Position numbers and translations under genes: made by a program. DNA of 64,000 nt from Sorangiineae bacterium MSr12523 (GTDB taxonomy: Bacteria; Myxococcota_A; Polyangia; Polyangiales; Polyangiaceae), in the NCBI GenBank assembly GCA_037157775.1, contig CP089982.1, positions 7,343,501 to 7,407,500 on the forward strand, read 5' to 3'. Below the pieces are notes generated by a model. That model saw only the letters and a list, made by a program, of their open reading frames with translations, did not search any database and was not told the origin of the DNA. Below, in pieces: positions 1 through 64,000 of this stretch; positions within the stretch are counted from its first letter, which is position 1, and every line of letters starts with the position of its first letter.

Positions 1-1
1 C

Positions 2-1246
2 GCTCTTTCCTTGCCCGGCAACGGCGCCGAGGTCGCGGGCCGCACCAGCGAAGAGCTCACGCGATTCAGCGCCGTCCCGGCGGAGATGACCATCCACCCG
101 CCCCATTTGCCGAAGCCGAACTCGCACCTCGAGAGCGCGCGCGTGGTGGGTCCCCAGGTGGGCGACCCCTACGTCGACGAATACGGCCGCATCAAAGTGC
201 AATTCCATTGGGATCGCGATGGAAAACACGACGAGAACAGCTCCTGCTGGATCCGCATGATGACCCCCGTCGCCAACTTCGACGAAGGCTTCTGGCAAGC
301 GCACAAAGTCGGTTCCGAGGTCCTCGTCGACTTCATCGACGGCGACATCGACCGCCCCGTCGTCATCGGCGCCGTCTACAACGCCATCGACGCCCAGCCG
401 TACAAAATGCCCGTCGACGTCGCCAATAGCACCTGGAAGACGAAGAGCGTTCCCGGCGGCGGCGGCCACAACGAGATTACGCAGGACAACCACGCCGGCG
501 CGGAGAAGATTTATATCCATGCGCAGCGCAACATGGATGTCACGGTTCAGAATGCGCATACGGAGAACATCGGCGGAAATAAAACCTGCGTGATCGGCAA
601 AGACCGGTCAATCACGATTCACGGATCGCGAACGGCGACGATAGATGGCAACGACACCACGAATGTCGGCGGAAGCCAGACGGCAAGCGCAAAGGGGAAT
701 CAAACGCTGTCGGCGCTTCGCGAGCAATCACTCTCCTCCGGACTTGACCAAAGGATATCATCCAACAAGGATCAGCATCTGTCCGCAAGTATGGATCAAA
801 TCATCTCCTGCGGTCGAAACCAGACAATTTCTTCGCAGGGAGACCAGACCATCACGGCGATATACAATCAAACCATCGACGTGACCGGCGATCGGGAACT
901 CACGGTACGAAGCAACGACAAAGCGACCATCTTCGGCACACACACGTTCCGATGCAATGACCAGGTAACCGTGAACGCCAAGCACATCGATGTCACGGTC
1001 ACTAAGGGATTCACCGTCTGGTGCGGCAAGAAGGCTTACATTGCATTTTCGGAAAAAGGACTAGAAGTCAAAGTCGATGGACCAATCAAATTTACCAATA
1101 GAGAAGGCGCTCATTTGAACCTTCTACGGGACGCAGCAAGACTCGATTCCGAGAACGTATCGATTCATTCAACGAAAGGCACAGTCGACATTACGACCGG
1201 CGGCGGCTGCGTGAACATCAAAGCGCCGACCAACTTGAACACATAA
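2..1246 (+). CDS. Type VI secretion spike protein VgrG/TssI, C-terminal part (5' end outside window)
   Basis: This is the distal part of a VgrG, the trimeric needle tip of the type VI secretion system. The frame is open to the window edge, so the gene starts upstream; the TTG at 11 is not a credible start. Visible residues 40-125 form the gp5-like OB fold, with the family signature GRIKVQFHWDRDG, then WIRMMTP and FIDGDIDRPVVIGAVYN. Residues 150-320 are a run of short repeats rich in N-Q-T-I, T-V and G-N, as in the gp5-type triangular beta-helix. No separate effector domain follows the helix, so cargo probably comes from the neighbours. It leads a tightly spaced cluster whose next gene begins 10 bp downstream. 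Confidence 0.93.
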   Translation, partial: ALSLPGNGAEVAGRTSEELTRFSAVPAEMTIHPPHLPKPNSHLESARVVGPQVGDPYVDEYGRIKVQFHWDRDGKHDENSSCWIRMMTPVANFDEGFWQAHKVGSEVLVDFIDGDIDRPVVIGAVYNAIDAQPYKMPVDVANSTWKTKSVPGGGGHNEITQDNHAGAEKIYIHAQRNMDVTVQNAHTENIGGNKTCVIGKDRSITIHGSRTATIDGNDTTNVGGSQTASAKGNQTLSALREQSLSSGLDQRISSNKDQHLSASMDQIISCGRNQTISSQGDQTITAIYNQTIDVTGDRELTVRSNDKATIFGTHTFRCNDQVTVNAKHIDVTVTKGFTVWCGKKAYIAFSEKGLEVKVDGPIKFTNREGAHLNLLRDAARLDSENVSIHSTKGTVDITTGGGCVNIKAPTNLNT

Positions 1247-1256
1247 TTCGGCATTC

Positions 1257-2249
1257 ATGAATTTCGTCAACAACACGCCTTGGCAAGCACGATTCCATTT
1301 CGGGAGTGCAGGCCAGGAAGTCAATGTGGCGTCGGTGGTGGCGCGCGCAACGTTCCAGCTCGTGAGCCCGACGATGCTGGTGCCGGCAAACGATCCATGG
1401 CCAGTCTTCGCTGCTCCGATACATACGATATTCGGCACCTTTCCCGCAGACAGTTCACCGAATCGAGTTGGATGCGACTTGATCGCCCTGGGCACGGCCA
1501 CGTCTAGAACCCCCGTTACATGGCTCAACGCCCGAGTCCGCGCAGGGAACTTCGCAAGCGAGATTCTGGTCGTCGGGGATCGCGTATGGACAAAAAGGGG
1601 AGGTACACTTGCCGCGAGCGCGCCACGTGCTTTCACGGAGATGCCCATCAATTGGTCGCGAGCTCTCGGGGGAACTCTCCTTCAGGACGGGCAATCCGTA
1701 CCCGATCCGCTCAATCCCGAAGGCCGCGGCGCTTACTTGACAGAAATGGACGCGGTCGACAATCCGCTTCCGAATCTCATGGACCCCTGCCAGCCTATTT
1801 CGTCTTGGGATGACCGGCTCTTGCCGGTCGCGTGGGGCCCAATCAGCAATGCTCCCGCTTGGCAAATGGCGGCATGGCTCATGGAACGAAATCGACTACG
1901 GCGGCCATCGCCTACGGAGGCAGAGTGCTTTCAACGCGCGGCAGAGTGCTTCATGTGCGCCGCTCCGCCACGGAATCTGATGCAAAGACTCGAAATCGAC
2001 GACCCCGTGAGTATCGAGTTCGGAGATACTGTCGCATCGTTTCGAGTGCCGCGTCTGGCCCTCGCGTTGGACGCAGAGATTGGGACCGAACGGGTCACCT
2101 ACCCCTTGACCTTCAGCGGCCTATGGATCTTGCTGGACGCCAAACTGGTCATTTTTACATTACAAACTGTATTTCGATACGCGCTGCGGCCCTATGATGT
2201 GCGAACCGCAATCCTGCGTGAAACAAGCCCCGCCATCAACGGCGGATGA
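1257..2249 (+). CDS. DUF2169 family protein, T6SS adaptor-like (copy 1)
   Basis: 330 residues. The opening with NNTPWQA and a long central segment (W, RALGG, DPLNPEGRG, LPNLMDP, then PVAWGPI) are DUF2169 hallmarks. DUF2169 proteins are encoded beside VgrG and PAAR-like genes in many Gram-negative bacteria and are thought to help load cargo on the spike; that role is family knowledge and is not shown here. No signal peptide or membrane segment is visible, consistent with a cytoplasmic loading factor. It starts 10 bp after vgrG and ends 6 bp before the next gene, so it is almost certainly co-transcribed. A second, longer DUF2169 gene lies at 3152-4375. Confidence 0.85.
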   Translation: MNFVNNTPWQARFHFGSAGQEVNVASVVARATFQLVSPTMLVPANDPWPVFAAPIHTIFGTFPADSSPNRVGCDLIALGTATSRTPVTWLNARVRAGNFASEILVVGDRVWTKRGGTLAASAPRAFTEMPINWSRALGGTLLQDGQSVPDPLNPEGRGAYLTEMDAVDNPLPNLMDPCQPISSWDDRLLPVAWGPISNAPAWQMAAWLMERNRLRRPSPTEAECFQRAAECFMCAAPPRNLMQRLEIDDPVSIEFGDTVASFRVPRLALALDAEIGTERVTYPLTFSGLWILLDAKLVIFTLQTVFRYALRPYDVRTAILRETSPAINGG

Positions 2250-2255
2250 GGAACC

Positions 2256-3155
2256 ATGCCTTTTTCTTGTCCGATCGTGAGCAAGTGGTGTCTCGTCTTC
2301 GGCTTCGACTTGCACGAAGCATTGGGACCGCTCGGTATCCATCCCTGGCAGCGATGGATTTCCATATCCACCGCTCGATGGCTTGGTGGCGATTCTCAAT
2401 CTTCATCGGTTTTTGGTGATGGCAATGGTTTCTTGAAGCGCGGAAGCGATACGCGCTACCTACGTCCGCATATTTGTCTTAGCAACGCGGCTCCTCCGAT
2501 CTCGTTTTTCTGGGACAGCGGGCTCATTATCCCCAACATACTGCTAGGGGCCACCAAGACAATATGGGGTCCTTACTCCATCAAGGCCAACATTACGGAC
2601 AAGGGAGACAACCCAGCTGTTCACTTGCCTCTACTGAACGTGGGGGTCGATCTTGCAATTGCCAGTTCAACGGTTTGCTCCAAACCGTTCGATCTCCCAA
2701 GCACAGTATCGATACAACTGGCCAGCTCCGTCCTGCTCGGCATGACGATTGGAGATCTCGTCGGCAATGCAAGCAACATGTTGTTGGACTCGATTCTCTC
2801 GATGTTCTTGAGTCTAGGGCTTGGACACTCGATGAACGGGTTGCACCGGCTGCTGACGAACCCCAAAAGAGGCCCGGCGCTCCGCTCGCTCGGTGAAAAA
2901 TTGGCGCCTATCCTCAGTAGCGAGATGGCCGAGGGAAAGATTTCGCAAACGTTCTTGCGCGAGTTCATCATCAAAGGGATCGGCGACATCATGAAGGACG
3001 GCCACTACGTTTCGCATGGTCTGCACGACGGGGCCATGAAGCTCGTCGAAGCGTTGGGCGAACGGATCTCCGGAAACGTCAACGATGCCTCCGATCGAAT
3101 AGCCCGTGGCGGGCTGTCTGCCTTTCTCTCGCCGGTGGGAGGGTCCGTTCGATGA
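2256..3155 (+). CDS. T6SS-cluster protein between two DUF2169 genes, possible PAAR-like tip or cargo
   Basis: 299 residues, family not recognised with certainty. The N-terminal ~130 residues are beta-rich with spaced prolines and histidines (FGFDLHEALGPLGIHPW, then RYLRPHICLSNAAPP and DNPAVHLPLLNVG), an arrangement that recalls PAAR-like tip proteins found beside DUF2169. Residues ~150-195 are hydrophobic (VLLGMTIGDLVGN to ILSMFLSLGLGHS) and the last 100 are helical. A PAAR-like head joined to a small pore-like or helical cargo region would fit the layout, but this is inference. The stop overlaps the next DUF2169 start by 4 bp, implying coupled translation. Confidence 0.55.
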   Translation: MPFSCPIVSKWCLVFGFDLHEALGPLGIHPWQRWISISTARWLGGDSQSSSVFGDGNGFLKRGSDTRYLRPHICLSNAAPPISFFWDSGLIIPNILLGATKTIWGPYSIKANITDKGDNPAVHLPLLNVGVDLAIASSTVCSKPFDLPSTVSIQLASSVLLGMTIGDLVGNASNMLLDSILSMFLSLGLGHSMNGLHRLLTNPKRGPALRSLGEKLAPILSSEMAEGKISQTFLREFIIKGIGDIMKDGHYVSHGLHDGAMKLVEALGERISGNVNDASDRIARGGLSAFLSPVGGSVR

Positions 3156-4375
3156 CGCAAGGACCTCTCCTCTCCTTGCTCGACTACACCGACGCGCCGA
3201 ATGATACGTCGATCCTCCACGTTTTCGCGAAACGCACGTACACCTTTGCTCCCGGACATCGTCCCATTGTAGCTCCACTGCAAGTGCCTTTGCACCTTGA
3301 CGCCGAATATCATCCGCCCACCGGGCAGGGTGATGAAGGCGCGCCACGGACCGATTGCGACATCTTCTGTCTCCGGAAAGCAGGCACCGACGTCGTCGTT
3401 CAAGGAAGCGCCCACTCCACGAAAGGTCCCGTACCTTGCATGGACGTCGGCGTCAGCATCTTGGGAACGAGAGAGCCGGAGCGCGCGGGGCGCCGCATTC
3501 GCGTGACCGGAGATCGACACGCGGAGTACCGCGGCAACGGCAACCACGTCGTGTTCTCACCTCCCGAGTCTTTCGAGAAAATGCCGCTCACGTATGCGCG
3601 CGCATACGGAGGATGCGACCTATGGTCGGCGGCGGATCATCCGGATGAAATGGGCGATTGGCTCGCGAAGCATTCCGCGTTTTCAGGTAGCGAGCTCTCG
3701 CTCTATCGGTATCCACGAAATCCCGCGGGTCGCGGGTTTCTGGTGCATCCTTCGCGCGCGGCATTCGATGCGCTCATGCTTCCGAATCTCGAGTTCCCGG
3801 AGGATATGCTCACTCCCTCGCGGCTCTGTACAGGTGATTTGTACCGCTGGCCAACGGCCCCGTTTCCGGCGGGGTTCGATTGGTTCGACACATCGTGGTT
3901 CCCTCGCCTCGCATTCCTCCTCGCCACGAGCACGCCACATCGATGCGACCCTGCCGACTTCAGCGAAGTACGCGGCGGCGTTGTCCCGCGAGAACTCGTC
4001 GCCAGCACTTCTGTACAAGGCGAATCGGGCTCCAACGCGGGTGCAGCCGGCCGAGATCGCTTTTACCACGGAGCCTCACCGTGGCTGGCCGTCGCCCCGC
4101 TCTCCGGCCGTGAAACCATCGTGCTGTGGGGCATGCACCCTCTGGCGCCGCGCCTGGACGTTCCCCTGCCCGCCGAGACTCCGCAGGTGCTCTTCGAGCT
4201 CCCCAATGGGCGCGTCATCGAGTCCGAGGCTTCGCTCCGCACGGTGGTCGTGCGACCCGATGACGGACAGCTCACAACGGTGTGGGTTGCCCGCCATTGG
4301 GCAGGCCAAGCGCTCACCCCAGCCCAGGCTGTGCGCATTCGCCACGCAGTGCGCTGGCGCGCCCGTTCATCGTGA
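3152..4375 (+). CDS. DUF2169 family protein, T6SS adaptor-like (copy 2)
   Basis: 407 residues. The DUF2169 core is clear: AKRTYTF near the start, PVPCMDVGVSILG, EKMPLTYARAYGG, a NPAGRGF motif and LPNLEFPED. It is longer than copy 1 and has an extra C-terminal ~100 residues ending in a beta-rich segment. Its ATG overlaps the preceding stop (ATGA, 3152-3155). Two different DUF2169 proteins around one unknown protein suggests each serves a separate partner, one for the tip and one for cargo. No signal peptide is visible. Confidence 0.85.
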   Translation: MTQGPLLSLLDYTDAPNDTSILHVFAKRTYTFAPGHRPIVAPLQVPLHLDAEYHPPTGQGDEGAPRTDCDIFCLRKAGTDVVVQGSAHSTKGPVPCMDVGVSILGTREPERAGRRIRVTGDRHAEYRGNGNHVVFSPPESFEKMPLTYARAYGGCDLWSAADHPDEMGDWLAKHSAFSGSELSLYRYPRNPAGRGFLVHPSRAAFDALMLPNLEFPEDMLTPSRLCTGDLYRWPTAPFPAGFDWFDTSWFPRLAFLLATSTPHRCDPADFSEVRGGVVPRELVASTSVQGESGSNAGAAGRDRFYHGASPWLAVAPLSGRETIVLWGMHPLAPRLDVPLPAETPQVLFELPNGRVIESEASLRTVVVRPDDGQLTTVWVARHWAGQALTPAQAVRIRHAVRWRARSS

Positions 4376-4385
4376 GGGAACCAAC

Positions 4386-4928
4386 ATGCCAATGACGAAA
4401 CTCGCCGTCCCGGCCACCATCGACGACTGCACCGTCGCGCTCGCGTCGGGCCGTAGCCTCGAGGTTCGGCGCCCCAGTGGCGACCACGAAATATTGCGCG
4501 TACTCGGAAGTAGCGGACGGATCGAGCTCACCGTCGTCCTCACGGACGCTGGCCCAAAGCTCATTTTCGAGGCCGCCGACATCGAACTTCGAGCGACACA
4601 CGCCGTTTCCGTCGCGTGCGAACGCTTCGATGTACATGCGAGCCAGGAGGCGCGCATCGAGGCGCACCATGCCACCATCGAGACAACGGCGGGCGATATC
4701 GCACTACGCGCAAACGACAACGTGGTCGTCGTCGGCGAGCAGATTCGCCTCAATTGCGACAAACCCGACGAGGTCCCGCCTTGGATGAAGGAAACGCTCG
4801 GGGCTCGACTTCCGGGGCCGAGCGATCTTCTTCCCTCGATTCCCGCCTCCGACATCACGGGCGACGCTGAAGTCGTCGCGAAGTTCGACGACTCGCCTCG
4901 AGCCACGTCCGAAAGCTCGGATTCTTAG
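4386..4928 (+). CDS. Small beta-helix-like T6SS-associated protein (DUF3540-like)
   Basis: 180 residues. The start is the ATG at 4386 with a GAGGG ribosome site about 8 bp upstream; the same frame stays open far upstream only because it shadows the previous gene. Residues 60-130 alternate hydrophobic and polar residues (FEAADIELRATHAVSVACE, ARIEAHHATIETTAGDIAL, NDNVVVVGEQIRLNCD), which reads as a short beta-helix like the VgrG C-terminus and resembles DUF3540 proteins of DUF2169 loci. The acidic, serine-rich tail is probably disordered. It is the last gene of the cluster and is followed by a strong hairpin. Confidence 0.6.
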   Translation: MPMTKLAVPATIDDCTVALASGRSLEVRRPSGDHEILRVLGSSGRIELTVVLTDAGPKLIFEAADIELRATHAVSVACERFDVHASQEARIEAHHATIETTAGDIALRANDNVVVVGEQIRLNCDKPDEVPPWMKETLGARLPGPSDLLPSIPASDITGDAEVVAKFDDSPRATSESSDS

Positions 4929-4955
4929 CGCGACAACGGACAAAATGCTTCCTTC

Positions 4956-4980
4956 CCTCTCCTCGAAAATAGAGGAGAGG
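4956..4980. terminator. Perfect 9-bp hairpin after the T6SS cluster
   Basis: CCTCTCCTC and GAGGAGAGG pair perfectly around a 7-base loop, 27 bp after the stop of the small beta-helix gene and 36 bp before the stop of the convergent polysaccharide lyase. There is no U-tract, so it is a candidate bidirectional or factor-assisted terminator. Confidence 0.45.
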
Positions 4981-5016
4981 AAGAGGAAGGCACTCGTTGC
5001 GAGGATTACGGCCCGC

Positions 5017-5790
5017 TCACCAGCCGTCGGGATCCGCTTCGGCGTACGTCGTGCCGGCGCCGATGTTGTCGTACCAGATTTGGCGCGTGCCTTGATTGCC
5101 GACCAGGCGGCCGTCGTCGTGCCAGCTGTTGGCGTAGAGGCCTACGCGGAAGTCGAATGCGCGGTCGTCCGACACGGTGGTGGCGATGTTGAGGCGCTCG
5201 AAGACTTTGTTGCCGTCGTACCAGACCTTGAAGTAGCCGTTCGACCCGCTCTGCCAATTTACCTGCATTTCGAAGCGGTGCCAGACGCCGGCGGTGACGT
5301 TGGCGACGCCGTTGAAGTTCGTGGTGCGCTGTGCGCAGATGCTCCCCGTCTTGACGCGCGTGTTGAGGCTGGAGCCGTTCAGCCAGACCATGGTGCTGGG
5401 CATCCAGTCGTCACAGCCCGTGTTGGAGAAATCCGCGATGAATTGGGCGATGTTGTAGTTCTGATTGGTGAATTGCCAGTCGCCCTGCAGGCGGAAGGCG
5501 AACCCGTAGAAGCCCATGTCGCCGCGATTGTATACGTCGTTGCGCACCCACTCCGAGTGGTACCGGCCGCTGTAGTTCGGGTCGTACACTTGCATCGCCT
5601 TGAGGGCGGTGGTGCCGTCGTACACGATGTTGGTGACTTGCGAGATGCTTCCATTGTGCTCTGCAAGCGTGGCGCTCCAACCCGACATCGTTCCCGTATT
5701 GTGGAAGATGACCGTTGCAAAGCTCTCGCGGCTGCACAGCATGCAGCCTGCCAGGACGAGACCAGCTCCTAATCCCTTAACACGCGTCAT
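5017..5790 (-). CDS. Secreted polysaccharide lyase of the heparin-lyase-I/PL20-like jelly-roll fold
   Basis: 257 residues. The start at 5790 is preceded by a strong GGAGGG site; the frame reads further upstream but without a ribosome site. Residues 1-25 are a signal peptide (MTRVKGLGAGLVLAGCML). The mature part has the beta-sandwich pattern of Polysacc_lyase proteins: HSEWVRNDVYNRGD, GFAFRLQGDWQF, IAQFIADF, GVWHRFEMQVNW, GYFKVWYDGNKVF, FRVGLYANSWHD and a terminal WYDNI strand. Members cut uronic-acid-containing polysaccharides by beta-elimination outside the cell or in the periplasm. The substrate cannot be read from sequence; glucuronan-like polymers are one option. Confidence 0.72.
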   Translation of the reverse strand: MTRVKGLGAGLVLAGCMLCSRESFATVIFHNTGTMSGWSATLAEHNGSISQVTNIVYDGTTALKAMQVYDPNYSGRYHSEWVRNDVYNRGDMGFYGFAFRLQGDWQFTNQNYNIAQFIADFSNTGCDDWMPSTMVWLNGSSLNTRVKTGSICAQRTTNFNGVANVTAGVWHRFEMQVNWQSGSNGYFKVWYDGNKVFERLNIATTVSDDRAFDFRVGLYANSWHDDGRLVGNQGTRQIWYDNIGAGTTYAEADPDGW

Positions 5791-5832
5791 CTGACCCTCC
5801 TCGATAGTGGTCGCACCGTTGCCGGGGGATAC

Positions 5833-5862
5833 AACGTCGTAATTCGAAGAAGGACCGACGTC
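5833..5862 (-). promoter_or_regulatory. Candidate promoter of the polysaccharide lyase
   Basis: On the minus strand TTGACG and TACGAC are separated by 17 bases, about 45-70 bp upstream of the lyase start. A perfect 10-bp palindrome, TCAAATTTGA (5865-5874), sits just upstream and could be an operator. This is a motif match only. Confidence 0.3.
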
Positions 5863-6077
5863 AATCAAATTTGACACCGGTTTCCAAGCCACCGAAGCGC
5901 CAGCGATTACTATCAATGGGATAGGCACATGTATGCACACGATCCATTCGATCCATTGAGCAAATTTTCGTCTTCACCAGATTCGGTTTTACCAATGCAC
6001 TCAAATGCGCTGCGGGGAGGCATGATACTTTTTGCATAGTTTAAAAACGGCGCGCCGGACGATTTCCACTTGCATGG

Positions 6078-7286
6078 ATGGGCGCGCCCCCGACAATGGC
6101 GCTCATGGCGAGCCGTCTCTACGTCCTCGTTGCCTGCGCGGCCATCGCAGTTTTCCTGCCCTACCCTAGCGAAGCTCCTGAGCCGAATGGGTTCCAGAAA
6201 AGCGCATCCTCGCCTCATTCCGCACCCGCGCAGCCCTCGGCCACCGCAGGGCCCCCGCCCGCGCAGCTCGCGCCGGAGGATCCCGAGCGGCTCGTGCGCC
6301 TCTATGATTTCGGCCCCGCGGCCAATGACAATCCGGTGCTGGCCCGGGTGGATGGCACCTCCATCGAGATTCCAATCAGCGAATTTCGGGCCTACCTAAA
6401 GGCCGAGGTCAGCGAAGAGGAACGCAAAAAGCTGGATACCGCCGGGAGAAGAAAACACCTCGATCGGCTCATCGACGACCTTCTCTTCCTGCGGGACGCC
6501 TATCGCCGCAACATCGACACCCGCGAAAATATGGTCCGCTCACTCGACAGCACACGGCGGCTCTTGCTCATCGAATTTTTGACGCGGGAAGACGTAGGCG
6601 ACAAAGCCAAGTCCGCAGAACATTACGCACTGCTTCAAAGTGCGTTGGAGGACAGATTGTTCGAAAAAGCAGAGGTCATTGTCTCCAATGAGGGATATGC
6701 GCACCTCAAAGATGCGATTGCGCAACACGGCTCGGACAAGGCCGAAGACCTGCCGACCGATATTGCAGCACACCCACTTGCACAATGCGGCGAGATGAAG
6801 GTCACCGTCGGTGATGCGTTTGCGGCGTACGTCGGCCTACCGCCCGCGAAGCGCCCGAATGTCGCCACCCAAGAAGGTGTCTCCAAGCTGCTCAAGCACA
6901 TTCTTACGGACGGCCTCAAAATCAACGAGGCGCGCGCACGCGGAATCGACAAGAGCCGGGCGTACCGCGAAACCGTGGCGGCCAATCGCGCCTCGCTCAC
7001 ACGGATGTGGCTTCAAGATCGCATCACCGCCAAAGCCGCCCAACGAATGAAGGCTCCGGAAACGGAGGCACACCTCCGCAAATGGTACGACGACAACCTG
7101 AAGACCCGTTACACGTACAAGGACGACAAGGGCGTCGAGAAGGTCATGAGCTTCGAGGGCGAGAGACAATCGATCCGCAACGACTACTTCGATACGGTGC
7201 GCGAACAGGTGCGCGCCGAACGGGCCGCCCAGCTCCGCGAAGGTTCCAAAATTGAAATCGACGAACGGCTCCTATCCAGCGGGTAG
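6078..7286 (+). CDS. SurA-like periplasmic chaperone / foldase without an obvious PPIase domain
   Basis: 402 residues; start uncertain among ATGs at 6078, 6096 and 6105. A signal peptide (LYVLVACAAIAVFLP) is followed by a Pro/Ala-rich linker to about residue 65. Residues 85-320 resemble the SurA N-terminal helical domain: VLARVDGTSIEIPISEFRAYL, then helices rich in R, E and K and KLLKHILTDGLKINEARARG. The C-terminal region keeps a PpiC-like flank (YDDNLKTRYTYKD and EREQ-type helices), but I see no complete parvulin core. It probably helps fold exported proteins. It is monocistronic and divergent from the lyase gene. Confidence 0.6.
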   Translation: MGAPPTMALMASRLYVLVACAAIAVFLPYPSEAPEPNGFQKSASSPHSAPAQPSATAGPPPAQLAPEDPERLVRLYDFGPAANDNPVLARVDGTSIEIPISEFRAYLKAEVSEEERKKLDTAGRRKHLDRLIDDLLFLRDAYRRNIDTRENMVRSLDSTRRLLLIEFLTREDVGDKAKSAEHYALLQSALEDRLFEKAEVIVSNEGYAHLKDAIAQHGSDKAEDLPTDIAAHPLAQCGEMKVTVGDAFAAYVGLPPAKRPNVATQEGVSKLLKHILTDGLKINEARARGIDKSRAYRETVAANRASLTRMWLQDRITAKAAQRMKAPETEAHLRKWYDDNLKTRYTYKDDKGVEKVMSFEGERQSIRNDYFDTVREQVRAERAAQLREGSKIEIDERLLSSG

Positions 7287-7365
7287 TCTGTTTCGAATGT
7301 TTCCTCGACTATCGTCCGAAAGGGAAAACCGTTGAGCCGTCGTCCGGTTCCGTCAACGGAGTTTT

Positions 7366-7682
7366 CTAGATTTGCGCGAAGCGTTTATCCAACTTCGCAA
7401 GCTGGCTCGCAAAGCCCAAGGACGACAGCCTCGTAAATTCCGCGTCATGCAGCGGCTCCAAGGCGACCACCATGCGCACGTGTCCTCCCTGACGGAAAAA
7501 CTCCACCTCGATGGTGTTCTCGTAGGGCGGGACCCCAGGCGCGCATCGATGGTGTGCACCTCGACACGGTAGCCTTCGGGCCCGCACCACGACGCGAAGC
7601 CCTCCTTCGTGGTCCATAGCGCCCAGAGCTCCTCGATTCGAGCTTGGTACGTCCGTTCGAAAATGACTTTCGGCGTGCTCAT
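7366..7682 (-). pseudogene. SRPBCC/AHSA1-domain protein, broken by an internal deletion and frameshift
   Basis: The N-terminus starts at an ATG at 7682 (MSTPKVIFERTYQARIEE, then LWALWTTKEGFASWCGPEGY), typical of AHSA1/START-like proteins. At about 7533-7537 the reading frame jumps: the family's C-terminal part (VPPYENTIEVEFF, GGHVRMVVALEP, HDAEFTR, then LDKRFAQI) continues in another frame. Compared with the family, about 40-50 residues between DARLG and VPPYENT are missing. The ATG overlaps the TGA of the upstream ArsR gene, the usual ArsR-AHSA1 arrangement. As written it cannot yield a full domain. Confidence 0.8.
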
Positions 7683-7955
7683 GTTCGTTTTCCTTTCGCG
7701 AGGGCGGCCCCGAAGCGGTCGAGCCGCGCTCCCAGAGGCCGCGGTATTGGGCGAGCCACGCATCGAGCTCGCGAAACGGCTCGGGCCGAAGCGAATAGAG
7801 GCGGCGCTGCCCGTCCGGACGCATGGCCACGAAACCGGCTTCGTGAAGGATGCGCAGGTGCCGGGACACGCCGGATTGGTGGATGCCCGGCTGCTCGACG
7901 ATGCAGCGGCGGGTCGGATCGGTCAGGGATTGAAACGCGTCAAGCGGGCAGTGCG
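7679..7955 (-). pseudogene. ArsR-family regulator, decayed (no start, internal deletion, frameshift)
   Basis: Remnant of the regulator usually paired with AHSA1 genes. LDAFQSLTDPTRR (helix 1) is followed directly by HQSGVSRHLRILHEAGFV, the recognition helix and wing, so about 20 residues were lost in frame near 7891-7896. After YRGLWE a one-base loss (about 7727-7732) shifts frame; in the corrected frame the tail reads ARLDRFGAALAKGKRT and then a TGA overlapping the next ATG. No ATG, GTG or TTG precedes LDAFQ in frame outside the permease gene. Three independent lesions make this a pseudogene. Confidence 0.8.
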
Positions 7956-7969
7956 TATATCGTCTTCGG

Positions 7970-9292
7970 GTGCATCGATCCGAGCTTGAAGACGAGCGGC
8001 CGCTGGGCCCATGGCATGTGGCGGCCGTGGTCATTGGCGCGATGGTGGGGGTGGGCATCTTTTTCACGCCGGCGACGCTCGCGCGTGCGGTGCCGAATGC
8101 GGCGTGGGTGCTCGGCATCTGGGTGCTCGGTGGGATCGCCTCGATCGCGGGCGCACTCGTTTTCGCGGACCTCGGCGCGCGGTGGCCGCAGGCCGGGGGG
8201 CTCTACGTCTTTTTGCGCGAGGGCTTCGGCAAACCCGTAGGATCGGCGCTTTCGTTCTTGTACGGGTGGCTGCAGTTGCTCGTCGTTCAGCCAGGGGCCA
8301 TGGCGGTCATTGCCCTGGTGTTGGTGGATCATCTCGCCTTCGTGGCCGGTCCCATCGGCTCCGTCGCGCGAAGCGTAGGGGCGTGTGCGGCGATTGCCCT
8401 GTTCACCGCGGCGAACCTGCTCGGCTTGCGGGTGGGCGGGCGCATTCAAATCGGGATGGCTGCGCTCAAGCTTGCGGCCTTGGCCGCGCTCGCGCTCGTG
8501 GGCGCATGTTGGGGACACGCGTCGCGAGTATTTTCTGCGGGGCCGCAAACGATGGCTCCGCAGGGGACGATGTCATCGTGGCTGCTGTTCGGCATCATCC
8601 CGGTGCTGTTCACCTTCGGCGGGGCGTACCACGGCACATTCATCGCCGGCTCGGTGCGCGATCCCGAGCGCTCACTTCCGCGCGGGATCATCGCGGCGAT
8701 TTCGGTCGTGCTGGTGGCGTACCTGGGCGTGAATGTCGCTTACCTCGCGCTGCTCGGGCATGCGGGGCTGGCTGCAAGCACGAGCCCGGCCGCGGATGCG
8801 GTGGGCATTGCGCTCGGACCTGCCGCGGGAAAGGTGCTGGCGCTCACCATCGTGGTCTCCGCGGCGGGGCTCCTGAACACGGTTTGCCTTGGGTTCCCCT
8901 TCGTGATTTACGCAATGGCCAAGGATGGCGTGTTCTTCGAGCGCGCGGGCCGGCTGGATCCGCGCACGGGGCGGCCCACATTCGCGGTGGCATTGCAGGG
9001 GACGCTCGCCTGCATCGCCGTGCTCGTGGGATCGTCACGCATCGATGTGCTGCTCACGGGCATTGCCTTTGCCGATGCGACGTTTCAAGCGGCCATTGCC
9101 GTGGTTCGCCTGCGCGCGCCGAAGTCCGCGGGCATGCCGCGGTATGCACCACCGCCCGCGGCGTGGGCCTTCCTTCTCATTCAAATGGGCATTGCGCTGG
9201 GCTGCTTGCTCCGTGCACCGCTCGAATCGGCCTACGGCGCGTGCGCGCTGGTCGTGGGAGGATTCGTGTGGCTTTCCTGGAGACGTGCATGA
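7970..9292 (+). CDS. APC-superfamily amino acid permease
   Basis: 440 residues with a GTG start at 7970. It opens with the APC signature VAAVVIGAMVGVGIFFTPATLARAVPN in TM1 and has about 12 hydrophobic segments, including GGLYVFLREGFGKPVGSALSFLYGW, typical of amino-acid/polyamine:proton symporters or exchangers of the inner membrane. The substrate is not predictable. Its TGA overlaps the ATG of the next gene, starting a three-gene coupled operon. The start lies next to the remains of the divergent ArsR gene, so the promoter region may have been altered when that regulator decayed. Confidence 0.88.
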   Translation: MHRSELEDERPLGPWHVAAVVIGAMVGVGIFFTPATLARAVPNAAWVLGIWVLGGIASIAGALVFADLGARWPQAGGLYVFLREGFGKPVGSALSFLYGWLQLLVVQPGAMAVIALVLVDHLAFVAGPIGSVARSVGACAAIALFTAANLLGLRVGGRIQIGMAALKLAALAALALVGACWGHASRVFSAGPQTMAPQGTMSSWLLFGIIPVLFTFGGAYHGTFIAGSVRDPERSLPRGIIAAISVVLVAYLGVNVAYLALLGHAGLAASTSPAADAVGIALGPAAGKVLALTIVVSAAGLLNTVCLGFPFVIYAMAKDGVFFERAGRLDPRTGRPTFAVALQGTLACIAVLVGSSRIDVLLTGIAFADATFQAAIAVVRLRAPKSAGMPRYAPPPAAWAFLLIQMGIALGCLLRAPLESAYGACALVVGGFVWLSWRRA

Positions 9293-11169
9293 GATTCGAA
9301 CTTCCCGATGGTCGCGCACTCCATGTCATTTCATCGAAGGGGCAAGTCTCGTTCGTGGATGGCGCATTCGAGCTTTGCGGTGTATTCGGCGCCGAGGACG
9401 CGGCCATCGAACTCGCAATCGAGCATCCCTTTGCAAACGCGAAGCACGTGTGGGTTCCCCATCTCACGCCCGAGGAAGGCTATGTCATGGGCGATGCGAT
9501 TTTCCGGTCGCCGGCCATCGTGCTCGCCGACGATGCGCTGGCGCTGGCCTTCGTTCCCGATTTGGACGATGTGCGCGATGTGGCCAACGCCGGCGCTTAC
9601 CGCGTTTGGCTCGATTGCGACCACCCGCGACGAACGGTGACCATGGCCGCAGGCGCTTACCGCGAAGAGGGGCACGTATTTTATGTCCGTGAACATGCCC
9701 GCGCCGAGGGATGCGCCGTTGGAATGCGATTGCACCTCGTGGCAAGCTGCGAGGCGCGCGATTGCGCAAATCCGTATGGCATGGTGGCACGCTGGATGTG
9801 GAATCGGTGGGGCCGCCCCGGCATGACACGCGCCCACGACCTCGCGCCGCTCTTGCGGCACATCGTGCACTGGGCTTTCTCGCAAGACGGCTGGGCCGAG
9901 AGCGTATGGCAAAGCATCGACGAGCGTGCGGCCGCCCCCGTGTTCATCGTCGACGTGAGCCGCCATCCCTCGATTCCGCCGGAGCAGCGGCGCTGGCGCG
10001 AGCCGCGCAGCATCTGGAATCAAGCGTGGTTCTCCACGCAACGCTGCGCCAATGGACTTCTGCGTCATGCGCGCCAAACGGGATCGGCGGATCTGGAAGA
10101 CCGCGCGCGCCGCATGACGGAGGTTGCGCTCGCCGCACCCCAGCACAATGGCCTTTTTCCCTCGAGGATCGTGGCCGACGCCTCGGGCACGTGGCGTTGG
10201 TCCAATTCCGATCGACGGCCAGCCTCCGCATCGGAGGACGCGTGCCATATCGTGGATGCGGCGTTCACCGGCCGCATGCTCCTCGAGTGGCACGCGCTCA
10301 CCGGCGATGCGCGGGCGCGCGATTACGTGCTTCGCTTTGCCGAGAGGCTCGTCGCGTTGCAGCGGCCGAGCGGCGCGTTTCCCGGCTGGGTGGAGCCCGA
10401 TGGTCGTATTCCCACCGAACTCGCGGAGGGCCCCGAATCCGCCGTTTCGGTGACATTGCTCCTCGAGCTCGCGCGCACGACGAGCCATGCGGCATGGGAA
10501 AAGGCCGCGCTGGCCGCCCTGCCCTTTCTCGAGGATGTGGCGCGCGAAGGTCGCTGGGAGGACTTCGAGACGTATTACTCGTGCGCCCCCTGGGGTGTTC
10601 CCGGCCAACGCGTGGCTCGCAATGGCGTGTACAAGCAGAACACGCTGTCGATCGCTTGGTGTGCGGCGGCCTTTTTCGAAGCATGGCAGACCACCCAAGA
10701 AGAGCGCCTGCTCGCACTGGCCCGTCGCTGCATCGATGAATTGTCGCTGTATCAAGCGGTATGGAATCCGCCGTTCTTGCCGGCCCCCGCCCACGGCGGC
10801 TTCGGTGTGATGAACGCCGACAGCGAATGGAATGACGCCCGACAGAGCCTTTTTGCGCCGCTCTACTTGGAGCTCGGACGCGCCACCGGCGATCGAGAGC
10901 TCACCGAGCGCGGAATCAGCGCGCTGCGCGCTTCGTTCAGCATGCTCTATTGTCCGGAGAATGCCGCACTGGCACGCGCGTACGAAAAGCGTTTTCCCTT
11001 TTTCGGCCCCGAGTCGTACGGCTTCATGATGGAGAATCAAGCCCACTCGGGCGCCGAGCCCATTGGGACATTCACGATTTTCACTTGGGGAAACGGCTCG
11101 GCGCTCGCCACGGCGGCGACGGTGTATGACCGGTTTCCCGAATTGCGAACGGAGTGTGGCCTCCTATGA
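9289..11169 (+). CDS. Predicted carbohydrate-active (alpha/alpha)6-barrel protein, specificity unknown
   Basis: 626 residues, no signal peptide. The first ~180 residues are beta-rich (RFELPDGRALHVISSKGQ, GYVMGDAIFRSPAIVLADD). From about 240 on there are regularly spaced helix pairs with aromatic and acidic loops (SIWNQAWFSTQRCANGLL, TGRMLLEWHALTGDARARDY, RPSGAFPGWVEP, GPESAVSVTLLLELA, YKQNTLSIAWCAAAFFEAW), the pattern of (alpha/alpha)6 toroid glycosidases, lyases and epimerases. I cannot assign a CAZy family. It is translationally coupled to the permease before it and to the enzyme after it (ATGA overlaps on both sides), so the three act in one process. Confidence 0.6.
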   Translation: MRFELPDGRALHVISSKGQVSFVDGAFELCGVFGAEDAAIELAIEHPFANAKHVWVPHLTPEEGYVMGDAIFRSPAIVLADDALALAFVPDLDDVRDVANAGAYRVWLDCDHPRRTVTMAAGAYREEGHVFYVREHARAEGCAVGMRLHLVASCEARDCANPYGMVARWMWNRWGRPGMTRAHDLAPLLRHIVHWAFSQDGWAESVWQSIDERAAAPVFIVDVSRHPSIPPEQRRWREPRSIWNQAWFSTQRCANGLLRHARQTGSADLEDRARRMTEVALAAPQHNGLFPSRIVADASGTWRWSNSDRRPASASEDACHIVDAAFTGRMLLEWHALTGDARARDYVLRFAERLVALQRPSGAFPGWVEPDGRIPTELAEGPESAVSVTLLLELARTTSHAAWEKAALAALPFLEDVAREGRWEDFETYYSCAPWGVPGQRVARNGVYKQNTLSIAWCAAAFFEAWQTTQEERLLALARRCIDELSLYQAVWNPPFLPAPAHGGFGVMNADSEWNDARQSLFAPLYLELGRATGDRELTERGISALRASFSMLYCPENAALARAYEKRFPFFGPESYGFMMENQAHSGAEPIGTFTIFTWGNGSALATAATVYDRFPELRTECGLL

Positions 11170-13175
11170 GCCTTCGAACGACGCCCGACGCCTACATCGG
11201 CCTGGACGCGCCCTCCAGCGACGCATGGAACGCGTGGCACAGCGCCATGCTCCGCGAGCGAGAGGCGATCGATGTCGCCTACGATCCCGCGACGGATTGG
11301 AGCGACGCGACATTTCGGCAAATGTTCCTCTTCATGTACGACGCGGCATTTTACGACCGCGACCGGGGCTATCGGACGCGCGAACTCGTCGAGCGGTGGC
11401 GGGCCCAATTCGGGCGGGTCGATTCGGTGCTTTTGTGGCAAGGCTACCCGAGGTTGGGTTTCGACACGCGGGATCAATTCGATTTTTACCGCGATATGCC
11501 GGGCGGCATCGCCAAACTGCGCACGGACGTGGTCGACGTATTTCACCGGTGCGGATTGCGCGTCTTCGTCGATTACAATCCTTGGGCACCGGGCACGTAC
11601 GACGAGCTCGGGGACATCGTCGCGGGGGTGGATGCCGATGGAGTCATGCTGGACACGCTTCCTTCTGCCCCGGAAAGCTTGGAACGAGCCGTCCTCCAGC
11701 GAAAAAGCGGGGTGGTCTTCGCGCCGGAGCTTCGGCCCGAGGCGGCGCAGCTTGGCCGCTATCGCCAGGCCTGGGCGCAATGGAGCGACATCGGTGATGC
11801 GCATACGCCGTCGATCTTGCGCCATGCGTGGCTCTTGCCAAGGCATCGACAATTCATGATTCGGCGATGGGACGAGACGCGCAAGCTGGATATCGTTTAT
11901 AGCTTTTTCAATGGTACGGGGCTTTTGCTCTGGGACAATGTCTTCGGTGCGTGGAATCCGTATGGCCGCGAGGACCGGCGGCTCATCGCGGAGACGGGTG
12001 CCCTATTGGATCATTACGCCGCGCTCTTCGTCCATGGAGATTGGCTGCCGTTGATTCCGACTGGCGTCTCCGGACTGGACGCCAATCGATGGGATCTGGG
12101 CGCGCGGGCCATCATCACCCTGCGCAATCGCACGCAGGAGCCCCTCGCCTATCGGCTTCCCGAAGCGGACGGTGCTGCGTATTTCGCCTTTTGGGGCGAT
12201 CGCCACGAGCTCCGCGGGGGAGACACCGTGACGGTCGCGCCGAATGGCATTCAGGCGGTCGTGCGGGATGGTGCGATGGACGCACGACGCGCGCTGGAGC
12301 ATTTCGAGCGACTCGGACGAAACGCCGACGTGGAGCTCGAGGGCTACGACGAACGCCGCCCGTACCCGCGACCCTTGCGCCCGCCCGCGGTTTCGCGACC
12401 GCGGCAGATGGCGAACCTCATTGAAATACCCGGCGGCGAATTTCAAATGCGCATTCGGCATGAACGGCGAGAGTGCGGCTGTTATGCGGTGGGGGCCACG
12501 GAGCACGGTAGCCTCCCCTCGGGGGACAATGCGCTTTGGGGGTGGTTCTACAAGGATATTCTCGAGCACGTAATCCCGTGTTCGGTCACGCGCTTCGCCA
12601 TTCGTGCCACGGCGGTGACCAATGCCGAGTTTCTCGCCTTCGTGCACGCGGCGCGGTACCGGCCGGGCGACGACGAGCATTTTCTGAAGCACCTGCGCGA
12701 TCGTGGGGTGCTTCCGGCGACGGTCGCCGGTGATCGCGCGAACGAGCCGGTGACATTCGTCAGCTTGGATGATGCTCGCGCCTTCGCCGCATGGCATGGC
12801 CAACGGCTTCCCACCGAGGCCGAATGGCAATGGACGGCGGAGGGCGCAGGCGCCGGTCACCGCTATCCATGGGGAAACGAGCCGCGAAGCTTTCCGAGCG
12901 TGCTGCAGCCGGCGGCCACGCCCGAAACGGCCACGCCACAAGGGATCATGGGCCTATCGGGGAATGCGTGGGAATTCACGGAGAGCGAATATTCCGATGG
13001 GCACACGCGTTTCGTGATGCTGCGCGGCGGTGTATTTCTGCCGCCGGCCGAGACGGAATGGATCGTGGCCCGCGGGCCGAGGCCCAACGACTACCACGCC
13101 AAATACATTTTGCGCAGCGACGGGCTCGATCGAAGCGAGACCATCTCCTTTCGAACCGTGGCCGAGCTCACGTAG
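11166..13175 (+). CDS. Glycosidase-like protein fused to a C-terminal FGE/SUMF1-like domain without the catalytic cysteines
   Basis: 669 residues; the ATG at 11166 overlaps the previous stop. Residues 1-360 look like a TIM-barrel hydrolase-like module (DSVLLWQGYPRLGFDTRDQ, GLRVFVDYNPWAPG, DADGVMLDTLPSAPE) followed by a beta-sandwich. Residues ~415-669 are an FGE-sulfatase/SUMF1 fold: IPGGEFQM, ATAVTNAEFLAFV, EPVTFVSLDDARAFAAWHGQRLPTEAEW in pieces, YPWGNEP, GLSGNAWEFTES and LRGGVFLPP. Formylglycine-generating enzymes need a Cys pair after the RGG motif; here LPPAETEWIVARG has none. The domain is probably structural or ligand-binding. The gene ends 8 bp inside the convergent MarR gene. Confidence 0.65.
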   Translation: MSLRTTPDAYIGLDAPSSDAWNAWHSAMLREREAIDVAYDPATDWSDATFRQMFLFMYDAAFYDRDRGYRTRELVERWRAQFGRVDSVLLWQGYPRLGFDTRDQFDFYRDMPGGIAKLRTDVVDVFHRCGLRVFVDYNPWAPGTYDELGDIVAGVDADGVMLDTLPSAPESLERAVLQRKSGVVFAPELRPEAAQLGRYRQAWAQWSDIGDAHTPSILRHAWLLPRHRQFMIRRWDETRKLDIVYSFFNGTGLLLWDNVFGAWNPYGREDRRLIAETGALLDHYAALFVHGDWLPLIPTGVSGLDANRWDLGARAIITLRNRTQEPLAYRLPEADGAAYFAFWGDRHELRGGDTVTVAPNGIQAVVRDGAMDARRALEHFERLGRNADVELEGYDERRPYPRPLRPPAVSRPRQMANLIEIPGGEFQMRIRHERRECGCYAVGATEHGSLPSGDNALWGWFYKDILEHVIPCSVTRFAIRATAVTNAEFLAFVHAARYRPGDDEHFLKHLRDRGVLPATVAGDRANEPVTFVSLDDARAFAAWHGQRLPTEAEWQWTAEGAGAGHRYPWGNEPRSFPSVLQPAATPETATPQGIMGLSGNAWEFTESEYSDGHTRFVMLRGGVFLPPAETEWIVARGPRPNDYHAKYILRSDGLDRSETISFRTVAELT

Positions 13176-13605
13176 CCGTCAGGGCGCGCAGCCCCTGGCG
13201 CAAGCTCTCGGGATCCTCGAGCTGCGTATCGAGCTCGGCGTGCTTCGCGCGCCAGATGGGGACCGCCCGGGCCAATAGCTTTCGCCCCTTTGCCGTCAAC
13301 GCGAGGCGCCGGCCCCGCCGGTCCTCTTGGTCCACGGTGACCTTGAGCAGACCGCGCCGCGCCAACGGCTTGAGCGCTGCCGTCAACGTGGTTCGATCCA
13401 TCGCAAGAAGCGAGGCCACGGAACCAAGGCTCGGCGGCTCGGGACGGTTGAGGGACATGAGCAGCGAAAATTGCCCATTGGTGAGGCCGAGCGGGCGGAA
13501 CGCATCGTCGAAGCAACGGGCCAACGCACGCGCTGCCCGTTGCGCGTGAAGGCACAAGCAGTGATCGCGAACGTGAAGCGTCGTGTCGAACGAAAGGTCG
13601 GCCAT
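13168..13605 (-). CDS. MarR-family transcriptional regulator
   Basis: 145 residues. The winged helix is clear: LTNGQFSLLMSLNRPEPPSL, SVASLLAMDRTTLTAALKPL (recognition helix), RRGLLKVTVDQEDRRGRRLALT (wing), then a dimerisation helix. CLCLHAQRAARAL near the N-terminus contains two cysteines that could sense oxidants. It is divergent from the DUF899 gene with 51 bp between them, and that gap holds one palindrome overlapped by both promoters, so it very likely represses itself and its neighbour. Confidence 0.9.
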   Translation of the reverse strand: MADLSFDTTLHVRDHCLCLHAQRAARALARCFDDAFRPLGLTNGQFSLLMSLNRPEPPSLGSVASLLAMDRTTLTAALKPLARRGLLKVTVDQEDRRGRRLALTAKGRKLLARAVPIWRAKHAELDTQLEDPESLRQGLRALTAT

Positions 13606-13607
13606 CC

Positions 13608-13645
13608 TTGACGTGAATTATATAGGTTGATATCAACGTATCAAG
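13608..13645. promoter_or_regulatory. Back-to-back MarR/DUF899 promoters with shared palindrome
   Basis: Plus strand: TTGACG (13608-13613), 17-base spacer, TATCAA (13631-13636). Minus strand: TTGATA (13644-13639), 16-base spacer and a consensus TATAAT (13622-13617). The perfect palindrome TTGATATCAA (13627-13636) covers the plus -10 and lies in the minus spacer, so one bound MarR dimer would block both promoters. Confidence 0.6.
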
Positions 13646-13656
13646 GAGGAAACAGC

Positions 13657-14358
13657 ATGGCCAGTCGAGAGCTCACGCCGGCAACGGAGCTGGTGAAGAA
13701 GAACCGCAGCCACTTTCCCAATGAAAGCGAAGAATACCGAAGGGCTCGCAACGCCCTCCTGGTCGAGGAAATCGAATTGCGCCGCCACCTCGAGCGGGTC
13801 GCGGAAATGCGCCGTCAGCTCCCACCGGGCGGCCAGATCCCCATGGATTACCGCTTCGAGGGCGAAAACGGTCCCGTAACCTTGTCCAGCCTCTTCGGCG
13901 ACAAGGACACGCTTCTCGTCTACAGCTACATGTTCGGGCCGAAGCGCGAACGCCCCTGTCCTTCGTGCACGTCGTTCATGAGCACATGGGAGACCAAGCT
14001 TCCCGATCTCGAGCAGCGCGTGTCCATCGCCATGGTGGCACGCTCCCCCATCGATCGATTGCGCGCCGCCAAGCAGGCCCGCGGCTGGACGCGCCTCAAA
14101 GTATATTCCGACACCGAGGGCCACTACACGCGCACCTACGTGAGCGCCGAAGACGCCGACGCACCCGGCTTCAACGTGTTCACGCGCAAAGACGGCATCA
14201 TCCGCCATTTCTGGAGCGGCGAAATGGGCCCCGGCATGGCCGACCCCGGCCAAGATCCACGCGGCGCCCCCGACCTCGATCCCCTCTGGACAATGCTCGA
14301 CTTCACCCCCGAAGGCCGCGGCACCAACTGGTATCCCAAATTGGAATACGGGCGCTAA
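13657..14358 (+). CDS. DUF899 thioredoxin-fold protein
   Basis: 233 residues; start at 13657 after a strong AAGGAGGAA site. It carries the DUF899 thioredoxin-like core: MDYRFEGENGPVTLSSLFGDKDTLLVY in pieces, CPSCTSFM (Cys101/Cys104), VAMVARSP-like strand VSIAMVARSPIDR, GWTRLKVYSD, DAPGFNVFTRKDG and RHFWSGEMG. The CxxC pair is in the place of the thioredoxin active site, which suggests a redox or detoxification role; the substrate is unknown. Control by the divergent MarR regulator is expected from the shared operator. Confidence 0.85.
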   Translation: MASRELTPATELVKKNRSHFPNESEEYRRARNALLVEEIELRRHLERVAEMRRQLPPGGQIPMDYRFEGENGPVTLSSLFGDKDTLLVYSYMFGPKRERPCPSCTSFMSTWETKLPDLEQRVSIAMVARSPIDRLRAAKQARGWTRLKVYSDTEGHYTRTYVSAEDADAPGFNVFTRKDGIIRHFWSGEMGPGMADPGQDPRGAPDLDPLWTMLDFTPEGRGTNWYPKLEYGR

Positions 14359-14916
14359 AGGGTTTTCGCAGGGGGGGCAACGTTGGCCTCACGGCGCTTC
14401 GCTCCGAGTGCCGTGAGCCGAGGTTTGCGGATGGGCGAGTAAGGGAGGGGTCGAAGCGAGGGGAACCGGGAAGTCGCGAAGAATGCGAAGGGTGTTTCTC
14501 GGCGCTTCGGTACATTTGGGTGCCTTGGCGTGGGATTAAGATTATCTACGAAGAGTCAAGGGAACCCACTGGCTACCATCCTGTCAATGGAGGACCTAAG
14601 CCTCGTTGCGAAGTTCGATATTCGGATCTATCGAGCTTTGCGGGCGCGTTGGGTGAGCCAGTGGCGGCTGCCTCGATGACGAGATTCTACGAGGTCGGCA
14701 ACGTGGAGTGATCAAACGGTTTCGCGAAACGATCAGGGCGACACGCATGCTTTCGTGGCCCTCGTCGTGAGTTGGGTTTCGAACTCGTTATCGGACAAGC
14801 TTGTAGCCACGCCATCCGAATCTCGCGGACGGAACCTGTCCCCATCTCTCTAGTAGGCACCGAATCCAGGAAAAACAGCTTGATTTGTCCGCCGCAGGTT
14901 ATATGCCTTATTCAAG
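14359..14916. other. 558-bp stretch with no supportable gene
   Basis: Open frames here have no recognisable domains and look like shadows. One feature stands out: an imperfect hairpin at 14388-14417 (CTCACGGC pairing with GCCGTGAG, extended inward by wobble pairs) 30 bp after the DUF899 stop. It could be a terminator or a REP-like element linked to the downstream transposase. Confidence 0.4.
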
Positions 14917-15612
14917 ATGAAGCGCTCAATGAAGCCGCTGCAGCTCGAGCTGCCTTCCGGTCGCACATGGGGTGGACGGCGGCGGGGAGCCGGTCGGAAG
15001 CGCAATCCAAAGTCCGGGGTGCCCCATCGCGCGCGCCCCGTTCACAGGGCGGCGCACCCCGTTCATGTCACATTGCGGGCCCGAGACGCTGTCCACGGTC
15101 TGCGAGCGCCTCCCGTATTCGCATTCGTATTGAGAAGCATCAAGGAGGCATCCCGCACCGAATTTCGGGTCGTGCATTTCTCGGTTCAGCATGACCATAT
15201 CCATCTCATCGTGGAGGCACACGACAAGGTGAGCCTGTCACGCGGAATGCACGGTCTCTCGATTCGGCTCGCGCGCGCGATCAATCGTGGCCTAATGCGC
15301 AGGGGGCCAGTCTGGAAAGAGCGATATCACGCTCATGCGCTGACACGACCACGCGAAGTCCGCAACGCGCTTCTCTACGTACTCATGAATCACAGAAAGC
15401 ACGGTGCGTCCCTCGCCTGGCTCGACCCTCGTTCATCCGCCGCATGGTTCGACGGCTGGCGCCAAGACTTCCTTCTCAAGTACGCCGCGCGCGACCTCGA
15501 CGGCATCGCCGGATTGCCACCCCCCGTCCAACCTGCACAAACCTGGCTCGCTCGCAAAGGTTGGCGTCGCCACCGCTTACTCGGCATCGACGAAGGGCCC
15601 CGTCCCCCTTAG
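14917..15612 (+). CDS. REP-associated tyrosine transposase (Y1/IS200-like HUH family)
   Basis: 231 residues. A basic N-terminus (GGRRRGAGRKRNPKSG) precedes the Y1_Tnp core: HPVHVTLRARD, then the metal-binding HxH in VQHDHIHLIVEAHD (His94, His96), then RGPVWKERYHAHALTRPREVRNALLYVLMNHRKHG, where Tyr154 (or Tyr137) would be the nucleophile. Such proteins nick single-stranded REP palindromes and are often domesticated single-copy genes. No terminal repeats of a mobile IS are visible. It stands alone between two stretches without genes. Confidence 0.82.
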   Translation: MKRSMKPLQLELPSGRTWGGRRRGAGRKRNPKSGVPHRARPVHRAAHPVHVTLRARDAVHGLRAPPVFAFVLRSIKEASRTEFRVVHFSVQHDHIHLIVEAHDKVSLSRGMHGLSIRLARAINRGLMRRGPVWKERYHAHALTRPREVRNALLYVLMNHRKHGASLAWLDPRSSAAWFDGWRQDFLLKYAARDLDGIAGLPPPVQPAQTWLARKGWRRHRLLGIDEGPRPP

Positions 15613-16513
15613 GCACGAGTGTCGGCAATGAATGGGGAATGATCGACGGCACCAGCTATACGAATCAGCTCTCCATTTCCAGTCACGAGTCGTGCTCAAG
15701 ATCGCCCGTCACCCTACGCCGACGAACGTCAACTCGCTTCTCTCTCGTATGACAATCGCTACGCTGAGCTCTTCTTCGAAGTCTTGACAGATTCATTAAT
15801 CACCCCGCCATTCTGGTCATGCGACGACAGCATGGCGAGGCGCTTCTCGACGTCGTTGAAGTATGGCGGTGGCGGCCCTCGCCGGATGCGGCGCCTTCCA
15901 AGCATCACGACTTGTAGCGCCTCGACGATGGCCGTCAACTTGCCTGACGCGCGTGACTTGTTTGCGGCCAACCGGGACTCGAGGCGTTGATCTCTGGCAG
16001 GGTCTCGACGAGACCGAGGTCGACGTCCTGAATCGCGCACGTACGTGCAGAGCATCGACAAGTTCGAGCCCAAGGTTCGAATCATAAGTCGACGGTCCAC
16101 ATATCGTTCGGATGGTTCGCCCGCACCTGTGGTGCACGTTCACGATGTTCATCGGTCGGCGACGACGACATTCACGAAATTTTATTGGCCCTTTTCAAGA
16201 TTCTTGCGCTGGTTCGATCTTCGACTCTGCTCCTCGAGAGACCGATCTTCTCCCCGTTCGCCGCCCACTCGACGAACTCCATCTTCAGACTCATCGTTCG
16301 GGACTCCTTCCAAGGCATTCGCCATCAGGCCTGTCAACGATGTCCCGGCACCAGACCGGTACGGCGTGGACGATGGCATGGCCGACGTACGGCCCCGCTC
16401 GTGGCCACCTCGCCGATGGTGACGTCGACGGCGGCACGCCCCCCATGGCCCGAGTCAGCTCGTGCGAGACTTCGCGAACATGGAGCGAAAATACGAATTC
16501 AAACCAGAATTGA
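15613..16513. other. 901-bp stretch with no supportable gene
   Basis: Several short open frames on both strands contain no domain or good ribosome site that I can recognise. Base composition is less GC-skewed by codon position than in neighbouring genes. It may hold degraded sequence behind the transposase gene; nothing firm can be annotated. Confidence 0.4.
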
Positions 16514-17674
16514 TCACCACGAGTCCGGCGTAATCGACTGGCCGATGAAACGGGACTCGAACTCGTCGAAATCGCCCGAGAGACGACGCCATCGAAGCTC
16601 CCCGCGAACGTCTTCCGAGTACATGAGGCTCGGGGGGTCGAGGCGATAGTCGAGTGCGATCATGCGACCGTCCATATTGCTCGCCAGGACAAGCGTGCGC
16701 TCCTCGTCGAGGCAGCCACTCGCGTCCTTGTCGAAACCCAACCGGCGCTTTTCATCGGCACCCAATGCGCGAAGCCGCAGGATTTCGGCTTCTATTTCCG
16801 AGGGCGACAAGAAAATATCGAGTTCGCGGGCCCACCCCGTGGCGCATAAGAGGCGAGTTCCGTTCAGGAGCCCGGGGCGCCAACGATTCTCGCGGATTGA
16901 AGCGATGAAGCACTCCGGCAAGGGAAGGCCCAAAATGCGTGGGTGAGTATGGGGCAAGTTCGTTGCCCAAGGCACGACCTCGACCGAATGTGCATGGATG
17001 CTTCGGGCGGGGCCAATCCCCCCGCGTTGATCGACAATCCAGAGACCTTGCACACGAACGCGCGTCGGACGGTCCGGTTCCGGGTGGCCGGGCGGGAACA
17101 CCAGGATACTGCCCGATACGAAACTGGGCGCTTCGTGAGCGCGCTGCCAGCGCCCTTCCACGGCGATCAAGGAGCCATGGTAACGATGCGGATTGCTCGA
17201 GAGTTCTGCCTCGGTCGGGGTAAGCAGGGGACCGAGCGCCCGCGGAAGGGCCAAACGAGCACGGAGGCCGATAAGAAGCTGCTCGGCCGTCGTGGCATCC
17301 CACGGGCCGAGCCAAACGTGCCTCGTCGGCGGGCAGGCGTGTTGGACGACGACGGCGACTCCATTCCGATAGTCGCGCAGCATGGCGTCTCCTGCGAGTG
17401 CGGTCGCCATGCTGAACTCGATGATGGTGCCGAGGGTGCATCCTGCGGGCGTCTCCGGTGCGCTCGCCGTTCCGATGTGGGGCCCCGCCTCCAACAGCGT
17501 TTCCAGGTGCTCCGTGGGGTCCGCGACCGACGAATGAGCGATGGGCGAAGGCCAGCATACGTTCAGGAGGCCGCCCTCGGTGATCCAGGCTGCACACGTG
17601 TCCGTGAGAAGAATCGGTTCGAGCGATTCACGAGCCAAGATTCGTTCGACACGAGTGCGAAAGTCGGGGTCCAT
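16514..17674 (-). CDS. SMI1/KNR4-like domain protein of unknown function
   Basis: 386 residues, no signal peptide. The N-terminal two thirds are unrecognised (TDTCAAWITEGGLLNVCWP, TLGTIIEFSMATALAGDAML, a central HPRYHGSLIAVEGRW-like beta region). The C-terminal ~110 residues fit the SMI1/KNR4 pattern: a helix (LSPSEIEAEILRLRALG), then ERTLVLASNMDGRMIALDYRLDPPSLMY and a closing DFDEFESRFIG helix. SUKH/SMI1 proteins are often immunity proteins against secreted nuclease or deaminase toxins. No toxin gene is adjacent, so that role is only a suggestion. Confidence 0.55.
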   Translation of the reverse strand: MDPDFRTRVERILARESLEPILLTDTCAAWITEGGLLNVCWPSPIAHSSVADPTEHLETLLEAGPHIGTASAPETPAGCTLGTIIEFSMATALAGDAMLRDYRNGVAVVVQHACPPTRHVWLGPWDATTAEQLLIGLRARLALPRALGPLLTPTEAELSSNPHRYHGSLIAVEGRWQRAHEAPSFVSGSILVFPPGHPEPDRPTRVRVQGLWIVDQRGGIGPARSIHAHSVEVVPWATNLPHTHPRILGLPLPECFIASIRENRWRPGLLNGTRLLCATGWARELDIFLSPSEIEAEILRLRALGADEKRRLGFDKDASGCLDEERTLVLASNMDGRMIALDYRLDPPSLMYSEDVRGELRWRRLSGDFDEFESRFIGQSITPDSW

Positions 17675-17881
17675 ATGGAAATACTACCCCATGAAACACT
17701 ATTTCCGAGGCGCAGCCGTCCGCCTCCGCGTAAGCCAAGCGGAAAATCGGCGAAGCTCCCCCGCGGGCCGCTGAAATGGCAGCTCGCGGTGAAGCAAGCC
17801 ATTCTACCCTGTGCGCTTTTCGCGCGAGAGATACTCCGCACAGGCGACCCGTTGCGACAGGCAAGTACCCTTGCTGGGCGG

Positions 17882-18697
17882 CTAAGGCTTCGCCAGCGTC
17901 GTCACGGGTACGGCGCCCAAGGATTCCCCGAACCATTGATCGCGGAGGCGCTTTTGCGTGCCGTCGGTGCGGGCTTGCGCCATCACTTCGTTGATGATGG
18001 TGAGAAGCTTGGTATTGCCTTTTTTGACGGCAATACCGAGTTGCTCGCCCGTGTCCACGTAGGCGGCAATTTGGAAGGCGATGTTGCCCGAATCTTTCAT
18101 CCACGTTTGCACGGCGGGGTGATCGACGATGGCCGCTTCCACACGGCCCGTGCGGAGGGCAAGCAGCACGGCGTCCGAGCTCTCGAAGGGAAGCAGGTTG
18201 AGCTCTTTCGTTTTGGCGAGATCCTCGCCGATGGTTTGCGATTGGACCCCTACCCTCTTTGCACTGTTCTTGACGGCGTCGAGGCTCGTCATGCCGGTTC
18301 CACGCTTGACGACCAGCGCCTGGTACGCGTCGAAATATGGCTCCGAGAAGTCGACGCTTTTGCGTCGTGCATCGGTCATGGTCAGTCCTGCCGCCACGAG
18401 ATCACACTGATTCGAATCGAGCATCGCGCCCGTCGTGAGGTTCTCCACCGACGTGTCGACGAACTGGACCTTCACCCCGAGCCTCTGCGCGACCAATTCC
18501 ACGACATCGACGTCGAAGCCCGTAATTTTGCCATCTCGCTCGAATTCGAAAGGGGCAAACGGGACGTGCGTACAGGTCACGAGCTTGCCCGACTTAACCA
18601 GGGGCACGCCGGCCGATCTGTCTTTGCTGCAACCGGCAATCAACGCAGACACCACCACGGCCGCGCCAAAGACGAGGCACTTGCTACGAACGAACAA
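17882..18697 (-). CDS. Amino-acid ABC transporter substrate-binding lipoprotein (SBP family 3)
   Basis: 271 residues; starts with TTG at 18697 after a strong GGAGGAGGG site. A lipobox (ALIAGC, Cys23) anchors it to a membrane. The SBP_bac_3 signature is complete: VPFAPFEFERDGKITGFDVD in pieces, VELVAQRLGVKVQFVDTS, CDLVAAGLTMTDARRKSVDFSEPYFDAYQ, VGVQSQTIGEDLA, and a C-terminal YVDTGEQLGIAVKKGN. It would bind a polar amino acid. No permease or ATPase gene lies beside it, so the partner transporter is elsewhere or the protein acts as a stand-alone receptor. Confidence 0.88.
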   Translation of the reverse strand: MFVRSKCLVFGAAVVVSALIAGCSKDRSAGVPLVKSGKLVTCTHVPFAPFEFERDGKITGFDVDVVELVAQRLGVKVQFVDTSVENLTTGAMLDSNQCDLVAAGLTMTDARRKSVDFSEPYFDAYQALVVKRGTGMTSLDAVKNSAKRVGVQSQTIGEDLAKTKELNLLPFESSDAVLLALRTGRVEAAIVDHPAVQTWMKDSGNIAFQIAAYVDTGEQLGIAVKKGNTKLLTIINEVMAQARTDGTQKRLRDQWFGESLGAVPVTTLAKP

Positions 18698-18909
18698 AAG
18701 GGTCCCTCCTCCCGAGTCGAAAAATTACCCAGCGCGTCATCCCGCGCAGGCCCCCAAGCCATAGCGCATGGATCAAACACGTCAACACAGTGTGCGCAGA
18801 TCGGCGCGATAGGGCACGGGAATCGTAAGGGTTTTCCAATGTTCGTTGCAAAATACACCCCCACGTAACGCCATTTCGCGCCACGCGGGGGTGTGAGAAG
18901 CCGCAGTGC

Positions 18910-19416
18910 TCAGTAGGGAACGAATCCGGACCAGCTCACGGCGAAGTTTCCCTGGATGCAAGCCGAGGAACCGCTCGGAATCGGGATTCTCGCGCCATGG
19001 ACCTCACCTTGTGCCTCGAGGATGCGGTAATCGAAAATCGGCCCCGAGCAATCCGTACCCGCCGGGACGACGTACACGGAAACGAAGGGCGGTGATGATC
19101 CCATGGAGAGATCCGTCAGCACGAAGGGGCCATTGACGGCGAACTTTGCCCCTTGGTCCGTGAACATGAAACCAGCGCGGAGTTGACGCATATCCGTATC
19201 CGCCGTGGCGACGGCGGTGGGTTCTGCAGCAACGGACGGTGAGGCGGCCGACGCGACGTGCACACCCAAGACCGGAGCAACATGGTTCTCCACCTGGGTG
19301 GGACGTCCCTGTTCGCGTGAACCCGCAGCAGGGTGGCCGCTGCCAAACGAAACAACGGATGCGACACCGGCAATGACGCCCAATCCAATGAGCGAAACCT
19401 TCCCCAAACCAATCAT
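18910..19416 (-). CDS. Secreted hypothetical protein
   Basis: 168 residues; the start at 19416 has an AAGGA site. A signal peptide or N-terminal anchor (VSLIGLGVIAGVASVVSFGSG) is followed by an Ala/Val-rich linker and a small beta domain (FVLTDLSMGSSPPFVSVYVVPAG, CSGPIFDYRILEAQGE, ACIQGNFAVSWSGFVPY) with two cysteines that may pair. Family not recognised. It is divergent from the TPR lipoprotein gene. Confidence 0.6.
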   Translation of the reverse strand: MIGLGKVSLIGLGVIAGVASVVSFGSGHPAAGSREQGRPTQVENHVAPVLGVHVASAASPSVAAEPTAVATADTDMRQLRAGFMFTDQGAKFAVNGPFVLTDLSMGSSPPFVSVYVVPAGTDCSGPIFDYRILEAQGEVHGARIPIPSGSSACIQGNFAVSWSGFVPY

Positions 19417-19579
19417 GGTCCGTCATCCTTTTTCTTGAATTCGAAAGACAATCGTCTTTCGGTCTCACGACACTCGTGACAACGACACCAACCTTCTCAT
19501 CGCCCCCGAGAACGCAATGGATAATGCGACGGTCTGACAATTGCGATTACCCAATCTTTTCGCTATTACGATATCCGCA

Positions 19580-20857
19580 ATGACGCCCTCACTGTTCCCA
19601 TCGACCGCACGCCCCCATTGGTTGCGAACAAAAAGCATTCTCCCACTGACGGCCGTCGCATTGGCGTCGTTGGTCGGATGCCGCTCTCCCAAGTCGACGG
19701 GTACAACTGCCTCCGATGCACCCGATACATCTCATGCATCTTCCGCACCCGTCGCCACCCCCGACGCAACAGCGCCACTCGCAGTTGCCGATGCGGCCGC
19801 ACAGCCCCTCGCGCATCAACCCAGGAGAGCTCCATCGGGTCCGGTGCCCTGCATCGATTACGCGGCGGCGATGGCGCAAGGGCGCGCAGCGACTCGGGAA
19901 AAGCGGTACGACGATGCGATTCGCGCTTTTCGGTCGGCGGTGCGGCGGCGTCCTTTTGACGCCGCGGCCTGGGCGGAGCAGGGGTATGCCGAGTTGCTCG
20001 GTGGGTACGATGCCCATGCGACGCTGGCCTTCGCCAAAACGCGGACCAAGAAAGCGGCGCTCCTATCGGCCATTTGGTTCAACGATGCGGAGGCTTACGC
20101 GCGTGAAGGCAATGGCGAATGGGCGCGCATCCACTATGCCGTGGCCGCGAGCCATGGGAACCAGGCGGCCGCCGCCAAACTCGGCGCCCAATCGCGATGC
20201 ACCGCTACATGGGATACCAACGTCCCCTCACTCAAGGTGCAAAAAGGCTGGGTCCAAGTACTTCAAGCCATGCCCGAAACGATGTGCGCTGGGAAACGCG
20301 AGCCCAAGACCACCGAAAAAGAGGCGCGTAAGGAAGCCTGCCGCGACTGCGGCTCGGGAGCGGGGGCCTCTCTCGAGGAAAGCGACAATTGCGAAGGCAA
20401 AGGGCCTTGGCGCATTTCCAATGGCTATATGAATTGCCACGTCTTTTCCTTGTCGATACAGCCCCTGGGCGGAAACCATTTCACCGTGCTCGACGAAGGC
20501 GAGCCATCGCTCACGCCCACGTCCGCCGGTTGGAAATCCGTATCCGACGGAGGTGGCGCGGAGTTCAGCCCGCACAGCGAATGGCCACGCGACGAAACGG
20601 AACACGCGGAATGCCCTCCCGACGATGCAAAGCCCGAAGTCGAACCGGGCGAGCCTTCCGCTCCGGTCTGCGGCGAAGCCGGTGAACCCACCGCGGTCGC
20701 CTTCGTACCCTCCGTACAGCGCTATTACGACAAGGCCGGCAAAGGCCGTATCGAGGTGACCATCTGGGCCGGCTCACCGCAAGTCACCATCGCGGGAAAC
20801 ACCGCCACCATCCAGGGTGCGGGCTGCCAGGAAAAGGTGGCGCTATCCGCCGAATGA
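19580..20857 (+). CDS. TPR-containing lipoprotein of unknown function
   Basis: 425 residues. I chose the ATG at 19580, which gives a lipoprotein signal with lipobox ASLVGC; the frame opens upstream at a TTG without support. A disordered Ser/Thr/Ala/Pro region is followed at about 100-180 by tetratricopeptide-like repeats (AAMAQGRAATREKRYDDAIRAF, FDAAAWAEQGYAELLGGYDAH, ARIHYAVAASHGN). The C-terminal half is cysteine-rich (CRDCGSGAG, SDNCEG) and beta-like. It is probably an outer-membrane or periplasmic scaffold protein; I know no named family. Confidence 0.6.
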   Translation: MTPSLFPSTARPHWLRTKSILPLTAVALASLVGCRSPKSTGTTASDAPDTSHASSAPVATPDATAPLAVADAAAQPLAHQPRRAPSGPVPCIDYAAAMAQGRAATREKRYDDAIRAFRSAVRRRPFDAAAWAEQGYAELLGGYDAHATLAFAKTRTKKAALLSAIWFNDAEAYAREGNGEWARIHYAVAASHGNQAAAAKLGAQSRCTATWDTNVPSLKVQKGWVQVLQAMPETMCAGKREPKTTEKEARKEACRDCGSGAGASLEESDNCEGKGPWRISNGYMNCHVFSLSIQPLGGNHFTVLDEGEPSLTPTSAGWKSVSDGGGAEFSPHSEWPRDETEHAECPPDDAKPEVEPGEPSAPVCGEAGEPTAVAFVPSVQRYYDKAGKGRIEVTIWAGSPQVTIAGNTATIQGAGCQEKVALSAE

Positions 20858-21179
20858 AGATTCGTCGCCGAATGGCGTCCCACGAAGAGAGAACTCCCAG
20901 TTCCCTATGGCTCGACGAGAGCCAAATACCATTCAGCCGAAGCTGCACAATCGCGTTCTGCCGTGCACATCGGTGATATTCGGCGCATCCCGCCACGATG
21001 AACACGGTTGCGGTTTGGCGCCGTGGGACAAGCGTTCGGCGCGGGCGAACAAGTGCACCGGACTCACGATGTGTTACTTCAAGCGCGCATCATACCGTTG
21101 CGAAGATGGCCGATTGACGCGCACGAATTTCGTGCGCGAGCTCTCGCTCTTCGCAACTTTGGTTGAGCGCAGGATCCGT
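20858..21179. other. 322-bp stretch without a recognised gene
   Basis: The downstream coding frame is open through this stretch, but the added residues show no similarity to RNA polymerase and lack a ribosome site, so I treat it as a leader region. No hairpin or palindrome stands out. Confidence 0.4.
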
Positions 21180-21935
21180 ATGTCATTTCCAATACAGAGT
21201 TTTTCCGAATACCCCAGCACGACCTTGAAACACGTCGTGCTTTCCCCCATCGACCAGGATGCACTTCCGAGCTACGCGCCCGGTGTCGTGAGCAACATGG
21301 CGACATATACGACGGCGGACCTTCGTCCGGCGGCGGGCGGACTGTTCGACGAAGGCATCTTCGGTCAGCCGAACGGCTCCGATGGTGAATCGAATGACGA
21401 CGTGCTCGTTTGCGGTCCGCGGACGACCCGCTTCGGTCGGATCACCCTCGCCGAACCCGTGCCTCATCCACTCGTGCACGGTGTCTTGCTTCTCACCGTG
21501 CCGGTTCTGCCTGCGGATCTGCGGCGGGTCGCCCTTCAACGAGGGCAGCTCGTCCTTGGAGATCTCAACCGGCTTTATCTCGAAGTCCTTCGTTACAATG
21601 CGCGGATCGTTCGACTGCGGAAGCTCGGCATTCCGGATGCGCTCGATATGATTGCGCTCATCCGCAAAGAGTTGGCCCGAGCCGTGGCAGCGCTCATGAA
21701 GAACGAGCGGCTCGAGGACCCCGTGCGGGACGAGTCGGGGCGCGTCCTTACTTCCTTGTCAGGCTCCCTCAAGCCAAGTGTCGCGGAGGCGCTCGGCATG
21801 CTGGACGAATGCGCGATCCATGGCGCGATGCTCGGCGGACCGCTCCCCATGCCCGTGCACCGGATCGTGGCAACGCTGATTGCCATGGCGCTCGAGGTTC
21901 GGTCGAAGAACGGCACGATCCTTCGGCTTCATTGA
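21180..21935 (+). CDS. Mini RpoC-like protein: RNA polymerase beta' N-terminus plus clamp coiled coil only
   Basis: 251 residues from the ATG at 21180. Residues 15-65 match the start of beta' (LKHVVLSPIDQDALPSYAPG against IKIALASPDMIRSWSFGEV in E. coli; then GGLFDEGIFG against DGLFCARIFG). RFGRITLAEPVPHP matches RMGHIELASPTAHIW. Then LLLTVPVLPADLR matches LTVLPVLPPDLR, and LGDLNRLYLEVLRYNARIVR through AVAALMKN matches the clamp coiled coil. SGRVLTSLSGSLK matches the entry to switch 2, where similarity stops. Three of four zinc-ribbon cysteines and about 130 residues (beta' ~112-240) are absent, as is all catalytic sequence. It cannot polymerise RNA; a regulatory decoy is possible. Confidence 0.78.
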   Translation: MSFPIQSFSEYPSTTLKHVVLSPIDQDALPSYAPGVVSNMATYTTADLRPAAGGLFDEGIFGQPNGSDGESNDDVLVCGPRTTRFGRITLAEPVPHPLVHGVLLLTVPVLPADLRRVALQRGQLVLGDLNRLYLEVLRYNARIVRLRKLGIPDALDMIALIRKELARAVAALMKNERLEDPVRDESGRVLTSLSGSLKPSVAEALGMLDECAIHGAMLGGPLPMPVHRIVATLIAMALEVRSKNGTILRLH

Positions 21936-21974
21936 ACCTGTGATGCTACCAATTCCTCGATTTCGAGGGGTGTC

Positions 21975-22982
21975 ATGAAGTTTCCTGTCATCGCCGCCAA
22001 GGTGATGCTCGAAGGCTTTCATGCACTCGGCCTCGACACCGAATTGATCCGCGAAAGCGCTGGGATCGACGCGAAGGCCCTGGCCGATGTCACGGGCCAT
22101 CTTCCTGGGACGAGCTTCGGGCAGATGTGGGCGTGCGCGTTCGAGGTCGTGGGACGCGATTCGCTGGCCGTGGAGGTTGCACAAAACCTGCCTCTCGGCT
22201 CGGTTGGCATTCTCGATTACTTGTTCGCGTCGGCCAATTCGGTTGGCGCTGCGCTGGACGTCGTGAGTCAGTATTTCGGACTCGTGACCGAGCAAATCTC
22301 TCTCGAAATCGAGCGCACCCTGGGACGTCTTTGGATCCGCGTTCGCAACGACGCAAAGCTCGACGCGTACGAAGTGAGTGACGAGCTCGCGCTGAGTTGG
22401 ACGCTCCGCCGCCTGCACGAATTCGCCGTTGTCCCCCCGAAGCTCATCGAAATGAGCCTCACACGCAAGTCCGTGACCGACGTGGCGAACTGGGAGCGCC
22501 TCCTGGGAACGAAGATCCGCTTTGGAAGCCTCGTTTCGGGCATTTGCTTCACCGCCGATGCCGCCGACATTCCGCTGAAAACGGCGGACCCTCGTTTGCA
22601 GCTCATCCTGCGTGGCGTGCTTCCCGAATTCAGCGGAAGTACGCCGTCGCAACTGCTCGTCGTCCGGGCCGCCGTGCGGAATCTGCTGCGAAAGGCGCAG
22701 CTGAGCGAGGCCAATCTCGCGCGAGAGCTGTCACTCTCCGTGCGTTCTCTTCAGCGCCGCTTGCAGGAAAGCGGATCCAGCTACCGAACCCTCGTCGAGG
22801 ACGCGCGGCATGAAGAAGCGATTCGCATGCTTTCGTCGACCGAGTATTCCCTGGCCGAGATCGCACACGCTCTCGGATTTCGCGAACACGCGTCGTTCAC
22901 CAAGGCATTTCGCCGCTGGACGGGGCTGTCTCCGTCGGCGTGGCTGCAAGAGAGGGCTCGTCTTGCGCCGCAATCGCATTGA
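21975..22982 (+). CDS. AraC-family transcriptional regulator (Arabinose_bd/OruR type)
   Basis: 335 residues. The N-terminal ~190 residues match the Arabinose_bd-type sensor domain (LIRESAGIDAKALADVTGHLPGTSF, GSVGILDYLFASANSVGAAL, FAVVPPKLIEMSLTRKS). Residues 240-330 hold two helix-turn-helix motifs (LARELSLSVRSLQRRLQESG and LAEIAHALGFREHASFTKAFRRWTGLSPSAW). It starts 39 bp after the RpoC-like gene and may be co-transcribed; it then probably controls that gene or senses a small acid or amino-acid-like ligand. Confidence 0.9.
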   Translation: MKFPVIAAKVMLEGFHALGLDTELIRESAGIDAKALADVTGHLPGTSFGQMWACAFEVVGRDSLAVEVAQNLPLGSVGILDYLFASANSVGAALDVVSQYFGLVTEQISLEIERTLGRLWIRVRNDAKLDAYEVSDELALSWTLRRLHEFAVVPPKLIEMSLTRKSVTDVANWERLLGTKIRFGSLVSGICFTADAADIPLKTADPRLQLILRGVLPEFSGSTPSQLLVVRAAVRNLLRKAQLSEANLARELSLSVRSLQRRLQESGSSYRTLVEDARHEEAIRMLSSTEYSLAEIAHALGFREHASFTKAFRRWTGLSPSAWLQERARLAPQSH

Positions 22983-22999
22983 GCCGCGCGAAATGGACC

Positions 23000-24763
23000 T
23001 CAATTCACCGCATTCGCATCTTCGTCGAGAATGCGCTGTAGCTCGGCCGCGTACTCCTTCGACGAAGCGATGAGCGCTTTCTCATCGTCGCGCAGGTGAT
23101 AGAGCGCACGCATCCGCGTATCGTCGTATTCGGCAAATCGCTTCACCGCGCTGCGTGCCTCGCTCGTGGTGAGGCCCACCGCCTCGAGCGCCCATGCGGA
23201 CATCTCGAGGCTGGCCGCGAACGTCTCGCGGGAAAGGACATCGATGCCCAGGCCGAGCAGCGCATACGCATGTTGGCGATTGCGAGCGCGCGCGATGATC
23301 TTCAAATGCGGAAAATGGTGCAGCACCGACTTGGCCACGGTCAGAGACGTCTCCATGTCGTCCACCGCGAGCACGAACAGCGTCGCTTGTTCGGCGCCGG
23401 CCGCACGGAGCAAGTCGGGCCGGGAAGCATCGCCATAATAAATCTTGTTACCGAATCGCTTCACGAAGTCCGTATGCTGCGCACTGGCGTCGAGTGCGGT
23501 GTACGCAATTCCTTTGGCGCGTAGGACGCGGCCGACAATCTGCCCTACCCGCCCGAACCCGGCGATGATCACGGGGTTGCCCTCGTTCGACGGTTCGTCG
23601 AACTCGCGTGCGGCGCCCGCATCTTTTCGCGCGAGAACCCGATCGCGCACGATGAACAGGAGCGGCGTCACCGCCATCGACAACGTGACGACCACCACGA
23701 GCAAATCGGCAATGGCCTTGTCCAGCACCGCCCCCTCCTGGGCCACGCCGAAGATGACGAATGCGAACTCACCGCCCTGCGAAATGGCCACGGCGAGGCT
23801 GGTCGACCCGCGCGCGGGCAGCTTCGCCAGACGCCCCACGCCCCAGAGAACCGCAAACTTGATCGCCGTGAGGCCCACGACGAGCCCCGCCACCGTGAGG
23901 GGACGGCCGAGCAGGATCTTCATATCGGCCGACATCCCCACGGCCATGAAGAACAGTCCCAACAGGAGGCCCTTGTACGGCTCGATGTTCGCTTCCAGCT
24001 CGTGCCGGTATTCGGAATCGGCCAACAGCACACCGGCCACGAAAGCCCCCAGCGCCTCCGAAAGGTCGATGGCGTGCATCAGCAGCGCGGTGCCGACGAC
24101 CACCAGCAACGTGGCCGCCGCCGAGAGATCGTGGTTCTTCGCCCCCGCGATGAAGCGCAGCATGGGCCGAAGCAGGTAGCGCCCGGCCAGGCCGAGCCCC
24201 ACCATCACCCCCAGCACGATGAGCGCGCGCAGGCCCGGGCTCGGGCCGTGTTCGCTCGCCCCGCCCGCGAGCATCGGAACGAGCGCCAATGTGGGAATGG
24301 CCGCGACGTCTTGAAAGAGCAAAATGCCGAATGCCACCTTGCCGTGAGGCCGCGCGAGCTCGTTTTTCTCTCCGAGAACCTGCAGCGCGAACGCCGTCGA
24401 CGACATGGCCAAGGCCAGCCCGGCCACGAGGGCCGTGCGCCAGCCCACCCCGAAGAGCAGCCCTGCTCCGCCGAGGGCAGCCGCCGTCGCGAACACTTGT
24501 GCGCCGCCGATGCCGAACACCGTGCCGCGCATCTTCCAAAGGCGGGCTGGCTGCAGCTCCAACCCGATAAGGAAGAGCAGAAGCACGACCCCGAACTCCG
24601 CGAAATGCAGCGTCTCCTCGACCCGCGAGATCAGCCGAAGACCGCATGGCCCAATCAGAACGCCCGCCACCAGGTACCCGATCACGGTACCCAGGCCGAG
24701 CCGCTTGGAGATGGGGACCACGAACACGGCGGCCGCGAGAAAAATGGCAACGTCGACCAGCAT
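23000..24763 (-). CDS. Kef-type potassium/proton antiporter with RCK (TrkA-N) domain
   Basis: 587 residues. About 12 hydrophobic segments form the CPA2 Na/K-proton exchanger (LGTVIGYLVAGVLIGPCGLRLI, GVVLLLFLIGLELQP, AFGILLFQDVAAIP, SEALGAFVAGVLLAD, FFMAVGMSADM). From about residue 395 a Rossmann RCK domain begins (NPVIIAGFGRVGQIVGRVL, NKIYYGDASRPDLLRAAG, KIIARARNRQHAYALLGLG), followed by a charged C-terminal helix. KefB/KefC-type proteins release potassium and acidify the cytoplasm during electrophile stress. No KefF/KefG-type ancillary subunit gene is adjacent. Confidence 0.9.
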   Translation of the reverse strand: MLVDVAIFLAAAVFVVPISKRLGLGTVIGYLVAGVLIGPCGLRLISRVEETLHFAEFGVVLLLFLIGLELQPARLWKMRGTVFGIGGAQVFATAAALGGAGLLFGVGWRTALVAGLALAMSSTAFALQVLGEKNELARPHGKVAFGILLFQDVAAIPTLALVPMLAGGASEHGPSPGLRALIVLGVMVGLGLAGRYLLRPMLRFIAGAKNHDLSAAATLLVVVGTALLMHAIDLSEALGAFVAGVLLADSEYRHELEANIEPYKGLLLGLFFMAVGMSADMKILLGRPLTVAGLVVGLTAIKFAVLWGVGRLAKLPARGSTSLAVAISQGGEFAFVIFGVAQEGAVLDKAIADLLVVVVTLSMAVTPLLFIVRDRVLARKDAGAAREFDEPSNEGNPVIIAGFGRVGQIVGRVLRAKGIAYTALDASAQHTDFVKRFGNKIYYGDASRPDLLRAAGAEQATLFVLAVDDMETSLTVAKSVLHHFPHLKIIARARNRQHAYALLGLGIDVLSRETFAASLEMSAWALEAVGLTTSEARSAVKRFAEYDDTRMRALYHLRDDEKALIASSKEYAAELQRILDEDANAVN

Positions 24764-24838
24764 CGGTCCCGCGAGAATGCCTCAGCTGAGCGGCCTCGCG
24801 GGCCAAATTCGACCTTACGAACCGATCAGTACGCTGCC

Positions 24839-26314
24839 TTACGGAGCGGCTTCGTCGATTCGACAGAGTCCATTCTTGTTGAGCACCAAGGTGCGCTCGA
24901 TCTCTTCGTGGGTTTCCTCGAAGCGCAGGTCCGCGCGCACGGGAAGCTCGTAATTGCGCGGCACGTCCAGAATGACGATGTGCCCCGTTTCGACGTTCGG
25001 GGACGCAAAGCCGCGCACGGCGTCGTGCAAGCGCGGCAAAAGCGGCGAGAGATCCAATCGAAAGACGAGGCGCACCTGGGCGGATCCCTCGGCCGCCTCG
25101 GGGCGGGTGACGAAGCCGCGGTGGGAGAATCGAAGAACGGTGACGTCGAGCGTGGCCTGCGACTCGGGGCTCACAGGATCGGGGCGCCGCGCGGCACTCT
25201 GGGAAAACGATTCGCGCGCCGTGCCCACGATGGGGCCGCGTGCGCGGGGCGTAGGCGACGGAAGGCGGTAGCGGGTGACCCGCTGGGCGAACATGCTCTG
25301 CGCGCGGCCTTCGAGCCAATTGCGGCCGGCCTCTTTGAGCCGTTCGCGCGAGGCATACACGATGGCCGTGAGCAGCGCGAACACGAGCACGCCCGAGCCG
25401 ATGGCCCCGGGAAACGGGTGCTTCTCCAGCGCGAGCTGCCAAAAGAAGAACCATAGATACGCGAGCATCGCCGCGGCAGCCGAGAACCAGCTGCCCAGGC
25501 GACTGGCCACGCGGTAGCTCTCCCCCTCGAGAAACAGCACGCGCTCGAAGTGCTTTTTCAACCATCGCAATCGGGAGACGAGGCGCTCGAGTTCTAGGGC
25601 ATCGGCCGGCTCCGCGTGCGGGAACTTCGCCTCCTTGCGGTAGGCGATTTCCTCGCGCAGGGCCTCGGAGAGCCGCTCTTCGACGGCGTCGAGCTCGGCG
25701 GCGGCATCCTCCGATCGAATGGCGAGCCAGCGTTGCGTCTCGAAGAGCGCACGCGCGCAATCCGTGAGCACGCTCCAGAGTTGGACGCTGAGGAACTCGT
25801 CCGCGAGGGTGTGCTCGTTGTCGCGCTCTTCGCGTTTGCACCCGCAGGCGAGCATGCCCGCCCGCGCCTGCGCGAGGGCGCCCCGTGCGGCCGATATCCA
25901 GAGAATGAGCGACTGCACGTGGTCGGCCTCCTCGACGCTGCGGGCGCGCGCGCTGGAACGGACCAAGGTGCAGTGACGAACGAAGCCGTTTCGCGACCGG
26001 GCGAGCTTGAACGAGACGCCCATGATTTCGCGGCGAAAGACCGCCGGCGAGCCGTGCGGCTGCGTGCCGCGCTCGTCTGCGCCATCCAACCGAGCATACG
26101 ATTGCAGCGCGCCCCACGGCTCGAACGAGCCCACCAGGTTCGTGGGCACCTCGAGCTCGACAGTGAGCTCGTACGTAAGCCGCCCGCTCTTCGCAACGGG
26201 AACCGTGACATTCCACGCGAGCCGCGATGCATCGTGGACGGATAACGAGACGCGCTCTTCGGTGAATTCCTCGAGAATCGTCCACGGCGCCGCATTGTTT
26301 CCGTCGCGCATCAT
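24839..26314 (-). CDS. Hypothetical membrane protein
   Basis: 491 residues. I chose the ATG at 26314 (AGGGCGG site); the frame opens farther up, but that would run into the fusA terminator. The first half is soluble with immunoglobulin-like strands (RLTYELTVELEVPTNLVG). A charged helical region (AAAELDAVEERLSEALREEIAYRKEA) precedes two membrane helices at about 295-340 (WFSAAAAMLAYLWFFFWQLAL and AIGSGVLVFALLTAIVYAS). The C-terminus is a beta-rich cytoplasmic or periplasmic domain. Family not recognised. It lies downstream of fusA but after its terminator. Confidence 0.6.
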   Translation of the reverse strand: MMRDGNNAAPWTILEEFTEERVSLSVHDASRLAWNVTVPVAKSGRLTYELTVELEVPTNLVGSFEPWGALQSYARLDGADERGTQPHGSPAVFRREIMGVSFKLARSRNGFVRHCTLVRSSARARSVEEADHVQSLILWISAARGALAQARAGMLACGCKREERDNEHTLADEFLSVQLWSVLTDCARALFETQRWLAIRSEDAAAELDAVEERLSEALREEIAYRKEAKFPHAEPADALELERLVSRLRWLKKHFERVLFLEGESYRVASRLGSWFSAAAAMLAYLWFFFWQLALEKHPFPGAIGSGVLVFALLTAIVYASRERLKEAGRNWLEGRAQSMFAQRVTRYRLPSPTPRARGPIVGTARESFSQSAARRPDPVSPESQATLDVTVLRFSHRGFVTRPEAAEGSAQVRLVFRLDLSPLLPRLHDAVRGFASPNVETGHIVILDVPRNYELPVRADLRFEETHEEIERTLVLNKNGLCRIDEAAP

Positions 26315-26378
26315 GTCCGCCCTATGGCCCGTGCTCGTGTCTTCTGTAATGGGATTTTTCCACACGAGAGCCAAATGC

Positions 26379-26415
26379 AAAAACCCCGGAAGGGCCGTGA
26401 CCCTTCCGAGGTTTT
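26379..26415 (-). terminator. Rho-independent terminator of fusA
   Basis: On the minus strand CGGAAGGG pairs with CCCTTCCG around a 6-base loop, flanked by AAAACCT on the left and GGGGTTTTT on the right, 29 bp after the fusA stop. It has the stem plus T-tract of an intrinsic terminator. Confidence 0.85.
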
Positions 26416-26443
26416 GCGTGCTTCGCCTACTGAAAAGCGATGA

Positions 26444-28573
<2,130 letters not shown>

Positions 28574-28830
28574 GGAATCTCTCTCTCTTCGCTAGGGGAA
28601 CGCCAACGGGTACGCGCTGTTATCACGTCAGCCGTGTCCTGGCGAGCACTGCAAACCGGATTCTTCGGAAAAAGCCAGGCGAGGCCAACCTGTAGCCGTC
28701 CCGTGTGAGCGGAACGTCACGAGTTCGTCGCGGGCGGGTGGCAGCCGAACCATATACTTCGGCTCGCCATCTGATTTTTCACGCAAGGCGGACGGTACCG
28801 TCGGCACGGGACTTGTTAGCGTCCCGGACC

Positions 28831-29805
28831 GTGCGCACGAAACGGTCGCTCTTCTTCTTCCTCTTGCTGGGCGTGACGGCGGCATGCGTGTCGAGCGCGC
28901 CGGACTTCAACTTTCATGACGGAGGGCCAACCCCGCCCACGAGCGAGACGGGGCCTGCGGATGCTCGCATCTCGGACGCGGGGCCTTGCAATGTGAACGA
29001 GCCGTTCAAGCGAAGCCCGAACCAGCCCTTTCGGAACCTGAACACGTCGACGAGCCAGGTCGGGGCGAGTCTCTCGCCCGACGAACTCACGGTCTATTAC
29101 GACGATGGCCGAAAGCTCTTCACGGCAACGCGAACGGACATCGGCAAGCCATTCGAGAACGCCCACCCGCTGCCCATGGAGGACGGAGGCTGCAAGAATT
29201 ATGGACTGCCGGCCGTCACCAACGACGAGAAGCGGCTCTTCTTCCAGTGCAGCAACGACGACGACCAAACGACGTCGATTCGCACGATGACGCGCGGAGA
29301 GAGGGGCCAAACCTTCGGCAACCTGCAGGATGTCCGCTTCGATCTTCCGACGCTGTTCAAGTCGTTTCCCCGCCTCTACGAGAGCCAGGGCCGGGTCGAA
29401 CTCTGGAGCTCCGTCACCGACGCCGACACCGGATCGCGGAACGGTGACCAGATCTATCAGCTCGTCTCCACGGACGGTGGTGCAGGCTTCGGCGCCGCCA
29501 CCCCGAGGGATGATCTCAATGACGAGAATACGGGTGATAGCTTCGCGGTGCTGACGCCCGACGGCCTGCAGGTCTATTTTGCATCCGGGCGCGCTGACAT
29601 AATGAATGCCGATATCTACGTGGCCACGCGCCCGAACACGAACGCGCGTTTTCAAGATATCACCCACGTCGACGCACTCAGTGACATCAACGGCGACGAC
29701 GCGCCCAATTGGATTTCGCCAGATGGATGTCGCTTGTATTACTTTTCGAGCCGGGCGGGAGGAGCTGGCGGCTACGACCTTTACTTGGCGGAGCGCCCGA
29801 AATAG
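28831..29805 (+). CDS. WD40-like (PD40) beta-propeller lipoprotein, copy 1
   Basis: 324 residues from a GTG at 28831, chosen because it places a lipoprotein signal at the start (SLFFFLLLGVTAAC). A Pro/Thr/Gly linker leads to PD40/TolB-like repeats: GASLSPDELTVYYDDG, LPAVTNDEKRLFFQCSN, DSFAVLTPDGLQVYFASGR, DDAPNWISPDGCRLYYFSSR and a closing GYDLYLAERPK. Such proteins are common myxobacterial surface or periplasmic binding proteins with unknown ligands. It is followed 140 bp later by a paralogue with the same signal and the same ending. Confidence 0.8.
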   Translation: MRTKRSLFFFLLLGVTAACVSSAPDFNFHDGGPTPPTSETGPADARISDAGPCNVNEPFKRSPNQPFRNLNTSTSQVGASLSPDELTVYYDDGRKLFTATRTDIGKPFENAHPLPMEDGGCKNYGLPAVTNDEKRLFFQCSNDDDQTTSIRTMTRGERGQTFGNLQDVRFDLPTLFKSFPRLYESQGRVELWSSVTDADTGSRNGDQIYQLVSTDGGAGFGAATPRDDLNDENTGDSFAVLTPDGLQVYFASGRADIMNADIYVATRPNTNARFQDITHVDALSDINGDDAPNWISPDGCRLYYFSSRAGGAGGYDLYLAERPK

Positions 29806-29945
29806 AGCCGTCAACCGTACCAGCCGCTGTACCAATCGCGTGAGGCGCGCCGGTACATGTACCGGCGTCGTTGATACAGTTTTGGCGCCCTTGGGCCACT
29901 TCAGGAAAGAAACGTGAGGTACGAGAGCATGGGGTCGGCACCGCA

Positions 29946-30917
29946 ATGAAGTGGTTCGTATTCATCGTGTTGGCGACCGCCGTGGCGTGCGTGTCGAGCG
30001 CACCCGATTTGGGTGACATCTACGATGGGGGCGGGGGCCAGATCCTCTGGGGGGACGGCAGCGCTGGTTCAGGCAACGGTGGCAATTTTGGCGATGCTGG
30101 GAACGGCAGCGTCGACGCAGGACCTTGCGACCTCGATGGGGCGTTTCAGTTGAACACGACGACCAACGTGTTCGCCAACGTCAATGACGAGCGCGACCAA
30201 GCTGGCGCCAGCCTTTCACCCGACGAGCTCACGCTCTATGTCGATATCAACGGGCATTTTTACATCGCCCATCGGACGAACACCTCGGAGCCTTTCGGTA
30301 AGCCCGAAGCTCTCGTCATCGACGACGGCGGCTTTCCACGGTACGCACAGCCCAGCGTGACCGCCGATCAGAAGCGGCTCTTTTTCGAGTGCGGCTTGCC
30401 GCACCGTTCCCACATCTGCACGGTCGGCCTGGATCAAGGGGAGACCGACTTTCGCGCCCCGAGAGTCGTCACTGGCCTGCCGCGCAGCTCGCAGGCCGAC
30501 CCCCGTGTGTACGAGGGGCAAGGACGTCTGGAGTTATGGTTCTCCGCCACCAATGACGAAACGAGCTATGACGGAGATGACCTCTACAGCGTCATCGCGA
30601 ACGGAGACGGCCCATTCGCGGTCCACGAGCATCCGGAATTGAACGATTCGGATAAGGCGGACGGAATGCTCGTGCTCGATGGGACGGGGCGCCGCGCCAT
30701 CTTTGGCTCGAACCGCAATACTGAGGTAGGTGACCTCTTCTGGGCCAGCCGTGAGGATCCGAACGGCACCTTCACGATGCACCAGCACATGGCCCAACTC
30801 AGCACGAGCACCGACGAGGGCCCTGATTGGATGTCACCCGATGGCTGTCGTCTCTACTTCTATTCCAATCGAAACGGCAACTACGACTTGTACCTGGCCG
30901 AGCGCCCCAAGAATTAG
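29946..30917 (+). CDS. WD40-like (PD40) beta-propeller lipoprotein, copy 2
   Basis: 323 residues. The lipobox (TAVACVSSAPD) and the repeats (GASLSPDELTLYVDINGHF, QPSVTADQKRLFFECG, DGMLVLDGTGRRAIFGSNRN, GPDWMSPDGCRLYFYSNRNG, YDLYLAERPKN) closely match copy 1, showing tandem duplication followed by divergence. The linker after the lipid anchor differs: here it is Gly-rich. No function is known. Confidence 0.8.
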   Translation: MKWFVFIVLATAVACVSSAPDLGDIYDGGGGQILWGDGSAGSGNGGNFGDAGNGSVDAGPCDLDGAFQLNTTTNVFANVNDERDQAGASLSPDELTLYVDINGHFYIAHRTNTSEPFGKPEALVIDDGGFPRYAQPSVTADQKRLFFECGLPHRSHICTVGLDQGETDFRAPRVVTGLPRSSQADPRVYEGQGRLELWFSATNDETSYDGDDLYSVIANGDGPFAVHEHPELNDSDKADGMLVLDGTGRRAIFGSNRNTEVGDLFWASREDPNGTFTMHQHMAQLSTSTDEGPDWMSPDGCRLYFYSNRNGNYDLYLAERPKN

Positions 30918-30920
30918 CCG

Positions 30921-31958
30921 CTAGAACGCCAACGAAGCACTCGCCCCCGCCACGTTCGGCCCAAGCATCGGCACGATGGCGGTCGTCGGCGTCTTCTTCG
31001 CCGTGACAATCAGATAAATGCCAACACCGAGCGCGACCGCGCCCGTGGCACCGGCGATGATGCCCACGGTCTGGCTCGAGATGGCACTATCGTGATCGCT
31101 CAGGCTCTTGTCGGCCAGACGCAGGGCCTCGGATCGATTTCCACCGGCGAATGCCGCACGCGCGGCGTCGGCATTCTTATTCGAATCATCGTTTTGGCTC
31201 AGTGCCCGCAGTCCAAAAAAGCCGCCCGCGCCAAGCGCGAGAACCCCCGCACCGGCCACCACGAACCCCACCGTTCGCTTCGCGTTTCCGCTCGACGAAA
31301 CCGTGGCGCGATCCGTCTCCCGTTGGCGCGTATCCGCCGTATTCTCCGCCTTCAGCACGACCGGCGCGGCTGGCGCCTCCTGTGCGTCCTCGAGCGGAGG
31401 CACCTCGAAGGTCGACGTGCCAGGTCCCTCGGCCAAGGTCACGCTTTGGGTCCATGTCTTCTTTCCTGGCGCGGAAACCACGATTTCTTGCTCGCCCGGA
31501 TCGACCGGCACCGGCGTGCCCGAGATGCTGCCCTGAAATTCCTGCCCCGCAAATCGGATGACCCGACCAGGCTGCGTCCCGCGGAGCGTGATGACCGCTT
31601 TGCGGAGCTTCTGTTCCAGTACGACGGCGTGCTCGCGCGCGAACTTCACGCGGTCCTTTCGATTGGTGCGCTCGGCCTCCTGGATAACGCGGTTGAACTC
31701 CATCCATGCGGTCGCCGTTTTGCCTTCTTTTTCGTGGCACGTCGCCAGGTTGATCAGCGTGCCGGTCGCAGGCTCGATGCGCTGACTTTCGGCCAATTTG
31801 ATGCACGCCTCCCGGACCGATCCGGCCTCCAAGAGCCGCTGCCCTTCCCGATAAAGGGTCTCAGCCGGCGATGCCGTCTCCTGCGCCGCCGCCGGGCCCG
31901 CCGCGAGCACGCCCCCCAACGACATCACCGCGATCCAGAAATGCTTTCGAGCCCTCAT
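30921..31958 (-). CDS. Secreted TPR/PEGA-like protein with two C-terminal membrane segments
   Basis: 345 residues from the ATG at 31958; other ATGs lie up to 66 bp upstream and the choice is uncertain. A signal peptide (HFWIAVMSLGGVLAAGPAAAQ) is followed by a TPR-like region (AETLYREGQRLLEAGSVREACIKLAESQRIEPATGTLINLATCHEKEGK in pieces), a PEGA-type beta domain (VITLRGTQPGRVIRFAGQEF, VPVDPGEQEIVVSAPGKKTW) and two hydrophobic helices (VGFVVAGAGVLALGAGGFFGL and GIIAGATGAVALGVGIYLIV). The same design is frequent beside Ser/Thr kinase genes in myxobacteria, and here it is divergent from one. It may be an envelope sensor or kinase partner. Confidence 0.7.
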   Translation of the reverse strand: MRARKHFWIAVMSLGGVLAAGPAAAQETASPAETLYREGQRLLEAGSVREACIKLAESQRIEPATGTLINLATCHEKEGKTATAWMEFNRVIQEAERTNRKDRVKFAREHAVVLEQKLRKAVITLRGTQPGRVIRFAGQEFQGSISGTPVPVDPGEQEIVVSAPGKKTWTQSVTLAEGPGTSTFEVPPLEDAQEAPAAPVVLKAENTADTRQRETDRATVSSSGNAKRTVGFVVAGAGVLALGAGGFFGLRALSQNDDSNKNADAARAAFAGGNRSEALRLADKSLSDHDSAISSQTVGIIAGATGAVALGVGIYLIVTAKKTPTTAIVPMLGPNVAGASASLAF

Positions 31959-32211
31959 CCCCACGCCGCCCATGCCTTCGTTCATTTCGCGCCGGCCCGC
32001 GTCGCAAACAGCGAGCCAAGCCACGATAGCGTGTCCCGCGCGTTCGTGGAGCGGCGGCCTCCAATGTGCAAGGTCACTCGTTCTTCAGATGGATGTAGGC
32101 TTCACACCTCATCGCTTTTCGTGAGGGAGCCAAATCCGGCCTTTCGAAATCGGACACCTCTTGAACCCTCTAGCCCTTGAGTCGAAGACCATTGGACGTA
32201 GGTTGAACACC

Positions 32212-33714
32212 GTGGAGGAAATTCTGAAGGTCGGACAGCTTTTCCTCGGTAAGTACCGAATCGAAAGGCTGGTCGGTAAGGGAGGAATGGGCGCCGTTTA
32301 TGCGGCCGTGGACAGCGATCTTGCGCGCAAGGTCGCCATCAAGATTCTCCTTCCTCATATTGCGAGCTCGCGCACGGCGGCCACTCGGTTCGTCAACGAG
32401 GGTCGTGCGGCCGCGCGCATCGAGAGCGAACACGTCGCGCGCGTGTATTCGGCCGGGCGTACCCAACAAGGCCTCCCCTTCATGATTCTCGAGCTGCTCG
32501 ACGGGACGGACGTCGCGGATCTGCTCGAGAAACGCAAGCGGCTCGGGGTCGAAGAAGCCGTCGACATCATGATCGACGCGTTGCAGGCCGTGGCCGAGGC
32601 GCACCGGCTCGGCATCGTGCACCGCGATCTCAAACCGTCGAACCTGTTTCTCCATCGCAGGGGCAATGGATCGCAGGTCGTCAAAGTTCTCGATTTCGGC
32701 ATTTCGAAATTGACCCAGCCCATGTCGACCACGGGTGGCGATCAGGGGCTGACGGTGACGCAAGCGCTGCTCGGCACACCGAATTACATGTCGCCAGAGC
32801 AATTGCTGGATTCGAAGTCCGTGGACCATCGCACGGACATCTGGTCGCTCGGCGTCATTCTGTACGAAATGCTGGCGGGCACCGTGCCGTTCGGCGGGCC
32901 GACGTTGCGCGAGCTCTTCACCGCGATTCTGCACCAGCCGACGACCCCCCTCCCCCACCTGCGGTCCGACGTGCGGCCGGAGCTGCAAATGGCCATCGAC
33001 CTTTGCCTGGCGCGCGATCCGCAGCGGCGCATGGGCGACGCTCTCGAGCTGGCGCACTTGCTCGCGCCATTTGGCTCGTCTGCGCGCATGGCGTTCGGGC
33101 GACCGCCCACCGTCGGGGAATCGACGGTGGTGGCGCCCCCACCGGCGATGTCGTCGGCGCCGCAGCTCGTTCCGGATCCTCCCGTCATGGCGACGATCAC
33201 GAAGACGAACCCCTACGCGCAGGTCGTTTCGACGCCGGTGCAACAGCAGCCCGAGCCACAGTGGGCGCATACCAATCAAGCGAACATTACGCCCTCGCCC
33301 GTCCAAATGGATTCTCCCTGGGCCGGGCAGTATGCCGCCGCGGCCACGCGCCCTCGCATGCCGAGTCGGTCCTTGTTGCCTTATGCGATTGCCGTCCCCG
33401 TAATTGGCATTCTCGCCGCGGGCGCCATCATCGTGGCCGCACGTGTCGTGCAGACGAAAACGGACGCGGCCACGTCGGTGCTAACGGCAACGTCACCTCC
33501 GCCCGAACCGGCCGCGTCGCCATTTCGTAGTCCGCCCGCGTCGAGTGCGGAACCCCCTCGCGCCGAATCGGTGGACGCAGGTGCCGCCGTCTCGACGACG
33601 CCATCGGCATCGGCATCGAGTCCTGCGCCGATCGAGCGTCCCCCCCGCAGCGGAACGCCGCGCAATCCGAAACGGGAACCGGGGTTCAACCCGATGAAGG
33701 ATTCTCGTTACTGA
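32212..33714 (+). CDS. Membrane-anchored Ser/Thr protein kinase (PknB-like)
   Basis: 500 residues from the GTG at 32212; TTG codons at 32161 and 32203 are alternatives. The kinase domain spans residues 11-280: glycine loop VGKGGMGAVY (22-30), lysine in VAIKILL (Lys44), HRDLKPSN (137-144), DFGISK (161-166), GTPNYMSPEQ, and DIWSLGVILYEM. All catalytic residues are present. A Pro/Thr-rich linker leads to one membrane helix (about 386-408, YAIAVPVIGILAAGAIIVAA) and a Ser/Ala/Pro-rich outer tail without a ligand domain. It stops one base before the convergent HD gene. Confidence 0.92.
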   Translation: MEEILKVGQLFLGKYRIERLVGKGGMGAVYAAVDSDLARKVAIKILLPHIASSRTAATRFVNEGRAAARIESEHVARVYSAGRTQQGLPFMILELLDGTDVADLLEKRKRLGVEEAVDIMIDALQAVAEAHRLGIVHRDLKPSNLFLHRRGNGSQVVKVLDFGISKLTQPMSTTGGDQGLTVTQALLGTPNYMSPEQLLDSKSVDHRTDIWSLGVILYEMLAGTVPFGGPTLRELFTAILHQPTTPLPHLRSDVRPELQMAIDLCLARDPQRRMGDALELAHLLAPFGSSARMAFGRPPTVGESTVVAPPPAMSSAPQLVPDPPVMATITKTNPYAQVVSTPVQQQPEPQWAHTNQANITPSPVQMDSPWAGQYAAAATRPRMPSRSLLPYAIAVPVIGILAAGAIIVAARVVQTKTDAATSVLTATSPPPEPAASPFRSPPASSAEPPRAESVDAGAAVSTTPSASASSPAPIERPPRSGTPRNPKREPGFNPMKDSRY

Positions 33715-34356
33715 CTACGACGGCCAGGCCGAGTTTAGAATGATATCGCAGAAGTCGCGGCGTACGAACTGCGGATCCATGCGCGCCAGAACATCGGCCT
33801 TGATGTTGCCAAACGTCGTATCCGGCTTGTGCCGAATGCCCTCGTAGAATGCGCCGATGATGTCCTGTTTGAAGGATGCACCCCGGGGATGCGCCTGGAC
33901 GACCTGTGCGCGCGCATCCTCGGGCACGTTGGAAAAGCCCAAGCCCACCACGTCCATTTCGACGCCCGCCAGGACCAGGGCCACCTCGGACTTCTTGTGC
34001 TCAGGGATCCCAGGCGTCGTGTGCAGTGCGATCGCATCCCAAACGACGTCGATGGCCTCTTGCCCGATGCCATGGGAGCGCAGAAAACTCGCCGCTGCAT
34101 TGGCACCATCGACCTCGAAGCGATCGTTCGCGCTGGCGTATTTCTTGGTGAGCCCCAGGTCGTGAAACATCGCCCCGACGTAGAGCAACTCCGGATCGAA
34201 CGCCCGCCGCTGGCCCACCCCGGTCAGCGCACCGAAGTAATACACGCGCGACGAATGATGAAATAGCAACGGCGTCGCACAATCGCGAACCAGCTCGGTT
34301 GCTGCGCGCGCAAGTTTGCTATCGGGAATGGAAATACCGGCTATGGAGGAGCTCAT
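33715..34356 (-). CDS. HD-domain phosphohydrolase-like protein
   Basis: 213 residues; ribosome site AAAGGAAG. HD-fold metal ligands are visible: FHHSSRVY (His34), AMFHDLGL (His65-Asp66) and IALHT later in the helical core. The best match in layout is the cyanamide hydratase-like HD group, in which HHS and FHDLGLT motifs are typical, but nucleotide phosphohydrolase activity is also possible. It is divergent from a GlxA-type regulator with a 66-bp gap, a common regulator-target pair. Confidence 0.82.
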   Translation of the reverse strand: MSSSIAGISIPDSKLARAATELVRDCATPLLFHHSSRVYYFGALTGVGQRRAFDPELLYVGAMFHDLGLTKKYASANDRFEVDGANAAASFLRSHGIGQEAIDVVWDAIALHTTPGIPEHKKSEVALVLAGVEMDVVGLGFSNVPEDARAQVVQAHPRGASFKQDIIGAFYEGIRHKPDTTFGNIKADVLARMDPQFVRRDFCDIILNSAWPS

Positions 34357-34422
34357 GGAGTCGCTTCCTTTCTTTCGAAGGGGAAGCTAGCCCTCGATGG
34401 AAATGTCCGCTATTGATATTTT

Positions 34423-35430
34423 ATGTCAAAAACGGACACACCGATCCAGAAGCAGCCACGGTTGGTGTCGATCTTTGCCGTGCCCGGCGTGCAATTGCTC
34501 GACGTGGCGGGACCGCTCGACGTGTTCGCCGAGGCCAATCGCCAATGCACTGGGCGCAAACCCATCTATCGATTTCGCCTCGTATCCCGCTCGGCGGGGC
34601 CGCTGACGTGCTCGTCGGGTGCCCGCTTGCTGCCCGACGCAACCATCGAGGATCGCCGCGAAAAGGTGGATACGCTTCTCGTGGCAGGCAGTCCGCACGC
34701 CGGGGAGACGCATCTCGATGCCGCCACCATGGCCTGGCTCACGGCGAGCGCCCGGACGGCGCGGCGCTATGGATCGGTTTGCAGCGGTGCATTCCTCCTC
34801 GCGCAGACCGGAGGGCTCGACGGGTGCCGCGTCACCACGCATTGGAGCGTCGCCGGGGCATTGCAGGCGGCCTTTCCAAAGTTGCGCGTGGAGGCCGATT
34901 CCATTTACGTGCGCGACGGGCGCGTGTGCACGGCGGCCGGCGTCACCGCGGGAATGGACCTCGCGCTGGCCCTCGTGGAGGAAGACTTGGGCCGCGAGGT
35001 GGCCATGAACGTCGCCCGCGAGCTGGTCATGTTCTTCAAACGCCCCGGTGGACAAATGCCATTCAGCCGGCGCGGCCAGGTCGAGTTGTCCGGCCGCTCC
35101 GCGCTGCAAGAGTCACAACGATGGATCGCCGCCCACCTCCGCGCGGATCTTTCCGTCGCCGCACTGGCCAGCCGCGCCGGTGTGAGCCCGCGCCACTTCG
35201 CGCGCATGTTCCGCGGCGAGCTTGGCGTCACCCCGGCCGACTACGTCGAATCGGTACGGGTCGACGCCGCATGCCGCCTGCTCGAAGAAGGCACCGACGC
35301 GCCCAAACAAGTCGCCGATCGCTGCGGATTCACCAACGTCAATGGCTTGCGCCGCGCCTTCATGCGATGCACGGGAATCACGCCCGCAGAATACCGCAGA
35401 CGGTACCGAGGCGAGTCGAGTGTCGGGTGA
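34423..35430 (+). CDS. GlxA-type regulator: DJ-1/PfpI sensor with AraC helix-turn-helix
   Basis: 335 residues. Residues 14-190 form a DJ-1/PfpI domain (SIFAVPGVQLLDVAGPLDVFAEA, YGSVCSGAFLLAQTGGLDG with Cys120 at the nucleophile elbow). Residues 225-330 carry the paired AraC motifs (LSVAALASRAGVSPRHFARMFRGELG and PKQVADRCGFTNVNGLRRAFMRCTGITPAEYRRRY). The regulator probably senses a small amide or amine-like metabolite and drives the divergent HD gene. The fold family is certain; the ligand is not known. Confidence 0.9.
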   Translation: MSKTDTPIQKQPRLVSIFAVPGVQLLDVAGPLDVFAEANRQCTGRKPIYRFRLVSRSAGPLTCSSGARLLPDATIEDRREKVDTLLVAGSPHAGETHLDAATMAWLTASARTARRYGSVCSGAFLLAQTGGLDGCRVTTHWSVAGALQAAFPKLRVEADSIYVRDGRVCTAAGVTAGMDLALALVEEDLGREVAMNVARELVMFFKRPGGQMPFSRRGQVELSGRSALQESQRWIAAHLRADLSVAALASRAGVSPRHFARMFRGELGVTPADYVESVRVDAACRLLEEGTDAPKQVADRCGFTNVNGLRRAFMRCTGITPAEYRRRYRGESSVG

Positions 35431-35451
35431 CCCACCCGACACTCGAAATCG

Positions 35452-36183
35452 TTATTCCGCAGAGGCCTCGGCCGGAACCGCCTGTCCGATGGCCTCGTCC
35501 TGCGCTTCGGAGTCCATTTCGGCTTCGTCGGCGCGCATGTTGTCCTCGGTGCCGTCTTCCATCTCGACGAGCCCCGACTTCTTCACCGGCCCGAGCTTGG
35601 CCTTGTTGCTCACGACCTCCACGTGCACCAGAGCGCGATCCACGGCGCCCTTGTCCTCGCCGAACAGATATCGATTCACGCGGCCGCTGGCATCCAGAAC
35701 GGCCTTTTTGACGCTCCGCTCGACACGGCACGCGGGTCCCTGATCGATGACCACGGCCACGGCGGCCTTGCCGTTCTTCTTGTTGGTGATTTTGACCCTG
35801 CTGCCGCACCCGTAACGTGCGGCGTCGGCCGTGAACCACGTGAGCTTTTGCTCGCAGGTCTTTCCGCTCCAGCTTTTCGAACAGATTCCTTTGCTCCGCA
35901 ATTGCGATAGGCACGCCGGAATGCAATTGTCTCCCGAGTCGCCATGCGCATGCCCCTTGGCGTCGATCCAGCAGCCAAAGGCGGTAATGTAGTAATTGCC
36001 ATCTTTGGGAACTTTGGTTCCCACGGTACCACTGCAACTGAACGCCGCTGCGGACTCGATTTCCTGCTCGGTCGCGTTGCTGCCGTCACCTTCGTCGACC
36101 GCATCCGGCGCCTCACTGGAGCAAGCGGCAATGCAGATCGATGATGCGACGAGCCATGCGAGCCGATGACGAAAATTCATCAT
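35452..36183 (-). CDS. RlpA/expansin-like double-psi beta-barrel lipoprotein
   Basis: 243 residues with lipobox ICIAAC (Cys21). After an acidic linker comes a double-psi beta-barrel: GNYYITAFGCWID, LTWFTADAARYGCGSRVKIT, AAVAVVIDQGPACRVERSVKK, then a domain end at LFGEDKG. The Asp in VVIDQGPACR is at the position used by expansins and lytic RlpA proteins. Six or more cysteines suggest disulfides. Residues 185-243 are a long acidic, low-complexity tail. It probably binds peptidoglycan or cellulose-like chains; enzymatic activity is not assured. Confidence 0.72.
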   Translation of the reverse strand: MMNFRHRLAWLVASSICIAACSSEAPDAVDEGDGSNATEQEIESAAAFSCSGTVGTKVPKDGNYYITAFGCWIDAKGHAHGDSGDNCIPACLSQLRSKGICSKSWSGKTCEQKLTWFTADAARYGCGSRVKITNKKNGKAAVAVVIDQGPACRVERSVKKAVLDASGRVNRYLFGEDKGAVDRALVHVEVVSNKAKLGPVKKSGLVEMEDGTEDNMRADEAEMDSEAQDEAIGQAVPAEASAE

Positions 36184-36351
36184 GATGGTTGCCTCCTATT
36201 TGCTCATCGCCAGAAGAGCAACCCACGCGCCATGCAGCGACACGCGCCTGTTCTCGCGCATCGCGGGCACCGATGCTGTCAACCAACGGTTGCAACGTAC
36301 CAGGTGCCTCGGTGCACCACCTTTGTAATAATCGATGCGGACCGAAGCAAC

Positions 36352-36400
36352 TTGACTCCGCAAATGGTCTCGATACCATCAGCCATGGTATCGATACCAT
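36352..36400 (+). promoter_or_regulatory. Promoter with two LacI-type operators 21 bp apart
   Basis: TTGACT (36352-36357) and TACCAT (36374-36379) are spaced by 16 bp. Operator 1, ATGGTCTCGATACCAT (36364-36379), has one mismatched arm position and covers the -10 box. Operator 2, ATGGTATCGATACCAT (36385-36400), is a perfect 16-bp palindrome that runs into the ATG. Centres are 21 bp apart, two helical turns, so two dimers could bind the same face. The central CG is typical of LacI-family sites. Confidence 0.7.
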
Positions 36401-38435
36401 GAAACGACACCTCCCCATGCGATGGACCTGGGTTCTCGGGGGCATGCTGGCGCCCCTCGCTGCCGTTCTCGTTCCCGCGCACCCTGCGGTGGCGGCGTTT
36501 CCGGAGGAGGAGCCCGACCTGCTCTGGCCCACCGCGCCACCACTCCAGAAGGTGTACGACCCTGGCGTGGGCACGTACGGCTCGTTGACGGGACCTCTCT
36601 ATCTCAATGACCACACCTTCGTGCGCGGCCCCGACGGAACGTGGCACCTCTTTGGCATCACGGGGGTGGAGCAGCACCCCTGGCCGAATTCCGACGACGA
36701 GGACCAGCTTGCGCATGCGACGGCCCCGAGCCCGACGGGCCCCTGGACCAAGCGTGCCGACGTATTGACGAATCCGCACGCCTACGGCGAATCCCATGTA
36801 TGGGCACCGCACGTCATCGAATCGGGTGGAACGTATTACATGTTCTACGCGGCCGGATCCGGCGATCGGGCGGCCATCAATTACGCAACATCGACGGATC
36901 TTTACAACTGGCAGCGCCGCGGCACCGCCTTCATCGATGGCGCCGAATCGCGCGATCCGTTCGTGGCACGCATCGGCGATCGCTGGGTGATTTACTACAC
37001 GTCCACGTCGACGGGCGGCTTTGGCAACTACGCGGTCGCTTACCGCACCAGCACGGATCTCGTACATTGGAGCGATCGGCAAATCGCGTACAGCGATCCG
37101 ATGACCGGAACGGTTTTCGAAAATACCGAATCACCCTTCGTATTCCAAAAGGACAACTGGTGGTATCTGCTCGTCGGCCCGCGCGCCGGGTACGAAGGAA
37201 CGGACATTTACCGAAGCCGCGATCCGTTCCATTTCAAAATTGACGATTACGCAGGACACATCGTTTCACACGCCGCAGAAATCGTTCAAGACGGCGGCCA
37301 GACATGGGTCAGCGGCGCCGGCTGGTACGAGCGGGGCGTTTACCTCGCGCCGCTGAATTGGTCCGCGACCCCGCCTTTGTGGCAGTCGGCGCAAAATCCC
37401 GCCATGGCGCGGAACGCGGATGGGCGACTGGAGATTTTTGCGCTGGAACCCGCCGGCAATGCCATCTTCCACCGCTGGCAAACTTCGCCCAATGGCGGTT
37501 GGAGCGATTGGCAAAACTTTGGCTCGGCCGCGGGGGCCGTTCCCACCGTGGGGCAAAGCGCCGATGGACGGCTCGAGGTCTTCGCCTTGGGGCCCAACGG
37601 AGCCTACATCGCACACCGATGGCAACTGCAACCGAGTGGCGGGTGGAGCGATTGGGAGACGTTCGGCGGCCCCGCCGGCGCAACCCCGGTGGTCGCGCAG
37701 AACGCGGACGGACGGCTCGAGGTCTTCGCCTTGGGTCCGAGCGGCTCCACCATCGCGCACAAATGGCAGGTGGCCCCGAACGGCGGCTGGAGCGATTGGG
37801 CGATCTTCGGCGATGCCGCCGGAGCGCCGCCCACCGTGGGCCGCAACGCCGACGGTCGCCTCGAGGTCTTCGCCTTGGGCCCCGACGGCACGAACATCGC
37901 GCGACGCTACCAGCTCGCACCGTCATCCGGCCAATGGAGCGATTGGGACCCTGCATTCGGTGGCCCGGCCGCCGCATCGCCGACGGTCGCGCAAAACGCA
38001 GACGGTCGCTTGGAGCTTTTCATTCTGGGCCCCGGCGGAAGCCATTTGGAGCATCGATGGCAAGTCGCGCCCAATGGCGGGTGGAGCGAATGGCACGACT
38101 TCGGCGGCGTCGCGGGAAGCCTCCCCGCCGCCGGACGAAATGCAAACGGCAGCCTCGAAGTATTCGTATTGGGCGCCGGCGGCGGAAACATCGCGCGACG
38201 CTACCAGCGCACCAACGGGACTTGGAGCGATTGGGACACGGCGTTCGGTCCAACCGCCGCAGGATGCGTTCCCGCCATCGGGCAAAATGCCGACGGCCGG
38301 CTCGAGGTGTTCGCGCTGGGCCCCCAAGGCCGCGGCGTATTCCACCGCTACGAGGTGCGCGCCGGCAGATCATGGAGCGATTGGGCCAGCTTCGGCGACT
38401 GGGGCGGCGGCTTGCCGTGTGGTGGGCCTTACTGA
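36399..38435 (+). CDS. Secreted GH43-like glycosidase with C-terminal seven-repeat lectin propeller
   Basis: 678 residues. A signal peptide (WTWVLGGMLAPLAAVLVPAHPAVA) leads to a five-bladed GH43/GH32-like domain to about residue 325: LNDHTFVRGPDGTWHLFGI, SHVWAPHVIESGGTYYMFYA, SRDPFVARIGDRWVIYYT, and NTESPFVFQKDNWWYLLVG with a plausible catalytic Glu. Residues ~330-678 contain seven repeats of NADGRLEVFALGP plus GGWSDWxxFG, a PLL/tectonin-type propeller likely to bind sugars. The start codon overlaps an operator and has no ribosome site, so the message may be leaderless. An extracellular polysaccharide degrader is the likely role. Confidence 0.8.
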   Translation: MKRHLPMRWTWVLGGMLAPLAAVLVPAHPAVAAFPEEEPDLLWPTAPPLQKVYDPGVGTYGSLTGPLYLNDHTFVRGPDGTWHLFGITGVEQHPWPNSDDEDQLAHATAPSPTGPWTKRADVLTNPHAYGESHVWAPHVIESGGTYYMFYAAGSGDRAAINYATSTDLYNWQRRGTAFIDGAESRDPFVARIGDRWVIYYTSTSTGGFGNYAVAYRTSTDLVHWSDRQIAYSDPMTGTVFENTESPFVFQKDNWWYLLVGPRAGYEGTDIYRSRDPFHFKIDDYAGHIVSHAAEIVQDGGQTWVSGAGWYERGVYLAPLNWSATPPLWQSAQNPAMARNADGRLEIFALEPAGNAIFHRWQTSPNGGWSDWQNFGSAAGAVPTVGQSADGRLEVFALGPNGAYIAHRWQLQPSGGWSDWETFGGPAGATPVVAQNADGRLEVFALGPSGSTIAHKWQVAPNGGWSDWAIFGDAAGAPPTVGRNADGRLEVFALGPDGTNIARRYQLAPSSGQWSDWDPAFGGPAAASPTVAQNADGRLELFILGPGGSHLEHRWQVAPNGGWSEWHDFGGVAGSLPAAGRNANGSLEVFVLGAGGGNIARRYQRTNGTWSDWDTAFGPTAAGCVPAIGQNADGRLEVFALGPQGRGVFHRYEVRAGRSWSDWASFGDWGGGLPCGGPY

Positions 38436-38438
38436 CGG

Positions 38439-38957
38439 CTATCGAGCAACCGGCCACTCTCGTGTGATGCCAGGTTGCACGGGCCGCTCGAGGTAGGTGG
38501 ACAGCACGACATAGGTGCGGGTCGTGACCACGCCGGGAATCTCGTACAAATGGGAAAGCAGGCTTTCCAGCGCGCGCGTGTCTTCGGTCCGCACCTTCAG
38601 CAGCACGGACGTATCGCCCGCAACCGAATGGATCTCCTCGACCTCGGGATACTCCGAAATCATCATCAGCTGCGGCGTCTTACCCCACCCCTTGGTATCC
38701 ATGTGGACGAAGGCAAGCAGCGGCTTGCGCACCGCCTTGGGGTCGAGCAGGGCCGCCGTCCGGCGAATCACGCCCGAGCGGCGCAATCGCTTGACCCGCT
38801 CGTGCGCAGCGGGCGCCGAAAGCGCGACACGCTCGCCGAGTTCGGCATAGCTCAGGGTCGCATCCTCGACCAGGACGCCTAATAATCTTCGGTCCGTGGT
38901 GTCGAGGTCCACCGACGAAACCTGGTTCTGCCTAATTCTATCTGTTTCTTTGGCCAT
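38439..38957 (-). CDS. Lrp/AsnC-family regulator
   Basis: 172 residues from the ATG at 38957, which has an AGGAGA site 7 bp away; upstream ATGs would place the CCGAAT palindrome inside the gene. Helix-turn-helix: LDTTDRRLLGVLVEDATLSYAELGERVALSAPAAHERVKRLRRSGVI in pieces. The RAM/AsnC ligand domain follows (LLAFVHMDTKG, EEIHSVAGDTSVLLKVRTEDTRALESLL, GVVTTRTYVVLSTYLER). It usually senses an amino acid. The divergent MFS gene is the likely target, probably an exporter. Confidence 0.9.
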   Translation of the reverse strand: MAKETDRIRQNQVSSVDLDTTDRRLLGVLVEDATLSYAELGERVALSAPAAHERVKRLRRSGVIRRTAALLDPKAVRKPLLAFVHMDTKGWGKTPQLMMISEYPEVEEIHSVAGDTSVLLKVRTEDTRALESLLSHLYEIPGVVTTRTYVVLSTYLERPVQPGITREWPVAR

Positions 38958-38977
38958 CTCGCTGTCTCCTGATTTCT

Positions 38978-38992
38978 CCGAATTATATTCGG
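38978..38992. promoter_or_regulatory. Palindrome CCGAAT-TAT-ATTCGG between lrp-like and MFS genes
   Basis: A perfect 15-bp inverted repeat with 3-bp spacer in the 40-bp gap between divergent starts at 38957 and 38998. Its AT-rich core and length suit an Lrp/AsnC half-site pair, so the regulator probably controls itself and the transporter from here. Confidence 0.55.
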
Positions 38993-38997
38993 CCATC

Positions 38998-40185
38998 ATG
39001 ACGGCGCGCGAAAGATGGATTCATGCAGGCCAGGGAAATGATGTGACGGCGGAACCCATTCCGCGCGCGGCCTATGTACTGACCGGCTGCGTCGGTGTGA
39101 TCGGTTCGAACTCGCTCGTGCTGGGGCCGATCGCGCCGGAGGTATCGCGTTCGCTCGGTGCAGCCGTACCGACGGTGATGATGGCGGCAGCCGCATTCGG
39201 CCTCGGAACGGCCGCAAGTGCCCTGTTCCTCGCCCGGTATATCGACCGATTTGGGCCCCGCCGCATGCTGAGACTTGCCTTGGGCTCGCTGGCGGTTGCC
39301 TTGCTTCTCAGCGCAGTCGCGCCGGTCGTGGCAGCCCTCGTCGCAGCGCAGCTCGTCGCCGGAATGGCTTCGGGCGTCGCCCTCCCCGCGATCTATGCGG
39401 GCGCCGCGGCCATGGCCCCGCCGGGTCGTGAGAGCAGGACCATCGGCGTCGTGCTGATCGGCTGGACGCTCAGCATGGTCGCGGGGGTCTCACTGTCCGC
39501 GGTTCTTGCGGATTTCATCCACTGGCGTGCCGTTTATGGGGCTGTCGCTCTGCTGGCAGTGTTCGCCGTGGCGGCACTATCGTGGATGCTCCCTCGCGAG
39601 GAGGCGGCCGCGCGTTCGGCGCCCATGCCACTTTCGGCACTGGGTTTGCTCGGCATCAAGCCGCTGCTCTTTGGCTGCTTCGCGTTCATGACGGCCTTTT
39701 ATGGCATCTACGGTTACCTCGGGGACCACCTCCGCCATGGCCTTGGCCAACCGGTGAGCGCCAATGGTCTTGCCGCACTGGTTTACGGCATTGGTTTCGG
39801 AAGCGCCCCTCTGTTCGACGGCATGGTCCACCGTATCGGGGCACGGCGATTGTTACCCATCGTCCTCCTCGCAGTCTCGGCTATCTACTTTCTCCTCGCT
39901 TTGGCCAGCAGCAGCTTTGGCGCCATGCTCGTCGTGCTGGCGTCATTGGGTCTCGCCAACCATTTCGGCGTCAACCTATTGATCGTGCGCCTGACCGCAA
40001 TCGACTCGGCCCAACGGGGCACGATTTTGGGTCTGAACAGTGCGGTCACCTACCTGGCGGTATCCACGGGCACCGCCAGTTTCGGCCCCTTGTATTCCAC
40101 CTACGGATTTGCGACTGCCGCCTACGCAGCCATGGCCTTGGCATTGACGGCGACCATGGCCAGCGCCTGGCACCCGCGCACGTAG
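38998..40185 (+). CDS. MFS transporter, multidrug/arabinose-efflux-like
   Basis: 395 residues with about 12 membrane helices (AAYVLTGCVGVIGSNSLVLGPIAPEVSRSLG, ALFLARYIDRFGPRRMLRLAL with the inter-helix 2-3 motif, GIKPLLFGCFAFMTAFYGIYGYLGD). The ATG at 38998 has only a weak ribosome site, and a GTG at 39041 is possible. The gene pairs with the divergent Lrp regulator, a frequent layout for amino-acid or metabolite exporters. The substrate cannot be called. Confidence 0.85.
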   Translation: MTARERWIHAGQGNDVTAEPIPRAAYVLTGCVGVIGSNSLVLGPIAPEVSRSLGAAVPTVMMAAAAFGLGTAASALFLARYIDRFGPRRMLRLALGSLAVALLLSAVAPVVAALVAAQLVAGMASGVALPAIYAGAAAMAPPGRESRTIGVVLIGWTLSMVAGVSLSAVLADFIHWRAVYGAVALLAVFAVAALSWMLPREEAAARSAPMPLSALGLLGIKPLLFGCFAFMTAFYGIYGYLGDHLRHGLGQPVSANGLAALVYGIGFGSAPLFDGMVHRIGARRLLPIVLLAVSAIYFLLALASSSFGAMLVVLASLGLANHFGVNLLIVRLTAIDSAQRGTILGLNSAVTYLAVSTGTASFGPLYSTYGFATAAYAAMALALTATMASAWHPRT

Positions 40186-40219
40186 CCCGGGCCATCGTTC
40201 CGATTTGGGCTAGAAATGA

Positions 40220-40996
40220 ATGATGCAAAACCTGTCCTACGTGGTCACCGGTGGAGCGCGCGGCATTGGTAAAGCCGTCGTGGAGCGGCTCGTTCGCGAC
40301 GGCGGGTACGTGGTGGTGCTCGAGCTGGACGCATCGGCGCTGGCTTGGCTTGCGCATCATCCCGCGAAACATCGATTGATACCGCTCGCGGGCAGCGCAG
40401 CGGAGGAGCGGGTCGCGGAACAGGCGGCGGACCTTGCCGAAGGTGTCGGCACACTCACGGGTTGGGTCAACAACGCGGCCTTGTTTCGCGATGCGTCCGT
40501 GCACACGTCGCCACCCGGGGTCGTGCTCGATCTCATCGCCACCAACCTGGCGCCCACCATCGTGGGATGCACGACCGCCGTGCGGCGCTTTCTTGCGGCC
40601 AAGAGCGAAGGCGCCATCGTCAACGTCTCGTCCCATCAAGCGCGGCAAGCCGTACGAGGCTGTCTGCCCTATGTCACGGCAAAGGCGGCCATCGAAGGAC
40701 TCACGCGCGCTCTGGCCGTGGAATATGGCCCTCACGGCATTCGGGTCAACGCAGTCGCGCCCGGCTCCGTCTCGACGGAACGCTACGCGGATTTTCTCGC
40801 TCGACAGACGCCCGAAGGCGCCGCACGCATCGAGCGCGAGATGCGCGAGCTCCACCCCTTGGGGCGCGTCGCACGCGCAGACGAAGTCGCAGCGGCCATC
40901 GCGTACCTGCTCTCGAGCGATGCGAGCTTCATCAACGGCGCGACCGTCCCCATCGATGGCGGTCGCAGCGTCCTCGCCCGCGATCCCGAATCGTAA
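40220..40996 (+). CDS. Short-chain dehydrogenase/reductase
   Basis: 258 residues with the classical SDR pattern: TGGARGIG (10-17) for NAD(P), NNAA (84-87), Ser137/138, YVTAK with Tyr151 and Lys155, and PGSVSTE. The C-terminal INGATVPIDGG is typical of FabG-like oxidoreductases acting on hydroxy/keto groups. ELDA at the end of beta2 carries an acidic residue, which favours NAD over NADP. Substrate unknown. It begins 34 bp after the MFS stop in the same direction and precedes an ACT-domain gene. Confidence 0.88.
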   Translation: MMQNLSYVVTGGARGIGKAVVERLVRDGGYVVVLELDASALAWLAHHPAKHRLIPLAGSAAEERVAEQAADLAEGVGTLTGWVNNAALFRDASVHTSPPGVVLDLIATNLAPTIVGCTTAVRRFLAAKSEGAIVNVSSHQARQAVRGCLPYVTAKAAIEGLTRALAVEYGPHGIRVNAVAPGSVSTERYADFLARQTPEGAARIEREMRELHPLGRVARADEVAAAIAYLLSSDASFINGATVPIDGGRSVLARDPES

Positions 40997-41056
40997 GAGC
41001 AACGATTCGATGCGTGTCGAATCGTCCGCGCTGCGAAACGCGCTACCTTGGGCAGC

Positions 41057-41455
41057 ATGAGAGACCTCGCCATTCGCCTTCCGAACCGCATCGATGCCCT
41101 CGCCCTTTTTGGAGAAACCCTCGGCCGCGCGGGGGTCAGCGTCGAGGGCGGCGGCATGTTCACCGTGGATGGCCAACGCATCGCGCATTTTCTCGTCGAA
41201 GACGGCGCCGCTGCCCGAGCCGCGCTGGAAGCCGCAGGGCTCGAGATCGTGTGGGACCGCGAAGTGCTCGTTCAACGCCTCGCCCAAGAGGTCCCCGGCC
41301 AACTCGGCGCCATCACCCGCCGCATGGCCGATGCCGGCGTGAACATCGAGATCCTCTACAGCGACCACGCCAATCAATTGATCCTCGTCGTCGACGACAT
41401 CGAACGCGGCCGCCAGGTCTCCGAGGCATGGATGCGCGAACGCGCAACTCGCTAA
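41057..41455 (+). CDS. Tandem ACT-domain protein
   Basis: 132 residues from the ATG at 41057. Two ACT-like halves: LAIRLPNRIDALALFGETLGRAGVSVEGGGMF and AQEVPGQLGAITRRMADAGVNIEILYSDHANQLILVVDD, the second with the standard PGxL-helix-N-strand pattern. No catalytic domain is present, so it is probably a small amino-acid-binding regulator or allosteric partner. It converges with the LacI gene 15 bp away. Confidence 0.75.
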   Translation: MRDLAIRLPNRIDALALFGETLGRAGVSVEGGGMFTVDGQRIAHFLVEDGAAARAALEAAGLEIVWDREVLVQRLAQEVPGQLGAITRRMADAGVNIEILYSDHANQLILVVDDIERGRQVSEAWMRERATR

Positions 41456-41470
41456 AAGCAACAGTCGGCT

Positions 41471-42556
41471 CTAACCCCGTTTGCGACGACGTGCCGTGCT
41501 GCCACGAACCACGAGCTCCGTCGCCAGCTGCGCGGGCTGCTTGATGCGCCGCCCCGAGAGCGCCGCCATGACCAACTGCCCGGCCGCACGGCCTTTTTCG
41601 GCGTGAGGCTGGCGCACGCTGGTCAGGCCAGGACTCGACGATGCCGCCGCCGGAACGTCGTCGAAGCCCACGATGGATAGATCCTCGGGAACGCGGAGAC
41701 CGCGCTCCCGGGCAACGGCCATGGCGCCCAAGGCGAGGCGATCGCTCATGGCGAGAAGCGCCGTGGGGCGCGGCTTTCGATCGAGGAGCCATCGCGCCGC
41801 TTCCGCGCCGCCCGCCTCCGAGTTGCGCGCCGACTCGAACACGGGCACGCCGGACCAACGCGCACCACACGCCGCCGCGTAACCCGCCAACCGCGCGCGC
41901 GAAATGTGATGCGTCGCCTCCCCTTGCACGGCCAGGGTGACCGGACCGGGGCGAACCTGAGAGGTCAATTCGCAGCTGATCACACCGATGGACTCGTGAC
42001 CGAGACCGAGCAGGTGCTCGGCCGCCGCCTCGGCACCGCCGCGATCGTCGATCGACACGAGCAGACGGCCATCCAGCACGGGTGCATCGACGCGAATCAT
42101 CGGCAAACGCCGATCCTGCGCCGCGCAAAAGAGGGGATCATCGTCGGCCATCGAATAGACCACGAAAGCGTCGACGATGGCCGTCATCACCGGTGACGTG
42201 GCCGGATCCTCGCGCGGGGTGCCCGGCATCAGGGTGAGGCTGACGCCGAGCTCCTCCACCGCACTGGCGAGCCCCTGCAAAAACAGCACGAACGCCGGAT
42301 CGGCGAAGGCGTACGACAGCGGATCGGCGTACACCACGCCGACGGCCACGTTGCGACCACGCCGCAAACTGCGGGCCGCGGGATCGGGCCCGGCGTAACC
42401 CAGTTTCGCCGCTGCTTGGAGAACGCTTTCGCGCAACGCGGCCGAAAGTTGGTCGGGCCGGTTGTAGGCGTTGGACACCGTGGTGGTGGTCACCCCCAGT
42501 GCCGCTGCCACGTCCCTCAAAGTCGGCCGTCGATCGGGAATGCGTTTCTTGTCCAT
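41471..42556 (-). CDS. LacI-family repressor of the GH13/MFS sugar operon
   Basis: 361 residues. An N-terminal LacI helix-turn-helix (TLRDVAAALGVTTTTVSNAYNRPDQLS) and hinge (AARSLRRGRNVAVGVV) are followed by a periplasmic-binding-protein-like sensor (FVVYSMADDD, VSIDDRGGAEAAAEHLLGLGHESIGVI, RPTALLAMSDRLALGAMAVARERGLRVPEDLSIVGFDD). It is divergent from the alpha-glucosidase gene, and the 67-bp gap holds two adjacent CG-centred operator-like repeats. It probably represses sugar use and is released by an alpha-glucoside or its breakdown product. Confidence 0.92.
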   Translation of the reverse strand: MDKKRIPDRRPTLRDVAAALGVTTTTVSNAYNRPDQLSAALRESVLQAAAKLGYAGPDPAARSLRRGRNVAVGVVYADPLSYAFADPAFVLFLQGLASAVEELGVSLTLMPGTPREDPATSPVMTAIVDAFVVYSMADDDPLFCAAQDRRLPMIRVDAPVLDGRLLVSIDDRGGAEAAAEHLLGLGHESIGVISCELTSQVRPGPVTLAVQGEATHHISRARLAGYAAACGARWSGVPVFESARNSEAGGAEAARWLLDRKPRPTALLAMSDRLALGAMAVARERGLRVPEDLSIVGFDDVPAAASSSPGLTSVRQPHAEKGRAAGQLVMAALSGRRIKQPAQLATELVVRGSTARRRKRG

Positions 42557-42620
42557 TGACGCTTCTGGGTTTACTCACTACGTCTTAAACGTTCAAGACT
42601 TAAACGTTCAAGAAGGAGGA
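42556..42620 (+). promoter_or_regulatory. GH13 promoter and two abutting LacI operators
   Basis: TTGACG (42556-42561), 17-base spacer, TACGTC (42579-42584). Directly downstream are two identical near-palindromes, CTTAAACGTTCAAG, at 42584-42597 and 42599-42612, centres 15 bp apart, each around AACGTT. The AAGGAGGA ribosome site follows at 42613. Repressor bound here would block the start of transcription. Confidence 0.7.
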
Positions 42621-42623
42621 CCC

Positions 42624-44225
42624 ATGCCCTGCGACACCGGCCACGACTGGTGGCGATCGGCCGTGATTTACCAAGTGTATCCGCGCTCTTTTGCCGACTC
42701 GAACGGCGACGGCGTCGGGGATCTGCCGGGCATCACCTCGCGGCTGCCCTACTTGGCCGACCTGGGCGTGGACGCCATTTGGCTTTCCCCCTTCTACCCG
42801 TCCGCGCACGAAGACGGTGGCTACGACATCATCGATTTTCGAGACGTCGACCCTCTTTTCGGCAACCTCGACGACTTCGATGCACTCGTCGCACGCGCCA
42901 AAAGGCTCGGCCTGCGCGTACTCGTCGACTTGGTCCCGAACCACACGTCGCGGCACCATCCATGGTTTCTCGAGTCGCGCGCATCGCGCACCGCCGCTAG
43001 GCGGAATTGGTACATTTGGGCCGATCCCGCCAAGGACGGTGGCCCGCCCAACAACTGGCGGGCGGTTACCGGCGGCTCGGCGTGGACTTTGGACGAGGCC
43101 ACTGGGCAGTATTACATGCACTCGTTTTTCGCGGCCCAACCCGATTTGAATTGGCGCAATCCCAATGTGCGCGAGGCCATGGCGGAGATCATGCGCTTCT
43201 GGCTGGATCGCGGCATCGACGGCTTCCGTGTCGATATGATCGATTACCTGCTCAAAGACGAAGCCCTCCGCGACGAGCCCGTCGACGACAAGGGCTGGTA
43301 CGATCACCCGCTGGCCAAATACCAACTCAATCAGTGGGGCGTCGTCGACATCATGCGCGGGCTGCGACGTGTGGTCGACGGCTATCCCGGCGCCCGCATC
43401 CTGCTCGGCGAGGTCGAATCGCGTTTGCCCATCGACGTGCTGGTTCGATATTACGGGACCGCGGGGCAGCTGGACGTGCTGCACCTTCCCTTCAATTTTT
43501 GGCTGCTGTTTCTACCGTGGCAGTCGGCCGCGCTCGAGCGATTCATCACCGACTACGACGCCGCCGTCCCCGAAGGCGCCGTTCCCAATTGGGTCCTCGG
43601 CAACCACGACGTGCCGCGGCCTGCCACACGCCTCGGCGTCGCGCAGGCACGTGCCGCCATGGTGCTCTTGCTCACGTTGCGCGGAGCCCCCGTCGTCTAT
43701 TACGGCGACGAACTCGGCATGCCCAACGTGCCCATCCCGCCCGAGCGGATCCAGGATCCATGGTCGGCCGCACTGCCGGGCGGCGGTCGCGATCCCGCAC
43801 GAACGCCGATGCGCTGGAACGGCGGCCCCACCGCGGGCTTCTGTCCGGAACACGCCGTCCCGTGGCTTCCGGTCGGCGATGGCCTCGAGACCGTGAACGT
43901 GGAGGACCAGCGGCAGGATCCCCGCTCGATGCTCGCGCTCACGAAAGCCCTGCTCACCCTGCGCCGCGCGCGCCCTGCCCTGCGGGACGGGAGCCTTCGC
44001 TGCATCCAAGGTCCCCCGGGCATCATCGCGTTCTCGCGTGTTCTGCACGAGGAACGCTTTCTGGTCGCGCTCAACACCACGGACGGCACCCTCGACATGC
44101 CGTTGCCGCCGGGGACCGTCGGCGTCGTGCGGCTCTCCAGCGCGATGGATCGCACGGGCACGTGCTCGGCGCTGCGGCTTCGCGCCCACGAAGCGTGCGT
44201 CCTCGAATGGGTCCATCGGTCGTGA
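42624..44225 (+). CDS. GH13 alpha-glucosidase (oligo-1,6-glucosidase/maltase-like)
   Basis: 533 residues from the ATG at 42624 behind AAGGAGGA. GH13 regions are intact: VDLVPNH (101-107), GFRVDMID (200-207, nucleophile Asp204), LGEVE (acid/base Glu263) and LGNHDV (Asp329). The N-terminus WWRSAVIYQVYPRSFADSNGDGVGDL in pieces is typical of subfamilies acting on maltose- or isomaltose-type oligosaccharides. No signal peptide, so it acts inside the cell on imported sugar. Its TGA overlaps the GTG start of the MFS gene, so enzyme and importer are made together. Confidence 0.93.
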   Translation: MPCDTGHDWWRSAVIYQVYPRSFADSNGDGVGDLPGITSRLPYLADLGVDAIWLSPFYPSAHEDGGYDIIDFRDVDPLFGNLDDFDALVARAKRLGLRVLVDLVPNHTSRHHPWFLESRASRTAARRNWYIWADPAKDGGPPNNWRAVTGGSAWTLDEATGQYYMHSFFAAQPDLNWRNPNVREAMAEIMRFWLDRGIDGFRVDMIDYLLKDEALRDEPVDDKGWYDHPLAKYQLNQWGVVDIMRGLRRVVDGYPGARILLGEVESRLPIDVLVRYYGTAGQLDVLHLPFNFWLLFLPWQSAALERFITDYDAAVPEGAVPNWVLGNHDVPRPATRLGVAQARAAMVLLLTLRGAPVVYYGDELGMPNVPIPPERIQDPWSAALPGGGRDPARTPMRWNGGPTAGFCPEHAVPWLPVGDGLETVNVEDQRQDPRSMLALTKALLTLRRARPALRDGSLRCIQGPPGIIAFSRVLHEERFLVALNTTDGTLDMPLPPGTVGVVRLSSAMDRTGTCSALRLRAHEACVLEWVHRS

Positions 44226-45382
44226 CCCGAGGCCCCGCCACATGGCTGATGTACGCAGGCCTCGGCTATTTCAATTACCTGACGTGCGCCATGGGCCCCG
44301 CCCTTCCCCTGCTCCGCGGCGAGCTCGCCATTTCGTACACCGTGAGCAGCCTTCATTTCACGGCGTTCGCGGTGGGCCTGATTTTCTCGGGCAGCTTGGT
44401 CGATCGCGTCGCAGGGGTGCTCGGCCGCCGGGCCACGTTTTGGTTGGGCATCGTCGGCCTTGGCGGCGGAGGCTTGGTCATCGCGTCGGGCACCCACGCG
44501 TCCGTCACCATCGCGGGCGCCTTGGCCATGGGCATCTTCGGTGGCGGCACGCTCTCGATGACGTCCACGGTGCTCAGCGAAATTCACGGCGCCCACCAGG
44601 CCACCGCGCTCACCGAGGCAAACCTCGTGGCCAGTGCGGCGGGTGCCGCGGCGCCGTTGCTCGTCGGATGGCTCGCCAGCGCAACGAGCTGGCGGGCCGC
44701 GTTCGTTCTGCCCGCGGCGGTGGGTGCGGGCGCGCTTTTCGCACTTCGCCGGATGCGCCTTCCCGAGCCCCGCGCGAACGATGCGGAGCGAGTCCCACGC
44801 GCGAACGGCCTCGGGCTCGAGTTCTGGACGTTCTGGGCCATTCTCGTCCTCGTCGACTGCATCGAGTTTTCCATGGCCGCATGGGCCTCGACGTACCTTC
44901 GCGACGCCGCCGGGTTTTCCGCAGCGTCCGCCGCCACCGCCGCCAGCCTCTTTCTCATCGGAATGCTCGCCGGCCGGGGGGCTGGCACGCGCCTCCTTCT
45001 CCAGGGCGCGAAACCGCGCGCGCTGTTGAAGCTCGCCCTTCTCACCACCGTCGCCGGCTTTTTGCTCTTTCGTCTCGGCCCCGTTGCATCGTTTGCCCTC
45101 GTGGGCCTCTTGCTCACCGGCGTGGGCGTCGCCAACCTATGGCCTCTCGCCCTGTCGCTCGCATTGGGCGCCGCAGGCGATGCGCGCGATGCGGCCGCCT
45201 CACGCGCATCGCTCGCCGCAGGGGTCGGGGCCTTCAGCGCGCCCTTGGCCCTCGGTGCCGCGGCCGATGGCCTTGGAATCGCCAATGCGTATTGGCTCGT
45301 CGTCCCCCTCGTGGCCGCGGCATGGCTCCTCGTCGAACAGACTCAGCGTGCGCGTGCGCTGTCCGGCACCCCGAACAGGTAG
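44222..45382 (+). CDS. MFS transporter, probable sugar importer of the GH13 operon
   Basis: 386 residues from a GTG at 44222 overlapping the GH13 stop; an ATG at 44207 in the same frame is an alternative. About 12 membrane helices (GYFNYLTCAMGPALPLLRGE, FAVGLIFSGSLVDRVAGVLGRRATFWLGI, GGGTLSMTSTVLSEIHGAHQATALTEAN). It resembles fucose/glucose-type or FsrA-like MFS members. Coupling to an intracellular glucosidase suggests oligosaccharide uptake. Its 3' end overlaps the convergent cytochrome gene by 40 bp. Confidence 0.82.
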   Translation: MTRGPATWLMYAGLGYFNYLTCAMGPALPLLRGELAISYTVSSLHFTAFAVGLIFSGSLVDRVAGVLGRRATFWLGIVGLGGGGLVIASGTHASVTIAGALAMGIFGGGTLSMTSTVLSEIHGAHQATALTEANLVASAAGAAAPLLVGWLASATSWRAAFVLPAAVGAGALFALRRMRLPEPRANDAERVPRANGLGLEFWTFWAILVLVDCIEFSMAAWASTYLRDAAGFSAASAATAASLFLIGMLAGRGAGTRLLLQGAKPRALLKLALLTTVAGFLLFRLGPVASFALVGLLLTGVGVANLWPLALSLALGAAGDARDAAASRASLAAGVGAFSAPLALGAAADGLGIANAYWLVVPLVAAAWLLVEQTQRARALSGTPNR

Positions 45383-46011
45383 GCATCTTTGGCGCGCGGC
45401 AGGTGACATCCATAGCAATCGGTGAGCTTTCCCGTCCGCGGTTTGCCCTTCGCATCCAAAAGCACGTTGCCTCGAGGATCGAATTCCCCGAAATACCAAT
45501 CACCCAATGCAGGATTGTACCCATCGAGCCCTTTGGCCATCACGGTAATCTTGGTGAGCTTGCCATTCGCATCGAGAACCTCCCGCACGATGATCGTGCG
45601 CGGCACCATGACCGCGTTCGAACCGCTCCGGTCGGGGCTAATCCTCGAATAGGGCCCATCCAACGGCCCGGTAACGTACACCTCGATTTTGGAGCCCGCC
45701 GTGACCGCCGAAGGATACGGCGCCGACGTCACTTTGGTGAAGGCCGGGTGCGACTTGTAGTTTCCGTCTCGAAACCATGAATTGAAATACTCTTCCGACC
45801 CCGGGGACTTGGGATCGATGGCCCCCGCGTCGGTGGTCGTTGGCGGACCGCCGCGATCGCGGTGTTCATCGTACAACGGTGACAAAGCGTTCTCGTCATA
45901 GGAACTACAATCCAAAAGCAGTCCGCATACGACGAGGGCGGATGCATGCGCATTCGTCCTCGTCGCGCGGGATGGTTTGCCGCGCGATTGCCTCGCAATA
46001 GGTAGTCTCAC
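45343..46011 (-). CDS. Cytochrome P460-like lipoprotein with one haem-binding CXXCH
   Basis: 222 residues with lipobox GLLLDC (Cys35). After a linker with DAGAIDPKSPG come P460-like elements: WFRDGNYKSHPAFTKV, SKIEVYVTGP, VPRTIIVREVLDANGKLTKITVMAKG (two pieces) and DWYFGEFDPRGNV, then CYGCH at 199-203, which would hold a c-type haem. Proteins of this family oxidise small nitrogen compounds or shuttle electrons. No redox partner gene lies nearby. The last 40 bp overlap the MFS gene on the other strand. Confidence 0.72.
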   Translation of the reverse strand: MRLPIARQSRGKPSRATRTNAHASALVVCGLLLDCSSYDENALSPLYDEHRDRGGPPTTTDAGAIDPKSPGSEEYFNSWFRDGNYKSHPAFTKVTSAPYPSAVTAGSKIEVYVTGPLDGPYSRISPDRSGSNAVMVPRTIIVREVLDANGKLTKITVMAKGLDGYNPALGDWYFGEFDPRGNVLLDAKGKPRTGKLTDCYGCHLPRAKDAYLFGVPDSARAR

Positions 46012-46174
46012 ACGACGGTGTCAAGCACCGCATATGCCAACAACGCGGAGCGTTGTCGGATCGTGTGAACCATTCTTGCGTTGGCCGCAACGAGCGTTGT
46101 TCGATCCACGGCGATGGAGCTGGTGATCCAGGTATACCAACAGCGAAGTCAGCCACATACCCTAAGGGGTATTC

Positions 46175-47890
46175 TTATTTCGCTCCGTGCATCGCACGTC
46201 GAATCCACGGTGTCAGCACGAAATACAACACACCGGCGGCTACACCCACGTAGGCCATGAGACGAAAGAGGTCGCCATACTTCGCGGCGGCGGTGGTCCA
46301 ATCCATTGCCGCGCCATCGGACACATCGATGGAGGCAAGCTTTCCGAACCGCGCCGACAGCACCTCGGCATACGCGGTGGCGAGCCAAAAGGCGCCCATC
46401 ATGACCCCCACGACCCTGCCCACGGACAATTGCGTGACGGCGGATAGGCCAATGGGCATGACCGCTATTTCGCCCACCTCGAGCACCGCGTACCCGAGCG
46501 CGAGCCACCACACGCTGGCTGGCTGCTCGGGACGCGTCGAATGCACGGCCGCCAGCATCGGCAAGAACGCGAGACCGGCGAGGCCGAGGCCGGTGGCCAT
46601 TTTGGCGGGCTTGCTCGGATTGAGTCCGCGGAGCTCCAACCATGGCCATAGCCAGGAAAAGAGCGGCGTGAAAAGCACGACGAAGAACGGCCCCAAAAAG
46701 GTAAGCGACCCCGCCGTCTGCGGAACGAGCACGATGTCATGCACGGTGGCCACGGCAAGGCCGGCCACCATGGTCGCGCCCAGCGCTTTCGAGACCAGCG
46801 GGCGACCGCGATCGCTCGCGGCGAGGGCCGCGACCATCAATGGCGGGCTCGCCCCCAAGGAAAAGATGGCCCACGGCAACGACGGCGTTCCGCGCTTTAC
46901 CGCGAACAGGTCTTTCGTCATGAGCCGATCGGTGAACGTGACCCACGAGCCGTAGGTCTGCTCGTACATGGTCAGGAAGATCAACACCCCGACCATGAGC
47001 GTGGCCAGCGCCAACATTTGCTCGCGTTCGACCTTGGTGCACTTGGTGGCGATGAACCACACGAACCACACGAGAAACAGTGCGGCGATGACATGCATCG
47101 TCCCATGCACCGTCCACGTGCGCTGGATCAATTGCCAGACGAGCAGCACCCCCAGCGAGGCCCCCAGGTAAATGGCCCACTCCCGGCTCACCGGGCCGAT
47201 GCGCTCACGCAGCTTTGCCGGATCCCGCGGTTCGGCGTGGCCTTCGAGGTATTTCTGTCCCCAGAGGAAGACGCACAGCCCCGCGAGCATTCCCAAGCCG
47301 GCTGCACCAAAGCCGTATTTCCAGCCGTAGGTCTCCCCGAGAAAGGCGCAAATGAGCGACGAGAGCAACGCCCCCACGTTGATGCCGGCATAAAAGACGG
47401 TAAAACCCGAATCGCGGCGCGGATCGTCTTTGGGATAGAGCTTTCCGACGATGGTGGAGATGTTCGGTTTGAGGAAGCCGACGCCCATGATGATGAGCGC
47501 CAGCGACAGGTAAAACACCTGCAACGCCGCCTCGTCGCGCTGGACGACGCCGTTCACCAGGCGCGCTTGGTGACCTTCGTAGGCCATGCCTGCATGGCCG
47601 AGCACCAGGAGAATGCCGCCGAACACCACGGCCTTGCGCATTCCCAAGTACCGATCGGCGAGGAGGCCGCCCAGGACCGGTACGGCGTACACCAAGCCGC
47701 CGTACGCCCCGAGGACGTCGTACCCCGCATCGTCCCCGAACAGGTGGAACTTGAGGAGGTACAGCAGCAGCAGTGCCTTCATTCCGTAGAACGAAAAACG
47801 CTCCCACATCTCGGTGAAGAAGCAGACGAAGAGCCCCTTGGGGTGGCCGAGAAATTCATCGTGGGGGCGAGCGGCCGACGCGGAAGGCAT
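46175..47890 (-). CDS. POT-family proton-coupled oligopeptide transporter
   Basis: 571 residues, about 14 hydrophobic segments. The POT signature ExxERFxYYG is present as EMWERFSFYG (27-36), with GGLLADRYLGMRKAVVFGG and the PTR2 motif FYAGINVGALLSSLICAFLGE. The first residues are soluble (HDEFLGHPKGL), as usual. It would import di- and tripeptides using the proton gradient, which suits a predatory or protein-degrading bacterium. Monocistronic. Confidence 0.92.
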   Translation of the reverse strand: MPSASAARPHDEFLGHPKGLFVCFFTEMWERFSFYGMKALLLLYLLKFHLFGDDAGYDVLGAYGGLVYAVPVLGGLLADRYLGMRKAVVFGGILLVLGHAGMAYEGHQARLVNGVVQRDEAALQVFYLSLALIIMGVGFLKPNISTIVGKLYPKDDPRRDSGFTVFYAGINVGALLSSLICAFLGETYGWKYGFGAAGLGMLAGLCVFLWGQKYLEGHAEPRDPAKLRERIGPVSREWAIYLGASLGVLLVWQLIQRTWTVHGTMHVIAALFLVWFVWFIATKCTKVEREQMLALATLMVGVLIFLTMYEQTYGSWVTFTDRLMTKDLFAVKRGTPSLPWAIFSLGASPPLMVAALAASDRGRPLVSKALGATMVAGLAVATVHDIVLVPQTAGSLTFLGPFFVVLFTPLFSWLWPWLELRGLNPSKPAKMATGLGLAGLAFLPMLAAVHSTRPEQPASVWWLALGYAVLEVGEIAVMPIGLSAVTQLSVGRVVGVMMGAFWLATAYAEVLSARFGKLASIDVSDGAAMDWTTAAAKYGDLFRLMAYVGVAAGVLYFVLTPWIRRAMHGAK

Positions 47891-47923
47891 GTTCCGCCGT
47901 TATAAAGGCAGGCTTCCAGCCCG

Positions 47924-48406
47924 TCAGCGACGATCGTACGTATAGACGTGATCGCCAACGATGCGGAGCAACTGACCCGGTGTTGCGGTGAACTCCTCCC
48001 CCGTGTCGCCTTGGAACGCGTCGGCGCAACGATCCCTGAAGGAAAGCTTCGTATCGGACGCCAAGGTGTAGGCGTACGCACGGAAATAGTCGCGTCCATC
48101 GCGCCGTCCGGAAGAGCGCATCACCCCTGCCTGGACCACCAGCGTTTCACTCAACGTATCGGGCGCGCCATTTTGCGGCCGCGTGATGTACGTGGTGTAC
48201 GCCGTGAGGTGGTAGACGCCGTCCTGGATCTCCCCGCCACGTGCGGCGGGTGTTTCGCCCATGACGATGGCTTCCTGGATGGTGGGGCCGTCGTTGGTAT
48301 GCACCACGCACGGGTCTGCGCCGGCATCGACCCCCGTCGGCGTGGAGCCGGATTCGCCGCAACCGAGGAGCATGAAAAAAGGAAGACAAGCAAGGCGGAG
48401 TCGCAT
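47924..48406 (-). CDS. Hypothetical lipoprotein
   Basis: 160 residues from the ATG at 48406; lipobox MLLGC. The mature part (DGPTIQEAIVMGETPAARGGEIQDG, VYHLTAYTTYI, ETLVVQAGVMRSSGR, FRAYAYTLASDTKLSFRDRCAD, LLRIVGDHVYTYDRR) looks like a small beta-barrel or calycin-like fold with two cysteines. This domain shape is common in myxobacterial lipoproteins of unknown function. It lies between two transporter genes without clear linkage. Confidence 0.65.
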   Translation of the reverse strand: MRLRLACLPFFMLLGCGESGSTPTGVDAGADPCVVHTNDGPTIQEAIVMGETPAARGGEIQDGVYHLTAYTTYITRPQNGAPDTLSETLVVQAGVMRSSGRRDGRDYFRAYAYTLASDTKLSFRDRCADAFQGDTGEEFTATPGQLLRIVGDHVYTYDRR

Positions 48407-48513
48407 GGCCGACGCATCAGCAGGATCCGGACCTGCCCCTTGCGGCGCTCGAAAACGCGCTCTTTGCAATGCGCCCCCCTGACGCGTGGGTCGCGAGAAG
48501 AAAAGCTTCCCTT

Positions 48514-49767
48514 TTACGTCGTGCGGCGCAATTCGGGGCTTGCGGCGGCGATCCCCACCACGAGGAGCGCGATGAGGCTCCCGTGAAGGGCGATCGCCAC
48601 CCCTGGATCGAAGGCCTTGGCGACCAGTCCGAGGGAAAGGCCACCCACCGGCGTGATTCCCCAGGGCAAGTTGTAGACGCTCATGACGCGCCCGCGGTAC
48701 GCCTCGTCGGTGATGCGTTGAACCAAGGTGGCGTTGAGCGTCGAAAAGATCGATTCCATCACGCCGATGGCCACGAGCAGGGCGAGCACCACGAGAAACG
48801 GCTTCGAGACGGCAAAGGTCATCAACCCCGCACCAAAGGCTCCTGCCGACACGAGGAGCGCTCGCCCGCGCCTCGCCGTTCGAAGGCTGATCGAAGAGAG
48901 GGTGGCCCCCAGGATCGCACCGACCCCGAGCGCGCCATGCAAAAGGCCGAGGGTCTCTTCCTTCGAACCCGCGCCCGCGCCCTCGGCAAGAATCGGAAAC
49001 AACGTGGTGAACGGCAGCCCAAAGACGACGGGAATGCCCTCCAATAGGAGAAGGGTGCGCAAAAGCCGGCGCCCCAGGATGTAGCGGTATCCCTCGACGG
49101 TGCTCTGCAGCCACGAGTCCCCGGGCTTCGATGGCTCGGGAGGGATCGCCGTCCTGCGAAACGCGGTGAGCACCGAAGGAACGAACGCCACCGACGTGAC
49201 GAAGAAGCAACCCGCGGCACCGATGCGCGGTAAGAGCACGCCCGCAAGCGCCGGCCCGAGCACACCCGCAAGAATCCACGCGCCCGACGAAAGCGCGACG
49301 GCGCTATCCAGCGATTCCGGCCGCACCAACTTGGGGACGATGGCCAGCCGCACCGTCCAGTCGAAGCTCCCGATGGAGCCCGCCATCAGGGCAAAGAGGA
49401 GAAGCAGCGGCGGGGAGATGACGCCGGTGAGGATGGCGATCGCCAAGAGCAATGCGTTGAGCCCGTGCAGGGCTTGGGTGACGAGCAACACCTTGCCCCG
49501 GTCCACGCGATCGACCAGCGCCCCCGCGAATGGGCCGAGAACGAGCCCCGGCAAGCCGACCATGGCGTAGACGCCGCCGAGCCACACGGACGAATGTGTC
49601 AATTCGTTGACGAGCCAGCCGCGCACGACCATGCCCATCACGTGGCCGGAAAGCGAGATGACAATTGCGCACCAATATGCCGCAAACCGCATCTCACGCA
49701 GCGCAGGGGGAATCATGCTCACGGCCAGGATGCCCGACGTTGTCTCGCTTGATGGAACATCGGCCAA
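48514..49767 (-). CDS. MFS transporter (enterobactin-exporter/EntS-like group)
   Basis: 417 residues. The group's typical elements are present: ALREMRFAAYWCAIVISLSGHVM, VGLPGLVLGPFAGALVDRVDRGKVLLVTQ (motif A), FDWTVRLAIVPKLVRPESLDSAVALSSG (two pieces), and YRGRVMSVYNLPWGITPVGGLSLGLVA. These exporters carry siderophores, antibiotics or similar compounds. It is divergent from pruA with a 93-bp gap. Confidence 0.85.
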   Translation of the reverse strand: MADVPSSETTSGILAVSMIPPALREMRFAAYWCAIVISLSGHVMGMVVRGWLVNELTHSSVWLGGVYAMVGLPGLVLGPFAGALVDRVDRGKVLLVTQALHGLNALLLAIAILTGVISPPLLLLFALMAGSIGSFDWTVRLAIVPKLVRPESLDSAVALSSGAWILAGVLGPALAGVLLPRIGAAGCFFVTSVAFVPSVLTAFRRTAIPPEPSKPGDSWLQSTVEGYRYILGRRLLRTLLLLEGIPVVFGLPFTTLFPILAEGAGAGSKEETLGLLHGALGVGAILGATLSSISLRTARRGRALLVSAGAFGAGLMTFAVSKPFLVVLALLVAIGVMESIFSTLNATLVQRITDEAYRGRVMSVYNLPWGITPVGGLSLGLVAKAFDPGVAIALHGSLIALLVVGIAAASPELRRTT

Positions 49768-49860
49768 TAGATTGGAGCAATGCTACTATTTTGCACGGGG
49801 CCGCCTCGGAAGGGGCTCGCCCTAGTAGCCAATGGCCCAAGTTCGGATTACGGTCCCCGC

Positions 49861-51495
49861 ATGCTCGACGCGCCGCTACCGAGACCCCTCCCCGCCAACG
49901 AACCGGTGCTCAACTATGCGCCAGGCTCGGCCGAACGTGCCGCGTTGAAGGCCCGGCTGGCCAGCATGGCGAAGGAGCGGCCCGACGTGCCGCACGTCGT
50001 CTCCGGCAAGGAGCTGCGGGATGGGGAGGCTTACGAGGTTCGTGCACCGCACGACCACGGCCTTCTCCTCGCCACGTGCCACGATGGCGGGGCCGCTGTC
50101 GCCACCAAAGCCATTGACGCAGCGCTCGCGGCCGCGCCCGCATGGGCCGCGACGCCGTTGGAGGAGCGAGCCCGCATCTTCACGCGTGCGGCGGAGTTGC
50201 TGGCAGGCCCATGGCGTTCGGTTCTCAACGCCGCCACCATGCTCGGCCAGAGCAAAACCGCGTACCAGGCCGAGATCGATGCCGCCTGCGAGCTCATCGA
50301 CTTTCTGCGCTTCAACGTGGCGTACGCCTCGAGGTTGGCCGAGCAGCCCCTCTCGTCGCCCGGCATTTCCAACGCGCTCGAGCTGCGCCCGCTCGAGGGT
50401 TTCGTGCTGGCCATCACGCCGTTCAACTTCACGGCCATCGCGGGGAACCTTCCCTCGGCGTGCGCGCTCATGGGCAACGTGGTCGTGTGGAAGCCCGCGG
50501 AGAACCAGAGCCTCGCCGCGTACCACACGATGCGTCTTTTCGAGGCCGCGGGCTTGCCGCCCGGCGTCATCAACGTCGTCTACGGCAACGGCGCCAGCAT
50601 CGCAGGTACGTGCCTCGCGCGTCCCGAGCTCGCGGGTGTGCACTTCACCGGGTCGACCACGGTGTTCCAATCCATCTGGCGCACCGTCGGTGAAAACGTG
50701 GCGCGCTACCGCACCTACCCGCGCCTCGTCGGCGAAACCGGCGGCAAGGACTTCGTGCTCGCGCACGCCTCCGCCGAGGTCGAAGCGCTGGCCGTGGGCC
50801 TGGTGCGCGGCGCCTTCGAGTTCCAGGGACAAAAGTGCTCCGCCGCGTCGCGCGCGTACATCCCGCGTTCGATCTGGCCGAAGGTGCGGGACTTGGCGCT
50901 CGACCACATCAAGCAAATTCGCATGGGCGACGTGACCGACTTCCGCAACTTGATGGGCGCCGTGATCAACGAGCGCGCCTGGACGCGCCTGTCCGGCTGG
51001 CGCGAGCGCCTCGCGAACGATCCCAAGGCGAAGATCCTCGCCGGCGACGGCTGGTCGCGTGAGAAAGGCTGGTTCTGCGGCCCGACCTTGGTCGAGCTTT
51101 CCGATCCGGGCCACCCGCTGTTGGCCGAGGAGCTCTTCGGCCCGGTGCTCGGCGTCTATGTCTACGACGACGCCGGCGAAGGCTTCGACACCGCCCTCGA
51201 TTTGGTCGACCGCACCAGCCCCTACGGCCTCACCGGTGCCATTTTCTCCCGCGATCGCGCAGCCGTTGCCAAGGCAACGACGCGGCTGCGTCAGGCCGCT
51301 GGCAACTTCTACATCAACGACAAGCCCACCGGTGCCGTCGTCGGCCAGCAGCCCTTCGGTGGCTCCCGCGCCTCGGGCACCAACGACAAAGCCGGCAGCG
51401 CCTACAACCTCCTGCGCTGGGCCAGCCCCCGCGTCATCAAAGAGACCTTCGTCCCCCCCACCGCGGTCCCCTACCCCTCCATGTCGGAGGAGTGA
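49861..51495 (+). CDS. pruA: L-glutamate gamma-semialdehyde dehydrogenase (1-pyrroline-5-carboxylate dehydrogenase)
   Basis: 544 residues from the ATG at 49861. It oxidises glutamate semialdehyde to glutamate with NAD, the last step of proline breakdown. ALDH features: ITPFNFTAIAGNLPS, VWKPAENQS, FTGSTTVF, VGETGGKDFVLAHAS (base Glu292), FQGQKCSAASRAY (nucleophile Cys326) and GPVLGVYVYDD. The length and FNFTAIAGN fit the stand-alone eukaryote/myxobacterium-type enzyme rather than bifunctional PutA. No proline dehydrogenase gene is adjacent. The 3' end overlaps the TetR gene by 25 bp. Confidence 0.93.
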   Translation: MLDAPLPRPLPANEPVLNYAPGSAERAALKARLASMAKERPDVPHVVSGKELRDGEAYEVRAPHDHGLLLATCHDGGAAVATKAIDAALAAAPAWAATPLEERARIFTRAAELLAGPWRSVLNAATMLGQSKTAYQAEIDAACELIDFLRFNVAYASRLAEQPLSSPGISNALELRPLEGFVLAITPFNFTAIAGNLPSACALMGNVVVWKPAENQSLAAYHTMRLFEAAGLPPGVINVVYGNGASIAGTCLARPELAGVHFTGSTTVFQSIWRTVGENVARYRTYPRLVGETGGKDFVLAHASAEVEALAVGLVRGAFEFQGQKCSAASRAYIPRSIWPKVRDLALDHIKQIRMGDVTDFRNLMGAVINERAWTRLSGWRERLANDPKAKILAGDGWSREKGWFCGPTLVELSDPGHPLLAEELFGPVLGVYVYDDAGEGFDTALDLVDRTSPYGLTGAIFSRDRAAVAKATTRLRQAAGNFYINDKPTGAVVGQQPFGGSRASGTNDKAGSAYNLLRWASPRVIKETFVPPTAVPYPSMSEE

Positions 51496-52124
51496 CCGCG
51501 ACGGGCCGCCTCGAGGCCTGTCAGCATGGCCTCGAGGCCGAGCTCGAACTCCTTCGTCTCATCGTAGTTCGCAAGCACCCGCGCCGCCTCACGAACCCGC
51601 GGAAAGTGCTCCTCGCTGAGCCGCTCGTACGCCGGTCGCGCATCTTCGTCCGGCTTTCGTGGAGAGCGCGTCGCGATGGTGTGCCCCACGACGTACGCCG
51701 CGAGTACCTGCAGCGCGCCCAGGGCACGCCGCGGTGAAAACCCGGCACGGCGAAGCACCTCGAGCACCGACTCCACGTGGGCGAGCGATGCAGGTGTGAC
51801 CGCGGGCCGCGTGGCAAAGATGGGCAGCGCGTGCGGGTGCGCGCGCAAAACCTGGCGAAGCTCACGCGCACGCTTGCGCAGGGCCGAACGCCAGGACGAC
51901 GACCGCGCCGGTGCGGGAAGCTCGCGCAGGATCGTCTCGAAGATCCCATCGAGCATCGCCGCCTTGTTCGCGACGTGGTTGTAGAGCGACATCGCCTCGA
52001 CGCCCAACTCGTCGCCCACGCGACGCATGGAAATCGCCTCCAGCCCCTCCCGATCCAGAATGGAGAGCGCCGTGCTCAGGATGCGTTCGCGCGACAGGGG
52101 AGTGTGCTTGCTGCGGGCTTTCAT
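51471..52124 (-). CDS. TetR-family regulator with TetR_C_1-type ligand domain
   Basis: 217 residues. Helix-turn-helix: SRERILSTALSILDREGLEAISMRRVGDELGVEAMSLYNHVANK (pieces). The C-terminal domain (LPAPARSSSWRSALRKRARELRQVLRAHPHALPIFATRP, in pieces) is the class often tied to tetracycline-like or drug ligands. A 28-bp palindrome 15-43 bp upstream of its start is repeated upstream of the M28 peptidase gene at 53.6 kb, so it probably regulates itself and that peptidase. Confidence 0.9.
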   Translation of the reverse strand: MKARSKHTPLSRERILSTALSILDREGLEAISMRRVGDELGVEAMSLYNHVANKAAMLDGIFETILRELPAPARSSSWRSALRKRARELRQVLRAHPHALPIFATRPAVTPASLAHVESVLEVLRRAGFSPRRALGALQVLAAYVVGHTIATRSPRKPDEDARPAYERLSEEHFPRVREAARVLANYDETKEFELGLEAMLTGLEAARRGHSSDMEG

Positions 52125-52139
52125 GGGTAAACTCGCTGT

Positions 52140-52167
52140 ACTTACATCATAAGCTTATAACGTAAGT
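52140..52167 (-). promoter_or_regulatory. TetR operator, copy 1 (own promoter)
   Basis: 28-bp inverted repeat, arms ACTTACATCATAAG and CTTATAACGTAAGT, 12 of 14 positions symmetric, centred on the HindIII-like AAGCTT. It includes a TATGAT -10-like box on the minus strand. It is 25/28 identical to the element at 53641-53668. Confidence 0.75.
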
Positions 52168-52533
52168 CCATGATGACTTCTCGTGTATTCGGAGCCATTC
52201 TTCACCGGTATGGCCAAGCGGCCCTTCCGACCGGATCGTCGTCACGAATACCGTTTGTTATTTAGTCAACTTCGCGGCTAGCGACACGAGCCGTTCTTGA
52301 TCCTTACATCGAATACAGAACGTGCAAAAGACCTTCTTCCACGGGAAGAAAAACCCCAACGTAGCTTCGCTCGCGGGCAACTCCGTAGGATCGCAATGGC
52401 AAGCACCGCTGGCCCGCGAACCGAGCATAGGTTGATTACGCATTTCGCAGGAATGGGCATTTCCTTCGAAGTGCGCACCAAGAAGCTCGCGCGTGCGTCT
52501 CGCAAATGAGGGTTCGTACAAGGAGTAAGCAAG
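52168..52533. other. 366-bp stretch without a supportable gene
   Basis: Short frames on both strands have no domain or signal. It ends with the ribosome site (AAGGAGTAAG) of the propeller gene at 52534. I see no palindrome beyond the TetR operator at its left edge. Confidence 0.4.
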
Positions 52534-53604
52534 ATGGCATGGAAGAATCTGTTTGGGTATTCCACGATTTCGTCGCTGAAGCGCGCCCTAACGCTCGTGA
52601 CCGCGGCGAGCCTCATCACGGCTACCACGAGCCTGCCGGTTCATGCGGAGGACGCCACCTCCGAAGAAGCCGCGGACTCGGAAGCCACGGATTCCTCGGC
52701 TGCCAACCCCTCGGATCAATGGAATCAAGTCAGCAGGAACGCACGCACGCACCGCTCGGTCGCCGCTGCCAATTGGGGAGGGCGCGAGTGGTACTTCGTT
52801 CGCGGCGATGACCGCACCATCTGGTTCTCCGCCAACGGTCAGGATTTCACACGGCATCCGCACGGAGGCCGGACGGACGCCGCCCCCGCAGCGGTCGTAT
52901 TCCACAATACGCTTTACGTATTCCATACTGGCGAGGGCGGGGATATTTGGTACAGCTTCCTCACCTCCCAAGGTTGGACGGCGTGGCAACGGGTTCCAGG
53001 CAGCGATACGCAGCACTTCCGGACCACCGAATCGCCAACGGTCGCGGCCTCGGAGCGCTATTTGTATCTCCTCGGGATGCGCGACAACGAGCGCATTGCC
53101 ATCTCGGCCAGTGATAACGGAAGTCGCTGGGCCAATTGGGACGAGCCGCCGGGCGGGGCTCGCACGCTCTCCGCCGTGGGGGCCGCCGCCGCCCACAACA
53201 ACAGCGATGGCGTCGACGCGCTCGTCGTCGCACACCGCGGAACGAACGAGGGCGTTTACTACGCCGCCCGCCGAGAATCGGACGGTGCGTGGAGCACCTG
53301 GAATCAGCGTGACCCTGGTGCGAGGATTCGAAGCCAGCCGTTTTTGGCGTCATTCGTTGGCCTCGACGGACACGAGCATATCGCCGTGAGCGCCGAAGGT
53401 ACGGATGGGCGCGTGTGGGCCCAGGATTGGGATATCGACCGAAACGTGGGATACGGCTGGCACCGTGTGGACGATCGCCCCAACGAACCCCGCGTGACCA
53501 CGGACATCGGGCCTACGCTGGTTTGGATCGTACACGCACTCTACTGCCTCGCGGTCTCGCAGGCAGGAGTGATGATTCAAAAGCGAATTCAGGACACGAA
53601 GTAA
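52534..53604 (+). CDS. Secreted beta-propeller lectin-like protein
   Basis: 356 residues. Signal peptide (LKRALTLVTAASLITATTSLPVHA), then an acidic linker and about five propeller blades: RSVAAANWGGREWYFVRGDD, RTIWFSANGQDF, AAVVFHNTLYVFHTGEGGDIWY, WTAWQRVPG, SPTVAASERYLYLLGMRDN, WANWDEPPGG and VDALVVAHRGTNEGVYYA. The W-x-x-W ends of blades recall the lectin propeller of the GH43-like protein at 36.4 kb. The last 30 residues (WIVHALYCLAVSQAGVMIQ) are hydrophobic and may be a frame error or an anchor. Function unknown; sugar binding is likely. Confidence 0.7.
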   Translation: MAWKNLFGYSTISSLKRALTLVTAASLITATTSLPVHAEDATSEEAADSEATDSSAANPSDQWNQVSRNARTHRSVAAANWGGREWYFVRGDDRTIWFSANGQDFTRHPHGGRTDAAPAAVVFHNTLYVFHTGEGGDIWYSFLTSQGWTAWQRVPGSDTQHFRTTESPTVAASERYLYLLGMRDNERIAISASDNGSRWANWDEPPGGARTLSAVGAAAAHNNSDGVDALVVAHRGTNEGVYYAARRESDGAWSTWNQRDPGARIRSQPFLASFVGLDGHEHIAVSAEGTDGRVWAQDWDIDRNVGYGWHRVDDRPNEPRVTTDIGPTLVWIVHALYCLAVSQAGVMIQKRIQDTK

Positions 53605-53633
53605 CGCCCCCATCGTTGACCGAACGGTTCCGC

Positions 53634-53668
53634 TTGATGCACTTACATCGTAAGCTTATGATGTAAGT
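53634..53668 (+). promoter_or_regulatory. TetR operator, copy 2, inside the M28 peptidase promoter
   Basis: TTGATG (53634-53639), a 17-base spacer and TATGAT (53657-53662) form a promoter. The 28-bp palindrome at 53641-53668 (arms ACTTACATCGTAAG and CTTATGATGTAAGT, 13 of 14 symmetric) overlaps spacer and -10, so bound repressor would exclude RNA polymerase. Confidence 0.75.
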
Positions 53669-53764
53669 TCATCATGTGGATCCGAGAACGAGACGTACGG
53701 CGCAGCGAGCCGCAGGCCGCGAGACCGGCGCTCGCCCGCGGACGAGTCGCGGCTCCGGCGCTGG

Positions 53765-54559
53765 GTGGAGCATCTGGCCGTGCCACGGCACATGTTCGCG
53801 AACGCGCGCGCGAATGCTCGGGTCGGCGACGAACTCGGAGCAGCCTTCGAACGGTGCGGCCTTCGTGCGCGCTACCAGGGTCGCTACCGAAATGTGATCG
53901 CACTACCCCCCGTGGAGGGGCCGGTGACGTTCGTGGCCGCCCATTACGACAGCGTCGCGGGAAGTCCAGGCGCCGACGACAACGCAAGCGGCCTGGCGGT
54001 CATGCTCGAGTGCGCGCGCCTACTCGCCCAGGGTGGGTTCCCGGTGGGGTTCATCGCCTTCAATGGCGAGGAGGACGGGCTGCTCGGTAGCCGCGATTTC
54101 GTGAATCGGGGCTCATCGGAGCTCCCTTGCCCGATCCGGCTCGTGCACGTGCTCGAAATGGTGGGCTTTCGAGCAACGACGTCGGATCCCCCCGCACGAC
54201 TCCCCCTTCCGTGGGTCCCGTCGGGCCTGAAAATACCCGATTTCCTCGGGCTCATTGCGAAGGGCCCTTCCAATGCCGTCGTCGATCGAGTGATCGCCTC
54301 ACCGGATGCACCGGGGTTGCGTCTCGTCGGCGCGAAGACTTGGGGGCCCTTGCACAAGCTCATTCCCGATTTGACGCGGAGCGACCATTTTCCCTTCTGG
54401 AATGCCGGTATCCCTGCGGTGCTTTGGACGGATACCGGCAATTTTCGCAATCCGAATTACCATCGGGCGACCGATACGCCGGACACGCTTGATTATCGCT
54501 TCATGCAGGGCGTGACGGACGTCCTCGTGGCCGTGTTGGCTACGCGCTCACCGGCGTGA
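53765..54559 (+). CDS. M28-family zinc aminopeptidase (N-terminus uncertain)
   Basis: 264 residues from a GTG at 53765. Metal ligands of the M28 core are visible: AAHYDSVAGSPGADDNASGLAVM (His60-like and Asp bridging), FIAFNGEEDGLLGS (catalytic Glu-Glu), LVHVLEMVGF with an acidic ligand position, SDHFPFWNAGIPAVLWTDT (His). Family-like residues DESRLRRW lie in frame just before the GTG, yet no ATG, GTG or TTG precedes them back to an in-frame TAA at 53651. The nearest ATG (53674) is in another frame, hinting at a frameshift or a late start. No signal peptide as written. Confidence 0.75.
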   Translation: MEHLAVPRHMFANARANARVGDELGAAFERCGLRARYQGRYRNVIALPPVEGPVTFVAAHYDSVAGSPGADDNASGLAVMLECARLLAQGGFPVGFIAFNGEEDGLLGSRDFVNRGSSELPCPIRLVHVLEMVGFRATTSDPPARLPLPWVPSGLKIPDFLGLIAKGPSNAVVDRVIASPDAPGLRLVGAKTWGPLHKLIPDLTRSDHFPFWNAGIPAVLWTDTGNFRNPNYHRATDTPDTLDYRFMQGVTDVLVAVLATRSPA

Positions 54560-56854
54560 GATGGATACCGTCGAGGCGGTGTCGAGGCGCAGGTCGGGTG
54601 TCTTGACGGAGAGGAGGCCGCCGCGATCGGAGGCATCGAAGTACCAGCCTTCGGGGGCTGCGTCGTAGGCGGCCTTCGAGCGGTGGCGCGTGAGCGGTGT
54701 GCCGCCCATGTCGACGCGGGTGGCGGACGACGCGGTGTGCAGGGTCAGCTCGTAATGGCGGCTCTCGGGCTTTCCCGCGTAATCCCCTTGGCTTGCGCCC
54801 AAAGAGACGAGGATGCCGCCGTTCGACGAGACGTCGACCACGATGCGTTGTTTGGCGAACTTGCCATCGATGTATTGGCGCGAGAGACCGTCGTCCTCGT
54901 AAAGCGTGAACGAGGAACGCTGCCCCTGGGCAGGCGGGTAAATATCGAAGGTGAACGGCCCCGTCGATGGCTCGCGGAAGTGCAGCTTCTGCGGCCACAT
55001 CGGCACGATGGAACCCGCGCGCACGAACAGCGGCAACGTATCGAGCGGCGCCGGGTAATTGTCCACGGTCACCGGCCCCTTGCGAACCGCGCCCGTCCAA
55101 TAATCGATCCATGTGTCCGCGGGCAGGTAAATCCCACTGCGCGTGGTTGCATTCTCGGTCACCGGGGCCACCAAGAAGGCATCACCGGCCATGAACTCCT
55201 GGCTCGTGGTGTTGTCGCGCACCTTCGGATCCTTGGGATACTCCAGCACCAGCGCCCGCGTACTCGGAACCCCCGTCTCGTGGGCCACGCGGCTCATCGT
55301 ATAAAGGTACGGCAACAGCCGCTCGCGCAATTTCAGGTATTTGCGATGAATGGCCTTGTGGGCCTCGTCGAAGCGCCAAGGCTGCTTGTCGCGATATCCG
55401 GTTTCCGGATTCACCGCGCCCCATCCCGACATGCTCATGAGAACGGGAAGAAACGCCTTCCACTGCAAATCGCGGCTGTACGTGTCGGGGCTGCCCGCGT
55501 AAATCCCGTCGACGTCGCCGCTCGCATAATTGAGCGCCGACAATCCGGCGCCGGTGATGGCCGGCACGTGCCAGCGCATATCGTTCCAATCGCCGCGCGT
55601 GTCGCCGGTCCACACCACCGCATTGCGCTGCGTTCCCGCCCACCCGTCCACGGTCCAAATGAAGCGCCGCGCATCGCTATTTTTCTCGATGCCCGCGACC
55701 GCCTGCTCCACGCCTTTGAAAGCAAATTCGTATCCGTCGCCAATCCACGCGACGTCCGTCTTGATGGCGCGCGTCCCTACCGTGCCCACCTCCCATTCGA
55801 CGTTCGCGAGGCCCGTGCTGGTCCAAAGCCCGGTGTAAAATCCCTTTTCGTGGAGCGATGCGACGGTGGGTGCCAAATCTTCGTACCCGCAACCGTAGCC
55901 GTCGTTGGGCAAGAACCAACCTGACGGCATATCGTTCTCACGGGCGGCCTTCGAATAGGCAAGAACGTCGGGCGTCTTGAGGTGCCCGGGCCGGTTGACC
56001 GGACCTTGCTCCGGATCGGTATTGTACGTACTCCAGCAATCCGCATTGCCCATTTCGAATCCGAACATCGGCGCGAGAAACGGTTTGCCCGTGACGTCCG
56101 TGTACCGGTCCAAGACCTCTTTGAGGCTGCCTCCGGCGAAATACACGGCATCGAATCGCTTCTCTTCGTGGTGCGTGGAAACCGTGGAGCCAAAATCGTA
56201 AAGGCCGCGCGCCCATGTGTTGCGGACGACGCCGTAGCCTGCGGTGCTCATGTAAAAGGGCGCCGGGCTCGCGTTGTCGAATTCCTTCCAGGTGTTGAAG
56301 ACCCGAATGGGCACCACCTGATCGCGCAAGGCCCACGCACCGAGACGGAGCCCGCCACCGTAGAATTGCTCGTCGGAGCCGCGGACGAGCTTTTGCTCCG
56401 TCCCCTGCTCGTCCCACGCCAGCCCCGATTGCTCCTTCCAGACGAGCGTCTTGTTGTCCTTCTCGTAGAGCGCAAACGTCAGGGGCTTTTTGTACGCACG
56501 AAGCACGAGCGCATTCGACTCGATGCGATAGTACGCCCCCGCATCGGAATACGAGGCAGTCACCGCGCCAAAGTCGGTGCGAGACAGCACCTTGCCGGCC
56601 ACCGGATCGGAAAACGTGCCGCCGGGCGCGAGCTCCAGACGAAAGACGTCGGGCTGCAGAAACCGAACGCGCACCTTATGGGCGCCGGCGGAGAGCACGA
56701 ACGCATTGCCCTGCCGCACGATCGACGAGAGATCGCCCAACGTCGTCGTCAAAGCGTCACCGTGCGCCACCGCCGACTCCGCGGCTGGCGGTGATTGACA
56801 GGCGAACGACCCCAGCACGATAACCAGACATGGTGCCGCAAACTTGGTGCGCAT
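54548..56854 (-). CDS. GH31-family alpha-glycosidase, lipoprotein
   Basis: 768 residues with lipobox LGSFAC (Cys19). N-terminal beta-sandwich (VRFLQPDVFRLELAPGG), then the GH31 barrel: LGAWALRDQVVPIRVFNTWKEF, FGFEMGNADCWSTYN, WFLPNDGYGCGYEDL, the nucleophile in IKTDVAWIG (about Asp367), the acid/base in VVWTGDTRGDW (about Asp418), and the proximal and distal C-terminal sheets (GDAFLVAPVTEN, SIVPMWPQK, FTLYEDDGLSRQYI). It cuts alpha-glucosides or similar sugars at the cell surface. Its 3' end overlaps the peptidase gene by 12 bp. Confidence 0.9.
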   Translation of the reverse strand: MRTKFAAPCLVIVLGSFACQSPPAAESAVAHGDALTTTLGDLSSIVRQGNAFVLSAGAHKVRVRFLQPDVFRLELAPGGTFSDPVAGKVLSRTDFGAVTASYSDAGAYYRIESNALVLRAYKKPLTFALYEKDNKTLVWKEQSGLAWDEQGTEQKLVRGSDEQFYGGGLRLGAWALRDQVVPIRVFNTWKEFDNASPAPFYMSTAGYGVVRNTWARGLYDFGSTVSTHHEEKRFDAVYFAGGSLKEVLDRYTDVTGKPFLAPMFGFEMGNADCWSTYNTDPEQGPVNRPGHLKTPDVLAYSKAARENDMPSGWFLPNDGYGCGYEDLAPTVASLHEKGFYTGLWTSTGLANVEWEVGTVGTRAIKTDVAWIGDGYEFAFKGVEQAVAGIEKNSDARRFIWTVDGWAGTQRNAVVWTGDTRGDWNDMRWHVPAITGAGLSALNYASGDVDGIYAGSPDTYSRDLQWKAFLPVLMSMSGWGAVNPETGYRDKQPWRFDEAHKAIHRKYLKLRERLLPYLYTMSRVAHETGVPSTRALVLEYPKDPKVRDNTTSQEFMAGDAFLVAPVTENATTRSGIYLPADTWIDYWTGAVRKGPVTVDNYPAPLDTLPLFVRAGSIVPMWPQKLHFREPSTGPFTFDIYPPAQGQRSSFTLYEDDGLSRQYIDGKFAKQRIVVDVSSNGGILVSLGASQGDYAGKPESRHYELTLHTASSATRVDMGGTPLTRHRSKAAYDAAPEGWYFDASDRGGLLSVKTPDLRLDTASTVSISRR

Positions 56855-56878
56855 TGTAAGCCTCCTCGGACCTCAGCT

Positions 56879-56917
56879 CTTTCGTTTCACATCGATTACT
56901 TTCGTTCTCTTTCGTTT
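56879..56917 (-). promoter_or_regulatory. Three phased CTTTCGTT repeats upstream of the GH31 gene
   Basis: CTTTCGTT occurs at 56879, 56899 and 56909 (AACGAAAG on the gene strand), offsets of 20 and 10 bp, i.e. on one face of the helix. Direct CTTTCG-type repeats are the recognition pattern of many DeoR-family regulators. They lie 25-63 bp upstream of the GH31 start and overlap the leader of the divergent gene. Confidence 0.5.
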
Positions 56918-57020
56918 AACTACGCCGGGTCCGCTGGGCCTGTCAATTCATGACCTCGTAAGAATGATTGAACGGACCGCCACGACCTGGGCACACATGC
57001 TGAAAATCGGAGTGAACACC

Positions 57021-57353
57021 GTGAAAATCACCCTTTCGAACATCCTTTGCCTCTTCTTGGCGGCCTTCTCGCTCATGGCGTGCACCATCCATCTGGACGA
57101 CGAAGACCGAACCGTCACCGTGTACACGGACCCCAGCTTCCGCGGGCAGCGCGAACAGCGCACCGAGCGCGAGGGGAAGTGCGCCAACGTGCCCGACTCC
57201 GTGAACGACCGCGTGGAGTCCATCGCATGCAACGGCGACATCACGGTCTACGAGCACGAAGACTGCCGAGGCGCCTCCCGTCGATTCACGTGTGACATCC
57301 CCAACCTGAACGACTTCGGCTGGGCCGATCGGATCTCGTCGATTCGGTTCTGA
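57021..57353 (+). CDS. Beta/gamma-crystallin-like lipoprotein
   Basis: 110 residues from the GTG at 57021, chosen for its GGAG site and because it starts a clean lipoprotein signal (LFLAAFSLMAC, Cys21); an ATG at 56997 is possible. The mature part is one beta/gamma-crystallin unit with two Greek keys: TVYTDPSFRGQ, CANVPDSVNDRVESIAC, ITVYEHEDCRGASRRF and FGWADRISSIRF. The four cysteines after the anchor suggest two disulfides. N-D-R-V-E-S and A-D-R-I-S-S are the places where calcium sites form in microbial members. Confidence 0.75.
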   Translation: MKITLSNILCLFLAAFSLMACTIHLDDEDRTVTVYTDPSFRGQREQRTEREGKCANVPDSVNDRVESIACNGDITVYEHEDCRGASRRFTCDIPNLNDFGWADRISSIRF

Positions 57354-57392
57354 TCCGAGCCGCGCCGGTACATCGAAACGAGAGCCCCGAGC

Positions 57393-58019
57393 TCACGGAT
57401 CGAATCGATAATTCGTGGCGCTTGCAGATGGACGCACGGAGAACGACTCGGCGAAGGCCTTCAACGCGGGGTACGAGGAAATGGCCACGACCGCACGAAA
57501 TTCGAAATGGGTGACGGCGCAAAAGAGCGTCACCTCCAGGAAAGAGAAGTCTCGGTCCACGGGGAGGGCGCGGGATAATTCGGCGACGTGCATGTCGAGC
57601 CATGCCATCGTGCCGAGAAGGCTTTGCTGCATCTTGATGCGATGAGCATTCTCCTCCGGTACGCCGCTCACCTTGCCCAAGGTGAGCGCGACGCCCGTGG
57701 CCATGGCCTGCAACGTTAGCTCCTGCGCATTGGAAAGCAGCGGCGTGTCGAGATCCTCGGGCCACACGATGCGCGGGCGCAAGCTCGATTGCCGCGCGAG
57801 CTCGCGGCATATCGGCAGAGCACCGAACCATGCGCCCTGCGAGGTGAGAAGCGTGGGCATCTTCAGCGCGGGATTGCCGCCGTAGTCCGATGGGTCCGAC
57901 GCCATGAGGTTTTGCACCACCCGAAAGTCGCAATCGACGTTCAACTCCGCCGCGAAAATGCGTGCGACGCGCGTGAAGTGCGAGCTCGAACGACCGACGA
58001 TGACGGGCTTGGTGACCAT
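57393..58019 (-). CDS. Glutathione S-transferase-like protein
   Basis: 208 residues from the ATG at 58019 behind GAGGAGA. The thioredoxin-like N-terminal half has VIVGRSSSHFTRVARIFAAELN and NPALKMPTLLTSQGAWFGALPICRELAR (cis-Pro and SxxxICRYL-type loop). The all-helical C-terminal half follows (LLSNAQELTLQAMATGVAL, RIKMQQSLLGTMAWLDMHVAEL). A Ser-rich motif at the start (SSSH) suggests a serine- or tyrosine-type active site. It begins 10 bp after the upstream membrane protein gene and is probably co-transcribed with it. Confidence 0.72.
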   Translation of the reverse strand: MVTKPVIVGRSSSHFTRVARIFAAELNVDCDFRVVQNLMASDPSDYGGNPALKMPTLLTSQGAWFGALPICRELARQSSLRPRIVWPEDLDTPLLSNAQELTLQAMATGVALTLGKVSGVPEENAHRIKMQQSLLGTMAWLDMHVAELSRALPVDRDFSFLEVTLFCAVTHFEFRAVVAISSYPALKAFAESFSVRPSASATNYRFDP

Positions 58020-58029
58020 GACGTTCTCC

Positions 58030-58617
58030 TCAGGGCGCGAGCATGCGTTGCAGCTGCTCGTCCGAGAGATTCGCATACGCCGTGCGCCCGTTGTCGATGC
58101 CGCGCTCCCTTTTTTTCGGTCGAGGCGACGAAGCCAGCGGCTTGTGGGGTTCGTCGAGCCTGCGTCCCGCTGGGGTCGGCGTGACGCCCTCCGGCATGAC
58201 CACCCCAATCGACGGTAGCGGGCGCGCTTGCAGCGGCGGCGCGAGGCGCTGCACGGATGCGGCATTCGCCGACGCCGTGGCACGCGGGCCGTGCTCGTTG
58301 CTGCGAACGACGCCCATCACGAGCAACCCGCACGAAATGCCCATGGCCGCAAAGGCCGTGACCCAGGTCCATGTCGACGGCAACACCTGCGCCGCCACGG
58401 GGGCCGTCGGCTCCGGCGGCTGCACCCATGACGGCGGCGAGTACACGGGCAACGCGGCCCCGGGTGGCGGCGGTCGCATCGCTGGCCGTGGCGCACCGAT
58501 GACCGTGATGCTCGAGAAGGAAGGGTACACCTCGGTGCGCTCATCGTTCCCATCGAGCTCCAAATGGTCGGAGCTCAGGAAAACGATCTGCGGTGTGCCA
58601 GCGCTCATCCACGCCAT
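58030..58617 (-). CDS. Hypothetical single-pass membrane protein
   Basis: 195 residues if the ATG at 58617 is used (58608 or 58671 also possible). Residues 1-75 are soluble (GTPQIVFLSSDHLELDG, SSITVIGAPRPAM) with a Pro-rich stretch, then one membrane helix (WTWVTAFAAMGISCGLLVMGVV), then a Pro/Arg-rich tail ending in NLSDEQLQRMLAP. No family recognised. The conserved-looking hydrophobic-acidic end might be a docking motif. It precedes the GST-like gene by 10 bp. Confidence 0.5.
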   Translation of the reverse strand: MAWMSAGTPQIVFLSSDHLELDGNDERTEVYPSFSSITVIGAPRPAMRPPPPGAALPVYSPPSWVQPPEPTAPVAAQVLPSTWTWVTAFAAMGISCGLLVMGVVRSNEHGPRATASANAASVQRLAPPLQARPLPSIGVVMPEGVTPTPAGRRLDEPHKPLASSPRPKKRERGIDNGRTAYANLSDEQLQRMLAP

Positions 58618-58796
58618 GGGTGCAACCGCCGATCCATGGAGATCGCCGCAACCGCGCAGCCGCACACACATGCGCGGCGCGCGGCAAGCAGCGGGAAATC
58701 ACGCCGAACGCGCGCGTGATGCTCGCATGCGTCCACGGGTGAAGGCTCGACACTGCGGATATTTCGTCCCCCAGGTGTCCTTCACGCGGCCCGTGC

Positions 58797-59831
58797 TCAA
58801 CGCCGGAAGACGAGCACCGAGAGGGAGCCGGGCGTTCCTCGAATGGCGTAAAGCTCACAACCATTGGCGCGGACGCCAACCGGGATGGCGTCGGTCACCG
58901 GCGCCACCACGGTGGGAGCGCCCGCACTGCTCGGAAGCGCGTTTGGCCAATGTTGCTCGACGATGCCCGCCCCGCCCGCCGTCACCTTGGCCTGCGTGAA
59001 GATGTAGCGCCCCGTGATGGAGTTGCCTTCGGCCGGCTGAACGATGGCGAGCCCTCTCCACCCCGATGAATCGGTACCGAGCAACGCCACGCGTGTCCAG
59101 GAGTACGTGTCGTGCGACCACACGTAAACCTCGGGTCCAACACGCACGGCCTGCGAGTCGCTGCTGCGCCCGTCGCTGGCCGAAAGGACCGTGTCCGCAC
59201 CGAGTGTCGGAAGGTTGTACGTCTGATCCTGGACATTCGGACCATCCGAACCGCTCACCATACGGTACGGGGCGCCTTCCATGAGCCGCCACGGGGAAAG
59301 CCAGGTTGCACCTTCTGGCCCCACGATGGCGACGGTCTTTGCTTGCGGCTTGTACAGCGTCTCCTTCGGCGAGCCGTAGCTCGGCAGGCTCATGTCGCCG
59401 ACCACGAGCCGCGAGATCGGATGCGCGAGGGCCAGGGGCGGGCTCGCATTGGTCACGAACACGAGCCCGGGCTCGTAGCCCCCCGCGGCGAATCCCGCGA
59501 GCACGTAGTTCGAGGGCATGGGAATCGTGAGTGCGAGTGAAAACGCCGTTCCATGGCAAAACACGCCCGAATCGGCGGGGCCGGCGTCGGGTTTCGGCCC
59601 CGCATCGACGACCGGTCCCGCGTCGACGCTCGGTCCCGCGTCTGGATTTCCCGGCCCGGGCTGACACGACGTCCCGGAGTCCAGATCGGTGCTGCCTCCA
59701 TCGACGAGCACGCCGCTCGGAGTTCGGACGTCGCTCTCGTCGAGCTTTGGGTCCACATCATGGGTGGACGAGCAGCCAACCACGCCAAGGGCGATCATGC
59801 CCGCACCTCGAATGCACCACGCACGAATCAT
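58797..59831 (-). CDS. Hypothetical lipoprotein with Asp-Ala-Gly-Pro repeat linker
   Basis: 344 residues with lipobox LGVVGC. Residues 60-90 repeat the unit DAGP (five times, VDAGP/PDAGP), a flexible spacer often seen in myxobacterial lipoproteins. The C-terminal ~250 residues are beta-rich and contain propeller-like blade ends (NYVLAGFAAGGYEPGLVFVTN, EVYVWSHDTYSWTRVALLG, RGLAIVQPAEGNSITGRYIF). No known family. Confidence 0.65.
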   Translation of the reverse strand: MIRAWCIRGAGMIALGVVGCSSTHDVDPKLDESDVRTPSGVLVDGGSTDLDSGTSCQPGPGNPDAGPSVDAGPVVDAGPKPDAGPADSGVFCHGTAFSLALTIPMPSNYVLAGFAAGGYEPGLVFVTNASPPLALAHPISRLVVGDMSLPSYGSPKETLYKPQAKTVAIVGPEGATWLSPWRLMEGAPYRMVSGSDGPNVQDQTYNLPTLGADTVLSASDGRSSDSQAVRVGPEVYVWSHDTYSWTRVALLGTDSSGWRGLAIVQPAEGNSITGRYIFTQAKVTAGGAGIVEQHWPNALPSSAGAPTVVAPVTDAIPVGVRANGCELYAIRGTPGSLSVLVFRR

Positions 59832-59915
59832 CCGTCACCTCGTTTCCACCACGTCTTGTGGCATCGAGGTCCGTTCCGTCACGGCTCGAGAAGAATCGTG
59901 GCTCGCGCCGCACGA

Positions 59916-60743
59916 CTAGGCTTTGCGCGCCTCGAGCAGGTAGCCGAGCGGCCTCGCGGGCGTGTTCGGCGGTGGCGCCGGAATGGGCCAGCGGCCGAGT
60001 GGCCTGCCGATGTCGCCCGGGTCGATGGCTTGGACGTTCCACCGCGGCAGCAGCGACGCCGGCTCGTCGGAGCCGAAAATCCATGGCGCGCCGAGCTCTT
60101 TCATCATGGTGAGCGCGCCCTGAAGTTGCGGTGCACGGAGTGCGGCACGACCGACGGCGTCGTAGAGGACCACCGAGCCCGCCGCGGAGAGGGCGTCGAT
60201 GCGCTCGAAGAGAAGCTTCACCGTGGGCTCCTCGAGGTACTGCAAGAGCCCCTCGACGACCCATGCGGTGCGCCGATTCGAGTCGAACCCCGCACCACGA
60301 AGCGCGCCCGAAAAGTCTTTGGCGAGATCCACGGGCACGGGCACCCGCTCGCAGGTGGGCTCGGAGCCCGCCAACACGGCCGCCTTGTACGCGAGCACCG
60401 CCGGCTGATCGAGCTCGAACACCCGCGTGCCGGAGTGCCAGCGCAAACGGTACGCACGGGCATCCGCGCCTGCCGCCACCAGCACGACCTGACGGATGCC
60501 ATCGTCCGCTGCACGTTCGAGCCCTTCGTCGTAGAAACGCGTTCGCACCTCGATGATGGGAATGGACGGCCCCACCGCCGCTCGATACGTTGCCAGTGCA
60601 TCTTTTCCGCGTTCGCCCGCGAGAATCGCTGCAAAGGGATCCTCGAAGAGCCGATCGGGGCGTGTCGATTCGTCGGCCCGCATCGCGGCGACGAGCAATC
60701 CAGTGATGGCAACGGGATTCAGGACTTCAGCCTTGTTCGTCAT
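59916..60743 (-). CDS. SAM-dependent methyltransferase of the PPM1/TcmP (leucine carboxyl methyltransferase) family
   Basis: 275 residues. The family opening (AITGLLVAAMRADESTRPDRLFEDPFAAIL, in pieces), the FYDEGLERA helix, motif I VVLVAAGADARAYRL, post-I VFELDQPAVLAYK and VVEGLLQYLEE are all present. Members O-methylate carboxyl or phenolic groups, often in secondary metabolism. It lies 44 bp downstream of a co-directional AraC-type regulator gene, so the two may be one transcript. Confidence 0.88.
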   Translation of the reverse strand: MTNKAEVLNPVAITGLLVAAMRADESTRPDRLFEDPFAAILAGERGKDALATYRAAVGPSIPIIEVRTRFYDEGLERAADDGIRQVVLVAAGADARAYRLRWHSGTRVFELDQPAVLAYKAAVLAGSEPTCERVPVPVDLAKDFSGALRGAGFDSNRRTAWVVEGLLQYLEEPTVKLLFERIDALSAAGSVVLYDAVGRAALRAPQLQGALTMMKELGAPWIFGSDEPASLLPRWNVQAIDPGDIGRPLGRWPIPAPPPNTPARPLGYLLEARKA

Positions 60744-60786
60744 GCCTGGAGCATGGAGGCGCGCCCCCGGTGGGTATTGGATATTT

Positions 60787-61632
60787 TTACCCGGGATGCG
60801 GAACGTGGTTCGGCCGATCCGAGCCGGCGAGGAGGTACGCGCGTGGACTCATCCCCGTGAAGTCGCGAAAGTCGCGAAGCATGTGCGCTTGATCGAAGTA
60901 CCCGAGCCGGCCCGCAATCTCCGCGCCACGCGACGCCTGCGCGCACTCGATCTGCCGGAGCGCAGCCTGGAAACGGCGAATGCGCCACAAGGCCTTCGGG
61001 CCGATCCCGACCTGGTCGTGAAAGAGCGCGATGAGCCGCTTGGCCGAGATCCCCGTTCGCGCACGAAGCTCGGCCACACTGGAGATCTTCGCCCCCTCGA
61101 TGGCCGCGAGGGCGTCGGCCACGTCCGGATGCCGCTCGAGCGCGCGCACCGCTCCTTCGAGCAGGAAAGCTTCGGTGCATCGAACGCGTTCCGCGTCGGT
61201 CGTGGTCTCGAGCAAGCGCTCCCGAAGCCGCCGTGCCCGATGGCCCCAGACGGCCTCCAGGTTCGCATGCGCATCTTCGAGATCCCCGGCCTGCACGCCG
61301 AGGAAGGGAAACGCGCCACCCGGTTTGAAATGGACACCGAGGACGGCCCCCCGCGGCGGCGGGTCGATCACGAAATAGCCCGAGTGCGCCCCTGCGATCA
61401 TGATGCCGGGATACGAGGAAACCCGTTCGGGCTCCGTGCGATGGTACACGCGCAACGGCTCGTCCCCGAGGTGGACGACGATGTCGAGCGTACCGGACGG
61501 GAGCACCCGCTCCTTGCGCCCGCACGCGGTGTCCGTCTGCCAGAGCCAAATGCACTCGACGAAATCCGCCAGCGGCCCCATGGGACGATGAATCTGCGCG
61601 CTCGCCCTCATGCGAACACTAGTTTCGCACAT
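60787..61632 (-). CDS. AraC-family regulator (AraC_E_bind/DUF6597-like N-terminus)
   Basis: 281 residues; an ATG at 61611 is an alternative start. The N-terminal half (PLADFVECIWLWQTD, RVLPSGTLDIVVHLGDE, GVHFKPGGAFPFLG) matches the sensor part of regulators with an RVLPDG-type motif. The C-terminal HTH includes VAELRARTGISAKRLIALFHDQVGIGPKALWRIRRF (pieces) and EIAGRLGYFDQAHMLRDFRDFTGMSPRAY. It probably controls the methyltransferase gene just downstream. Confidence 0.87.
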   Translation of the reverse strand: MCETSVRMRASAQIHRPMGPLADFVECIWLWQTDTACGRKERVLPSGTLDIVVHLGDEPLRVYHRTEPERVSSYPGIMIAGAHSGYFVIDPPPRGAVLGVHFKPGGAFPFLGVQAGDLEDAHANLEAVWGHRARRLRERLLETTTDAERVRCTEAFLLEGAVRALERHPDVADALAAIEGAKISSVAELRARTGISAKRLIALFHDQVGIGPKALWRIRRFQAALRQIECAQASRGAEIAGRLGYFDQAHMLRDFRDFTGMSPRAYLLAGSDRPNHVPHPG

Positions 61633-61641
61633 AAATGGCCA

Positions 61642-62490
61642 TCAGGCCGGGCGGACGAAGTGGCTTGCGGCGAGGTGGGTGCGTCCCAGGGCGGTTCGCA
61701 GCTCGACGGCGACGATGCGCACGAGGGTGCCTCGGCGATCGCTTCGACGGATCATCGCCAGCGAGCGCACCGCCGACGACGGGAGGGGCACCACGGTGAG
61801 CCCTTTGGGCAGCGGCTCGATGGCAAGCCGGGGCAGGATGGAAAATCCGGCGCGCGTAACGATTTGCGCCAAAATCGTGGACTCGGATGAGAACGACGAT
61901 GCGGAACGGTTCGTCATCCCCGATGCCCGGCAGGTCTCCAACGCACGGCGTGCGCCCGAACATTTCAGCTCGAGGAAGGGCAAGTTCGCCAGCTGCGTCC
62001 ACATCGCGGGCGTACTGCGCGGGGTGTGCTGGCTCGTAACGACGACGACATAGTCGTCCTCGGCGAATGGCGTGACGGTGAAGCCCGAGGCCACCGGAAG
62101 ATGCGCAATCCCGAGATCCACACGGCCATCGCGAACCGCGCGCTCCACCGCCTCGCGCTCGTCGCAGGCATCATCGATCTCGATGCGAAGCGCAGGATGC
62201 CGCTTGCCGAGGGCATGCACGAGCGGCGTGAGAAGATGGGTTGCCACGCTCCGGTATGCGCCGATACGCACCGTGCCGCGCAGCACATGGTTCTCGCTCG
62301 CGATGCCGATGGCATCGAGCACATCGAGAGCCTCCCGCGCCTTGGAGATCACGTTGGCACCTGCCTCCGTGGGCCGCGCGCCCGTTCGTGAGCGCTCGAA
62401 CAGGCGCAGGCCCAGCACGTCCTCGATTTCCGCGAGAGCGTGACTGATTCGCGACTGCGTGCATCCCAATTCGAGCGCCGCCCCGCCGAA
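61642..62490 (-). pseudogene. LysR-family regulator, 5'-truncated
   Basis: The LysR pattern is clear from FGGAALELGCTQSRISHALAEIEDVLGLRLFERS through the effector domain (RGTVRIGAYRSVATHLLTPLV, IEIDDACDEREAVERAVRDGRVDLGIAHL, FLELKCSGARRALETCRASG). The first ~18 residues of the HTH and the start are missing: just upstream of FGGAA the frame runs antisense into an MBL-fold gene remnant. An ATG at 62568 could still start a chimeric protein with 26 unrelated residues, but its HTH would be damaged. Likely nonfunctional. Confidence 0.65.
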
Positions 62491-62712
62491 ATCTCCAGCG
62501 TGCTGACACCGGACCAAGCCGTCGCGGCCGCCATCATTCTCGGCGCCAAGTTGATCGTGCCGATCCATTACGGCGTCAACGGCGCCGAGGGATACAGCGA
62601 ATTGCCGAATCCAGAGGCGGCCCTCGTCGCCGCAGCATCGCGCCGCGGAATCGACGTCGAAGTCGCAAGGCCCGGCGATTGGCTAAACTGGAATGGGAAA
62701 AGAAGGGGCTAA
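62491..62712 (+). pseudogene. C-terminal fragment of an MBL-fold metallohydrolase
   Basis: About 73 residues matching only the tail of UlaG-like metallo-beta-lactamase proteins: LTPDQAVAAAIILGAKLIVPIHYG (with the late metal-binding His), then ALVAAASRRGIDVEVARPGDW. The N-terminal HxHxDH metal site is absent because the sequence switches to the antisense of a LysR gene at about 62491. This is one side of a deletion or inversion junction. Confidence 0.75.
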
Positions 62713-62739
62713 ACCGCAGTTGGACGAATATCCAAAGAC

Positions 62740-62779
62740 AAAAAAAAGAAAGGCCCGAGTCGTAATCGACTCGAGCCTT
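62740..62779 (-). terminator. Intrinsic terminator of the rRNA operon
   Basis: On the minus strand AAGGCTCGAGTCG and CGACTCGGGCCTT pair around a 4-base loop (one G-G-type mismatch region), followed by TTTCTTTTTTT. It lies 11 bp after the 5S gene. Confidence 0.9.
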
Positions 62780-62790
62780 CGTAAGATAAT

Positions 62791-62907
<117 letters not shown>

Positions 62908-63040
62908 ACTGTGGGTGTCCACGTTTCCAGAGCGTGTCTGTTGCTCAGTGAAAAGATCGTCTTTTCTTCGAAACGGGTGCTAGGCGAAACAAGCTTCGCA
63001 AACCCAATCCTGGGCGCGAACTCAATTGTTGCCTTAGAGA
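62908..63040 (-). other. 23S-5S spacer
   Basis: 133-bp spacer between the 23S 3' end and 5S. It contains no tRNA-like cloverleaf that I can find. Confidence 0.7.

Positions 63041-64000
<960 letters not shown>

What the first reader, a model, noticed from the sequence alone, without database searches (positions are those of the whole stretch)
21180..21935. Stand-alone RNA polymerase beta' clamp mimic
Seen: a 251-residue protein is collinear with the N-terminal ~325 residues of RpoC but lacks about 130 residues (E. coli beta' ~112-240), three of four zinc-ribbon cysteines, and everything after switch 2. It keeps the two-helix clamp coiled coil (E. coli 264-309: DLN..LY..V....N.R...L...PD ... 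AVxALxxN). Known: that coiled coil is the main docking site for sigma region 2 and for NusG-family factors. The residues aligned with E. coli Arg275 and Glu295 appear changed (Tyr and Ile), while Arg278, Arg281 and Ala302 are kept. Inference: the protein may titrate a special sigma or NusG-like factor, or enter RNAP in place of beta' during assembly. An AraC regulator follows it.
Basis: partly seen in the sequence, partly recalled or inferred. Interest (0 to 1): 0.88.

Follow-up and report, generated by a model that had tools for sequence, protein, structure and literature searches.

The report
Catalytically dead RNA polymerase clamp look-alike
A large-genome soil-type bacterium carries a small free-standing copy of the part of RNA polymerase that grips sigma factors, one of a varied and apparently undescribed family of polymerase look-alikes that keep docking surfaces but have lost the part that makes RNA.

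Summary
Window 21180-21935 (+) encodes a 251-aa homologue of the RpoC N-terminus (PF04997, 53.7 bits, cut-off 39.7). It lacks about E. coli beta' 116-236, its homology ends near 332, and it keeps the clamp-helix hairpin. True RpoC lies elsewhere. It is not a lone fragment: I collected 39 non-RpoC relatives in 29 Myxococcota genomes. None of the 39 has the catalytic NADFDGD, and 7 of 7 related pairs show purifying selection. Some are clamp-only, some carry other parts, and nine are single-chain chimeras of beta, beta' and (8 of 9) alpha C-terminal pieces. In those nine the flap-tip helix, a sigma region 4 dock, stays 90% identical to RpoB. In 30 relatives sigma-contacting clamp residues are kept more than the rest of the hairpin (0.67 vs 0.45, p 0.0125). 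Best reading, inferred: docking decoys for sigma factors or other RNAP-binding proteins. Against it: the window protein keeps only 4 of 8 sigma contacts and five chimeras lack the hairpin. No binding partner is shown.

The parts
21180..21935 (+). gene of the stand-alone beta' clamp mimic, 251 aa, stop included
21222..21467 (+). first piece, homologous to the start of the beta' N-terminal domain (profile 3-82)
   Evidence: PF04997 stretch, converted to window coordinates
21486..21773 (+). second piece (residues 103-198), E. coli beta' about 238-332; the domain part between the two pieces is missing
21561..21704 (+). clamp-helix hairpin, residues 128-175, E. coli 264-309 with two extra residues at the tip; R275Y and E295I, with R278, R281, L282, L285 and A302 kept
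   Evidence: a helical hairpin appears in the low-confidence model, residues 126-148 and 154-177
21774..21932 (+). C-terminal 53 residues without an RpoC match, shared with the G002 relative L036
21171..21174 (+). AGGA, possible ribosome-binding site
   Evidence: sequence
21975..22982 (+). AraC-type regulator (Arabinose_bd + HTH_18), same strand, 39 nt downstream; link to the mimic unproven

Best explanation
The gene encodes a catalytically dead mimic of the RNA polymerase clamp, one of a Myxococcota family of RNAP-derived proteins that keep factor-docking surfaces and lack the active site. Most likely it is a docking decoy: free of the enzyme, its clamp hairpin binds a protein that normally docks on RNAP, most probably a sigma factor, and so withholds, stores or competes for that factor. 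Shown here: homology, missing parts, no catalytic motif in the family, purifying selection on related pairs, and preferential retention of sigma-contact residues in the family as a whole. Inferred: that any member binds a sigma factor, which one, and the outcome.
For: Significant RpoC profile match with the hairpin kept. 39 relatives from 29 genomes, none with NADFDGD or NADxDGD. Synonymous change exceeds non-synonymous in 7 of 7 pairs tested. Flap-tip helix: 105 of 117 positions identical to the host RpoB in nine chimeras, in alignments not centred on the motif, against 263 of 626 aligned flank positions; 90% against 30% by columns. Clamp sigma-contact positions 0.667 against 0.449 for the rest of the hairpin, permutation p 0.0125, 30 members (contact list from passages of PMC10216364). 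Changes at 275, 295 and 302 impair holoenzyme formation in E. coli (passage of PMC8321222). The genome has 82 sigma region-2 matches, 81 over the cut-off, with 150 of 189 candidates scored.
Against: The window protein keeps only 4 of 8 contacts and lost R275 and E295; L036 keeps 3, L040 and D keep 4. Five of nine chimeras have no detectable hairpin, and one beta-containing relative, L201, has no flap-tip helix while L199 keeps 7 of 13 positions. The contact test does not correct for kinship or fold constraint, and its p is modest. No conserved neighbour: a protein-kinase-like family near 5 of 30 loci is the only one seen beyond three. The structure model is poor, pLDDT 38.6. No interaction was tested.
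Confidence: 0.45

Rival explanations
1. Decoy against hostile RNAP-binding proteins: the mimics soak up phage inhibitors or competitors' toxins that target the clamp, flap tip or alpha C-terminal domain and so protect the real enzyme.
For: Patchy, fast-evolving family (D-type found in 4 of 183 genomes of the order, one weakly and inside a chimera; dN/dS 0.32 and 0.41 in two g15 pairs against 0.06 and 0.10 in two neighbours); varied fusions, one with a weak SUFU match, E 0.0023, below cut-off.
Against: No PADLOC match in 7 of 8 members tested, and the eighth is a weak PglW match, E 2.6e-5, at its alpha C-terminal domain; no toxin or defence gene recognised among the neighbours given to Pfam, which were a part of all neighbours; the surfaces kept are those of normal factors too.
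Confidence: 0.27
2. Regulatory partner of RNAP: the mimic joins or replaces part of beta' on the polymerase, or binds its subunits, during assembly.
For: It is collinear with the beta' N-terminus; some chimeras join the beta C-terminus to the beta' N-terminus.
Against: Most of beta', including the active site, is missing; nothing found here points to subunit assembly. Not tested directly.
Confidence: 0.08
3. The window copy is a relic without function, although the wider family may be functional.
For: Two related copies in G002 are broken; the window protein has changed key contacts; the closest relative found is one gene in one other genome of the genus, and a third genome of the genus shows only RpoC.
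Against: Intact frame with third-position GC 0.72; pS 0.75 against pN 0.36 versus G002, p 6.7e-21; a shared non-RpoC tail; its clade reaches other families of the class, SH-aLRT 95.
Confidence: 0.12

Closest known systems
RpoC, the beta' subunit of RNA polymerase (PF04997 and further domains)
   Same: N-terminal domain pieces and clamp-helix hairpin in the same order
   Different: about 250 aa, no insertion 116-236, no zinc ribbon, no switch 2, no active site; not at the rpoBC locus
Isolated E. coli beta' coiled-coil fragment that acts on sigma70 (Young et al. 2001; title seen in a reference list; content recalled)
   Same: a free clamp hairpin, which shows that docking on sigma without the enzyme is feasible
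   Different: a laboratory fragment, not a natural gene; contacts intact
Anti-sigma factors (recalled as a functional class)
   Same: the proposed effect, withholding a sigma factor
   Different: no anti-sigma family among the Pfam matches; here the binder would be a copy of the polymerase's own dock
Phage-encoded beta-beta' RNA polymerases (L132-L136)
   Same: relatives of the same domain on viral contigs
   Different: long beta-beta' proteins: two with NADFDGD, two with NADYDGD, one cut by the contig end before it

Membership tests
RpoC / beta' subunit | N-terminal domain PF04997 above cut-off | tested here: met
   53.7 against 39.7 bits, two pieces
RpoC / beta' subunit | catalytic NADFDGD loop | tested here: not met
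   absent in the window protein and in all 39 family members; present in the own RpoC
RpoC / beta' subunit | four-cysteine zinc ribbon | tested here: not met
   absent in the window protein; the pattern is present in 18 of 39 members
RpoC / beta' subunit | full-length subunit | tested here: not met
   251 aa; the true RpoC match lies in a 1461-aa frame about 2.5 Mb away
Sigma-docking clamp helices | the eight beta' contact residues of the sigma32 holoenzyme | tested here: inconclusive
   4 of 8 in the window protein; family mean 0.667
Anti-sigma factor (works like) | binds and withholds a sigma factor | not testable with these tools
   needs an interaction assay or complex prediction
Known anti-phage systems (PADLOC) | match to a defence-protein model | tested here: not met
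   no match for the window protein; one weak PglW match among 8 members tested
Polymorphic-toxin immunity proteins | immunity domain or toxin neighbour | tested here: inconclusive
   one below-cut-off SUFU match in L078; no toxin recognised in the part of the neighbours scanned

The most novel reading that the evidence does not exclude
Myxococcota carry a whole class of RNA polymerase impostors: catalytically dead proteins, the largest built as one chain from just the RNAP surfaces that outside factors dock on (flap-tip helix, zinc ribbon, often the clamp helices, alpha C-terminal domain), down to clamp-only forms like the window gene, which act as decoys that re-route sigma factors or absorb hostile RNAP-binding proteins.
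Probability: 0.5. Interest if true: 0.92.

Novelty: categorically new. Interest (0 to 1): 0.8.

Why it matters
RNAP subunits are treated as parts of one enzyme. A natural family that keeps their docking surfaces without the enzyme would add a layer of transcription control, or of conflict, in bacteria with dozens of sigma factors. It is directly testable: the docks are mapped to single residues, and members range from 8 of 8 to 2 of 8 kept contacts, a ready-made variant series. It also bears on annotation, since the profile matches these genes get are to RNA polymerase subunits.

Tried and rejected
NusG/RfaH titration: one NusG gene found in the genome, so no special paralogue seen; ordinary NusG is not excluded. 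Mobile origin: no plasmid match; one weak phage hit, 37.8% identity over 33% of the query, unannotated record; five viral-contig loci, all long beta-beta' proteins. Common partner: all-against-all comparison of predicted neighbours (own simple gene caller, within about 6 kb) of 30 loci gave one family near 5 loci, protein-kinase-like, at varying distance, and otherwise groups of three or fewer, several of them orthologous neighbourhoods. AraC link: weak. Structure: the one AlphaFold2 run, 5 rows, gave pLDDT 38.6, so no fold search was run. The phylum search with the broad profile A5 was flooded by true RpoC and served only to choose genomes. Outside the phylum: the single genome-contig scan found 2 loci, both with long RpoC frames; no wider genome search was possible, so absence elsewhere is untested. 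Counts are lower bounds: at most 15, 14, 9 and 6 candidates per genome were scored. Mistakes mended: a chimera pair was out of frame and redone; the flap-tip figure rests on rows cut around a pattern written after the motif had been seen, so one search repeated it without that and with L199 and L201 added; the control worked for only one of five loci, L034 (92% in the helix, 60% in flanks). Literature: ten searches ran; the listings showed no report of such proteins, in a library of open-licence papers only; I read passages of two papers and no whole text.

Full report
What is in the window. Positions 21180-21935 (+) hold a 251-aa frame with ATG start. Pfam gives one family, RNA_pol_Rpb1_1, E 2.7e-14, above its cut-off. 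NCBIfam gives only RNA polymerase subunit models, all far under their thresholds. The best solved chain is a beta', E 1.6e-10; on E. coli beta' residues 102-198 match 237-332. Residues 15-96 match the start of the same domain. About 120 beta' residues between are missing. Two cysteines remain. Residues 199-251 do not match RpoC but resemble the tail of the nearest relative.

It is not the polymerase gene. The genome is one contig of 13.4 Mb, and its RpoC match lies in a 1461-aa frame elsewhere. A second mimic, D, 234 aa, lies at G000:C1:10620623-10621324 and is followed after 33 nt by an IclR regulator. A profile search of the genome found these two, RpoC in two pieces, and one match of E 0.45.

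A family. Searches covered 59 relatives, 183 genomes of the order, 317 of the class and 377 drawn from the phylum, overlapping sets with handles G000 to G588, then closer looks at 20 and 18 chosen genomes. I read 39 non-RpoC members from 29 genomes. Two more (G157, G159) were seen but not fetched. L205, a true RpoC start cut by a contig end, was set aside. L114 runs to a contig end and L127 holds unread bases. Most members were found in Polyangia-like relatives within the class; five genomes (G322, G331, G350, G567, G573) lie outside it.

Anatomy. (i) Clamp-only proteins, such as the window protein, L036, L040/L081, L112, L035/L039. (ii) Clamp plus another part: TPR in L119 by Pfam, E 7e-4, and similar by eye in L117; repeat-rich by eye in L125 and L203; propeller-like by eye in L131, L196 and L198; a weak SUFU match in L078. 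(iii) Nine single-chain chimeras: L077, L080, L113, L126, L129, L130, L200, L202, L204. The alpha C-terminal domain passes Pfam's cut-off in 8 of 9, all but L113; the beta domain Rpb2_6 passes in 5 of 9 (L077, L113, L126, L200, L202); PF04997 passes in 5 of 9 by Pfam (L077, L113, L126, L200, L202), while L080, L129, L130 and L204 have weaker evidence, with a zinc-ribbon pattern and, for L080, NCBIfam RpoC matches. L118 also joins a clamp and an alpha C-terminal domain; L199 and L201 are further odd relatives. NADFDGD is absent in all 39, and so is NADxDGD.

Selection. Synonymous differences per site exceed non-synonymous ones in 7 of 7 pairs: window/L036 0.75 against 0.36 (p 6.7e-21); D pair 0.23/0.048; C pair 0.19/0.025; g15 pairs 0.22/0.077 and 0.33/0.159; chimera pair 0.41/0.164; short pair 0.49/0.258. 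dN/dS is 0.18 for D against 0.04, 0.13 and 0.16 for three neighbours, 0.115 for C against 0.09 and 0.13, and 0.32 and 0.41 for g15 against 0.06 and 0.10. Against this, two A-type copies in G002 are decayed.

Descent. In a quick tree of 56 rows (30 RpoC, 23 clamp-type, 3 chimeras) the RpoC rows, including two from other phyla or unknown, lie on one side of a branch (SH-aLRT 99), and the window protein groups with L036, L112, L040 and L081 (95). Half of the inner branches are weak and many mimic branches are long; one origin is not excluded and not shown. So these do not look like recent local copies of the host rpoC.

What is kept. In local alignments not centred on the motif, the 13-residue flap-tip stretch matches the host RpoB at 105 of 117 positions in the nine chimeras, flanks at 263 of 626 aligned positions; L199 has 7 of 13 and L201 none aligned. 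By columns the figures were 90% and 30%. A true RpoB from L034 has 92% and 60%. A loose pattern for the helix occurs in 11 of 39 members, among them L198, where it stands alone far from any recognised beta part, and once in 635,464 residues of other frames of the same loci. PMC10216364 (passages) lists E898, K900, L901, I905 and F906 of this helix, and eight clamp residues, as sigma32 contacts. Those eight are kept at 0.667 against 0.449 elsewhere in the hairpin (p 0.0125; 30 members after dropping four near-identical orthologues and the five chimeras without a hairpin). The test ignores kinship and fold constraint. The window protein keeps 4 of 8.

Mechanism. The simplest account is a docking decoy. 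With 81 sigma region-2 domains over the cut-off and one NusG, a sigma partner is the better guess. The changed contacts may mean a special partner or weakened binding. A decoy against phage or competitor proteins fits the patchiness nearly as well. Neighbours decide nothing. Binding, partner and outcome are not shown.

Compared with what is known. It works, if the reading is right, like an anti-sigma factor built from the polymerase's own dock, but it is not a member of RpoC: active site, zinc ribbon and length tests fail. Ten literature searches of an open-licence library listed nothing like it. I rate the family as a new kind of protein with a hypothetical function.

Noticed in passing
L035:9624-10328 (own genome, G000:C1:10620623-10621324) and L039:10004-10708 (G002): Second, more diverged clamp mimic (D), 91% identical between the two genomes, 33 nt before an IclR regulator in both.
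   Followed up: partly
L077, L080, L113, L126, L129, L130, L200, L202, L204: Single-chain chimeras of RpoB flap and C-terminal parts, RpoC N-terminus and, in 8 of 9, the RpoA C-terminal domain, without the catalytic motif.
   Followed up: partly
L198:6380-8224 (-): Clamp plus propeller-like protein with a lone flap-tip-helix-like stretch (LTPEEKLLAAIFAKDE) far from any recognised beta part.
   Followed up: partly
L037 about 9443-9652 and L038:5958-6356 (G002): Decayed copies of the window-type mimic, both near response-regulator-like sequence; the L038 one lies about 2 kb before an AraC gene.
   Followed up: partly
L078:1795-4221 (-): Clamp protein with a weak C-terminal SUFU match, directly after a histone-deacetylase-like gene.
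   Followed up: no
L132-L136: Viral contigs with long beta-beta' RNA polymerase proteins, two of 2244 aa; some with NADYDGD in place of NADFDGD.
   Followed up: no
genomes of family f36 (for example G320, G329): RpoC is matched in two pieces of about E 1e-34 each, which may mean a lineage-specific insertion or split; not examined.
   Followed up: no
window 16514-17674 (-): 386-aa frame with a below-cut-off SMI1/KNR4 match (E 0.033), a family recalled from toxin-immunity settings.
   Followed up: no
window 21936-21974: The gap between the mimic and the AraC gene holds a short inverted repeat (CCTCGATTTCGAGG).
   Followed up: no
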